Shown in pieces: positions 1 to 40,738 of a DNA stretch of 40,738 nucleotides; position 1 is the stretch's first letter, and the number at the start of each line of letters is the position of its first letter. The notes beneath the pieces are model-generated. The model saw only the letters and a program-made list of their open reading frames with translations, was not told the origin of the DNA and did not search any database. The stretch covers positions 1 to 40,738 of the forward strand of contig JACDHS010000034.1 of NCBI GenBank assembly GCA_013820875.1, read 5' to 3'. Position numbers and translations under genes: made by a program. This DNA comes from Verrucomicrobiota bacterium. Its GTDB lineage: Bacteria > Verrucomicrobiota > Verrucomicrobiia > Limisphaerales > JACDHS01.

Positions 1-130
1 AGCTGTCGCTGAGATTTGGAACCGCCTTGTCGCCGCGCCAATGTCAAGCACTTACCAGATTTTCCCCATTAAACGCTAATTTCTTCAGGCCGACTTATAT
101 AAACCTATTTTCAGACAGGCTCTTAACAAA

Positions 131-160
131 AAGGACGCCCGTTTGGGCGTCCTTTTCTTT
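131..160. terminator. Bidirectional intrinsic terminator after the peroxiredoxin gene
   Basis: A perfect 10-bp stem (131-140 with 145-154, AAGGACGCCC and its complement) closes a GTTT loop. A T-rich tract follows on the plus strand (CTTTT at 155-162) and an A-tract precedes the stem, so the hairpin can end transcription both ways. It lies just past the stop codon of the minus-strand peroxiredoxin. It may also end a plus-strand transcript entering from the left, for which no gene is visible in bases 1-130. Confidence 0.85.
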
Positions 161-179
161 TTAGGATTGATCCAACCGA

Positions 180-815
<636 letters not shown>

Positions 816-925
816 ATTTTATTTTCGTTTAAAATTAATCGTTGGATCCTCCGGGCACTGACCTCAAAGGAGCGCGCAAGATACAGGGGCACGCGCTTAC
901 GCATCAAGGTGGAATTTGCACAATG

Positions 926-1124
926 CGCGTTCACGGGCGCATCTTGACACTGCCCCCGGTTAAGAATGATAGCAATATAGAAGGATGTTGGGCATGGGCA
1001 TCTCTCTGCCAAGAAAGCCTTTTGAAATCGCCTCCGAACTCGATCTCATCGGTTTGGGATTGCTTGGGATTGCGTATCAACCACTTACATTTGGGGGCAG
1101 TGTCAAGATGCGCCCCGCGTTCAC
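926..1124. mobile_element. MITE-like element with 23-bp perfect inverted ends and 9-bp target duplication
   Basis: Bases 935-957 and 1093-1115 are perfect 23-bp inverted repeats bounding a 181-bp element. The 9-mer CGCGTTCAC lies immediately outside both ends (926-934 and 1116-1124), as expected for a target-site duplication. The inverted repeats end exactly at these 9-mers. The 135-bp interior encodes nothing recognisable. The structure shows a non-autonomous transposon. A 9-bp duplication fits several DDE transposase families, but the mobilising family cannot be named from this sequence. Confidence 0.8.
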
Positions 1125-1421
1125 GCGTGTGATTTTAAACGGGTGAGGTGGGGTGCAGCTAAGGCCCAACGGGCCGCCCATTCCTCAGCCCAGGCCATCG
1201 GCCTAGGATGCAGCAAATTAGACCGTGCGGCCTGAAGGGCCGCGATTATCTCCTTCTGATAGGCGGTCGCTTTCGATCTCGGCCCTTGAGGCCTCAAATC
1301 TGGTAAACGACTAGACACAGGCCAATGGGTTGAGGGATTGCGGCCCGTTGGGCCTTGGGACAAATCGCGGCAATCGCCGCACGAATGTCCTCACCCGTTT
1401 AAAATCGCACCCCGCGTTCAC
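1116..1421. mobile_element. Second non-autonomous element (family B, copy 1) with 9-bp flanking repeats
   Basis: Bases 1127-1148 and 1389-1410 form a 22-bp inverted repeat with one mismatch, with core GATTTTAAACGGGTGAGG. The element 1125-1412 is flanked on both sides by CGCGTTCAC (1116-1124 and 1413-1421), so it shares its left flanking 9-mer with the neighbouring MITE. The interior holds a nested inverted repeat (AAGGCCCAACGGGCCG near 1161-1176, complement near 1341-1356) and several GGCC-rich palindromes. No credible gene is present. The same ends recur at 2645-2872 around a different interior. Confidence 0.7.
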
Positions 1422-1619
1422 AGGGCGCTGCCCTGGGTAGGGTAGCCGTCCTCGGCTGCGAGTTCACCGCGCCTTCCGCCCCGGTGTTCAGGGAATTCAG
1501 ACGCACTGCAAGAAACTGAGATGCGCTAATCACACCCGCGTCTGAACCACTGCGTTCTTCCACTGGACAGGAAGTGAGACTTTTCCTAAATTTCTAATCT
1601 CAGATTTGAGCTGAACAAC
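1422..1619. other. Spacer before the rhomboid gene with small palindromes
   Basis: No gene is seen. There is a short hairpin at 1421-1435 (CAGGGC, loop GCT, GCCCTG) and a 9-bp inverted repeat TTCAGACGC at 1496-1504 with its complement at 1538-1546. The rhomboid promoter should lie here, but no convincing -35/-10 pair or Shine-Dalgarno sequence could be picked out. Confidence 0.4.
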
Positions 1620-2495
1620 ATGCAATTTGCATCTCAATCCGTCCCTTATTTTACAATAGGGTTGATCGCGCTGACCTGTTGGATTTCCTATAAGGGATTC
1701 AAAAGCTCGATCTTCGTCGAGAAGTATATCTTTTGTCCGGAATCCATCCTGGCGTACAAAGAGTTTTATCGCCTGATCAGTTCCGGATTCCTGCACGCCA
1801 ACGTGTCGCACCTGCTCTGTAACATGGTGACGCTTTATCTGTTCGGACGAGGGTTGGAGATTGTTTTTGGGCCGATACAATTTTTCTTAATCTATTTCGG
1901 TTCGATTGTTGGGGGTTCAATACTGTCTCTTTGGCTGCATCGAAATCATGTTTACCAGGCGTATGGAGCTTCAGGCGGTGTTTGCGGGGTGATGTTTGCC
2001 CACATCTTTCTGTTTCCGGGCGGCAGTATCTCGATGTTCATGCTCCCGATCTGGATTCCATCATGGCTCTACGCAATTCTGTTCATGGTGGGATCGTGTT
2101 ACGGCATCAAACGGCAAAGCGACAACATCGGTCACGACGCTCACCTCGGTGGAGCCATCGCCGGTCTAGTGGTCACCACGTTGCTGCATTCCTGGATTGC
2201 GACGCAAAGCCCGAAGATGTTTGCAACGATCAGCATCAGTTCCGTGCTGATTCTGCTTTATCTTGCGAGAAACCCGATGTTTCTTCCGCGCGCCTCTGCA
2301 CCAGCGAAACCCAGCTTCCTGTTTCGAAAAACGACACGCGCAAAGAAATACGATGTGGATCACTTGCTCGACAAAATTTCAGGGCAGGGGATGGACAGCC
2401 TGACGCCCGACGAGCGAGCCTACTTGGAAAGTGTTTCCGACAAGTTCCGTCGGCGAGCAGAATCCAAAGCGCCGGAGTCCGAGTTGTATTTCTAA
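1620..2495 (+). CDS. Rhomboid family intramembrane serine protease
   Basis: Intramembrane serine protease that cleaves transmembrane substrates in the inner membrane. The 291-residue protein has about six hydrophobic segments within residues 8-215. The catalytic Ser118 sits in YGASGG, and the catalytic His175 in GHDAHLGG. An HxxxN motif (His64 to Asn68, in the second conserved segment) matches the oxyanion-stabilising positions of GlpG. After the membrane core, about 75 cytoplasmic residues contain a segment of the type KISGQGMDSLTPDERAYLE, a small domain often attached to rhomboids in this phylum (DUF6576-like). Start at 1620 is the first ATG of the frame and leaves a short N-terminus before the first membrane helix. 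No neighbour suggests a substrate. Confidence 0.92.
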   Translation: MQFASQSVPYFTIGLIALTCWISYKGFKSSIFVEKYIFCPESILAYKEFYRLISSGFLHANVSHLLCNMVTLYLFGRGLEIVFGPIQFFLIYFGSIVGGSILSLWLHRNHVYQAYGASGGVCGVMFAHIFLFPGGSISMFMLPIWIPSWLYAILFMVGSCYGIKRQSDNIGHDAHLGGAIAGLVVTTLLHSWIATQSPKMFATISISSVLILLYLARNPMFLPRASAPAKPSFLFRKTTRAKKYDVDHLLDKISGQGMDSLTPDERAYLESVSDKFRRRAESKAPESELYF

Positions 2496-2536
2496 ATGTG
2501 CATGGATTGACCCACGCACCTTCTTTGATGTTTAGT

Positions 2537-2562
2537 GTAGGTCGGGCATCTTGCCTGGCCCG
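2537..2562. repeat. Dispersed CATCTTGCC-type palindromic repeat, copy 1
   Basis: The core GGGCATCTTGCCTGGCCC is an imperfect palindrome and matches the segment at 17778-17803 apart from one indel and a few substitutions. Both copies begin GTAGG. It lies in the spacer after the rhomboid gene. It resembles REP-type sequences; no protein-coding role is apparent. Confidence 0.6.
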
Positions 2563-2636
2563 TTTCCTGGGGAGCGGCAGATTTCCAGTTGCCGACGAGA
2601 TGTTCCTTTGAGTTTTTCGCACGATCTGAATGGCCG

Positions 2637-2880
2637 GGCAGGATGTGCGTGATTTTAAGCGGGTGAGATGGCGTAAAAACGGAGCGCGGCTGTGCTCGAA
2701 GAGTCAGCCGCAGCGGGTACGGCAATAATTGCGGCGTTCAGATTTTGCAGGCCCGCTTGATATCTCACGTGTTGCGGCTGATGCTTCGCACAAATCAGAA
2801 CTATAGAAACAACGAACCGCGTCGCGGTTACGCCGCGCTCCGATTCCATCTCACCCGGAAAAAATCGCACCCGGCAGGAT
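2637..2880. mobile_element. Family B non-autonomous element, copy 2, with 8-bp target duplication
   Basis: The left end (2645-2671) and right end (2846-2872) are imperfect inverted repeats of the same type as those at 1125-1412, with cores GATTTTAAGCGGGTGAGATGG and its near-complement (poly-A variant). The 8-mer GGCAGGAT flanks both sides (2637-2644 and 2873-2880). The interior is unrelated to copy 1. It carries a forward copy (2680-2714) and a partial inverted copy (about 2774-2792) of another dispersed repeat that is also found at 35302-35336. Independent flanking duplications at two sites support real transposition of this family. Confidence 0.7.
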
Positions 2881-2941
2881 GGCCACCCCACTTTGTTCGT
2901 GAATATTTCGGCAATTCGTGTCTAACTTTGGCTGCTGCTCA

Positions 2942-4384
2942 ATGAATCGAATGCACTTTAGTTTGAAATTGTTTCTCGCGTTGATTGTCGCTCTTTGTTC
3001 AGCGGTGATTCCTTTGTCTGCGAAAGAGGCGGATAAACCGAACATCATTTTCATCATGGCCGATGACCTCGGCTATGGAGAACTCGGTTGTTATGGGCAG
3101 GAACTCATCCAGACGCCGCGCATTGATCGGATGGCGCGGGAGGGGATGCGTTTCACACAGTTTTATGCCGGGGCAACGGTTTGTGCGCCGTCTCGCTCGG
3201 TGTTGATGACGGGACAGCATCATGGACACACCCGGGTGCGTGGGAATGCCGGGAGCAAACCGCCCATTGTACAGGCGTTGCGTCCGGAGGATGTCACGGT
3301 GGCCAAGGTTCTCAAGGAGGCGGGTTATGCAACGGCTCTGGTTGGGAAGTGGGGACTTGGGGATGCGGGTGGCGCGGAACTCGGTTTGCCGCTTAAACAC
3401 GGGTTCGATTATTTCTTTGGCTATCTCAATCAGCACCACGCGCATAATCATTTCCCCGATTTTCTCTGGCGCAATGAACAGAAGATTTCTTTGCCTAATA
3501 AAATTAAAGCAGTGGGTGAATCAGGCGCTGGCTACGCCACGAATGCGGTTGTTTTCGCCGATGACCTGTTTCGCGATGAAGCACTCCGTTTCGTGAAACA
3601 AAATCGTGAGAAACCATTTTTTCTTTATTGGTCCATGGTTGTTCCGCACGCGAACAACGAGCGCAATCACGCATTGAAAGATGGAGCGAACGTGCCGGAC
3701 TACGGTCCATACGCCGACAAAGAGTGGCCGACGCCGAACAAAGGTCATGCCGCCATGATCACGCGGATGGATGGTCATGTCGGCCAGATGTTGGATCACT
3801 TGAAGGAGCTTGGCCTGGCGGAAAAGACGCTGGTGATTTTTACTTCTGACAATGGTCCACACAAGGAGAGCGGGCACGATCCGCACTTGTTTAAACCTTA
3901 TGGTCCATTGCGCGGATTCAAACGCGATCTGACGGATGGCGGGATTCGTGTCCCGTTCATCGCCCAATGGCCGGGCAGGATTAAACCAGACAGAGAGACG
4001 GGGCACGTTGCGTATTTTGGTGATTTCATGGCCACTGCGGCGGAGCTTGCCGAGACAAAATGTCCGTCAATCACCGATTCCATTAGTTTTGCGCCGACGT
4101 TGTTGGGTCGCGATAAACAGCAAAAACGATCCGAGTTTCTTTATTGGGAATTTCATGAACGTGGTTTCAGCCAGGCGGTGCTTTATAAGGGGCATTGGAA
4201 AGGAATTCGTTCGGAAAAGGTTGATGCGCCTCTGGCACTGTATGATCTCCGTAAAGACATTGGGGAAAAAAGCGATGTGGCGGAGCAAAATCCGAAAGTT
4301 GTTGCAACGATTAATGAGTATCTCAAAACAGCGCGGAGCGAATCAAAGGATTGGCCGATACCTGCTGGAGCATTCCAGCGTTGA
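2942..4384 (+). CDS. Exported sulfatase 1 (arylsulfatase A-like, CAPSR type)
   Basis: Hydrolyses a sulfate ester, probably on a polysaccharide, outside the cytoplasm. From ATG 2942 the protein has 480 residues, with a signal peptide at 1-27. The metal-binding MADDLG is at 39-44, and the formylglycine motif CAPSR places the modified Cys at 81. The later SDNG motif supplies further metal ligands. The GKW motif reads GKWGLG, with Gly where the classical enzymes have His; sulfatase 6 in this array shares this and the neighbouring QxHAH pattern, so the two are close paralogs. A GTG at 2918 would add eight residues in front of the signal peptide and is less likely. This is the first gene of a ten-gene array. 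The substrate cannot be read from the sequence. Confidence 0.93.
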   Translation: MNRMHFSLKLFLALIVALCSAVIPLSAKEADKPNIIFIMADDLGYGELGCYGQELIQTPRIDRMAREGMRFTQFYAGATVCAPSRSVLMTGQHHGHTRVRGNAGSKPPIVQALRPEDVTVAKVLKEAGYATALVGKWGLGDAGGAELGLPLKHGFDYFFGYLNQHHAHNHFPDFLWRNEQKISLPNKIKAVGESGAGYATNAVVFADDLFRDEALRFVKQNREKPFFLYWSMVVPHANNERNHALKDGANVPDYGPYADKEWPTPNKGHAAMITRMDGHVGQMLDHLKELGLAEKTLVIFTSDNGPHKESGHDPHLFKPYGPLRGFKRDLTDGGIRVPFIAQWPGRIKPDRETGHVAYFGDFMATAAELAETKCPSITDSISFAPTLLGRDKQQKRSEFLYWEFHERGFSQAVLYKGHWKGIRSEKVDAPLALYDLRKDIGEKSDVAEQNPKVVATINEYLKTARSESKDWPIPAGAFQR

Positions 4385-4422
4385 ATCCGAACCTATGTGA
4401 AGTGCGGATAGAATAATACACG

Positions 4423-5838
4423 ATGAAACGCCAATTTTTTGCAGCCGTGCTCGTGGTGAGCTTTGTATTCACACTTGCAGGAAACCTTTTCGCTGCCGCT
4501 AAAGCCGCCACCAAACCGAACATCGTTTACATTCTCGCCGATGACCTTGGCTGGACGGATCTTCGATGCCAGGGTTCGGAATACTACGAGACGCCTAATA
4601 TTGACCGGCTCGCTTCTCAGGGAATGCGGTTGCAGCGGTATTACAATTCCCAGAATTGCGCGCCGACGCGCGCTGCATTGATGAGCGGTCAATATGCGCC
4701 GCGCACGGGAGTTTACACTGTCGGTTCGCTTGATCGAGGAGATGAGGGAGAACGGCGCATGGATACTCCCGGCAATGAAGAGAATTTGCCGCTGGATAAA
4801 TTCATTCTTCCGCAGGCGCTCAAAAAGGCAGGCTACACCACTGGGATGTTCGGTAAATGGCACCTCGGGCGAAATGGCGAATATCATCCTGCGCAACGCG
4901 GCTTTGATGAAGCGATCGAGGCCGACAACAAACACTTCAATTTTGCGACCACACCAGAGACTGAGGTGCCGAAGGGGCAGTATTTCGCCGATTTCATCAC
5001 CGATCGTTCCGTGGATTTTATCGAACGTCATCAGAAGAAACCGTTTTTCCTCTATGTCTCGCATTTCGCCGTGCATTCGCCGATTCATGCGAAAGCCGAT
5101 TACATCGATGAATGGAAAAAGAAACCGATCAAGGGAACACATTGGAACCCGACATACGCGGCGATGATTCAAAGTCTGGATGAGGGTGTCGGTCGCATTG
5201 TCGCCAAGCTTAAAGAACTGAACGTCACTGAGAATACCGTAATCATATTTTCTTCGGACAACGGCGGGTTGGGTGGCTATCATTCGACCGAAGCTGAATC
5301 GGAAAAAAAGGGGTTCACCGATAACGCTCCCTTGCGTGGAGGCAAGGGAACACTTTACGAAGGCGGAATTCGTGTGCCGTTCATTATCTCTTGGCCGGGC
5401 GTGGTGAAGTCGGGCTCTACGAGTGAAGTCCCTCTCGCACATGTGGATGTGTATCCGACATTTCTTGAAATTGCCGGTGGCAAGCGTTTGTCCAAATACA
5501 CGCTCGATGGAGTGAGTTTCGTGCCGGTGTTGAAGAATCCAGCCGCAAAGCTTAAACGGGAAGCCGTCTATTGGCATTTCCCGGGGTATCTTCAATCCTA
5601 CGTTCACAGCGATGGTTTTCGAACGACACCTGTTGGTGTCATTCATTCTGGCGATTTCAAGCTGATGGAGTTTTTCGAAGATGGCCGTCTCGAACTCTAC
5701 AATTTGCAAAATGACATGAGTGAAAAGAACAATCTCGCCCAGAAGATGCCGAAGAAAGCTGATGAACTTCGTGAGAAACTCGCCGCATGGCGAAAGGATA
5801 TTGCGGCGGACATGCCGACGATGAAGAAAAAAGAGTAG
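4423..5838 (+). CDS. Exported sulfatase 2 (arylsulfatase A/GALNS-like, CAPTR type)
   Basis: The 471-residue exported sulfatase has a signal peptide over about residues 1-26 and metal-site Asp40/Asp41 in LADDLGW. The formylglycine Cys79 is in CAPTR. A classical GKWHLG motif follows, and SDNGG near residue 283 is the distal metal site. The C-terminal subdomain ends with the usual LYNLQNDMSEKNNL-type sulfatase tail. It follows sulfatase 1 by 38 bp on the same strand, so co-transcription is likely. All active-site elements of the Cys-type S1 family are present, so it should be active once a formylglycine-generating enzyme from elsewhere in the genome modifies it. It is most like arylsulfatase A or GalNAc-6-sulfatase-type proteins; the exact substrate is open. 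Confidence 0.93.
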   Translation: MKRQFFAAVLVVSFVFTLAGNLFAAAKAATKPNIVYILADDLGWTDLRCQGSEYYETPNIDRLASQGMRLQRYYNSQNCAPTRAALMSGQYAPRTGVYTVGSLDRGDEGERRMDTPGNEENLPLDKFILPQALKKAGYTTGMFGKWHLGRNGEYHPAQRGFDEAIEADNKHFNFATTPETEVPKGQYFADFITDRSVDFIERHQKKPFFLYVSHFAVHSPIHAKADYIDEWKKKPIKGTHWNPTYAAMIQSLDEGVGRIVAKLKELNVTENTVIIFSSDNGGLGGYHSTEAESEKKGFTDNAPLRGGKGTLYEGGIRVPFIISWPGVVKSGSTSEVPLAHVDVYPTFLEIAGGKRLSKYTLDGVSFVPVLKNPAAKLKREAVYWHFPGYLQSYVHSDGFRTTPVGVIHSGDFKLMEFFEDGRLELYNLQNDMSEKNNLAQKMPKKADELREKLAAWRKDIAADMPTMKKKE

Positions 5839-5962
5839 GCCAGAACTGTAGAGTCGTTGATCGCGTGGCGGTCTGGTCCAAGACGTTGGCGCGCTGGGCG
5901 TCTGAAAAACCCCACACAAAGTTACCTGTAACCCCAACGCAATGAACTGCCTCTGATTTCAA

Positions 5963-7306
5963 ATGAAATTAAAGCTGCTTCTGCTGTTGGTCATGGCATC
6001 GCTTTTTAAGCTGTCCCTGGCTGACGCCACAGCAAAGCCCAACGTCATTCTCATCATGGCGGATGATTTTGGTTTCGAGGGTGTTGCTGCGAATGGTGGA
6101 GAATCCTATCGCACGCCGAACTTCGATCGGCTTGCCGCCACTGGAATGCGCTTTGAGAATTGTCATGTGCAACCGCTTTGCACCCCGACACGTGTCCAGT
6201 TGATGACCGGCCAATACAATGTCCGTAATTACGTGGAGTTTGGAGTGTTGCCACCGGATTCGCGGACCTTCGGAAATGTTTTCCGCAATGCTGGTTATGC
6301 GACGGCGATTGTCGGCAAATGGCAGTTGGGGGAGGATCCGTCCTTGGCAAAACGCGTGGGCTTCGATGAACATTGTCTCTGGCAGTTCACCCGTCGTCCT
6401 GAGCGTTACAGAAACCCTGGTTTGGAAATCAATGGCAAAGAAGTGGATTACACCAACGGGGAATATGGTCCTGACATTGTCGCTGATTACGCGCTCGATT
6501 TCATCACGCGCAATAAAGAGAAGCCATTCCTCCTTTATTACCCGATGATTCTCACGCACGATCCGTTTGTGCCCACTCCGGACAGCCCCGATTACGATAG
6601 CAACAACGTGAAACGGAAAGGGCGCGACACAAGATATTTTGGCGACATGGTGACCTACGCCGACAAGTTAGTGGGGCGCATTGCGGATAAGCTGGATGAG
6701 TTAAAGATTCGCGAGAACACGCTTCTCATATTCATTGGTGACAATGGAACGCATTCGTCGGTCACTTCACAATTTCGCGGCAAGCCGTATGAAGGTGGCA
6801 AAGGTAAATCAATCGATACCGGAACACACGTTCCGCTCATTGCCAACTGGCCCAAGACAATTCCATCCGGCCGCGTGAATTCCGACCTCGTGGACAGCAC
6901 CGATTTCTTTCCGACGATCTGCGAGGCTGCCGGAATCAAACTTCCGGCGAAAATGACGATGGACGGAAAAAGTTTCCTCCCGCAACTCAAGGGCAAAACC
7001 GGTTCACCTCGTGCATGGAGTTACTGTTGGTATGCTCCCAGGAATAATGAGGTGAAGTTTGAATTTGCCCGCGACTTGAATTTTAAACTTTATCGCGATG
7101 GAACCTTTTTCAATACGCGAATGGATCCAGAAGAGAAGTCGCCTCTGACGGATGATTCTCTTTCCAGGGAAGCGAAAACTGCGCGTGCGAGCCTTGGAAA
7201 AGTTCTCAAAGAATATGGAAGCGCTCGACCACTCGCCCTTCAAAACGCTTCGATCAAACCGGAGAAAGATGCGACTGAGAAAAACAAACGGAAACTCAAG
7301 CAATAG
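5963..7306 (+). CDS. Exported sulfatase 3 (CTPTR type)
   Basis: The 447-residue exported sulfatase has a signal peptide at about 1-22 (MKLKLLLLLV start). Asp34/Asp35 are in MADDFG, and the formylglycine Cys73 is in CTPTR. The lysine motif is GKWQLG, with Gln in place of the usual His. The distal metal site is GDNGT rather than SDNG. The C-terminus is Lys-rich. The 124-bp gap before it is the longest inside the array and could carry an internal promoter, although none is evident. The TCxPTR and GKWQLG combination separates it from its neighbours, so it is probably a different subfamily with a different position specificity. Substrate not determined. Confidence 0.92.
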   Translation: MKLKLLLLLVMASLFKLSLADATAKPNVILIMADDFGFEGVAANGGESYRTPNFDRLAATGMRFENCHVQPLCTPTRVQLMTGQYNVRNYVEFGVLPPDSRTFGNVFRNAGYATAIVGKWQLGEDPSLAKRVGFDEHCLWQFTRRPERYRNPGLEINGKEVDYTNGEYGPDIVADYALDFITRNKEKPFLLYYPMILTHDPFVPTPDSPDYDSNNVKRKGRDTRYFGDMVTYADKLVGRIADKLDELKIRENTLLIFIGDNGTHSSVTSQFRGKPYEGGKGKSIDTGTHVPLIANWPKTIPSGRVNSDLVDSTDFFPTICEAAGIKLPAKMTMDGKSFLPQLKGKTGSPRAWSYCWYAPRNNEVKFEFARDLNFKLYRDGTFFNTRMDPEEKSPLTDDSLSREAKTARASLGKVLKEYGSARPLALQNASIKPEKDATEKNKRKLKQ

Positions 7307-7315
7307 CAATCGCAC

Positions 7316-8803
7316 ATGATTCGCCGAATTTATTTCAACACCACTCCCTCGTTTCACTGGATCGCTGCGCTCTTCCTTTGCGCATTCCTTGGCAACGCGA
7401 GAGCCGCCGAACGGCCCAACATAATCTTCCTTCTTAGCGACGATCATCGTTGGGATATGATGAGTTGCGCTGGAAACAAAATCATTCAAACGCCGGAGAT
7501 GTATGCGTTGGCTCGCGATGGGGTGCGGTTTAAAAATGCGTTTGTTACGACGCCGATCTGCGCGGCGAGTCGGGCAAGTATTTTCACCGGTCTGCACGAA
7601 AGAACGCATCGCTACACCTTCGGGACAAAGCCGCTCACCGATGAACATGTGCGTATGAGCTATCCTGCGGCGTTGAAACGTGCCGGTTACCGCACTGGTT
7701 TTGTTGGGAAGTTTGGTGTTGGTGTGGAGGGTGGCGCGACCGATGCGATGTTCGACTCATTCGTTAAAGTGGATCGCAATCCGTATTTCAAAAAGATGCC
7801 GGATGGCAGCGAGCGGCACGCGACCGAGATCGAAGGAGACAGAGCAATCGAGTTTCTCGAGACGGTTAAAGATGGGCAACCTTTCTGCCTCTCGGTGAGT
7901 TTTAATGCGCCGCATGCAGAGGACAATGATCCACGCCAATATTTTTGGACGAAAGAGAGCGATTCACTTTACCGAAATGCGAAATTTCCAGTGCCGTCTA
8001 CGATGACGGACGAGTTCTTCAACCAGCATCCGGACTTCTTGAAAAACTCTGAAAGCCGGAAGCGCTTCGGTTGGCGCTTCGATGAACCGCAAAAGTACCA
8101 GGACATGGTGCGCGGCTATTACCGCATGATCACTGATGTGGATCGGGTGATTGGTCGAATCCGCGATGCTCTCAAGGAACGCGGGCTCGATGAGAATACT
8201 ATCATTATCTTCACGGGCGATAACGGCTACTTTCTGGGAGACCGCGGTTTTGCCGATAAATGGTATATCTACGAGAAATCGATTCGTGTGCCGTTAATTG
8301 TTTTTGATCCGCGTGCACCGAAATCTCAGCGGGGCAAAACGGCTGAAGCCATGGCGCTGAATATTGATCTCGCGCCAACGATGTTGACGCTCGCTGGTGC
8401 GGATGTTTCAGAAACTGTGCAAGGTCGCAGCCTCATTCCTTTGCTGAATGGAAAGAAGCCAAAGGATTGGCGCACCGATTTGTTCTTCGAACATTTGATG
8501 GAAGCCGACGGTGCAAAGTTCGGTCGCACACGGATACCAAAAAGTGAAGGGGTTCGTGGCGAACGTTTCAGTTATGTGCGCTGGTTTGAATCAGATCCGC
8601 TGGTCGAGGAGTTATATGACCACACCCGCGATTTCGAGCAGGAGCATAATCTGATCGCGAATCCCAAGTTTGCCAAAACCGCCGCGGAACTGCGCAAGCG
8701 CACGACAGAGTTGCGTGATCTTTATGGCGGCCCATTTGTTTCCAACTTTGCTCCGCGTGCCGAAAGGAAGGCTTCAAAAGATGCGAAATCCTCGAATGAA
8801 TAA
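7316..8803 (+). CDS. Exported sulfatase 4 (GNS-like, CAASR type)
   Basis: The 495-residue exported sulfatase has a signal peptide over about residues 1-31. The formylglycine site reads CAASR (Cys82), so Ala replaces the Pro of the common CxPxR motif; CxAxR is a known accepted variant. The usual GKWHLG is GKFGVG. A GDNGYFLGDRGFADKW segment near residue 300, followed by YEKSIRVPLIV, is characteristic of the N-acetylglucosamine-6-sulfatase-like group, which is the best guess at its class. The gene begins 9 bp after sulfatase 3. The missing His in the lysine motif and the Ala variant look like subfamily traits rather than damage, since the rest of the fold is complete. Confidence 0.9.
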   Translation: MIRRIYFNTTPSFHWIAALFLCAFLGNARAAERPNIIFLLSDDHRWDMMSCAGNKIIQTPEMYALARDGVRFKNAFVTTPICAASRASIFTGLHERTHRYTFGTKPLTDEHVRMSYPAALKRAGYRTGFVGKFGVGVEGGATDAMFDSFVKVDRNPYFKKMPDGSERHATEIEGDRAIEFLETVKDGQPFCLSVSFNAPHAEDNDPRQYFWTKESDSLYRNAKFPVPSTMTDEFFNQHPDFLKNSESRKRFGWRFDEPQKYQDMVRGYYRMITDVDRVIGRIRDALKERGLDENTIIIFTGDNGYFLGDRGFADKWYIYEKSIRVPLIVFDPRAPKSQRGKTAEAMALNIDLAPTMLTLAGADVSETVQGRSLIPLLNGKKPKDWRTDLFFEHLMEADGAKFGRTRIPKSEGVRGERFSYVRWFESDPLVEELYDHTRDFEQEHNLIANPKFAKTAAELRKRTTELRDLYGGPFVSNFAPRAERKASKDAKSSNE

Positions 8804-8822
8804 TTCTGTGCAACCTAAAGCC

Positions 8823-10397
8823 ATGAAACTGCTCCATCATTTTCGCGGGTTTCTTTGCCTGATTGTTTCTCTGGTCCTGGCTGCGCCTGTTTCGGCGATG
8901 GCAAGCTCTAAACAACGGCCTAATTTGCTCATCATCCAAACGGACGAGCACAATTTTAGAACACTCGGTTGTTATCGTGCGTTATTGCCGGAAGAGCAGG
9001 CGTTCATCTGGGGACCGGGCGTGGCCGTCGAAACTCCGAATATCGATTGGATCGCGAAGAATGGCGCGATTGCCGAACGCTTTTACGCGACGTCGCCGGT
9101 TTGCACGCCGTCACGCGCAGCGCTCGTGACAGGTCGCTATCCCCAGAACACTGGCGCAATTAGTAACGGCATGCCGCTGCGGGACGACATGATCACTTTT
9201 GCTGAGGTGCTGCGGAAGACTGGTTACTCCACTGGTTACGCGGGCAAATGGCATCTGGATGGCGAAGGCAAGCCGGCTTGGGCACCACGGAGCTTCGGCT
9301 TCGTGGACAATCGCTACATGTTCAATCGCGGTCATTGGAAAAAATTGGAGAAAACTACTGATGGACCTCGCGTTTCCGCGACGAATTCTAAAGGGACTTC
9401 AAATTATGATCTGGCGGACGCTGACGAAAAAACGTTCACCACCGATTTCCTTGCCGACCGCACGATAGAGTTCATCAAGGACAACAAGGCCAAACCCTTT
9501 TGTTACATGGTAAGTTTTCCGGATCCACATGGGCCCAACCTCGTGCGTGCGCCGTACGACACGATGTTTACGAATTTGAAATTTCAGCAACCGAAGACGG
9601 CGCAGTCGCAAGGCGAAAAATTGCCCGCCTATGCAGCAACATTGCGTGAGCGGATCAATAATCATCAGATGGCGCAGTATTTCGGTATGGTGAAGTGCAT
9701 TGATGACAATATTGGGAGAATCCTGAATGAACTGCGTGTCGCAAAACTTCTGGGAAACACAATTATTGTCTTCACTTCGGATCACGGCGATCTCTGCGGT
9801 GAACATGGTCGAATCAACAAAGGCCCGCCGATGGAGGCATCTGCCCGTGTTCCGTTCTTGATCTATGCTCCGGGAAAAATCAAACCAGGAACTGTTGTGC
9901 GGGAGTTACTTGGGATGGTGGATTTCAAGCCGACAGTTCTTTCGTTGATGAAGGTGAAGAATCCGACTCGGGATGAAGGTCGCGATGCTTCGCAGTTGTT
10001 CACGAATGGCAAAACTCCCAGGGATTGGAAGGACATTTCGTTTTTGCGGATTGGCTTTCCCGATAGCGAAACTTCCAACGCGTGGATGGGGGCATTTACA
10101 CGACACCATAAATTTGTGGTTTCCCCCAATTCAGAGCCGGCGTTGTTCGACCTGGAAAAAGATCCGGAAGAATTGAAAAACGTTTTCACTGCAACGGAAG
10201 AGCGTGAAACGGTTCGGCGTCTCGGGAAGGATTTAATGCAGTACGCGCGCACTTACCGTGACCCGATGCTCGAATCAGCGGCAGTCCGGGCGGATCTGGA
10301 GTGGGCTGTTACAGGTAAAAGCGATTATCATGCGCCTGTGCGAAACATCGTCGTACCGGGCAAGAAGGCCAAAAGAACAAGCAACGATGAGGACTGA
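8823..10397 (+). CDS. Exported sulfatase 5 (CTPSR type, iduronate/choline-sulfatase-like group)
   Basis: From ATG 8823 the protein has 524 residues with a signal peptide at about 1-27. The open frame reaches back into sulfatase 4, but the internal start is chosen because it alone places the signal peptide at the N-terminus. The first metal motif is QTDEHNF (Asp41), not the usual ADD. The formylglycine Cys94 is in CTPSR, and the lysine motif is GKWHLD. The distal metal site is SDHGDLCGEHG, with His in place of Asn, a pattern seen in iduronate-2-sulfatase and choline-sulfatase-like enzymes. It starts 19 bp after sulfatase 4. Confidence 0.9.
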   Translation: MKLLHHFRGFLCLIVSLVLAAPVSAMASSKQRPNLLIIQTDEHNFRTLGCYRALLPEEQAFIWGPGVAVETPNIDWIAKNGAIAERFYATSPVCTPSRAALVTGRYPQNTGAISNGMPLRDDMITFAEVLRKTGYSTGYAGKWHLDGEGKPAWAPRSFGFVDNRYMFNRGHWKKLEKTTDGPRVSATNSKGTSNYDLADADEKTFTTDFLADRTIEFIKDNKAKPFCYMVSFPDPHGPNLVRAPYDTMFTNLKFQQPKTAQSQGEKLPAYAATLRERINNHQMAQYFGMVKCIDDNIGRILNELRVAKLLGNTIIVFTSDHGDLCGEHGRINKGPPMEASARVPFLIYAPGKIKPGTVVRELLGMVDFKPTVLSLMKVKNPTRDEGRDASQLFTNGKTPRDWKDISFLRIGFPDSETSNAWMGAFTRHHKFVVSPNSEPALFDLEKDPEELKNVFTATEERETVRRLGKDLMQYARTYRDPMLESAAVRADLEWAVTGKSDYHAPVRNIVVPGKKAKRTSNDED

Positions 10398-10434
10398 CCA
10401 CACTGAAAACCCCTATTGAAAACTTAAGCTCAAT

Positions 10435-11805
10435 ATGTTTACTCGATTTCTCCTTTTAGCAGCCTGCATTCTCTCTGCTCTGGTTCATCAGGCTCACTCT
10501 GCTCCGGCCAAGCCGAATATCATTTTCATTCTTGCCGATGATTCCGGCCTGGGCGAGTTCGGTTGCTATGGGGGGAAAGTGATTCCTACTCCAAACATCG
10601 ATAGTCTTGCTGCCGAAGGAATGCGATTCGATCGGGCATACAGCGGCAGCGCCGTCTGTGCTCCGACACGTTGTGTTCTGATGACGGGCTTGCACCCGGG
10701 ACACGCACATCGTCGCGCCAACCAGATGAAGGGTGGCATTGTTCCATTGCCCCCAGAAGAAGTGACGGTTGCCGAAGTCTTGAAAAAGGCTGGATATGCC
10801 ACGGGCGGATTCGGGAAATGGGGACTGGGAAATCCTGGGACAATCGGCGTCCCGGAGAAGCAGGGGTTCGACCTTTGGTACGGTTACTACGATCAGAAAC
10901 ATGCGCACAGCTATTTTCCGTCGCACCTTGTTCGTAATAGTGAAGATTTGCCCCTGCCAGGAAATGCAGACAATAAACGTCAACAGTATGCCCACGATTT
11001 GATTGAAGCGGAGACATTGAAGTTTATTGAATCGAATAAAGATCAGCCGTTTTTTTGTTACGCAGCCTGGACTCTGCCGCATGGGAAATTTGAAATCCCA
11101 TCGCATGCAGCATTTGCGGATCGTTCATGGCCTGAACCAGTGAAGATTCACGCAGCGATGATTTCGAGGATGGATGATTCGGTGGGGCGCGTGTTGGCTA
11201 AGCTGAAAGAATTGGGGATTGATAAGAATACCCTGGTGATTTTCTCCAGTGACAATGGCGCGGATGGTCCCGGCGTAAAAACTTTTAACGCCACGGCTGG
11301 ATTGCGAGGCATCAAACGGCATTTGCATGAGGGCGGTATCCGTGCGCCATTCATCGCACGGTGGCCCGGACAAATCAAAAGTGGCACCACGAGCGATCTC
11401 TTGACTGGTCACGTGGATATTCTCGCCACCGCAGCAGATCTCGCTGGAGTTCCTGCTCCGAAGAGCGATGGAATCTCGATCGTTCCGACGCTGCTCGGTC
11501 GCGATCAGAAAGTGCGGCACGATTTTCTCTATTGGGAAATCTACGAAGGTCCTACACCGTTCCAACAAGCGGTCCGCATGGGCGATTGGAAAGGTTATCG
11601 CTGCGGCACGAAGGATCCGCTGGAAGTTTACAATCTCAAAGCGGACGCGGGTGAAACGAAGAATGTTGCTGCCGCCAATCCGAAAGTGGTGAAAAATATT
11701 GAAGCAATCATGACTCGGGAACATTCGCCATCGCCTTACTATGCCACTCCGGAATTCTCCAAAACCGGAATCACCCAAAAACCCAGGAAAGAGCCAAAGA
11801 AATAA
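10435..11805 (+). CDS. Exported sulfatase 6 (paralog of sulfatase 1, CAPTR type)
   Basis: The 456-residue exported sulfatase has a signal peptide at about 1-23. LADDSGLG holds the metal-site Asp35/Asp36, and the formylglycine Cys75 is in CAPTR. The lysine motif GKWGLG has Gly instead of His, as in sulfatase 1. The two also share VTVAxVLKxAGYAT just before it and a HAHxxFPxxLxRN pattern after it, so they are the closest pair in the array despite lying about 7 kb apart. SSDNGAD forms the distal metal site. The C-terminal tail is Pro/Lys-rich. It starts 37 bp after sulfatase 5. Confidence 0.92.
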   Translation: MFTRFLLLAACILSALVHQAHSAPAKPNIIFILADDSGLGEFGCYGGKVIPTPNIDSLAAEGMRFDRAYSGSAVCAPTRCVLMTGLHPGHAHRRANQMKGGIVPLPPEEVTVAEVLKKAGYATGGFGKWGLGNPGTIGVPEKQGFDLWYGYYDQKHAHSYFPSHLVRNSEDLPLPGNADNKRQQYAHDLIEAETLKFIESNKDQPFFCYAAWTLPHGKFEIPSHAAFADRSWPEPVKIHAAMISRMDDSVGRVLAKLKELGIDKNTLVIFSSDNGADGPGVKTFNATAGLRGIKRHLHEGGIRAPFIARWPGQIKSGTTSDLLTGHVDILATAADLAGVPAPKSDGISIVPTLLGRDQKVRHDFLYWEIYEGPTPFQQAVRMGDWKGYRCGTKDPLEVYNLKADAGETKNVAAANPKVVKNIEAIMTREHSPSPYYATPEFSKTGITQKPRKEPKK

Positions 11806-11816
11806 AAACACTCAAG

Positions 11817-13211
11817 ATGAAATTGCATCATCTCTCCTTCCTGATCCTGTGTTTTCTGACGACTGCGACATCTTCTATTGCCGCGGCTGAAGCACCCCGG
11901 AAACCGAACATTCTTATTCTCCTGGCTGATGACCTCGGCTATGGAGATGTCGGATTTAACGGCGGCAAAACCATTTCTACTCCCAACCTGGATCGCCTTG
12001 CTGCGAGTGGTGTTAACCTGACTGATTTTCGTGCCTGCCCAATGTGTTCGCCGACTCGAGCGGGGTTACTCACTGGTCGTTGGCCTTCGCGTTTTGGAAT
12101 GATGCGTGCCGTGGTGCCGCCGTGGTCTTCTTACGGATTGCCACAGTCGGAGAACACAATGCCGGAACTTCTTGCATCAGCGGGTTACGAGGAACGGGGT
12201 ATGGCTGGCAAATGGCATCTGGGCCATGCGCGACGGGAGTTCCTGCCGCTGGCGCATGGATTCACTCGTTTCTACGGTCATTATAATGGCGCAATTAACT
12301 ACTTCACCCATGAACGGGATAACGAGCGTGATTGGCATCACGACGATCGTTCCGTGCGCGAAGAAGGATATTCAACTGATTTGTTGGGTGCCGAGGCAGC
12401 GCGTTTCATCGGTGCAGCACCGTCCCGAAAACCATGGTTTCTCTACGTGCCGTTCAATGCGCCGCACTCGCCTTTTCAGGCCAAGCCGGAAGACCTTGCA
12501 AAATATCCCCAACTGAAAATTCCAGATCGCCGGGCCTACGCAGCCATGGTGGATTCAATGGACCAGGCGATTGGGAAGATTCTCGCCGCCGTCGCGGCGC
12601 GATCGGATGCGGATAACACGTTGGTTTTATTTTTCAGCGATAACGGTGGCGTGAGCAAAGTCGGCAGCAGCAACGGACTTTTCCGTGGTGACAAGCTCAC
12701 GGTGTATGAAGGTGGCACACGAGTCTGCGCCGCTATCCACTGGCCGAACGGTGGTCTGACGGGCGGCAAACAATTTTCGGGGCGCATTGGTTACATTGAT
12801 GTGCTGCCTACCGTGCTCGCAGCGGCGAATGCGAAGGCTCCAAAGGATCTGGATGGAATCAATTTTCTGCCGGTATTACGCGGCGAAAAGCCGTTGCGAG
12901 AGCGTCCATGGTTCACGTATATGCACCAAAACAAAGATGCGCACGCTTCGGTCCATCTGGGCAATTGGAAGTTGGTGGCTCATGGAGATTTCTTCGCTGA
13001 AAAACCTGCTACTCCACCAAAGCTGGAACTTTACGATTTGTCGGCTGATCCGGCGGAGACGACTGATCTGGCTGCGAAGAACCCGAAGATGGTTGCGCAA
13101 CTCAGCAAACGGTTGCGTGAATTTGGCACATGGCAGAAGCCCGGCGTCACTGCGTATGACGAAGGTCGAGAAGGCTTTAAAGCACCCAAAGATTGGACCA
13201 TTACTAATTGA
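11817..13211 (+). CDS. Exported sulfatase 7 (ARSB-like, CSPTR type)
   Basis: The 464-residue exported sulfatase has a signal peptide at about 1-24. LADDLGYGD carries the proximal metal ligands, the formylglycine Cys77 is in CSPTR, and GKWHLGH is the classical lysine/histidine motif. The segment HGFTRFYGHYNGAINYFTHE shortly after it is characteristic of the arylsulfatase B/I/J-like branch. SDNGG is the distal metal site. It starts 11 bp after sulfatase 6 and ends 6 bp before sulfatase 8. ARSB-type enzymes act on 4-sulfated GalNAc in animals; here the activity is inferred only as related chemistry on an unknown glycan. Confidence 0.93.
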   Translation: MKLHHLSFLILCFLTTATSSIAAAEAPRKPNILILLADDLGYGDVGFNGGKTISTPNLDRLAASGVNLTDFRACPMCSPTRAGLLTGRWPSRFGMMRAVVPPWSSYGLPQSENTMPELLASAGYEERGMAGKWHLGHARREFLPLAHGFTRFYGHYNGAINYFTHERDNERDWHHDDRSVREEGYSTDLLGAEAARFIGAAPSRKPWFLYVPFNAPHSPFQAKPEDLAKYPQLKIPDRRAYAAMVDSMDQAIGKILAAVAARSDADNTLVLFFSDNGGVSKVGSSNGLFRGDKLTVYEGGTRVCAAIHWPNGGLTGGKQFSGRIGYIDVLPTVLAAANAKAPKDLDGINFLPVLRGEKPLRERPWFTYMHQNKDAHASVHLGNWKLVAHGDFFAEKPATPPKLELYDLSADPAETTDLAAKNPKMVAQLSKRLREFGTWQKPGVTAYDEGREGFKAPKDWTITN

Positions 13212-13217
13212 TTACCC

Positions 13218-14861
13218 ATGAAACTTGCATTGTTCAAATCACTGCTACTCGTCGCTCTCATCGTCCCCCTGCCTGGCGTAGTAATCGCCAAGGAGGCTCG
13301 CAGGCCCAACATCCTTTTTGCCTTCGCAGACGACTGGGGACGGTATGCCAGCGCCTACGCGAAGCTGGATGGAAGTGGCGGGATTAATGATGCGTTGCAA
13401 ACGCCAAACTTTGATCGCATTGCGAATGAAGGAGTGCTTTTTCGTAGCGCATTCGTCAGCGCCCCTTCCTGCACGCCGTGCCGCAGCGCATTGTTGTCCG
13501 GGCAACATTTTTGGCGAACAGGACGCGCGTCTATCTTGCGCGGGGCAGTCTGGGATGGATCAAACCCTTCTTATCCATTGCTCCTGAAAGATGCGGGTTA
13601 TCACATTGGCAAAAGCTACAAAGTATGGGGCCCGGGAACAGCGATGAAGGCTACCCATGGCGAGCCAAAAGCCACTTATGAAAAGGCGGGCGGGCGAATT
13701 AATCAGTTTTCTCAAAACGTCACTGCAATGGTGAAACAAGGGAAAACGATTGAGGCTGCCAAGAAGGAGCTTTACAACGAAGTGAGCGGTAATTTTTCGG
13801 CTTTCCTAGCAGATCGTAAAAACAACGAGCCGTTCTATTACTGGTTCGGTTCAACGCAGGTACATCGCAAATGGGTCAAAGGCTCGGGTAAAAATTTGTG
13901 GGGGATTGATCCGGATTCGTTGAAAGGGAAGATGCCGCCGTTTCTGCCTGATGTGCCGGAAGTGCGCGAAGATCTCGCCGATTACTTCGGTGAAATTCAA
14001 TCTTTTGACGCGACTCTCGGTGTTTTAATTGCGCAACTCGAAGAAATGGGTGAGTTGGAGAATACGATTATCGTTGTCAGCGGCGATCATGGCGCCCCTG
14101 GTTTTCCTCGCGGCAAATGTCACCTCTACGATTTCGGATCCAGCGTGCCGCTCGCGATTCGTTGGGGCGGCGCAAAAGGTGGCCGTGTGGTGGACGACCT
14201 GATCAGTCTTACTGACCTTGCGCCTACATTCCTTGAACTCGGCGGCGTGGAAATTCCCAGGGTGATGACCGGTCGAAGCTTGCTGCCGATTTTGCAATCG
14301 ACGAAAAAGGGCAGGGTGGAGCGGAACCGGGATGCCGTCTTCATCGGAAGAGAACGACACGTGGAGAACGCTCGGGATGGTATGTTGCCGTATCCGCAGC
14401 GGGCCATTCGCACGGACGATTTTCTTTACATCATCAACTTCAAACCGGACCGCTACCCGGCGGGTGATCCATATCGTCTCAACGAAACGAACCCACCCAC
14501 AATCGAAGAACTGACCGAGGAAACGCGGGTAACTTTGCCTGACGAAGATGCAGGGCCGACCAAGGCTTGGCTCGTGACTCATCGCAACGACCCCAAATGG
14601 AAATATCATTACGAGCTGGCCTACGGCAAACGTCCACGTGAAGAGCTTTACGATCTGAAGCGTGATCCGCATCAGGTCCATAACATCGCGGCCAATCCGA
14701 AATATGCGAAGAGCCGGGCGCAACTTGAGAAACGTCTTATGGGGGAACTGAAACGCACGGGCGATCCTCGCTTGGTTGACGATGGTAAATTCTTCGAAAC
14801 ATCGCCCATGGCTGGAGAAGGTTCCGGGGACGTGCCTTTTAATAAAGGCAAAGCAAAATAG
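13218..14861 (+). CDS. Exported sulfatase 8 (sulfamidase-like, CTPCR type)
   Basis: The longest member, 547 residues, has a signal peptide at about 1-25. The N-terminal metal motif is FADDWGRY, and the formylglycine site is CTPCR (Cys85), with a second Cys at the fourth position where Ser or Thr is usual. The expected GKWHLG is replaced by GKSYKVWGPG. The distal site GDHGAPGFPRGKCHLYDFG matches the heparan N-sulfatase (SGSH)-like group. A region at about 125-200 before the WFGSTQVHR segment is longer than in its neighbours. It starts 6 bp after sulfatase 7. SGSH-like class is likely; N- versus O-sulfate specificity is not shown. Confidence 0.9.
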   Translation: MKLALFKSLLLVALIVPLPGVVIAKEARRPNILFAFADDWGRYASAYAKLDGSGGINDALQTPNFDRIANEGVLFRSAFVSAPSCTPCRSALLSGQHFWRTGRASILRGAVWDGSNPSYPLLLKDAGYHIGKSYKVWGPGTAMKATHGEPKATYEKAGGRINQFSQNVTAMVKQGKTIEAAKKELYNEVSGNFSAFLADRKNNEPFYYWFGSTQVHRKWVKGSGKNLWGIDPDSLKGKMPPFLPDVPEVREDLADYFGEIQSFDATLGVLIAQLEEMGELENTIIVVSGDHGAPGFPRGKCHLYDFGSSVPLAIRWGGAKGGRVVDDLISLTDLAPTFLELGGVEIPRVMTGRSLLPILQSTKKGRVERNRDAVFIGRERHVENARDGMLPYPQRAIRTDDFLYIINFKPDRYPAGDPYRLNETNPPTIEELTEETRVTLPDEDAGPTKAWLVTHRNDPKWKYHYELAYGKRPREELYDLKRDPHQVHNIAANPKYAKSRAQLEKRLMGELKRTGDPRLVDDGKFFETSPMAGEGSGDVPFNKGKAK

Positions 14862-14882
14862 AACATGGAGGACGCAAATAAA

Positions 14883-16280
14883 ATGACACAAATAAAGTTA
14901 CGGTTGTATCTGCATCTTCTCTTCGCGTTCTGTTTGTGCGCTCCGTGTTTTATTCACGCCGCTGACAAACCGAATATCATTTTCGTCCTCATAGATGATC
15001 TTGGTTACGGCGACCTCGGCTGCACCGGGAACAAAGAAGTGCCGACGCCCAACATAGATCGACTTGCCGCGGAGGGGACGCGTCTCACCCAATTTCATGT
15101 CAATTCTCCGATCTGTTCCCCCTCACGGGTGGCGTTCACGACCGGGCAATATCCACGACGCTGGAAGATTCATTCGTTTCTCGCTCAACGCGCGGCAAAT
15201 GAGCGTCGCGGGATGGCCAATTTTCTCGATCCCAAAGCACCGGCCATTGCGCGAGCTTTCCAATCGGCAGGTTATGCCACCGCACATTTTGGCAAGTGGC
15301 ACATGGGCGGCGGACGCGATGTGAACGACGCTCCGCTCCCGCAGGAATACGGCTTCGACGAATCCCTCGTCTCCTTCGAAGGACTGGGTGATCGCATTTT
15401 GCCGCCAGGCGATTTATCCGAGCAAAGCGCGAAGCTTGCTCATGGAAAAATCACACGGGTGGAAAAGCACGAGCAGACACAGATCTACGTGGACCGTTCC
15501 ATCGAGTTTATGCAGAGGAACAAGGGTAATCCGTTCTACCTGCACCTATGGCTCAATGATGTTCATGATCCATTTCAGCCTGCACCGGGCGCGGCGGAAA
15601 AATTTGCGGGGAAAGGGCGCAGCGACGAAGATCGAAAATTCTTTGCGACGCTTGTCGAAATGGATCGGCAGCTCGGAAGGCTTTTTGAATCGGTCGATAA
15701 ACTGGGTCTCGGCGAACGCACGCTCATCGTCGTCACCGGCGACAACGGACCCACCGCCTGGGCGCGTTATTACAAAGAAGGAATCGAGCCGCCGGGTGAT
15801 ACCGCAGGCGATCGCGGTCGCAAATGGAGTCTTTACCAGGGCGGTATCCGCCAACCTCTCATTGCGCGATGGACAGGCAAAGTTCCGGCGGGACGAGTGG
15901 ATGAGTCCAGTTTGGTGACCGCCATGGATTTCTTTCCGTCGCTTACGAAAATCGCCGGGATCAAGCCGCCGAAAGTTCGACTCGACGGAGAAGACGCCAG
16001 CGCCGCGTTGCTCGGGAAGAATTTCAAACGCAAGAAACCGGTGATGTGGGAATACCGTCATGACATCAAACCCGGCAATCCGTCCGACGTCAGTCCGCCG
16101 CTCGCCATTCGTGATGGCAATTGGAAATTTCTGAGAAACCAGGATGGTTCTCGTGCCGAGCTCTACGATCTCGCCAACGATCCTGCCGAATCTAAAAACC
16201 TGGCCGATGAACAGCCGAAGCGTGTTAAAGAACTTTCTTCGCGTTTGGAAAAATGGATTCAGGCCACTGCGCCGCAATGA
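14883..16280 (+). CDS. Exported sulfatase 9 (CSPSR type)
   Basis: From ATG 14883 the protein has 465 residues. An upstream ATG at 14865 would add six residues, but a GGAGG at 14867-14871 lies 11 bases before 14883, and the later start gives a cleaner signal peptide (about 1-27). LIDDLGYGD holds the proximal metal ligands, the formylglycine Cys78 is in CSPSR, and the lysine motif is GKWHMG. GDNGPT is the distal metal site. The segment HLWLNDVHDPFQP in the middle is the conserved His-containing strand. It is most like arylsulfatase A-type enzymes. The stop of sulfatase 8 is 21 bp upstream, so translation may be coupled. Confidence 0.92.
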   Translation: MTQIKLRLYLHLLFAFCLCAPCFIHAADKPNIIFVLIDDLGYGDLGCTGNKEVPTPNIDRLAAEGTRLTQFHVNSPICSPSRVAFTTGQYPRRWKIHSFLAQRAANERRGMANFLDPKAPAIARAFQSAGYATAHFGKWHMGGGRDVNDAPLPQEYGFDESLVSFEGLGDRILPPGDLSEQSAKLAHGKITRVEKHEQTQIYVDRSIEFMQRNKGNPFYLHLWLNDVHDPFQPAPGAAEKFAGKGRSDEDRKFFATLVEMDRQLGRLFESVDKLGLGERTLIVVTGDNGPTAWARYYKEGIEPPGDTAGDRGRKWSLYQGGIRQPLIARWTGKVPAGRVDESSLVTAMDFFPSLTKIAGIKPPKVRLDGEDASAALLGKNFKRKKPVMWEYRHDIKPGNPSDVSPPLAIRDGNWKFLRNQDGSRAELYDLANDPAESKNLADEQPKRVKELSSRLEKWIQATAPQ

Positions 16281-16308
16281 TACAACCCAAACCGATAAAC
16301 TCATTGAA

Positions 16309-17757
16309 ATGATTAAAACCATTCCTGCATTGATAGCAGCCTTCCTTTGTATTTTTAACGCTCAACCCCTGGCTGCGAAACAGAAGCCGCTTCCCGATAT
16401 CGTCATCTTTTTGACTGACGACCATAGCCAACTCGACTCCACACCGTATGGGTCAAAAGATTTTAGCACGCCGAACATGCAGCGGTTAGCGGACGCTGGA
16501 CTTACCTTCGATCAAGGCTTTGTTGCTTCGCCGAGTTGCGCTCCGAGTCGGGCGGCGCTCCTGACCGGTTTGATGCCCGCGCGTAATGGTGCTGAACCCA
16601 ATCACGGCAAGCCTCATCCAGAATTAAAAAAGTGGCCTGCGTATTTTCAAGAACTGGGTTACGAAGTCGTCGCATTCGGAAAGGTGGCGCACTATAAGCA
16701 CACCGCCGACTACGGCTTTGATTACTTTGCGCACGACACCTTCCATGATCATGGCGGCATCCCGGCAGCAGTGGAGTTTTTGAAAAAGCGGAACAACGCC
16801 AAAGCAAAGCCGCTCTGTTTATTTGTGGGAAGCAATTGGCCGCATGTTCCATGGCCGAATGAAAACGAAGGGTACGATCCTGAAAAACTCTCGTTGCCAG
16901 CCGGGACGGTGGATACCGCTGCCACTCGAGAATGGCGCGCCAAGTACGCGGCCGCAGTGACAAGGGGTGATAACGATCTCGGGCTCATTCTTGATGCGGC
17001 AAAAACGAATCTTGGAAAAGACACGTTCTTCCTGTTCAGCAGCGATCACGGCACTCAATGGCCCTTCGCCAAATGGAACTGTTATGATGCTGGGATCCGC
17101 GTCCCTCTGATCGTCTCATGGCCCGGCGTGACCAAGCCGGGCACGCGAACGGAAGCGATGGTGAGTTGGGTGGATTTTCTGCCGACTATCCTGGAAGCAG
17201 CCGGAGGCAAGTCGCCAAAAAATATTGATGGTCGCTCTTTTCTACCGGTCTTGCGCGGCAAACGGAAAGCGCATCGGGATGAAATTTTCACCACACACAG
17301 CGGTGATGGACGTTGGAACATTTATCCGATTCGCAGTGTGCGTAATGCCGATTGGAAATACATCCGAAATTTGCATCCCGAATATGCCTTCACCACTCAT
17401 ATTGATCTCCCGGGAAACCTTGGACAGCGCGCTTATTATTCCACCTGGGAAAATGCGGCCAAAACCGACAAACAAGCCGCAGACATTGTAAAGCGTTACC
17501 ATGCCCGTCCGGAAGAGGAACTTTACGATTTGAAAGCTGACCCAGGTGAACAGCGGAACCTCGCCGATGATCCACGGCAAGCTTCACGACTTAAAAAGAT
17601 GCGCAAGGAAGTGGAAAAATGGATGCGCGAGCAGAACGATCAGAGCACCGTTTACAATGAACCTCGTCTTCTGAGTGATCCGAACAGTTACGGACCGAAT
17701 GCTCCTTCCGGCAATGTCGCTCCGAAAGCCGCACCGAAGAGCGGAAAACCTTCGTGA
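16309..17757 (+). CDS. Exported sulfatase 10 (heparan N-sulfatase/SGSH-like, CAPSR type)
   Basis: From ATG 16309 the protein has 482 residues with a signal peptide at about 1-23. The open frame extends upstream into sulfatase 9, but only this start places the signal peptide first. LTDDHSQ supplies the proximal metal ligands, and the formylglycine Cys77 is in CAPSR. The lysine motif reads GKVAHYKH. SDHGTQWPFAKWNCYDAG is the distal site and is characteristic of N-sulfoglucosamine sulfohydrolase-like proteins. A long C-terminal domain and a Pro/Ala/Lys-rich tail follow. This is the last gene of the array; no terminator is obvious after it. Confidence 0.91.
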   Translation: MIKTIPALIAAFLCIFNAQPLAAKQKPLPDIVIFLTDDHSQLDSTPYGSKDFSTPNMQRLADAGLTFDQGFVASPSCAPSRAALLTGLMPARNGAEPNHGKPHPELKKWPAYFQELGYEVVAFGKVAHYKHTADYGFDYFAHDTFHDHGGIPAAVEFLKKRNNAKAKPLCLFVGSNWPHVPWPNENEGYDPEKLSLPAGTVDTAATREWRAKYAAAVTRGDNDLGLILDAAKTNLGKDTFFLFSSDHGTQWPFAKWNCYDAGIRVPLIVSWPGVTKPGTRTEAMVSWVDFLPTILEAAGGKSPKNIDGRSFLPVLRGKRKAHRDEIFTTHSGDGRWNIYPIRSVRNADWKYIRNLHPEYAFTTHIDLPGNLGQRAYYSTWENAAKTDKQAADIVKRYHARPEEELYDLKADPGEQRNLADDPRQASRLKKMRKEVEKWMREQNDQSTVYNEPRLLSDPNSYGPNAPSGNVAPKAAPKSGKPS

Positions 17758-17777
17758 ACTACTTTCTTTGGGATGAA

Positions 17778-17803
17778 GTAGGACAGCGCATCTTGCCTGT
17801 CCC
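17778..17803. repeat. Dispersed CATCTTGCC-type palindromic repeat, copy 2
   Basis: This segment matches 2537-2562, with core GCGCATCTTGCCTGTCCC. It lies directly before the ribosome binding site of the small amidase-like gene. A second GGC-rich stretch inside that gene's first codons (about 17829-17857) looks similar in style. The repeat may therefore have supplied the present 5' end of that gene. Confidence 0.55.
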
Positions 17804-17818
17804 ACGGGAGGCGTGAAA

Positions 17819-18277
17819 ATGAAAAGAGGCAAAATCCCCCGCCCGGAAGATGGCCTGGAGACTACTTGTGCCGCACGAGCCTCTTATGGATTGAATTACG
17901 CCGGGGGGCTGATCCCGTCGTATCCTCAATTTGACACTAATCTGAACAAACAAAGCGAAGGAGGCGATGGTAAGAGATATATTGTGAGAGCAGCAAAGTT
18001 TAGGTGTTGCTTGCGCTTCATTTGGGGTGGGCCTGATTACGAGTGGGGAACCGGCAAAACGATCCAAAACATTACTCAACTGCGAGATAAGTTTTCAAAA
18101 ACCGGGCTCACTGTTGCAATTGTTGGGTGGAGGGATCCAGCGGGATTCGGGCATGTGGCGGTAATAACTCCAAACTATGATGATCAGCATGTAACGTTTT
18201 CACCTAACCTTGACTATAGCGTGGCGCAACCATTGGGGGCAGGGTCAGGGGCTGGCTGGATATGGATTCTAACGTGA
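17819..18277 (+). CDS. Tae4-like peptidoglycan amidase (NlpC/P60-type fold)
   Basis: The 152-residue protein has the hallmarks of type VI amidase effector 4 proteins. An N-terminal TCAARASYGLNYAGG places the putative catalytic Cys at 17. A GKRYIVRA segment sits near residue 55, and GWRDPAGFGHVAVI places the putative catalytic His at 112. A Trp-rich end (GWIWIL) closes the protein. Tae4 enzymes cleave the peptide stem of peptidoglycan. ATG 17819 is chosen because GGGAGG (17806-17811) lies seven bases before it; GTG 17813 is too close. Only 16 residues precede the Cys, fewer than family members I recall, and this part overlaps repeat-like sequence, so the N-terminus may be replaced. No signal peptide is visible and no secretion-system genes are nearby. 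The next gene, 14 bp downstream, may be its partner. Confidence 0.65.
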   Translation: MKRGKIPRPEDGLETTCAARASYGLNYAGGLIPSYPQFDTNLNKQSEGGDGKRYIVRAAKFRCCLRFIWGGPDYEWGTGKTIQNITQLRDKFSKTGLTVAIVGWRDPAGFGHVAVITPNYDDQHVTFSPNLDYSVAQPLGAGSGAGWIWILT

Positions 18278-18291
18278 GGCTCATCTGGAGT

Positions 18292-19344
18292 ATGAAATTT
18301 CTTTTTCTTCTTCTTCTGCCTGCATTAGTGGCATTCGGAGCTGAAGAACGAAAAATTTCTCTTCAAAGAGCGGCGGCAGTTGGGCATCTACAAGATAAAG
18401 ATTTAGGAGGAGTCCGTCGCGGAATATTTGAGTTGGATTGGGCGATACTTGACTCGACCGATATAGCGGTAGTCAAGTTTTATGGACGAGATACTGACGA
18501 ATGGACGATGCACATCACCACGCGTGATGGCCGTCTTGATACTGCCGGGCCGAATAAGGGATTACATAAGGCGTTGTCCACGGAGTTGGTTGCAAGAATA
18601 GTCAAAGAATCTATCGCTCAGTTTAAAGGGCGGTATGCCAATGCGAAGATGACTTTATTCGCTGCTGATATTCGCTTGTTTGAGGACGTGTGGAGCGATT
18701 TCTGCGCACAAGTGCGCGCCGAAGTGCTCAACAATGATAACGATTCAGTTGCCGCCTACGACTTGCGTTTGATGTTGATTGATCATCGTAAGCCTAGACA
18801 AGGGAGAGAAGATAGGCAGATGGTCACGATCGGCAAAAAGAGAAATTCGAGTCTTCAAATCAGAATTTACGAAGGTGTAGACGGGCGTTCAAAAGTGGAG
18901 CCTGAAGTTGACTTCAACGAAGCGGAACTTCCAACAAAAAGCAAAGAATTTGCGCAACTCAAGGAAAGTCTGGCTCCATTATGGAATGCCGAAAAGCTTT
19001 CCGAATCGGCAAAGAGATCGATCATTTCACAGGTAATGCTTATTGCTGATTACGTGCCGCTACGGGACCGCCTCTGGTTAATAGAAACTTGCCGGCGAAT
19101 CCTTACATCGGAATTCAAGCAAAGTAGTTTGGAGTTGGCTTTTCAGGAGCACGGCCTGCGCTTTTCCAAGATAGGGATATCAAGTGAGCTGCGCCTAATC
19201 GATCCATCTCAATTTTCGGACGGCTGGGGCTGGAAAGCAGCAGCTAATGCTAATGCACTAGGATTTCCGAAACAATTGCCATTCTCTATATCAATCGTTC
19301 CGATAGCGATCAAAAATGACGGTAACCCAACAAGCGAGCGATAA
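18292..19344 (+). CDS. Exported protein of unknown function, possible partner of the amidase
   Basis: The 350-residue protein from ATG 18292 has a clear signal peptide (MKFLFLLLLPALVAFGA, about 1-17) and no further membrane segment. ATG 18262 would overlap the amidase by 16 bp but would bury the signal peptide. I recognise no domain. The sequence is a mix of charged and aromatic residues (for example ELDWAILDSTDIAVVKFYGR), consistent with a soluble periplasmic or outer-surface protein. Its position just after a predicted peptidoglycan amidase suggests a protective or anchoring role. Known Tae4 immunity proteins are periplasmic but much smaller, near 100-120 residues, so this link is an inference. 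Confidence 0.6.
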   Translation: MKFLFLLLLPALVAFGAEERKISLQRAAAVGHLQDKDLGGVRRGIFELDWAILDSTDIAVVKFYGRDTDEWTMHITTRDGRLDTAGPNKGLHKALSTELVARIVKESIAQFKGRYANAKMTLFAADIRLFEDVWSDFCAQVRAEVLNNDNDSVAAYDLRLMLIDHRKPRQGREDRQMVTIGKKRNSSLQIRIYEGVDGRSKVEPEVDFNEAELPTKSKEFAQLKESLAPLWNAEKLSESAKRSIISQVMLIADYVPLRDRLWLIETCRRILTSEFKQSSLELAFQEHGLRFSKIGISSELRLIDPSQFSDGWGWKAAANANALGFPKQLPFSISIVPIAIKNDGNPTSER

Positions 19345-19625
19345 TTAAAAGTAATTGCGGAGAAAGTAGCTTGCTCAGCCTAATTCTTTGACCGGCATCT
19401 TTTTATCCGGCTGCACTAGTAATGCTGACGGGTTCATTGTTTCGATCAAAGGCAAATTCTTTGTGCTTCGAAAGCAACACGTCGGATGTCCGGAGAGGAT
19501 CATCACTTTGCTGTTAGCTGTTAAATTCTGATATTTTACCATATGGTGTTAGACGAGGATTTGTTCAGCCATCGCGTAGCAACAACGGCATACGAGGGAA
19601 CCTCCCATTGCCCCTGATAGGAACA
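19345..19625. other. Spacer with no recognisable gene
   Basis: The 281 bases between the exported protein and the methyltransferase fragment hold no convincing frame or hairpin terminator. AT content is somewhat higher than in the sulfatase array. Confidence 0.5.
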
Positions 19626-20012
19626 ATGATTGACCGTGAAACAGTAACTTGGGCATATCGCCTTTTTCTGGGACGAGAGCCGGAGAATGAAATCGTTATA
19701 AACGACAAGCTTGCGCATGGCACGATCGCTGATTTGCGTCGAGCTTTTTTGGCTTCCGTTGAGTTTCAACGCGCAAATGTTAGCGGCAAGACTGCCACAA
19801 TGAGCGGCCATGAGTCCCAGTTGAATGTTGAAACTGCAGCAAGTGACTGCGAATTGCGGACGATGTACGCACATTTGGAGGCGGTCTGGGAAAAGTTGGG
19901 GCAGGAGGAGCCGTTTTGGAGCGTGATCACTAGTGATCGGTTCCTTTCAAAGAATTTAAAGCTAGCCGATGGCTTCGTCCATTCAACTTTTAGGCCGGTA
20001 TCGTGGTTGTAG
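19626..20012 (+). pseudogene. 5' fragment of a SAM-dependent methyltransferase gene
   Basis: The first about 115 residues look like the N-terminal part of methyltransferases that begin with a DUF4214-like module: WAYRLFLGREPE followed by LRRAFLASVEF. The segment HLEAVWEKLGQEEPFWSVIT resembles the lead-in of such enzymes. The SAM-binding core that should follow is missing. Near 19983 the sequence changes to an IS66 transposase remnant on the other strand, and the frame runs into it and stops at 20012. ATG 19626 with AGGA just upstream is the likely original start. It is a truncated, non-functional remnant, probably from a glycan or polysaccharide modification locus. Confidence 0.6.
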
Positions 20013-20480
20013 TTTGTTCAACACCCGCTCCAGTCGCGCAACGACCATCTGATGATGCGCTGCCCGGAATAACCTCCCGTTCTTTCGCTCCGGCTTGTTT
20101 CTGGCGCAATTCACTTTCCCAAAGGTAAAAGCCAGCCGAACTGGCGCAATATCCAGCCAGCGATTGTGGGTCCTTGTTCTTTGGCTTTGAAAAAGCCGCG
20201 CCGCGCGTGTGTGTGCCCAACAGCCGAACAAGATCACTTCCTTGTGTTTAACGAAGGCGGGATAGGCGGAATACCCGTCGCACTGCAACAGGCCGCGAAA
20301 CTCTTTTCCAAGCAAGGAATCCAAGCAAGCCGCCGCGCGGTTGGCATGCCACTGGTAAACCACCAATCGTTCGGGACTCAGCCCGGTCCATAGATAACCT
20401 TGTCCGCATTTACCCGGCAGATCGGGGTTCTGGTAACGTATCGGTAATTCATCCAGTTGCGCGTAACTTTCCGCACAATT
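19983..20480 (-). pseudogene. IS66-family transposase remnant, frameshifted and truncated
   Basis: On the minus strand the peptide LDELPIRYQNPDLPGKCGQG, followed by GYLW, LQCDGYSAYPAF and FGCWAHTR, matches the DDE domain of IS66 transposases, including the DGY and CWAH motifs. After CWAHTR the match moves to another frame (GAAFSKPKNKDPQSLAGY, then WESELRQKQAGAKERE). It then returns to the first frame for FRAAHHQMVVARLERVLNKL. At least two frameshifts are therefore present. The N-terminal half of the transposase, its partner genes and both inverted ends are missing. It is dead and cannot mobilise itself. It abuts the cut-off methyltransferase gene. Confidence 0.85.
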
Positions 20481-20580
20481 TCGGCGCTTTTTACGACGGC
20501 ACTGCGGGGCGTAACAGTTCAGGTTGAGATTACGAAGTGACCCTTGTTTCGCAGTGCTTATGGCTGAATTCGTTGTCAAA

Positions 20581-20618
20581 AACCCAACATCATCTCAGGT
20601 GTTGGGTTCTATTTTTTT
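20581..20618 (+). terminator. Intrinsic terminator-like hairpin
   Basis: The stem AACCCAACA (20581-20589) pairs with TGTTGGGTT (20600-20608) around a 10-base loop and is followed by a run of seven T (20612-20618). It lies in the scar region between the IS66 remnant and the broken regulator. The plus-strand transcript that it originally ended is no longer recognisable. Confidence 0.6.
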
Positions 20619-20623
20619 AAAAC

Positions 20624-20870
20624 TCATCTCCGAGCAAAAATGCTTTCCAGCATTCGCATTTGCTCACCGCTCGGCGGACAAAGATCCCTTTCCCATTTGG
20701 AAATGAGCAATTCAGAAACTCCCATTGTTTTAGCCATCTGACTCTGTTTAGGTCCTCGTTCATAACGGCTTAGAAAGGAGGCGATCACCTAGAGTTTTTG
20801 GTGTTGTCGGAATAGGTTTTCTAACGTTACGGTTGTCTATGAATGGCAGGCGCGATATGCGGATTTTTCG
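20624..20870 (-). pseudogene. XRE-family HTH regulator broken by one frameshift
   Basis: The 3' part (20788 down to 20624) encodes SQMAKTMGVSELLISKWERD then a short tail; this is a typical XRE helix-turn-helix with its KWER recognition end. In a second frame just upstream the peptide PTTPKTLGDRLLSK is the usual lead-in of this family. Dropping one C at about 20765-20768 joins the two as DRLLSKRYERGPKQSQMAK, restoring a continuous regulator. The gene is thus a recent-looking pseudogene caused by a single-base insertion, unless that base is a sequencing error. The 5' end is uncertain. Small solo XRE proteins of this type often accompany mobile DNA, which fits the setting. Confidence 0.55.
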
Positions 20871-21010
20871 TTGTGCAATTCCCAACAGGGCTATTCTCCC
20901 CCGAGGAGAAGGAACCAGACAGCCCGCCGTGCAATAAATGCTCGCGGTTGAACACGGGACGTTTCCGATCAACTTGAGTGCCTATCCGGAAATTACTTTT
21001 GGTAATCGCT

Positions 21011-21118
21011 CTATTAACTGCCGTTTTAAGGATGGAATGGTGTCGGGATCGAGCGGATCACAAGGGGCTTGCCGCACCCGCCAAATTGAGTTTCCGGGAA
21101 CGTGGACAACACACTGTG
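21011..21118. repeat. 108-bp dispersed direct repeat, copy A
   Basis: This segment matches 40552-40658 with four substitutions and a one-base deletion. It begins CTATTAACTGCCGTTTTAAG and ends at GGACAACACACTGTG. Its last part also contributes to the hairpin at 21101-21127. It is non-coding in both places, since the deletion shifts every frame. Confidence 0.85.
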
Positions 21119-21132
21119 TTGCCCACGTTTTT
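21101..21132. terminator. Near-perfect palindrome with T-run
   Basis: Bases 21101-21127 form a palindrome with one mismatch (CGTGGACAACAC against GTGTTGCCCACG), followed by TTTTT on the plus strand. It overlaps the end of the 108-bp repeat. It could act as a terminator on the plus strand, or it may simply be the tip of the repeat. It is not followed by a T-run in the direction of the minus-strand topoisomerase gene. Confidence 0.45.
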
Positions 21133-21214
21133 AGTGACCTAAAGTGAAAAAAACCCTTAGTTATAGATCCCTGCGCATTTTCAAGGCTGACAAACTGGCC
21201 AGGGAATGACGCTT

Positions 21215-23323
21215 TTACGCAAACGCGACTTTGGTCGTGGTTCCCTCCGGCTCCCAATTCCGCGGCGGTTTGGAGTTGATGGATTGCACATCCTTGATCG
21301 AAATCTGGCGGCCCAGAGTCTTTGGGCTTTTCACGTCCAACTCGGCTGGACTACAGGTTTGCTGCGAGATCTTCTGGTGCGGGGCGGCTTTGTATTTGAT
21401 GTAAAGCGTTTCCGGCGTTTCCGGTTGGAAGTAGAGGATGCGGGATTTTGGCGGGATACAAAAATATTCCTTATCCATGATCGTTCCGCCGAAAGTGAAA
21501 CGTTTCAGGTAAGTCGCTTCCCGATTGGTGTAGGCGCAGGTGAACACCTGGTCGCGCTCGGGTAGAGCGCAGAAAATCACATCCGGCCCTATATACAACT
21601 TCTCTGGAAGCTGAATCACCTTGTAATGACCATCCTTGAACACGAGCAACAGTTTATCGAATTTCGTGCAATCGATGCGGAATTCGTCACCGGAAACCTT
21701 GAAGCCGATGTAACCGCTCTCGCGATCGTATGCGACTTTGAATGCCTTGAACGCGACTTCCTTGGCTTCCACTTCGTCGAACCGGCTGCTCTTGGTCAGG
21801 CGCGGATACAGCGGTCCGTATTTTGCGAGCAACCCTTCGAGATGGTTGATGACATAGTTGGTGAGATTCTTCAGGTGTTTGCGGGTGAGCGCCAACTCCT
21901 CTTTCACCTTCTCCATCTCGTCGCGATGTTTGTTGATGTCGAACAGCGAGATGCGACGAATGCGCACCTGTAGCAAACGCTCCACATCGGAATCGGTGAC
22001 GTCACGGATCAATTCCGCTTTGAAAGGTTTAAACCCTTCATAAACCGCTGCCATGACCGCCTCGTTCGTTTTGCACTGTTCGATCTTTTTGTAGATGCGT
22101 TCCTCGATGAAGATGCGTTCCAGGGTGCGGAAATGCAGTTCGTCCTGTAATTTGCCTTCCTTGATCTCCAGTTCGCGTTTCATCAGGTGAACGACCTGTC
22201 GCGTATTTTCATGGAGAACCTCGGTGACCGTCATTTCGACCGGACGATTGTCCTTGATCAAAATGATGCGGCTGGAAATTGAAACTTCGCAATCAGTGAA
22301 GGCGTAAAGCGCATCGACCAATTGTTCGGCACTCACACCGACCGGCGCCCTGACCTCGATCTCAACGGATTCCGAGGTGAAATCATTGATGCTACGGATT
22401 TTGATTTTGCCTTTGCGGGAGGCGTCTTCGATGGAGCCGATCAGCGAATCAGTTGTGGTGGTCGGCGGAATTTCTTTAATCACCACCGTGGAATCGTCCT
22501 TCACCTTGATCTTTGCGCGGACTTTGATGCTTCCTTTGCCATCGTTGTATTCACGCGCATCCATCAAGCCGCCCATGACAAAATCAGGCAGGCATTTGAA
22601 CGGTTGTTTCTTGAGAATGGCGATCTGCGCCTGGAGCAGTTCCGGGAAATTGTGCGGCAAAATACGTGCCGACAAACCCACCGCAATTCCTTCGGTGCCG
22701 AGCATCAGCAACATCGGCAACTTGGAAGGCAGCGTAACCGGTTCCTTGCTGCGCCCGTCGTAGGTCGGGACAAACTCAGTCAGTTCATCATTGAAAATTT
22801 CGTTGCGGGCGAGATCCGTCAGACGGCATTCGATGTAACGGGGAGCTGCCGCAGGATCGCCGGTATAAATGTTGCCGTAATTCCCCTGGCCCTCGATGAG
22901 ATACCGCTTATTGGTGATGACCACGAGCGCGTCGCCAATGGAAGCATCGCCGTGCGGATGATACTTCATCGTTTCACCCACGACATTCGCCACTTTAATA
23001 AAGCGGCCGTCATCCATTGTCTTGAGCGCCCAAAGAATGCGGCGTTGCACCGGCTTTAAGCCGTCGGCGATATGCGGGATGGCGCGGTCGCGGATAACGT
23101 AGCTGGCATATTCCAAAAAGCTCTGGTCCACGCGGCGGTGCAGGGCCAGTTCGCGGTTGCCGGGCACAAAAGGTTTATGCACCACGGCCTCGACGGCTTC
23201 GAGTTCCACGTGCGCTTCTCCGTTGCCATTTTTCGTGTTTGGATCGCCAGGTGTGCCGGTTGGCCCCTCTATTGGCAAATCGGGTTGGGCAGAATCGTTC
23301 TTCGATTTTTTCTTTTCGGTCAT
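21215..23323 (-). CDS. parC: DNA topoisomerase IV/gyrase subunit A
   Basis: Type IIA topoisomerase A subunit: breaks and rejoins both DNA strands, with the B subunit (GyrB/ParE) supplying ATPase function. The 702-residue protein carries the conserved YASYVIRDRAIPHIADGLKP start of the breakage-reunion domain at 72-91. HPHGDASIGDAL is at 122-133, and the catalytic Tyr163 is in APRYIECRL. The C-terminal part after about residue 480 is short and does not show obvious GyrA-box repeats, which favours a ParC-type subunit, close in style to Bacteroidetes ParC. The first about 50 residues form a low-complexity Lys/Gly/Pro-rich leader. No B-subunit gene is in the window. Family is certain; ParC versus GyrA is probable only. 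Confidence 0.9.
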   Translation of the reverse strand: MTEKKKSKNDSAQPDLPIEGPTGTPGDPNTKNGNGEAHVELEAVEAVVHKPFVPGNRELALHRRVDQSFLEYASYVIRDRAIPHIADGLKPVQRRILWALKTMDDGRFIKVANVVGETMKYHPHGDASIGDALVVITNKRYLIEGQGNYGNIYTGDPAAAPRYIECRLTDLARNEIFNDELTEFVPTYDGRSKEPVTLPSKLPMLLMLGTEGIAVGLSARILPHNFPELLQAQIAILKKQPFKCLPDFVMGGLMDAREYNDGKGSIKVRAKIKVKDDSTVVIKEIPPTTTTDSLIGSIEDASRKGKIKIRSINDFTSESVEIEVRAPVGVSAEQLVDALYAFTDCEVSISSRIILIKDNRPVEMTVTEVLHENTRQVVHLMKRELEIKEGKLQDELHFRTLERIFIEERIYKKIEQCKTNEAVMAAVYEGFKPFKAELIRDVTDSDVERLLQVRIRRISLFDINKHRDEMEKVKEELALTRKHLKNLTNYVINHLEGLLAKYGPLYPRLTKSSRFDEVEAKEVAFKAFKVAYDRESGYIGFKVSGDEFRIDCTKFDKLLLVFKDGHYKVIQLPEKLYIGPDVIFCALPERDQVFTCAYTNREATYLKRFTFGGTIMDKEYFCIPPKSRILYFQPETPETLYIKYKAAPHQKISQQTCSPAELDVKSPKTLGRQISIKDVQSINSKPPRNWEPEGTTTKVAFA

Positions 23324-23553
23324 TTCTTTGAGTAAATCCTATATTGCAAAGCTGATTTCCAAAGCAACTTGGAGAATCAGTCGGCAAAACAGGCCGAAAA
23401 ACTAGACCACGACCGGAATCTTGGCGAACAGAAATGTTCTGGAGAATGAAAGCCGGGTGTAAAACTGCGGCTCCCACCGAGTGGACATCGCACGTCGGAT
23501 GATATGTGTGCGGTTCCCGCCGAATGGCTATTCGCCGCTAAAAGATTTCGGTT

Positions 23554-25452
23554 CTACCAATCCTTGAAAGGTTGGCCAGGGTTCTTCCGTTCTTTCGGGG
23601 GCGGCCTGAAGATGAGCGGTTTTTCGTCCCGTTTTAATGCTTCCAGAAATTGTTCGGCTTGTTCCTCGGTCATCTTCCCGTCAGCAGGAGCCATTTCGCC
23701 TTCTTTCTCTTCGGCCTCTTGCTCTTCGCCGGGTTCGCCGGATTGACCATCCTTTTTCTGCTCCTCGTCCTGATTTTTCGCCTGTTGTTGCTCTTGCTCT
23801 TTCTGTTGCTGGTCTTTGTCGTCCTGTGACGGGTCTTGCTCTTTTTGATCGGAGTCTTGCTTCTGTTGTTCCTGATCCTGATCGTCTTGACCTGGGTCTT
23901 GTTTTTGCTGCTCCTGGTCCTTTTTCTCGCCGTTCTTGTCCTGTTTGTCTCCGGAATCCTGCTGCTGTTGCTCCTGCTTTAATTGTTCCAACATTTGTTT
24001 CACGAATTGGAAATTATTCTGGGCATCCGCATCCTCGGAGTTCAGTCGTAACGCATTCTCGTAATTTTTCAGGGCTTGTTCCCATGTCTGCTGTTTCTCT
24101 TTCGGGTCAGGATTGGGTTCCCCGAGTTGATACAGGGTATTGCCAAGGTTGTAATACGCTTTTTGTTGCAGTTCCAAATCAGGGGCAACTGTCGCAGTTT
24201 CGAAATGTTTCCGCGCGACATCGAACTGGTCGCTTCGATACGCAGCATCACCTGCATTATAATGTAACCGGACATCGTTTGTCTTTTTTGCCAGGAGCTT
24301 TTGATATTCGGCGAAGGCTTCATCGAATTTTCCCGCTTCATACTTCTTCTTCGCGGAACTGGGTGAGGCGAAGGCGAGCAGGGGAAGGAATATTACGCAC
24401 AGTGTCGCGGTGACTTTCTTCAGGTTTAAAGTGTTCTCGTTTGCTGCCGTTCGGTTCGTGCGGCGGCGTTGTGGCAAGAATATTTCCAACAGCAGAAGCA
24501 CAACCGCCAGCCCCAGGAACCAATGATATCTCTCCTTGTAATTCTTCACGAGTTTGCTTGTGGACTCGCCACGGGGCAGGGAAGCGAGACCTTTGTTGTA
24601 GAGTGCTTCCATGGCAGTGGTGCCGACGAGCGGCAGGTAAAAGCCGTTTCCTTTCGTGGCGATCTGTTGAAGAAGGTTTTCGTTTAACCGCGATTTCACG
24701 GCATTGCCCTGGTCATCTTTAAGAAACACCGGGTTGCCTCGTTCGTCGCGGATGCGAAGCAGTTCACCTTCGCGTGTGCCGATCCCGATGGTGAACAGTT
24801 TCAGGTCTGCTTTGGCTGCTTTTTCGGCGGCGACAATGGCATCGGCATCGTGGTCTTCGCCATCGGTGAAGAGGATGAGCACCTTATGGTTTTCGCTTTT
24901 TTCGAAAGCCTGGATGGCGGTTTCAATAGCCTCAGAAATGGCAGTGCCGCCCTGGGGAATGATGTTTACGTCCAAGGCTTCCACGCTCTGCCGAAACGCC
25001 TGCTCGTCGAGGGTGAGTGGGCATTGCAAAAAGGCGGTCCCGGCAAATGCGATCACACCGAAGCGATCCGACTTGGCGATCCTGGCGAGATCGTAGGCGG
25101 CCAGTTTGGCGCGCATCAGGCGATTCGGGGGAATGTCTTCAGCGAGCATGCTCTTCGATGTGTCAATTGCGACGATGATGTCGAGGCCTTGCACGGAAGT
25201 TTCCTTCCAACTGAATCCCCATTGCGGGCGCGCCAACGCGAACAGGGCAGAACTCGCGGCCAAAAACAAAAGAACGAGGCGAAGCTTTTGGCGCGCCTGC
25301 GAAACTCCAACGGTGAGGTGGGCGAGCAAACGCGATTGAACGAACTGGGCGACCAGCGTCTGTTTGCGGCGCCATGCCCAAAACAGAAAGATGCCGAGCG
25401 CCGGAATCAGCAGCGAGGCGAGCCCAAGGATTTCTGAATGCGCAAATTTCAT
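23554..25452 (-). CDS. BatB/BatC fusion: membrane VWA domain plus TPR and acidic Gln-rich tail
   Basis: Inner-membrane protein of the MoxR/Bat system. From ATG 25452 it has 632 residues. Membrane helices lie near 10-28 and 58-74. The VWA domain has its metal site DTSKS at 97-101, and another helix follows near 310-330. A signal-like hydrophobic stretch (VIFLPLLAFA) comes before TPR repeats in the region of about 375-485. A low-complexity Gln/Asp/Lys/Glu tail runs from about 492 to 590. The last residues (FLEALKRDEKPLIFRPPPKE and a terminal KDW) are typical of BatC. ATG 25452 overlaps the BatA stop in an ATGA, which decides the start and shows translational coupling. The internal hydrophobic stretch suggests fusion of separate batB and batC genes. 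Confidence 0.9.
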   Translation of the reverse strand: MKFAHSEILGLASLLIPALGIFLFWAWRRKQTLVAQFVQSRLLAHLTVGVSQARQKLRLVLLFLAASSALFALARPQWGFSWKETSVQGLDIIVAIDTSKSMLAEDIPPNRLMRAKLAAYDLARIAKSDRFGVIAFAGTAFLQCPLTLDEQAFRQSVEALDVNIIPQGGTAISEAIETAIQAFEKSENHKVLILFTDGEDHDADAIVAAEKAAKADLKLFTIGIGTREGELLRIRDERGNPVFLKDDQGNAVKSRLNENLLQQIATKGNGFYLPLVGTTAMEALYNKGLASLPRGESTSKLVKNYKERYHWFLGLAVVLLLLEIFLPQRRRTNRTAANENTLNLKKVTATLCVIFLPLLAFASPSSAKKKYEAGKFDEAFAEYQKLLAKKTNDVRLHYNAGDAAYRSDQFDVARKHFETATVAPDLELQQKAYYNLGNTLYQLGEPNPDPKEKQQTWEQALKNYENALRLNSEDADAQNNFQFVKQMLEQLKQEQQQQDSGDKQDKNGEKKDQEQQKQDPGQDDQDQEQQKQDSDQKEQDPSQDDKDQQQKEQEQQQAKNQDEEQKKDGQSGEPGEEQEAEEKEGEMAPADGKMTEEQAEQFLEALKRDEKPLIFRPPPKERKNPGQPFKDW

Positions 25453-26468
25453 GGCAGCTTCCTCCAAATCGTTTGGCCGAGGACGATTTCGAACATGAGA
25501 GTAATTAAACCAGCGGCTATGAACCAGCCGAGCAACTCTTCGTATTGGCGATACTTCGTTGCTTCGACATCTGTTTTTTCCAGTTGATCGATCTCTGCGT
25601 AAATTTTGCGCAACGCTTCGGTGTTGTCCGCCCGGTAATATTTGCCGCCAGTCATCTCAGAGATTTTCTCCAAGGTCTCTTCATCAATTTCCACGGGAAC
25701 ATTCTGATACATCTTGCGTCCGAAGAAATCGGTGGCGATTTCACCGTTCTGCATCATTTGCGGCATGGGCGCAGTGCCCTGTTTTCCGATGCCGATGGTG
25801 TAAACTTTTACGTTGAGAGTTTGGGCGACTTCAGCGGCAGTGAGGGGCGGAACATTGCCGGCATTGTTTACGCCGTCGGTCATAAGAATGACGATTTTAC
25901 TTTTGGATTGCAGATCTTTGAGTCGGTTCAGCGCTGTGACGAGACCAGAGCCGATGGCGGTGCGGTCTTCAATCAGGCCGAAGCGAAGGCGCTCAAGATT
26001 TTGCAGAAGGAAATCGTGGTCGAGCGTCATCGGGGATGCGATATAGGCGCGTCCGGCGAATGCAACGAGACCGATGCGATCGTTCGGGCGGCTGCGGATA
26101 AATTCTTCCAAAGTTTGCTTCGCGATTTGCAAACGGTTCACGCGCTCACCCTTCACCTCGAAATCTTCTGCAGCCATGCTGGTGGAAAGATCGAATGCCA
26201 CGGCAATATCAATTCCGCTGGCGCGCACTTTGGCTTCGCCTTTGATGAGTCGGGGTTGCGCGAGGGCGACGATAAACAGGGCGAGCGTCAGCCAACGCAG
26301 GGATGAGAGGATCGCTCCGGCCCTTGAACGAGTCAGTCCGGAAAGCGGTTTAACGAGGCTGACCGAGGAATAAAGAAAAGCGGATTGATGGCCGACCTTG
26401 CCCTTGAGCCACGCAAGGACCGGCAAAAGCAGCAGAAGCAAAAGTATGTATGGATGCGCGAAGGTCAT
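25449..26468 (-). CDS. BatA-like membrane VWA-domain protein
   Basis: The 339-residue inner-membrane protein from ATG 26468 begins MTFAHPYILL. N-terminal helices are at about 5-20 and 55-70. A VWA domain follows, with the MIDAS motif DLSTS at 92-96 and a TDGVNNAG loop. A C-terminal helix (WFIAAGLITLMFEIV) is near 310-325. BatA proteins act with a MoxR AAA+ ATPase in envelope and stress functions; the mechanism is not established. The frame is open upstream for another 47 codons, but the ATG at 26468 overlaps the previous stop in an ATGA, and only this start yields a membrane N-terminus. It is coupled to the next gene by another ATGA. Confidence 0.92.
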   Translation of the reverse strand: MTFAHPYILLLLLLLPVLAWLKGKVGHQSAFLYSSVSLVKPLSGLTRSRAGAILSSLRWLTLALFIVALAQPRLIKGEAKVRASGIDIAVAFDLSTSMAAEDFEVKGERVNRLQIAKQTLEEFIRSRPNDRIGLVAFAGRAYIASPMTLDHDFLLQNLERLRFGLIEDRTAIGSGLVTALNRLKDLQSKSKIVILMTDGVNNAGNVPPLTAAEVAQTLNVKVYTIGIGKQGTAPMPQMMQNGEIATDFFGRKMYQNVPVEIDEETLEKISEMTGGKYYRADNTEALRKIYAEIDQLEKTDVEATKYRQYEELLGWFIAAGLITLMFEIVLGQTIWRKLP

Positions 26469-27055
26469 TTTTGCTGGAGTGACGGCTGAACAGGGGATTG
26501 CGAGAAGGGTTTCGGTTCGGTTTCTTCCACAATGCGCATGGCGGCGTTGTGTATGTCTTCGAGCTCTGCCTGTGTCGGTTCGTATTTGGCGAACTTCACC
26601 AGATCGCAACGCGAAAGAAATTCGTTAAGACTGCCTTTTACATTTTCTCCGAGACGATTGCTGGTTTGCAGTTCGTAGAGAAACTCTTCGGTAGTTCGTT
26701 CCGGTGCGCGCAGATCGAAACTTTCTTCAAGGTAAAGGCGAACCGCATCGGAAACGGCGCTGACAAAAAGTTTGGGATCGGCGATGTGCGCCATGGCTTC
26801 CTTCAATCTCCGGCGAGCGCGCACATGCGGCGGCAATACGGGAATCGGTTTCGGTTGCAACGCTTTCTTCAGCCAATACCGCCAGAGCAAATATCCGATG
26901 ATGACGAGAGCCAGCACGCCGAGGGCAATCCAGAGGTAAAGCCAATAGTCTGGGATATGCACCGGCGGTTTGATGTCGCGCAAGGTTGCTTCGGCGACAT
27001 TGGTGTCGGTTGGCGGTTCTGAGGGAACGATGAGGGCTGAGGAATTGTTCGGCAT
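26465..27055 (-). CDS. DUF4381 membrane protein of the MoxR/Bat operon
   Basis: The 196-residue protein has one membrane helix (WLYLWIALGVLALVIIGYLL, about 38-57), followed by a basic stretch. The cytoplasmic domain contains VRLYLEESFDLRAPERTTEE, the conserved core of DUF4381 proteins found between DUF58 and BatA genes. Its biochemical role is unknown. It probably works as a small membrane component of the MoxR-VWA complex. Its stop overlaps the BatA start by four bases, and it begins 6 bp after the DUF58 gene. The Pro/Gln-rich C-terminus is not conserved. Confidence 0.88.
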   Translation of the reverse strand: MPNNSSALIVPSEPPTDTNVAEATLRDIKPPVHIPDYWLYLWIALGVLALVIIGYLLWRYWLKKALQPKPIPVLPPHVRARRRLKEAMAHIADPKLFVSAVSDAVRLYLEESFDLRAPERTTEEFLYELQTSNRLGENVKGSLNEFLSRCDLVKFAKYEPTQAELEDIHNAAMRIVEETEPKPFSQSPVQPSLQQK

Positions 27056-27061
27056 TGCTGA

Positions 27062-28051
27062 TTAACCTCTCCGACGACGTTTCTCGCGCGTTTCAAAAAA
27101 TTTGCCGAGCGCAGGGCCGTAATCCAGGTCGGTGCGAAGCTGGATCGCATCTATATTTGCAGAACGCAACATGCGGAGAAGTTCGGCTTGTTGCTTTGCC
27201 TGGCGTTCTGCGAACGCGATTCGCTTGCGTGGTTCGCCCGTGTTGATTTCCACCACTTCACCAGTCTCGGCATCTTTGAAGACGAGGCGCCCGATGGAAG
27301 GAAGTTCGAGTTCGTAACGATCCACGACTTGAATAGCGATCACGTCGTGGCGCTTGTTGGTGGCGCGCAAGGAAACGAAGGCGCTTTGAATAAGTGACTC
27401 GGTCAGGAAAGAACGTGCTGGCGGCGTCTCGCTGGCAGATCTTCTTTCTCTAAGTCTCGAAGGTGAACTCCCGGCAGCACTTTGGGTGGGCGTTCCAATA
27501 AAGTCGGAAACGACAACCGAGATGGCACGATGTTGAGTAACGCGATTCAGGAATTCCAGGGCGGCATTAAGATTCGTGCCCCGCTTTTTCGGCTCGTAAA
27601 ACAAAATTTCCCGAATGACCCGCAAGACGTGGCGACGCCCTTTTTTCGGCGGGATGTATTTCTCCACTTCTTCACTGAAGAGGATCACCCCCACCTTGTC
27701 GTTGTTGCGAATGGCAGAGAACGCGAGCACCGAGGCGATTTCCGCCGCAAGTTCGCGCTTGGATTGTTGACCGGAACCAAAAAGCCCCGAACCGCTCACA
27801 TCTACCACAAGCATCAAAGTGAGTTCGCGTTCCTCGACGAACTTCTTCACAAAGGGATGACTCATGCGCGCCGTGACATTCCAATCAATGGCCCGAACTT
27901 CATCGCCGGGCTGATACTCGCGCACTTCCTCGAAGTTCATCCCCTGGCCTTTGAACACCGAATGGTATTGCCCGCCGAGCGTCTCGGTGACGAGACGATT
28001 GGTGCGCAATTCGATCTGGCGAATTTTTTTAAGAATCTCGCGGGGAATCAT
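27062..28051 (-). CDS. DUF58 domain protein (VWA-like) of the MoxR operon
   Basis: The 329-residue cytoplasmic protein carries the DUF58 signature EYQPGDEVRAIDWNVTAR at 45-62. A VWA-like fold follows, with a MIDAS-type DVSGSG starting at Asp84. Members are thought to be substrates or adaptors of MoxR ATPases; this is family knowledge and not seen here. A basic tail (RREKRRRRG-type) closes the protein. A Ser/Arg/Pro-rich insert at about 190-215 is unusual and looks flexible. MoxR normally lies directly upstream in such operons, but here 1.9 kb of toxin-antitoxin-type genes intervene, so this gene needs its own promoter or long read-through. Confidence 0.9.
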   Translation of the reverse strand: MIPREILKKIRQIELRTNRLVTETLGGQYHSVFKGQGMNFEEVREYQPGDEVRAIDWNVTARMSHPFVKKFVEERELTLMLVVDVSGSGLFGSGQQSKRELAAEIASVLAFSAIRNNDKVGVILFSEEVEKYIPPKKGRRHVLRVIREILFYEPKKRGTNLNAALEFLNRVTQHRAISVVVSDFIGTPTQSAAGSSPSRLRERRSASETPPARSFLTESLIQSAFVSLRATNKRHDVIAIQVVDRYELELPSIGRLVFKDAETGEVVEINTGEPRKRIAFAERQAKQQAELLRMLRSANIDAIQLRTDLDYGPALGKFFETREKRRRRG

Positions 28052-28085
28052 GTTACGAGCGTGAAAGGTAATGCGGGATGCCGTA

Positions 28086-28133
28086 AGGGCAACTCACGAA
28101 TGACGGCTTGCTGGCGAAGTCTGCTCTGGTAAT
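28086..28133 (+). promoter_or_regulatory. Promoter/operator of toxin-antitoxin pair 1, duplicated at 28698
   Basis: The 28-base segment 28086-28113 matches 28698-28725 with one mismatch. Each lies exactly 56 bases before its antitoxin start codon. TTGCTG at the end of the segment (28108-28113) is followed, after 16 bases, by TAATTT (28130-28135), a plausible -35/-10 pair. The conserved part upstream of and across the -35 would suit an operator for autoregulation. Promoter function is inferred. Confidence 0.55.
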
Positions 28134-28141
28134 TTAAATCA

Positions 28142-28381
28142 ATGAGTGCCACCGAAGTCATAGAACAAATCCGCTCCTTGCCTGCCGATGAAAAGCGGGA
28201 ACTGTTTGAAAAGATATGGGACGAATTTGGCAATGAACTCGGATGCGTGGACGACGGCCTCACGCCTGAACAGGCGGCTGTCCTCGACCGGCGCGTCGCT
28301 GCTTTTAACGAGAATCCCGACGCTGGAATTCCATTGGAACAAGTGCGAGCAGAAGCAAAAAAGCGCTTCGGGTGGAAATGA
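28142..28381 (+). CDS. Addiction-module antitoxin component, pair 1
   Basis: The 79-residue protein of the putative addiction module component family (TIGR02574-like) begins MSATEVIEQIRSLPADEKRE and contains the typical LTPEQAAVLDRR middle, with a Lys/Arg-rich end. Members form the antitoxin half of RelE/ParE-type modules and often repress their own operon. Its TGA overlaps the ATG of the toxin (ATGA at 28378-28381), so the pair is translationally coupled. The paralog at 28754 has the same layout. DNA-binding features are not obvious in the sequence. Confidence 0.85.
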   Translation: MSATEVIEQIRSLPADEKRELFEKIWDEFGNELGCVDDGLTPEQAAVLDRRVAAFNENPDAGIPLEQVRAEAKKRFGWK

Positions 28382-28671
28382 CTTTTAGGTTTGAGCCTGC
28401 CGCTCAAGCAGAATTGCTTGATGCAGTCACATGGTATGAAACGCAGCAACCAGGGTTGGGGGAAGAATTTTTCGCGGAAGTTGAAAGCGCGTTGAAACGC
28501 GCACAAGCCAATCCGGAACATTTTCCAAAGGTGCGGGGTGCTAGAAAAATTCGTCTTCAGCGGTTTCGCAAATACAGCATCTTGTTTGCAGTCAAAAATG
28601 ATGTGGTCGGTGTAGTAGCCGTTTTCCATGGCGCACGAAATCCCGATGAATTGAAGCGGCGTCTGCGTTGA
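28378..28671 (+). CDS. RelE/ParE-family toxin, pair 1
   Basis: The 97-residue protein from ATG 28378 has the RelE/ParE fold pattern. An N-terminal helix-rich part (AAQAELLDAVTWYE) is followed by a HFPKVRGARKIRLQRFRKYS strand region and the ending VVAVFHGARNPDELKRRLR. Family toxins cut ribosome-bound mRNA (RelE) or poison gyrase (ParE); which applies here is not shown. The start overlapping the antitoxin stop is chosen over an ATG six bases upstream. Its sequence ends and operon structure parallel the toxin at 28978, so the two arose by duplication and have diverged. Confidence 0.87.
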   Translation: MTFRFEPAAQAELLDAVTWYETQQPGLGEEFFAEVESALKRAQANPEHFPKVRGARKIRLQRFRKYSILFAVKNDVVGVVAVFHGARNPDELKRRLR

Positions 28672-28697
28672 GCCAGACGAATTCCGCCAGAGTACAA

Positions 28698-28748
28698 AGG
28701 GCAACTCACGAATGCCGGCTTGCTGCAATCTCCGTATTTGATAAACTA
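28698..28748 (+). promoter_or_regulatory. Promoter/operator of toxin-antitoxin pair 2
   Basis: This is the second copy of the 28-base upstream segment (28698-28725), again 56 bases before the start codon. TTGCTG at 28720-28725 is followed after 16 bases by TAAACT (28742-28747). Sequence outside the shared segment has diverged from copy 1, so conservation of this part may reflect function. Cross-regulation between the two pairs is possible; this is inference. Confidence 0.55.
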
Positions 28749-28753
28749 TTGTC

Positions 28754-28981
28754 ATGAGTAAGGCTGAAGTTCTCGAGCAGATCCACAAACTTCCCCAGGA
28801 AGACCAGCGCGAAATAGCTGAGACGGTTCTTGATGAGCTGGCTTGCAGTGATGATGATCTTACGCCGGAACAAATTGCCGAACTTGATCGTCGTGCGGAA
28901 GATGCTCTACGAAATCCGGGACGAGGGAAGCCGGCTGAACAGGTGTTTCGCGAAATCAGGGAGCGTCTGGAAAATAAATGA
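28754..28981 (+). CDS. Addiction-module antitoxin component, pair 2
   Basis: The 75-residue antitoxin is of the same family as the gene at 28142, beginning MSKAEVLEQIHKLPQEDQRE with LTPEQIAELDRR in the middle. It lies 82 bp after toxin 1 on the same strand and overlaps toxin 2 by four bases (ATGA at 28978-28981). It is slightly shorter than its paralog in the acidic stretch before LTPEQ. The duplicated upstream element suggests that both pairs respond to the same or closely related repressors. Confidence 0.85.
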   Translation: MSKAEVLEQIHKLPQEDQREIAETVLDELACSDDDLTPEQIAELDRRAEDALRNPGRGKPAEQVFREIRERLENK

Positions 28982-29283
28982 TCTTTAAGGTAACGACGGA
29001 AGTCGAAGCCGAGCGTGATTGGAGCGAGGCTGTTGATTGGTATGAACAGCGCGAGTCGGGAATTGGCTCGAGGCTCAACACCGAGGTCCATTCCGTCCTG
29101 CAAACTCTTGCCAGACAACCTGGGAGATTTCCGCTCGTTGGTCGTATGACACGCCGAATTAGGATTTCCGGATGGCCCTACTCTGTCTTTTTTACGATCA
29201 ACGAGGAACATCGCGAGGTAAAGGTGATTGCTATTTGGCACGGCGCGCGAAATCCCGGCGAATTGAAACGTCGTCTGAGTTGA
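28978..29283 (+). CDS. RelE/ParE-family toxin, pair 2
   Basis: The 101-residue toxin shows the same pattern as the toxin at 28378: EAERDWSEAVDWYEQRE at the start, a MTRRIRISGWPYSVFF strand region and IAIWHGARNPGELKRRLS at the end. It starts inside the antitoxin stop codon. The ending xxHGARNPxELKRRLx is shared with toxin 1. The rest is clearly diverged, so the duplication is not recent. It converges on the minus-strand gene ending at 29331, with only 47 bp between them and no hairpin terminator visible. Confidence 0.87.
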   Translation: MIFKVTTEVEAERDWSEAVDWYEQRESGIGSRLNTEVHSVLQTLARQPGRFPLVGRMTRRIRISGWPYSVFFTINEEHREVKVIAIWHGARNPGELKRRLS

Positions 29284-29330
29284 GTAAGGCAGTTTCTGCT
29301 GTTTTGTTTTCACAATTTGCAGGAATCCTT

Positions 29331-29738
29331 TCAGATCTTTCCGTTTAACAAATCGTTCAACTCGAAATAAACGAAACCATTCAATCGATCATCTGGTCTC
29401 AACGATGGAATCAAACGATGAGAGCTGGATTCAGATAAAATATAAAAACGATAAGTGCCGCTGTTATCTAAGATTCCTGGAATGTGCTGAACTGCTGTCA
29501 CGTATGCTGCAATCCGATTTCGGACGTTTTCCGGAATGTGGTATTGTACGTCTATGTCCAGAGGGTTTAAAATGTGGACGACTTCAATGCGGAAAACTAT
29601 CGTAAGGTTTCCTTCACAGTTTCTCGGAGCCAACCATTCAGCCCCCTCAACAACCCAGGACGCGGGACAGGAGTAAATCTCGTGTTCGCAAATCCAGTCG
29701 AATGTATGACCGCTTGAGACTGATAAGACCTTATTCAT
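29331..29738 (-). CDS. Unrecognised 135-residue protein next to a VapB-like antitoxin
   Basis: I do not recognise this protein. It starts at the ATG directly after the stop of the upstream ribbon-helix-helix gene (TAAATG), so the two are translationally coupled, as in toxin-antitoxin operons. It has no signal peptide, no membrane helix and none of the acidic motifs of a PIN toxin, which would be the usual partner. It contains FDWICEHEIYSCPASWVVEG near the start and an aromatic C-terminus (NGFVYFELNDLL). It could be a toxin of an undescribed type or an unrelated gene that replaced the toxin. That it is really translated is likely but unproven. Confidence 0.5.
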   Translation of the reverse strand: MNKVLSVSSGHTFDWICEHEIYSCPASWVVEGAEWLAPRNCEGNLTIVFRIEVVHILNPLDIDVQYHIPENVRNRIAAYVTAVQHIPGILDNSGTYRFYILSESSSHRLIPSLRPDDRLNGFVYFELNDLLNGKI

Positions 29739-29939
29739 TTAGACGGCAGTGGTTTCCTCGTTGCTGCGGCGGTAATTGGTCTTTCCGCTCAAAGCGTGTT
29801 CGATGGTTTTGTTCCGGCGTTCCTGTTGTCGGACAAATTCATTCAACGCAGCGGAAACGGCGGATGATTCTTTCTTGCGCTCAGTCAAACGGCAGAGCTT
29901 TTCAATGCGTTTGGCTGGGAGATCAATTGTGATTTTCAT
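29739..29939 (-). CDS. Ribbon-helix-helix antitoxin (VapB/DUF2191-like)
   Basis: From ATG 29939 the protein has 66 residues. MKITIDLPAKRIEKL is the DNA-contacting strand and first helix of a MetJ/Arc-type fold, and SSAVSAALNEFVRQQERR is the second helix. A polar tail follows that would wrap a toxin. Antitoxins of this kind repress their own operon and neutralise a PIN-domain toxin, but the following gene is not a PIN protein. ATG 29939 is chosen over the in-frame 29966 because it gives the canonical N-terminal strand. It begins 23 bp after the moxR stop, so it may be read from the MoxR promoter. Confidence 0.75.
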   Translation of the reverse strand: MKITIDLPAKRIEKLCRLTERKKESSAVSAALNEFVRQQERRNKTIEHALSGKTNYRRSNEETTAV

Positions 29940-29962
29940 GTTATTACTACAGAGTATCAATT

Positions 29963-30955
29963 TCACGGCACCGGCAACTCATTGAAAATCTTCTGCACGA
30001 TCGTTTCGCTTGTCTTCTCTTCGGCTTCCGCTTCGTAGGTGATGGCAACGCGGTGGCGCAGGACATCCATGCCAATGCTCTTCACATCCTGGGGAGTGAC
30101 GTAACCGCGTCCCCGCAGGAAGGCGAATGCTTTGGCTGAAAGCGTCAGGGCAATGGTTGCACGGGGTGAAGCGCCGAGTTGGATCAAACCCTGGAGGCCT
30201 TGAATCTTGTAGGTTTCAGGTTCGCGAGTCGCGCAGACCACATCCACGATGTAATCCTTCACCTTGTCATCAATGTAGATGTCGTTCACCACTTTGCGGG
30301 CGTCGATGATCTGTTCCGGCGTGACGACAGGTTCAGCTTTTGGAGGTGGACCGGTGCGAGCCATCAGATCGAGCACCTGGCGCTCTTCTGCGCGGGAAGG
30401 ATAAACAATTTTCAGCTTCAACATGAAGCGATCCACTTGGGCTTCGGGTAGTGGATAGGTTCCTTCCTGTTCAATTGGATTCTGCGTGGCGAGAACGAGA
30501 AATGGTTCTTCCAGTTTGAAAGTTTGATCCCCGATGGTGACCTGCTTTTCCTGCATCGCTTCGAGCAAAGCACTTTGCACCTTGGCAGGGGCGCGGTTAA
30601 TTTCGTCGGCGAGAACGAGGTTGGAAAAGATCGGGCCCTTTCGAGTGGTGAAAGCGCCGGTCTGCGGATTGTAGATTTGCGTTCCGATCAGGTCGGCGGG
30701 CAAAAGGTCCGGAGTGAATTGCAAGCGGGAGAACTTACAACTGATACATTGCGCCATCGTCTTGACGGAAAGCGTCTTGGCCAAACCTGGGACGCCTTCG
30801 AGTAATACGTGGCCGTTGGCGAGCAATCCGATGATGAGGCGTTCGACAAGATAGGTTTGTCCGACGACGACCTTGCCGATCTCGGTCATGAGTGGACGCA
30901 CAAAAGCGCTGGCGCGCTGGACTTCTTCGTTTATTGCAGTGATACCGGTGTTCAT
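29963..30955 (-). CDS. MoxR-family AAA+ ATPase
   Basis: Cytoplasmic AAA+ ATPase that works with VWA and DUF58 proteins as a chaperone-like remodelling factor. The 330-residue protein has Walker A GVPGLAKT at 54-61, Walker B LVLADEINRAP with Asp117/Glu118, sensor-1 ATQNP, and the MoxR-typical QEKQVTIGDQTF and EAQVDRFMLKL segments. The lid domain occupies the last about 90 residues. It should head the MoxR-DUF58-DUF4381-BatA-BatB operon. That operon is here interrupted after this gene by small antitoxin/toxin-type genes. Its own promoter must lie in 30956-31130, where no clear motif is visible. Confidence 0.95.
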   Translation of the reverse strand: MNTGITAINEEVQRASAFVRPLMTEIGKVVVGQTYLVERLIIGLLANGHVLLEGVPGLAKTLSVKTMAQCISCKFSRLQFTPDLLPADLIGTQIYNPQTGAFTTRKGPIFSNLVLADEINRAPAKVQSALLEAMQEKQVTIGDQTFKLEEPFLVLATQNPIEQEGTYPLPEAQVDRFMLKLKIVYPSRAEERQVLDLMARTGPPPKAEPVVTPEQIIDARKVVNDIYIDDKVKDYIVDVVCATREPETYKIQGLQGLIQLGASPRATIALTLSAKAFAFLRGRGYVTPQDVKSIGMDVLRHRVAITYEAEAEEKTSETIVQKIFNELPVP

Positions 30956-31134
30956 ATTTTCTTCGACACGGACATGCTCCTATCTTAATCAGCCGACCGA
31001 CCGGAGCGAGTCGGGTCTTAACTTAAACGGATGCGGCGAAAGATAGTTGCGATAAATTGACAGGCAACAGAGAAAATTTGTTCGAAAGTTTTGGATTACA
31101 GAAGCTATGGGAGTGATGGGACTGATCCTGCAAC

Positions 31135-31161
31135 AAAAAAGGCGCTCTGAAGAGCGCCTTT
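31135..31161 (-). terminator. Intrinsic terminator of aspS
   Basis: A GC-rich hairpin at 31141-31158 (GGCGCTCT and its complement with a very short loop) has A6 on its left side, which is a T-run on the minus strand just after the stem. It lies 30 bases past the aspS stop codon, in the right orientation for that gene. Confidence 0.85.
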
Positions 31162-31188
31162 CTGGAGACTTGCAGCCTAATAAAAAGA

Positions 31189-32991
31189 TTATTCCTTCTT
31201 TGGCGCCGCTTTCACTTCGATGTGCAGATCGCGCAACTGGCGTGGGGATACGCTTGCCGGGGAATCGGTCATCATATCCGTTCCTTTGGCGGTCTTCGGG
31301 AAGGCGATGACATCACGGATGCTGGTCGTCCCGCAAAGAATCGCGCAGAGACGATCGAAGCCCAGAGCAATGCCACCATGCGGAGGCGCGCCGTATTTGA
31401 ATGCTTCGAGCATGTAACCGAAGCGACTTTGAACTTCCTCGGGTGGAATTTGCAAAATCTCTTCAAAAACCGTCTTCTGCACGTCCGGTTGATGGATACG
31501 AATGGAGCCGCCACCGAGTTCCACACCGTTCACGACAATATCATAATGCTGACCGCGCACCTTCTTCGGCTCGGTCTTCAACAATGGAATATCTTCCGCC
31601 ACTGGAGCGGTGAATGGATGATGACTGGAGTACCACCGGTTCAATTCACGATCGAAACCGAGCAGGGGAAATTCGATCACCCAAAGGAAATCGAAACGGG
31701 TTGGATCAATCTTCAGCAAACCTTTGCTCTTCAGGACATCAGCGCAGTACAGGCGAATCTTGCCGAGAATTTCGCAGGCATTGAGCCATTGATCAGCAGC
31801 GAACAAAATTAAATCGCCTTCTTCAATCTTTAACTTCTCGGTAAGCGCCGCTTTTTCTGCGTCGGTGAAGAATTTAACAATGGGCGATTTCCATTCGCCT
31901 TTTTCGACCTTGATGTAGGCGAGACCTTTCGCGCCAAAGCTCTTGGCGTAATCGGTCATCGTCTCAAGCTGGCCCTGGGTTGCGTCCGCGAGACCTTTGA
32001 CATTCATCGCTTTCACAACACCGCCGCTGGCAATCGCTCCGCTGAACACTTTGAAAGTGCTGCTGCGAAAATCTTCCGTGAAATCCACCAGTTCCATTCC
32101 GAAACGGGTGTCCGGTTTATCGATGCCGTAACGGTTCAACGCTTCTTCAAAAGAGATACGCTTAAACGGAGTAGGGACATCAATGTTCAGCGCGGTTTTC
32201 CAGACGCGTTTCAGTAAACCTTCGATCAGGTTATAAATATCTTCCCGGTCGATAAACGACATCTCGATGTCCACCTGGGTGAACTCTGGTTGACGGTCCG
32301 CGCGCAAATCTTCGTCGCGATAGCATCGGGCCAACTGAAAATACTTTTCCACACCGCTGACCATCAGGATCTGTTTGAACTGCTGCGGCGATTGAGGGAG
32401 GGCGTAAAATGTTCCGGGTTCGCGACGGTTCGGCACCAAAAATTCGCGAGCACCTTCCGGGGTGGACTTGAACAGCGTCGGCGTTTCGATTTCGAGGAAG
32501 CCTTGTTCATCCATGAATGAACGCGTGGCAATGGCGACCTTCGAACGGAGGCGCAGGTTGCGGGTCATCTCGGGCCGGCGCAGATCGAGGTAACGGTATT
32601 TAAGGCGCAACTCTTCGTTCACCTTGTTGGCGATTTCCGGATCGTCCACCGGGAAAGGGAGGACTTCGGCGTGGTTCAGAATCGTCAGCTCTTTCACGAG
32701 CACTTCCACCTGGCCCGTGGGGATCTTCGTGTTTTCGGTTCCAGCGGGGCGCACGCGAACTTTGCCGTTGATGCTGATGACCGATTCGCTGTGCAGCTTG
32801 GAAGCTTGCTCAAAAAGCTCTTTCGGCAGATCGGAAGGATCCAAAACGGTTTGAGTGCGGCCTTCACGGTCGCGCAGGTCGATAAAGAGGACTCCTCCCA
32901 GATCGCGGCGGGAATGGACCCAGCCAGCTAAAGTTACAGATTGCCCGGCATGTTCCGGGCGCAGTTCGTTGCAATGATGCGTGCGTTTCAT
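31189..32991 (-). CDS. aspS: Aspartyl-tRNA synthetase
   Basis: Class II aminoacyl-tRNA synthetase that charges tRNA-Asp. The 600-residue length is usual for the bacterial type. An N-terminal OB-fold binds the anticodon (VTLAGWVHSRRDLGGVLFID, about 19-38). The class II core follows, with RYLDLRRPEMTRNL and the QSPQQFKQILMVSGVEKYFQ region. A bacterial GAD insertion domain is in the middle, and GFDRLCAILCG is motif 3 near the end. Leu31 stands where the non-discriminating Pseudomonas enzyme has His, which hints at a tRNA-Asp-specific enzyme. It ends in a hairpin terminator. Confidence 0.97.
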   Translation of the reverse strand: MKRTHHCNELRPEHAGQSVTLAGWVHSRRDLGGVLFIDLRDREGRTQTVLDPSDLPKELFEQASKLHSESVISINGKVRVRPAGTENTKIPTGQVEVLVKELTILNHAEVLPFPVDDPEIANKVNEELRLKYRYLDLRRPEMTRNLRLRSKVAIATRSFMDEQGFLEIETPTLFKSTPEGAREFLVPNRREPGTFYALPQSPQQFKQILMVSGVEKYFQLARCYRDEDLRADRQPEFTQVDIEMSFIDREDIYNLIEGLLKRVWKTALNIDVPTPFKRISFEEALNRYGIDKPDTRFGMELVDFTEDFRSSTFKVFSGAIASGGVVKAMNVKGLADATQGQLETMTDYAKSFGAKGLAYIKVEKGEWKSPIVKFFTDAEKAALTEKLKIEEGDLILFAADQWLNACEILGKIRLYCADVLKSKGLLKIDPTRFDFLWVIEFPLLGFDRELNRWYSSHHPFTAPVAEDIPLLKTEPKKVRGQHYDIVVNGVELGGGSIRIHQPDVQKTVFEEILQIPPEEVQSRFGYMLEAFKYGAPPHGGIALGFDRLCAILCGTTSIRDVIAFPKTAKGTDMMTDSPASVSPRQLRDLHIEVKAAPKKE

Positions 32992-33074
32992 TTGTATGAG
33001 GCGGATTTCCGCCGAAAGTCGGTAAACCTAACGGCGCGCAACAAGCGCCGCTACTGAAAAATGCGGCAGATTTG

Positions 33075-34157
33075 CTATAGCGCAAACCAACGATACCCCC
33101 AGAACATCCAGATGACTGCCGCGAGGGCAATGTAAGGACCGTATGGAATGCGGCTGGACCATTCGCGTTTGCCCATGGCGATAAAACTCACGCCGACAAC
33201 GGCGCCGATGATCGAGCTGACCATGAGCGAAAAGAGAGTTGCCTGCCATCCCAGGAATGCGCCGATGGCCGCCATGAATTTCACATCGCCAAATCCCATT
33301 GCTTCACGCGGCACGGTGATTTGATCGGTGATGACTTCCATATATGGCGTTTGTTCCGGATTAAATTCATCTTCGCCAATCCGCAATAACTCCGGGCTGA
33401 GCCGAACGGAAACATTGCGATAGCAGCGATCAATCATTTCCACATGGCTGGCTTCGAAAAAGATCGTGTCCGATTTCCGGTAGAAAAACTCTTCGTAAGG
33501 CATTTCGCCTGCCGGCAGTTTGATAACAGTTTCTGTGAACAGAATTCTCGTGCCCGGTTCGAGCGCGAGTTTTTGTTTTCCGAATAGAAGTTTGCCGAGT
33601 CGCAGGATGGCGTAGATCACGCCACCACCCACTGCCATTCCAAGGAAACTCTGTTTCAAAGCGTCTGGCACGTTCTGAACACCATGCAGTCCCGGAACCA
33701 GGAATGAAGCAACAAACCCGGCAGCCATTCCGCCCAGCGTGATTTCATCCGGAATAATGAAATGTTCGAAATCAATAAACGTCGCCACTACGAAGCCCGC
33801 GAGGATCAGACAATACACCAGAGCCAATGCAGGACTTTGCGCGCCGAAACTCAACCATGCGGCGAGAAATAAGAGGCCCGTGAGCAACTCGACGAGGAAG
33901 TAGCGGAACGAAATGGGCGCCCGGCAATTGGCGCATTTACCGCGAAGGTAAAGCCAGGTGATCAGCGGCACGTTCAGGTACCAGGGGATGGAATATCCAC
34001 AGTGCGGACAGTGGGATGGTGGCGAGACGATGCTTTCGTCGCGCGGCATTCTATAGATGCAGACGTTCAGGAAACTGCCGACCAACAATCCAAGCCACAA
34101 CACAGCAACCGACCAGAAATGAAATGGGACGAGCGCCCAGACTTCAGGGTCAAACAT
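33075..34157 (-). CDS. Prepilin peptidase (type IV/A24 family) with a large insertion
   Basis: Integral membrane aspartic protease and methyltransferase that processes type IV pilin-like leader peptides. The 360-residue protein has the N-terminal GSFLNVCIYRMP motif at 27-38. Zinc-type Cys50/Cys53 and Cys75/Cys78 follow, then several membrane helices. The catalytic Asp lie in IDFEHFIIPDEIT (about 128-140) and GFGDVKF (Asp291). An extra 80-90 residues (about 200-285) sit between the two catalytic segments, where most members have a short loop; the insertion is polar and contains no membrane helix. Length is thus well above the usual 250-290. No pilin genes are nearby. An inverted repeat separates it from the upstream aroE. 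Confidence 0.93.
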   Translation of the reverse strand: MFDPEVWALVPFHFWSVAVLWLGLLVGSFLNVCIYRMPRDESIVSPPSHCPHCGYSIPWYLNVPLITWLYLRGKCANCRAPISFRYFLVELLTGLLFLAAWLSFGAQSPALALVYCLILAGFVVATFIDFEHFIIPDEITLGGMAAGFVASFLVPGLHGVQNVPDALKQSFLGMAVGGGVIYAILRLGKLLFGKQKLALEPGTRILFTETVIKLPAGEMPYEEFFYRKSDTIFFEASHVEMIDRCYRNVSVRLSPELLRIGEDEFNPEQTPYMEVITDQITVPREAMGFGDVKFMAAIGAFLGWQATLFSLMVSSIIGAVVGVSFIAMGKREWSSRIPYGPYIALAAVIWMFWGYRWFAL

Positions 34158-34178
34158 AGGGGGAAGAAAGGGATTGGT

Positions 34179-34248
34179 GGAGTAATGGAGTGGTGGAGTA
34201 TTGGGGAGTGAAGGTCATTACTCCAACACTCCAGCACTCCATTACTCC
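34179..34248. repeat. Long hairpin-forming inverted repeat between aroE and the prepilin peptidase gene
   Basis: The arms 34179-34204 and 34223-34248 pair over 26 bases with two mismatches around an 18-base loop. Both arms are built from short GGAGT-type units (GGAGTAATGGAGTG and similar), suggesting origin from a simple repeat that inverted. No T-run follows, so it is not a classical terminator. It lies after the aroE stop and before the prepilin peptidase start, and could shape the message between the two. Confidence 0.75.
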
Positions 34249-34255
34249 GTTGTTT

Positions 34256-35257
34256 TCACGAACCATAAACATTTTTTTCTAGCGCACGTCGCATTTCCGC
34301 GATCGGCGCGGATTTGCCGGACCAAAGCTCCAATGCTTTTGCGCCCTGGTAAAGCAACATTCCAATACCATTGGCAGTTTTGCAGCCAAGCGACTTCGCC
34401 TCACGCAGCAGGTTTGTCTCCGCAGGTCGATAAATCATGTCATAAACAAAATGCGGTTTGTTGAAGCGCAACCAGTTCACATCAAGGGGCAGGGGATCGT
34501 TCGACTTCAGGCCGAGTGATGTCGCGTTCAGAACAAGATCAACCCGGTCGCGTGGGTAGCCCTGGAAAACATTGATCGCAGCATTGTGGCGCTTCAGGGA
34601 ATTCGCCAATTCCGCCACCCCATTCGCATTTTGCACAGTCACATGAATGCGCACGCCAGGAAATCGTGTGCTGATTTCGACAGCGATTTGTCCCGCTTTT
34701 TCTTCCGTGCGATTCAGGAGAAACAAATTAGAAACACCTTCTGCCGCCAGTCGAAGGGCCGCCGCGCGTCCGGCGCCACCCGCCCCGAGCAGGAGCACCG
34801 AGGCGCCACGAAGGGTCAGCCCCAAATCTTCATTGATGGAGCGGACGATGGCATCGGCATCCGTATTGAAACCATGCGAACGAATCTCAAAAATCTCGTC
34901 TGCGGGAACTTCATTGAGCGGAACCCACGCACCGGCTTTGTTCCTCGTCTCGAAACGAATCGTGTTCACTGCTCCCCAGGTGCGTGCTGATTCATCCAGC
35001 ACATCGCACATTTGTAGCGCGAGCAACTTATGAGGAACGGTTAGATTCAAACCCAGGAACTTCATTGCCTTCGCGCCATTGATGGCGAAGGGCAGATCGT
35101 TCGGATGTACTTCGCAAGCGAGATAGCGCCAGTTCAGCCCCAGTGCAGCGATTCCCGCGTTCTGCATGGCAGGTGACGCCGAATGTTTTATCGGCTGCCC
35201 GTAAACCGCACAGTAGCGGGTCGTTGCGTCAATGGGACTTGCAAAAGTTTGCGGCAC
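34256..35257 (-). CDS. aroE: Shikimate dehydrogenase
   Basis: Reduces 3-dehydroshikimate to shikimate with NADPH in aromatic amino acid synthesis. The 333-residue protein has SASPAMQNAG in the substrate site, LNLTVPHK with the catalytic Lys77, and NTDAD at 131-135. The NADP-binding GAGGAG is at 158-163, with LLNRTEEKA after the following strand. GIGMLLYQGA closes the substrate site near the end. An insertion of about 30 residues before the NTDAD motif (roughly 101-128) makes it longer than most members (270-290). It lies on the minus strand upstream of the prepilin peptidase gene; a functional link is unlikely. Confidence 0.95.
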   Translation of the reverse strand: MPQTFASPIDATTRYCAVYGQPIKHSASPAMQNAGIAALGLNWRYLACEVHPNDLPFAINGAKAMKFLGLNLTVPHKLLALQMCDVLDESARTWGAVNTIRFETRNKAGAWVPLNEVPADEIFEIRSHGFNTDADAIVRSINEDLGLTLRGASVLLLGAGGAGRAAALRLAAEGVSNLFLLNRTEEKAGQIAVEISTRFPGVRIHVTVQNANGVAELANSLKRHNAAINVFQGYPRDRVDLVLNATSLGLKSNDPLPLDVNWLRFNKPHFVYDMIYRPAETNLLREAKSLGCKTANGIGMLLYQGAKALELWSGKSAPIAEMRRALEKNVYGS

Positions 35258-35301
35258 GCACGGTTTATCGCAAAGCGCCTTTCAAACATCAAAGTTTAAT
35301 T

Positions 35302-35336
35302 CGGAGCGCGGCTGTGTGCGAAGCATCAGTCGCGGC
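35302..35336. repeat. Dispersed repeat related to 2680-2714
   Basis: The segment begins CGGAGCGCGGCTGTG and continues with a GAAGCATCAG core. It is closely related to 2680-2714 and, in inverted orientation, to about 2774-2792 inside the family B element. It can fold as a small GCGGCTG/CAG-type hairpin. It lies between the divergent aroE and cytochrome-type gene. Confidence 0.6.
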
Positions 35337-35410
35337 ACGCTAGAACGCTCGAAACGCGATGGCAGCACGCCATGCAAAAAAAACCTTTCGCCAAACAGGA
35401 CGAATGCCCG

Positions 35411-38400
35411 ATGGTATGGTTTAATTCGCCAATGCCACTGGACTCCTTTAAAAGGCTGGTCGCCTGTTGCGCACTGTTGTGCGCAACGCCGCTTATTGCC
35501 AAAACGGGTGTGCCCACCCGAATCGATTTCAATCGCGACATTCGTCCGATTCTTTCCGAGAACTGTTTTCATTGTCATGGCACTGATGCCAATCAACGCA
35601 AAGCGAAACTGCGACTCGACACGCGTGAGGGTGCATTGGGCAAGGGGGCAGTCGTCCCCGGAAAGCCTGCGGAGAGCGAGATGATCGCACGCATTCTCTC
35701 CAGCGATCCGGATGAACAAATGCCACCGCCGGAGTCGAATCGCCGTCTGAGCAGCGAGCAAAAAGAATTACTGCGCGCCTGGATCAAGGAAGGTGCGAAC
35801 TACGATACTCATTGGGCTTTCCAGACTCCCGTCCGTCCTGCGCTTCCCACTGTGAAACAGAAGAAATGGGCGCGGAACGAAATCGATCATTTTATTTTAG
35901 CCAGGTTGGAAGCAGAAAAACTCAAGCCGACTGCAGAAGCGCCCATGCCGAAATTGTTGCGCCGCATCGCCCTTGATCTCACCGGGGTGCCGCCCACACC
36001 TGAACAAATGAAAAGTTGGGGCGCGCAACGCGATCCATTCAATGCGGCTCTCGATGAATTGCTCGCCAGCCCGCGCTTTGGTGAACGGATGACGGCTGAT
36101 TGGATGGACATTGCGCGTTATGCCGATACGCACGGTTTCAACAACGATTCTGCGCGAAGCATGTGGCGCTGGCGCGATTGGGCGATTGAAGCGTTTAATA
36201 AAAATTTACCTTACGACCAGTTCATTACCGAACAGCTCGCCGGCGATCTTCTGCCCAGGCCAACGCTCGATCAACTGATTGCCACGGGCTTTAACCGAAA
36301 TCACGTCATCAATTCCGAAGGCGGCATCATCGATGAAGAATATCGTGTGGAATATGTCGGCGACCGCGTTCGCACCGTCTCCATGGGTTGGCTCGGGTTG
36401 ACCATGGAATGCGCGCGTTGTCATGATCACAAATTCGATCCGATAACGCAGAAGGAATATTTCAGCATGTTCGCCTTCTTCAATAGTGTGAACGAACATG
36501 GAGAAGCTGGCCGCATTGCAAACGCCGCTCCATTCATCGCCGCACCCACAAAGCAACAACAGGTCGAGATGAAGAAGCATCGCGCGACGATGGATGATGC
36601 GGAACAGAAAATGAGCGCGCTGGTGGCCAAACAGGATTGGAAGAACGTCGCCTTCGATACGCTACGAAAAGAGGAGCCATCCTCTTTAACTATTCCAGAA
36701 CCTGAACGCATCGTGGAACTTGACCTGGCGGGATTTGGCTCGAACACGATTTCCAATCTCGTCGGAGGCAAGCCATTTAAAGTTCGGGGGAAGGTCATTT
36801 CTACCGACGGCCCCCTTGAAGAGGCAGGACTTCTATTCGATGGCGAAAGCAGTCTGAAAACAGGTGCCTTGCCAAAAGGCGATGGAAAATGGGCATTCGC
36901 CGCCTGGGTGCGTCGCGACAAAACCACTGAAGGATCGATCTTTTCCACGATGAACTTCGGTGTCCCTGCTTCATCGCAGCAGTATGGCAAGGGTGTTGAA
37001 ATTCGTTTCACAGAAGATGGAGCGGTGGAGGTGCGGACGGCCCGTCGTTGGCCCGCTTATTCGGCCAACATCGCCACGCAGGAAAAGATTCCAGTGGGCG
37101 AATGGCATCACATCCTTGTCACGTGTGATGGTTCGGAAAAGGCGAAGGGTTTGCGAATCTTCATTGATGGCGAGGAATGTTTCCGTGACGTGTTGCAGGA
37201 TGATTTTGCAAACTCCGGACTCTCCGGCGATGCGCTAATTGGCGCGTCTGATGAACCCAACGTGACAAAGTTCGCGGGCGCAGTGGCCGATGTCCGCATT
37301 TGGGCCAGGCCGAGTGATATCGAGAAGGTAGCTGGCGAAGTGCGGGAGCAGGTGGTGCAGTCTGCTCTCAAGGCTCATTCCAAGGGAAAAGGTCAGAGCC
37401 TTCTTACGTCGTCTGGTACGAAGAGGGCGTGGCTCGTAAAGAACAATTCCGATTTTGCCCAAATGGAAACTGAGTGGCGCAATTCGCGCGCCACCTGGCT
37501 GCAACTCGAACGCGAGGCTCCGACCACTATGGTCATGAAGGATCTTTCCAAACCGCGCGAAACACGCGTTCTTTTCCGCGGCGAATACGATCAACCACGC
37601 GAAATCGTCGAACCCGGTGTTCCCGAATTCCTTCCACCGCTTCCGCCGAATGCCCCGCGCAATCGTCTCGGCCTCGCGCAATGGTTTACCGATCCTCAAC
37701 ATCCATTGACCGCCCGCGTCGTGGTCAATCGGTTTTGGCAAAATCTCTTCGGCACAGGAATTGTGAAAACTTCCGAAGACTTCGGTTTTCAATCAGAATA
37801 CCCGAGCCACCCTGAGTTGCTCGATTGGTTGGCCCGCGAATTCGTGGAGAGCGGGTGGGATGTTAAACAGTTGCATCGGCTCATGGTGAGTTCGGCGACT
37901 TACCGGCAGGATTCGCGTTCAACTCCAAAACTAAATGAACACGATCCGGAGAACCGTTTACTGGCGCATGGCCCGCGTTTGCGGCTCACGGCAGAGATGT
38001 TGCGTGATCAGGCGCTGGCGCTGAGCGGGTTGTTGAAAGAGCAGATTGGTGGTCCACCGGTTTATCCGTATCAACCAACGAATTTTTACCTCGGCATTGT
38101 TGTCGCCGCCGCTTATCCCGGCACCGTTTACGACGATGCCAAAGGGGACGACCTCTATCGCAGGAGTCTTTACACCTTCTGGAAGCGCACCGTGCCGCAT
38201 CCCACTCTCGCGACATTCGACGCCCCTGACCGCGAAGTCTGTGTCGCAAAACGATTGAAAACAAACACACCGCTCCAGGCTTTGGCGTTGATGAATGACA
38301 CCATTCAACTCGAAGCCTCCCGCAAGCTCGCAGAACGGATGTTGACCGAAGGTGGCGCCACGGCAAGGGACCAGATTCGATTCGCCTTCGAGTTGGCGAC

Positions 38401-38614
38401 GGCACGGAAGCCCGATTCTTCCGAGCAGAAAGCGTTGCTCGGATTTTTGGAAAGTCGCCTTGGCTTTTACCGCAGCGACATTGAAGCCGCGAAAAGTTTT
38501 CTCTCTGTCGGCGCTTCCGCGAGAAATGAAAAGCTCGATCCAGCGGAACTTGCGGCCTACGCGAATGTCGCCAGCCTCATCCTGAACCTCGACGAAACCA
38601 TCACGCGAAACTGA
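35411..38614 (+). CDS. PSCyt1/DUF1549/LamG/DUF1553 exported cytochrome-type protein
   Basis: The exported multidomain protein is of a type abundant in Planctomycetes and Verrucomicrobia. From ATG 35411 it has 1067 residues with a signal peptide at about 1-30. A c-type heme motif ENCFHCHG (Cys52, Cys55, His56) lies in the PSCyt1 domain. DUF1549 spans about 155-360, a LamG/concanavalin-type domain about 470-635 ([11 protein letters not shown] to [10 protein letters not shown]), and DUF1553 about 745-1010. The LamG insert suggests carbohydrate binding. The start has AGGA 10 bases upstream; ATGs at 35372 and 35432 are alternatives. It is followed after one base by the DUF1501 gene. Its chemistry is not established; such pairs accompany sulfatases in these phyla. 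Confidence 0.92.
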
Positions 38615-38615
38615 C

Positions 38616-40052
38616 ATGAACGACTCTCATTTGCTCACGCGACGCAGTTTCCTCACCCGTTCCACCATGGGACTGGGAGCGGCAGCCCTCAGTCAATTGC
38701 TCGGTGGACTCGCGACCGGCGCCATCGCGCAAGGCGGAAATATTCTCGGACCGAATTTCAGGCCGCGCGCCAAACGAATCATCTTCCTGTTCCAGGCAGG
38801 TGGACCATCCCAACTCGAGACTCTCGATTACAAACCGCAACTCAAAGCCCATTTCGACAAAGATCTTCCGGATTCCATCCGCATGGGCCAACGCATCACC
38901 GGCATGGTGACGGGGCAAGCGCGTCTGCCCGTTGCACCAAGCAAATATGGTTTTAAACAATGCGGACAAAGCGGCACCTGGATCGGCGACCTTCTTCCGC
39001 ATACGCAAAAAATCGCCGACGACATATGCGTGATCAATTCCGTGCATACGGAAGCGATCAATCACGATCCTGCGATCACGTTTATCCAAACCGGCAGCCA
39101 GTTGCCAGGCCGCCCCAGTCTCGGTTCATGGGTTGACTACGGACTTGGCTCAGAGAACGAAAACATTCCATCGTTCATCGTTCTGATTTCCACTCCGAGC
39201 ACCGGCACCGCTGACCAGGGATTACTCTCGCGCCTGTGGGGCAGTGGGTTTCTGCCAAGTCGCCATCAAGGAGTGAAACTCCGTAGCGGCGCCGAAGCAG
39301 TTCTGTATTTGAATGATCCAGCCGGCCTGAGCCGCGAAGGTCGTCGCCAATGGCTCGACACGCTCGGCAAGCTGAACAATAAACAATTCCAGGCCACGCA
39401 CGATCTCGAGATCGAAACTCGCATCGCGCAATATGAGATGGCGTATCGCATGCAACGTTCCATGCCCGACCTCATGGATTTAAGCGGCGAATCAGAAGCC
39501 ACCTTCAACCTTTACGGCGATTCCTCAAAACAACCCGGCTCCTTCGCGGCAAACTGTCTGCTCGCCCGGCGCATGGCGGAACGCGGCGTTCGTTTCATCC
39601 AGCTTTATCACCGTGGCTGGGATCATCACGGTGGTCTGCCGGAACGTATCGAAGTTCTCACCCGCGACGTGGATCAAGGTTCCGCCGCCCTCATCAGCGA
39701 TCTGAAACAGCGCGGTCTCCTGGAAGACACGCTCGTCGTTTGGGGCGGGGAATTTGGCCGCACGGTTTACAGTCAGGGCAGTCTTTCACCTGAGAATTAC
39801 GGACGCGATCATCATGGCAGATGTTTTTCGCTCTGGATGGCTGGCGGCGGTGTAAAGCCTGGAATCACCTTTGGCAAAACCGACGACTTTTCCTTTAACG
39901 TTGTGGAGAACCCGATTCACATTCACGACCTGCAAGCCACCATCCTTCACACCCTCGGCATAGACCACGAAAAACTCACCTACCGTTTCCAGGGGCGACA
40001 ATTTCGTTTAACTGACGTCCATGGAGAAGTGGTGAAAGGGCTATTGGCGTAG
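38616..40052 (+). CDS. DUF1501 Tat-exported protein
   Basis: The 478-residue protein has a twin-arginine signal peptide ([20 protein letters not shown], Arg9/Arg10), so it is exported folded. The DUF1501 body includes [40 protein letters not shown] and VWGGEFGRT. These place it in the alkaline phosphatase/sulfatase superfamily, with likely metal ligands in the His/Asp-rich motifs. It lacks the Cys motif of classical sulfatases. It starts one base after the preceding stop, so the two genes form an operon and probably work together at the cell surface. The reaction is unknown; family membership is certain. Confidence 0.93.
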
Positions 40053-40551
40053 CAGAGCCGATGGTGCTGCGCGCAAAAAGTGTTTTGCCCCAGAGGGGGT
40101 GGGGAGCGGAGGGAGTCTTTGGAATTGAGTTCGTAACAGCAACTGGTTCAACGAAACTCTACCGAAAGTAAATAAATGGCAGTGCGCAACGGGCAGAGAA
40201 GGCATAAAAAAATCCTCCTTTCGGAGCGTGCGGAGAGGCGGAAAACGCGTTTTCTGTTCGTGTAAGTGGCTGGGAAAGAGGTTTGAGGTTTCAGGTTTGA
40301 GGTTCTCCTAGTCGCTGGGAGAACCCATTTTTATCCGGTGACGAGGAGACGAATTTGGACTGCGGTGGCAAGCGAAGCGCGACACCGCTTTCGGACGCCC
40401 AATGTGGTGTTTTCAATTTCCTGGTGCTTATTCCTAAAAAAAGCAGTTGAAATGGCCGCAAAAGAACGCAAAGAACACCAGGTGACAGCATAAAGCTCTC
40501 TTATCCCCCCGCTTCTCCTTCTGTTTTTGCGCCTTTTGCGTTCTTTCGCGG
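40053..40551. other. Repeat-bearing spacer at the right end
   Basis: No gene is seen. It holds a heptamer-type direct repeat (GGTTTGAGGTTTCAGGTTTG, about 40281-40300). A GCGGTGGCAAGCGAAGCGCG repeat-like hairpin lies at about 40365-40392. A 19-20 bp inverted repeat, GCCGCAAAAGAACGCAAAG at 40455-40473 and its near-complement at 40533-40552, has about 60 bases between its arms. These resemble dispersed intergenic repeats. Confidence 0.5.
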
Positions 40552-40658
40552 CTATTAACTGCCGTTTTAAGGATGGATGGTGTCGGGATCGAGCAGATCA
40601 CAAGGGACTTGCCGCACCCGCCAAATTGAGTTTCCGGGAACATGGACAACACACCGTG
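40552..40658. repeat. 108-bp dispersed direct repeat, copy B
   Basis: The same orientation and sequence as 21011-21118, with four substitutions and one missing base. Here its end runs directly into the 42-bp tandem repeat; in copy A only a single, altered start of that unit follows. Confidence 0.85.
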
Positions 40659-40738
40659 CGGACGTCGTTGCTGCAGTTTTAAAGTGGACAACACACTGTG
40701 CGGACGTCGTTGCTGCAGTTTTAAAGTGGACAACACAC
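40643..40738. repeat. 42-bp tandem repeat running off the window
   Basis: Two full units (40643-40684 and 40685-40726) differ at one base, and a third begins at 40727. Each unit starts TGGACAACACAC and contains CGGACGTCGTTGCTGCAG. No spacers separate the units, so this is a minisatellite-type array and not CRISPR. The total copy number lies beyond the window. Confidence 0.85.

Follow-up and report, generated by a model that had tools for sequence, protein, structure and literature searches.

The question raised by this locus is how two short elements come to carry the same ends around unrelated interiors, and what may have moved them. Both lie in the window, the whole stretch of 40,738 nucleotides of a Verrucomicrobiota bacterium (GCA_013820875.1, contig JACDHS010000034.1) that was analysed. 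An initial annotation had read them, here called A and B, as a transposable element family whose conserved short ends capture different sequence; the family is indeed one of transposable elements, while its nature as ISKra4-type MITEs had gone unrecognised. Most bacterial MITEs are explained as insertion sequences (IS) with the middle lost. Here the parent, the ends and the interiors can all be identified, and one interior is found behind two unrelated end types. A and B are very probably short non-coding MITEs of the ISKra4 family (Mutator superfamily) that are moved in trans and have exchangeable interiors, a reading drawn from the sequence: their ends are those of complete IS, target duplications and sibling copies are present, interior modules are shared, and one target occurs in three copies.

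Elements A and B and their end family

Both elements possess inverted ends of the form GGGTGYGATT-N5-YGGGTGAG, and, as had been claimed for them, separate target duplications of about 9 bp (Table 1). The end GATTTTAARCGGGTGAG is matched four times in the window, against an expectation of 0.26. The duplication is 9 bp long for A and 8 or 9 bp for B, where it reads either GGCAGGAT or, if the left end has lost one base, the 9-bp GGCAGGATG. Both are intergenic and flank a rhomboid-family gene, which A separates from a peroxiredoxin gene and B from a sulfatase gene; no ORF of at least 100 aa is present inside either. Two full-length siblings of A, C1:41650-41941 (92%) and C32:8089-8384 (89%), each have their own 9-bp duplication, and about seven near full-length siblings of B (C40, C163, C193, C60, C216, C9 and C177; 88-97%) occur in the same genome.

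Table 1. Features of the two type-1 elements, the adjoining type-2 element and their target duplications, with positions in the window.
Feature	Positions	Strand	Description
9-bp target CGCGTTCAC, copy 1 of 3	926-934	.	exact copy
Second MITE (type 2)	935-1115	.	181 bp; TIR GGGCGCATCTTGACACTGCCCCC at 935-957 and 1093-1115, 23/23 complementary
9-bp target CGCGTTCAC, copy 2, common to both MITEs	1116-1124	.	exact copy
Target duplication of A, CGCGTTCAC	1116-1124 and 1413-1421	.	exact copies
MITE A (type 1)	1125-1412	.	288 bp; TIRs ~1125-1148 and 1389-1412; inverted arms 1127-1148/1389-1410
Interior module M2 of A	1161-1356	.	bounded by AAGGCCCAACGGGCCGC / GCGGCCCGTTGGGCCTT; inverted repeat; also in other type-1 elements
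9-bp target CGCGTTCAC, copy 3	1413-1421	.	exact copy
Target duplication of B, left copy	2637-2645	.	GGCAGGAT or GGCAGGATG
MITE B (type 1)	2645-2872	.	228 bp; TIRs ~2645-2671 and 2846-2872; inverted arms 2651-2671/2846-2866
Interior module M1 of B	2680-2842	.	CGGAGCGCGGC...GCCGCGCTCCG, 163 bp; dispersed alone and inside type-2 ends
Target duplication of B, right copy	2873-2881	.	GGCAGGAT or GGCAGGATG

A and B combine the features by which MITEs are recognised, a length of ~50-500 bp, lack of coding capacity, TIRs, a target duplication, dispersed copies and ends common to an autonomous element. Their status as mobile elements is firm, and by these features they are to be classed as MITEs, very probably of ISKra4-type insertion sequences. 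Folded singly, the elements pair strongly with themselves (z -7.1 to -10.9), which is expected of any inverted-repeat element.

A genome-wide search for the ends, which the initial annotation had proposed, was conducted in the 5.7-Mb genome of 239 contigs, with copies examined in sequence stretches at the listed places. The two-block end GTGYGATT-N5-CGGGTGAG, with at most two mismatches, gave 53 + 63 = 116 matches, compared with 1 + 1 for a reversed-pattern control. In the stretches examined there are 23 distinct paired elements, the pairing script having returned 24, with one left end on C177 paired twice; a weak partner end was accepted if the duplication supported it, and a few pairs (e.g. 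on C199, C233 and C4) are weak. The ends thus do not, overall, occur singly, an outcome that had been considered at the outset; 15 of the 58 unpaired ends are situated no more than 230 bp from a contig edge, and for several more the partner has decayed. A stricter pairing rule, applied both here and in further genomes, yielded 42 paired elements with lengths of 84-408 bp, of which 20 have flanks identical at 8 or 9 of 9 bases (mean 0.5, maximum 4 in 2000 permutations) and 18 have flanks matching at fewer than 7 of 9 bases. Chance pairing of ends is ruled out by the reversed-pattern control together with the flank permutation. Across the order, 13 of the 146 genomes contain the exact end motif, many of them with 9-bp duplications.

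The parent insertion sequence

The GGG ends and the 9-bp duplication had suggested ISKra4 before any transposase search, and the search was restricted to this one family. In the own genome of the window it gave a match at C204:51020-52003, a gene that starts ~330 bp inward of an end which many MITEs carry in identical form, and in G004 and G096 it gave genes 20 bp inside the end motif. Complete type-1 IS were found in G022 with the own-genome protein as query (1435 bp, duplication TTGGAAATG on both sides) and in G031 (1425 bp, duplication CTCCATGAG, a TIR variant), and a further one with a broken gene in G120 (1401 bp, flanks matching at 8 of 9 bases). Related genomes carry complete ISKra4-type IS of ~1.4 kb with the same ends and 9-bp duplication as A and B; the relatives that bear names are bins of Verrucomicrobia, Spartobacteria and Opitutales. 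Their transposases are 71% (G022), 64% (G088) and 52% (G031) identical to the own-genome gene, while a separate lineage in G050, which is ~31% identical, has ends GGGCGCATSTTGACACTGCCCCC that are also the ends of the second MITE in the window. The NCBIfam model ISKra4 is the best model for these proteins (E=3.6e-51 for the own protein, range to 1e-56), with scores of 174.6-192.9 bits below the curated cut-off of 205, so that the family name is to be taken as the best match and not as certified.

The ISKra4 family, which comprises the groups ISKra4, ISMich2 and ISAzba1 within the prokaryotic Mutator superfamily (p-MULT 4), is characterized by IRs 18-39 bp long and by target duplications of either 8 or 9 bp (PMC3942029), ranges that include the 23-bp IRs of the parent IS and its perfect 9-bp duplications in L252 and L258. 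The 23-bp ends and 9-bp duplications of the relatives' IS equal those of A and B, which differ from ISKra4-family IS (PMC3942029) in being gene-free and in having nothing detectable in common with them beyond the ends. In the own-genome gene, ORFA has 100 aa and stops close to an A9 run, and ORFB follows in the -1 frame; L252 has a similar pair of ORFs. With a small ORFA and an ORFB in another frame, the own-genome and G022 genes may resemble the ISMich2 group, in which two ORFs are joined by a -1 frameshift. The sole type-1 transposase gene detected in the own genome appears in L224 (G000:C204:50671-52010) and L334 (C53), contigs that are joined only via an exact overlap of 127 bp. As no right end is visible after the gene on C204/C53, the own-genome IS may be dead.

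An ISKra4-family transposase would recognise GGGTGYGATT-N5-YGGGTGAG at the element ends and integrate the element where the target is cut with a 9-bp stagger, which would generate the 9-bp duplication. Judged by their ends and duplications, A and B would be mobilised in trans, and if the ends alone are required for this, the interior could change freely.

Interiors and their exchange

Internal deletion is the textbook origin of MITEs, and A and B could be decayed internal-deletion copies of full ISKra4 IS whose interiors have diverged past recognition, as the match of their ends to the IS across 23-30 bp would allow. BLAST of the interiors against nine IS bodies confined the identity to these outer 23-30 bp, so that neither A nor B has the appearance of a truncated IS; sibling identities of 88-97% also argue against an old amplification, and both interior modules, M1 and M2, recur in unrelated settings. 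This origin is therefore very unlikely, and the related idea that the two are degraded forms of one long parent, which the initial annotation had weighed, is not borne out.

The interiors of A and B had been described as unrelated, and outside the ends the two elements indeed show no match; the interiors belong, however, to recurring subfamilies built from few modules rather than to one-off captures. At least five interior types stand behind type-1 ends in the own genome. Among 97 type-1 ends examined there, 54 are followed by M1 at a distance of up to 70 bp, with at least eight different linkers in between, and the remaining ones, sorted by eye, lead to M2, as in A, or to other recurring sequences. 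M1 is also the dispersed repeat of which B had correctly been said to carry pieces, with 188 exact borders in the own genome and 3 in the control. Of 100 M1 borders listed, 63 have no listed type-1 end in the surrounding 300 bp, but decayed ends do lie near some of these, e.g. L353. M1 further occurs inside type-2 ends (C63, C68 with the duplication TGTCTAATC, and C54), and alone, without ends and without duplication. Of the 146 genomes, 34 contain M1, among them G005 and G090, neither of which has an exact type-1 end. Since M1 is present behind two unrelated end types as well as without ends, the exchange between ends and interiors is, on this distribution, real, and the two combine independently.

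By which route M1 came to be enclosed is something that we infer. Capture by the ends is possible. That M1 is instead an independent mobile or REP-like palindrome which inserts into MITEs has a chance only slightly short of even: its borders are fixed, it is commoner than the ends, it is found alone and in genomes such as G005 and G090, and the linkers between it and the ends vary, whereas target duplications are absent around M1 both alone and inside MITEs, and repeated capture predicts the identical pattern. The earlier proposal of short ends that capture different sequence is supported in part by the sharing of M1, which either capture by the ends or entry of M1 into MITEs may have produced. 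The same interior in two unrelated end types makes capture versus insertion testable within one genome, and with few end types combined with few recurring interiors this genome offers a bacterial case for studying cargo acquisition by mini-transposons.

Bacterial MITEs such as NEMIS, RUP, Nezha, QMITE2 and MITEAba12 resemble A and B in their 70-300 bp, TIRs of 15-30 bp, strong fold-back, intergenic position and target duplication, but differ in that here one end type has many interiors and one interior occurs in two unrelated end types. TIMEs are miniature elements derived from Tn3 from which mosaic transposons are assembled (PMC4133298; PMC13367494); they likewise combine miniature elements of known parent family with mosaic structures, but their composites are bounded by two element copies and do not involve interior exchange within one element. 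No description of ISKra4-derived MITEs is apparent in the titles and abstracts of the four papers in the open literature that name both ISKra4 and MITE, and ISKra4 is absent from a 2024 review of prokaryotic MITEs in the open literature.

Some further interiors deserve mention. The window contains another M1 border (CGGAGCGCGGC) at 35302-35312, with no type-1 ends nearby. The M2-bearing copies L035, L037, L038, L044, L053 and C103:1-12 break at the common sequence CACTGCCATTTAGTTAAG, which may be the terminus of a different mobile element. In L136, L275 and L133 (C139, C34 and C175), type-1 ends are followed by a further interior that recurs and includes pieces such as GGGACAGGCAAGATGC and GGAAGCGCTGTCCTACC. 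The type-1-ended element at L131:5331-6149 (C173) is 819 bp long and contains a minisatellite-like array with units such as AAGTTTTTAAGCTCCATTTTTGGTTCCAAAATTATGTGCGG; inspection of ORFs and sequence in two long elements, including the one on C173, revealed no obvious captured gene or gene fragment.

A second MITE and an apparently shared 9-bp target

An additional MITE with a perfect 23-bp inverted repeat, which the initial annotation had missed, directly adjoins A. Its TIR GGGCGCATCTTGACACTGCCCCC is identical to one end of the 1.38-kb ISKra4-family element L223 in G050, the other L223 end differing by one base. In the segment 926-1421, MITEs from two distinct ISKra4 lineages thus stand end to end, and a 9-bp target is present in three perfect copies. 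As the three CGCGTTCAC copies surround two elements with unlike ends, they indicate that one 9-bp target has apparently been used twice; the adjoining MITE represents a second ISKra4 lineage and would share its target with A, the order of the two insertions being one that we infer.

Comparable arrangements were counted among 210 distinct ends, where nine back-to-back junctions have a gap of at least 5: one has a gap of 5, two of 6, four of 9 and two of 10, with none at 11-39. Under uniform gaps, at least six junctions at 9-10 have P ~1e-6, a post hoc value, as the window case prompted the count and neither the 9-10 class nor the match thresholds had been fixed before looking; one doubtful gap-2 junction was excluded, and decayed ends were accepted for some junctions. 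Similar to the window junction are those on C54 and C103, each with one 9-bp gap between ends. It is unlikely that the three CGCGTTCAC copies result from coincidence or recombination rather than from re-use of one target. This explanation would find room in the small number of known 9-10 bp junctions, only six, some with decayed ends, and in an exact order-wide search of 320 genomes for back-to-back ends, whose six matches of mixed gaps lend no clear support to the tandem-target pattern beyond the own genome; it is opposed by the concentration of six of the nine junctions at 9-10, post hoc as the computed P is, and by the 9-mer itself, which occurs in the window at 926, 1116 and 1413 only, that is, at three element borders. 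If it is upheld that two IS lineages used a single 9-bp target, this would point to a target preference beside existing ends.

Plant Pack-MULEs have Mutator-superfamily ends and ~9-bp duplications around foreign interiors. The elements described here resemble them in architecture, but their interiors are dispersed palindromic repeats, and inspection of two long elements gave no obvious gene fragment. A far-reaching and rather doubtful reading is that ISKra4 ends serve as capture modules which repeatedly enclose and spread unrelated dispersed repeats and which prefer 9-bp targets beside ends of other ISKra4 lineages, leading to tandem clusters, and would thus constitute a bacterial counterpart of Pack-MULEs.

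Separately, L132:232-370 (C103) has the appearance of a hybrid: its left end is of type 1, its right end is a decayed one of type 2, and its flanks are GCAGTCCAA / GCCGTCCAA. It may be composed of two tandem elements with a deleted middle.
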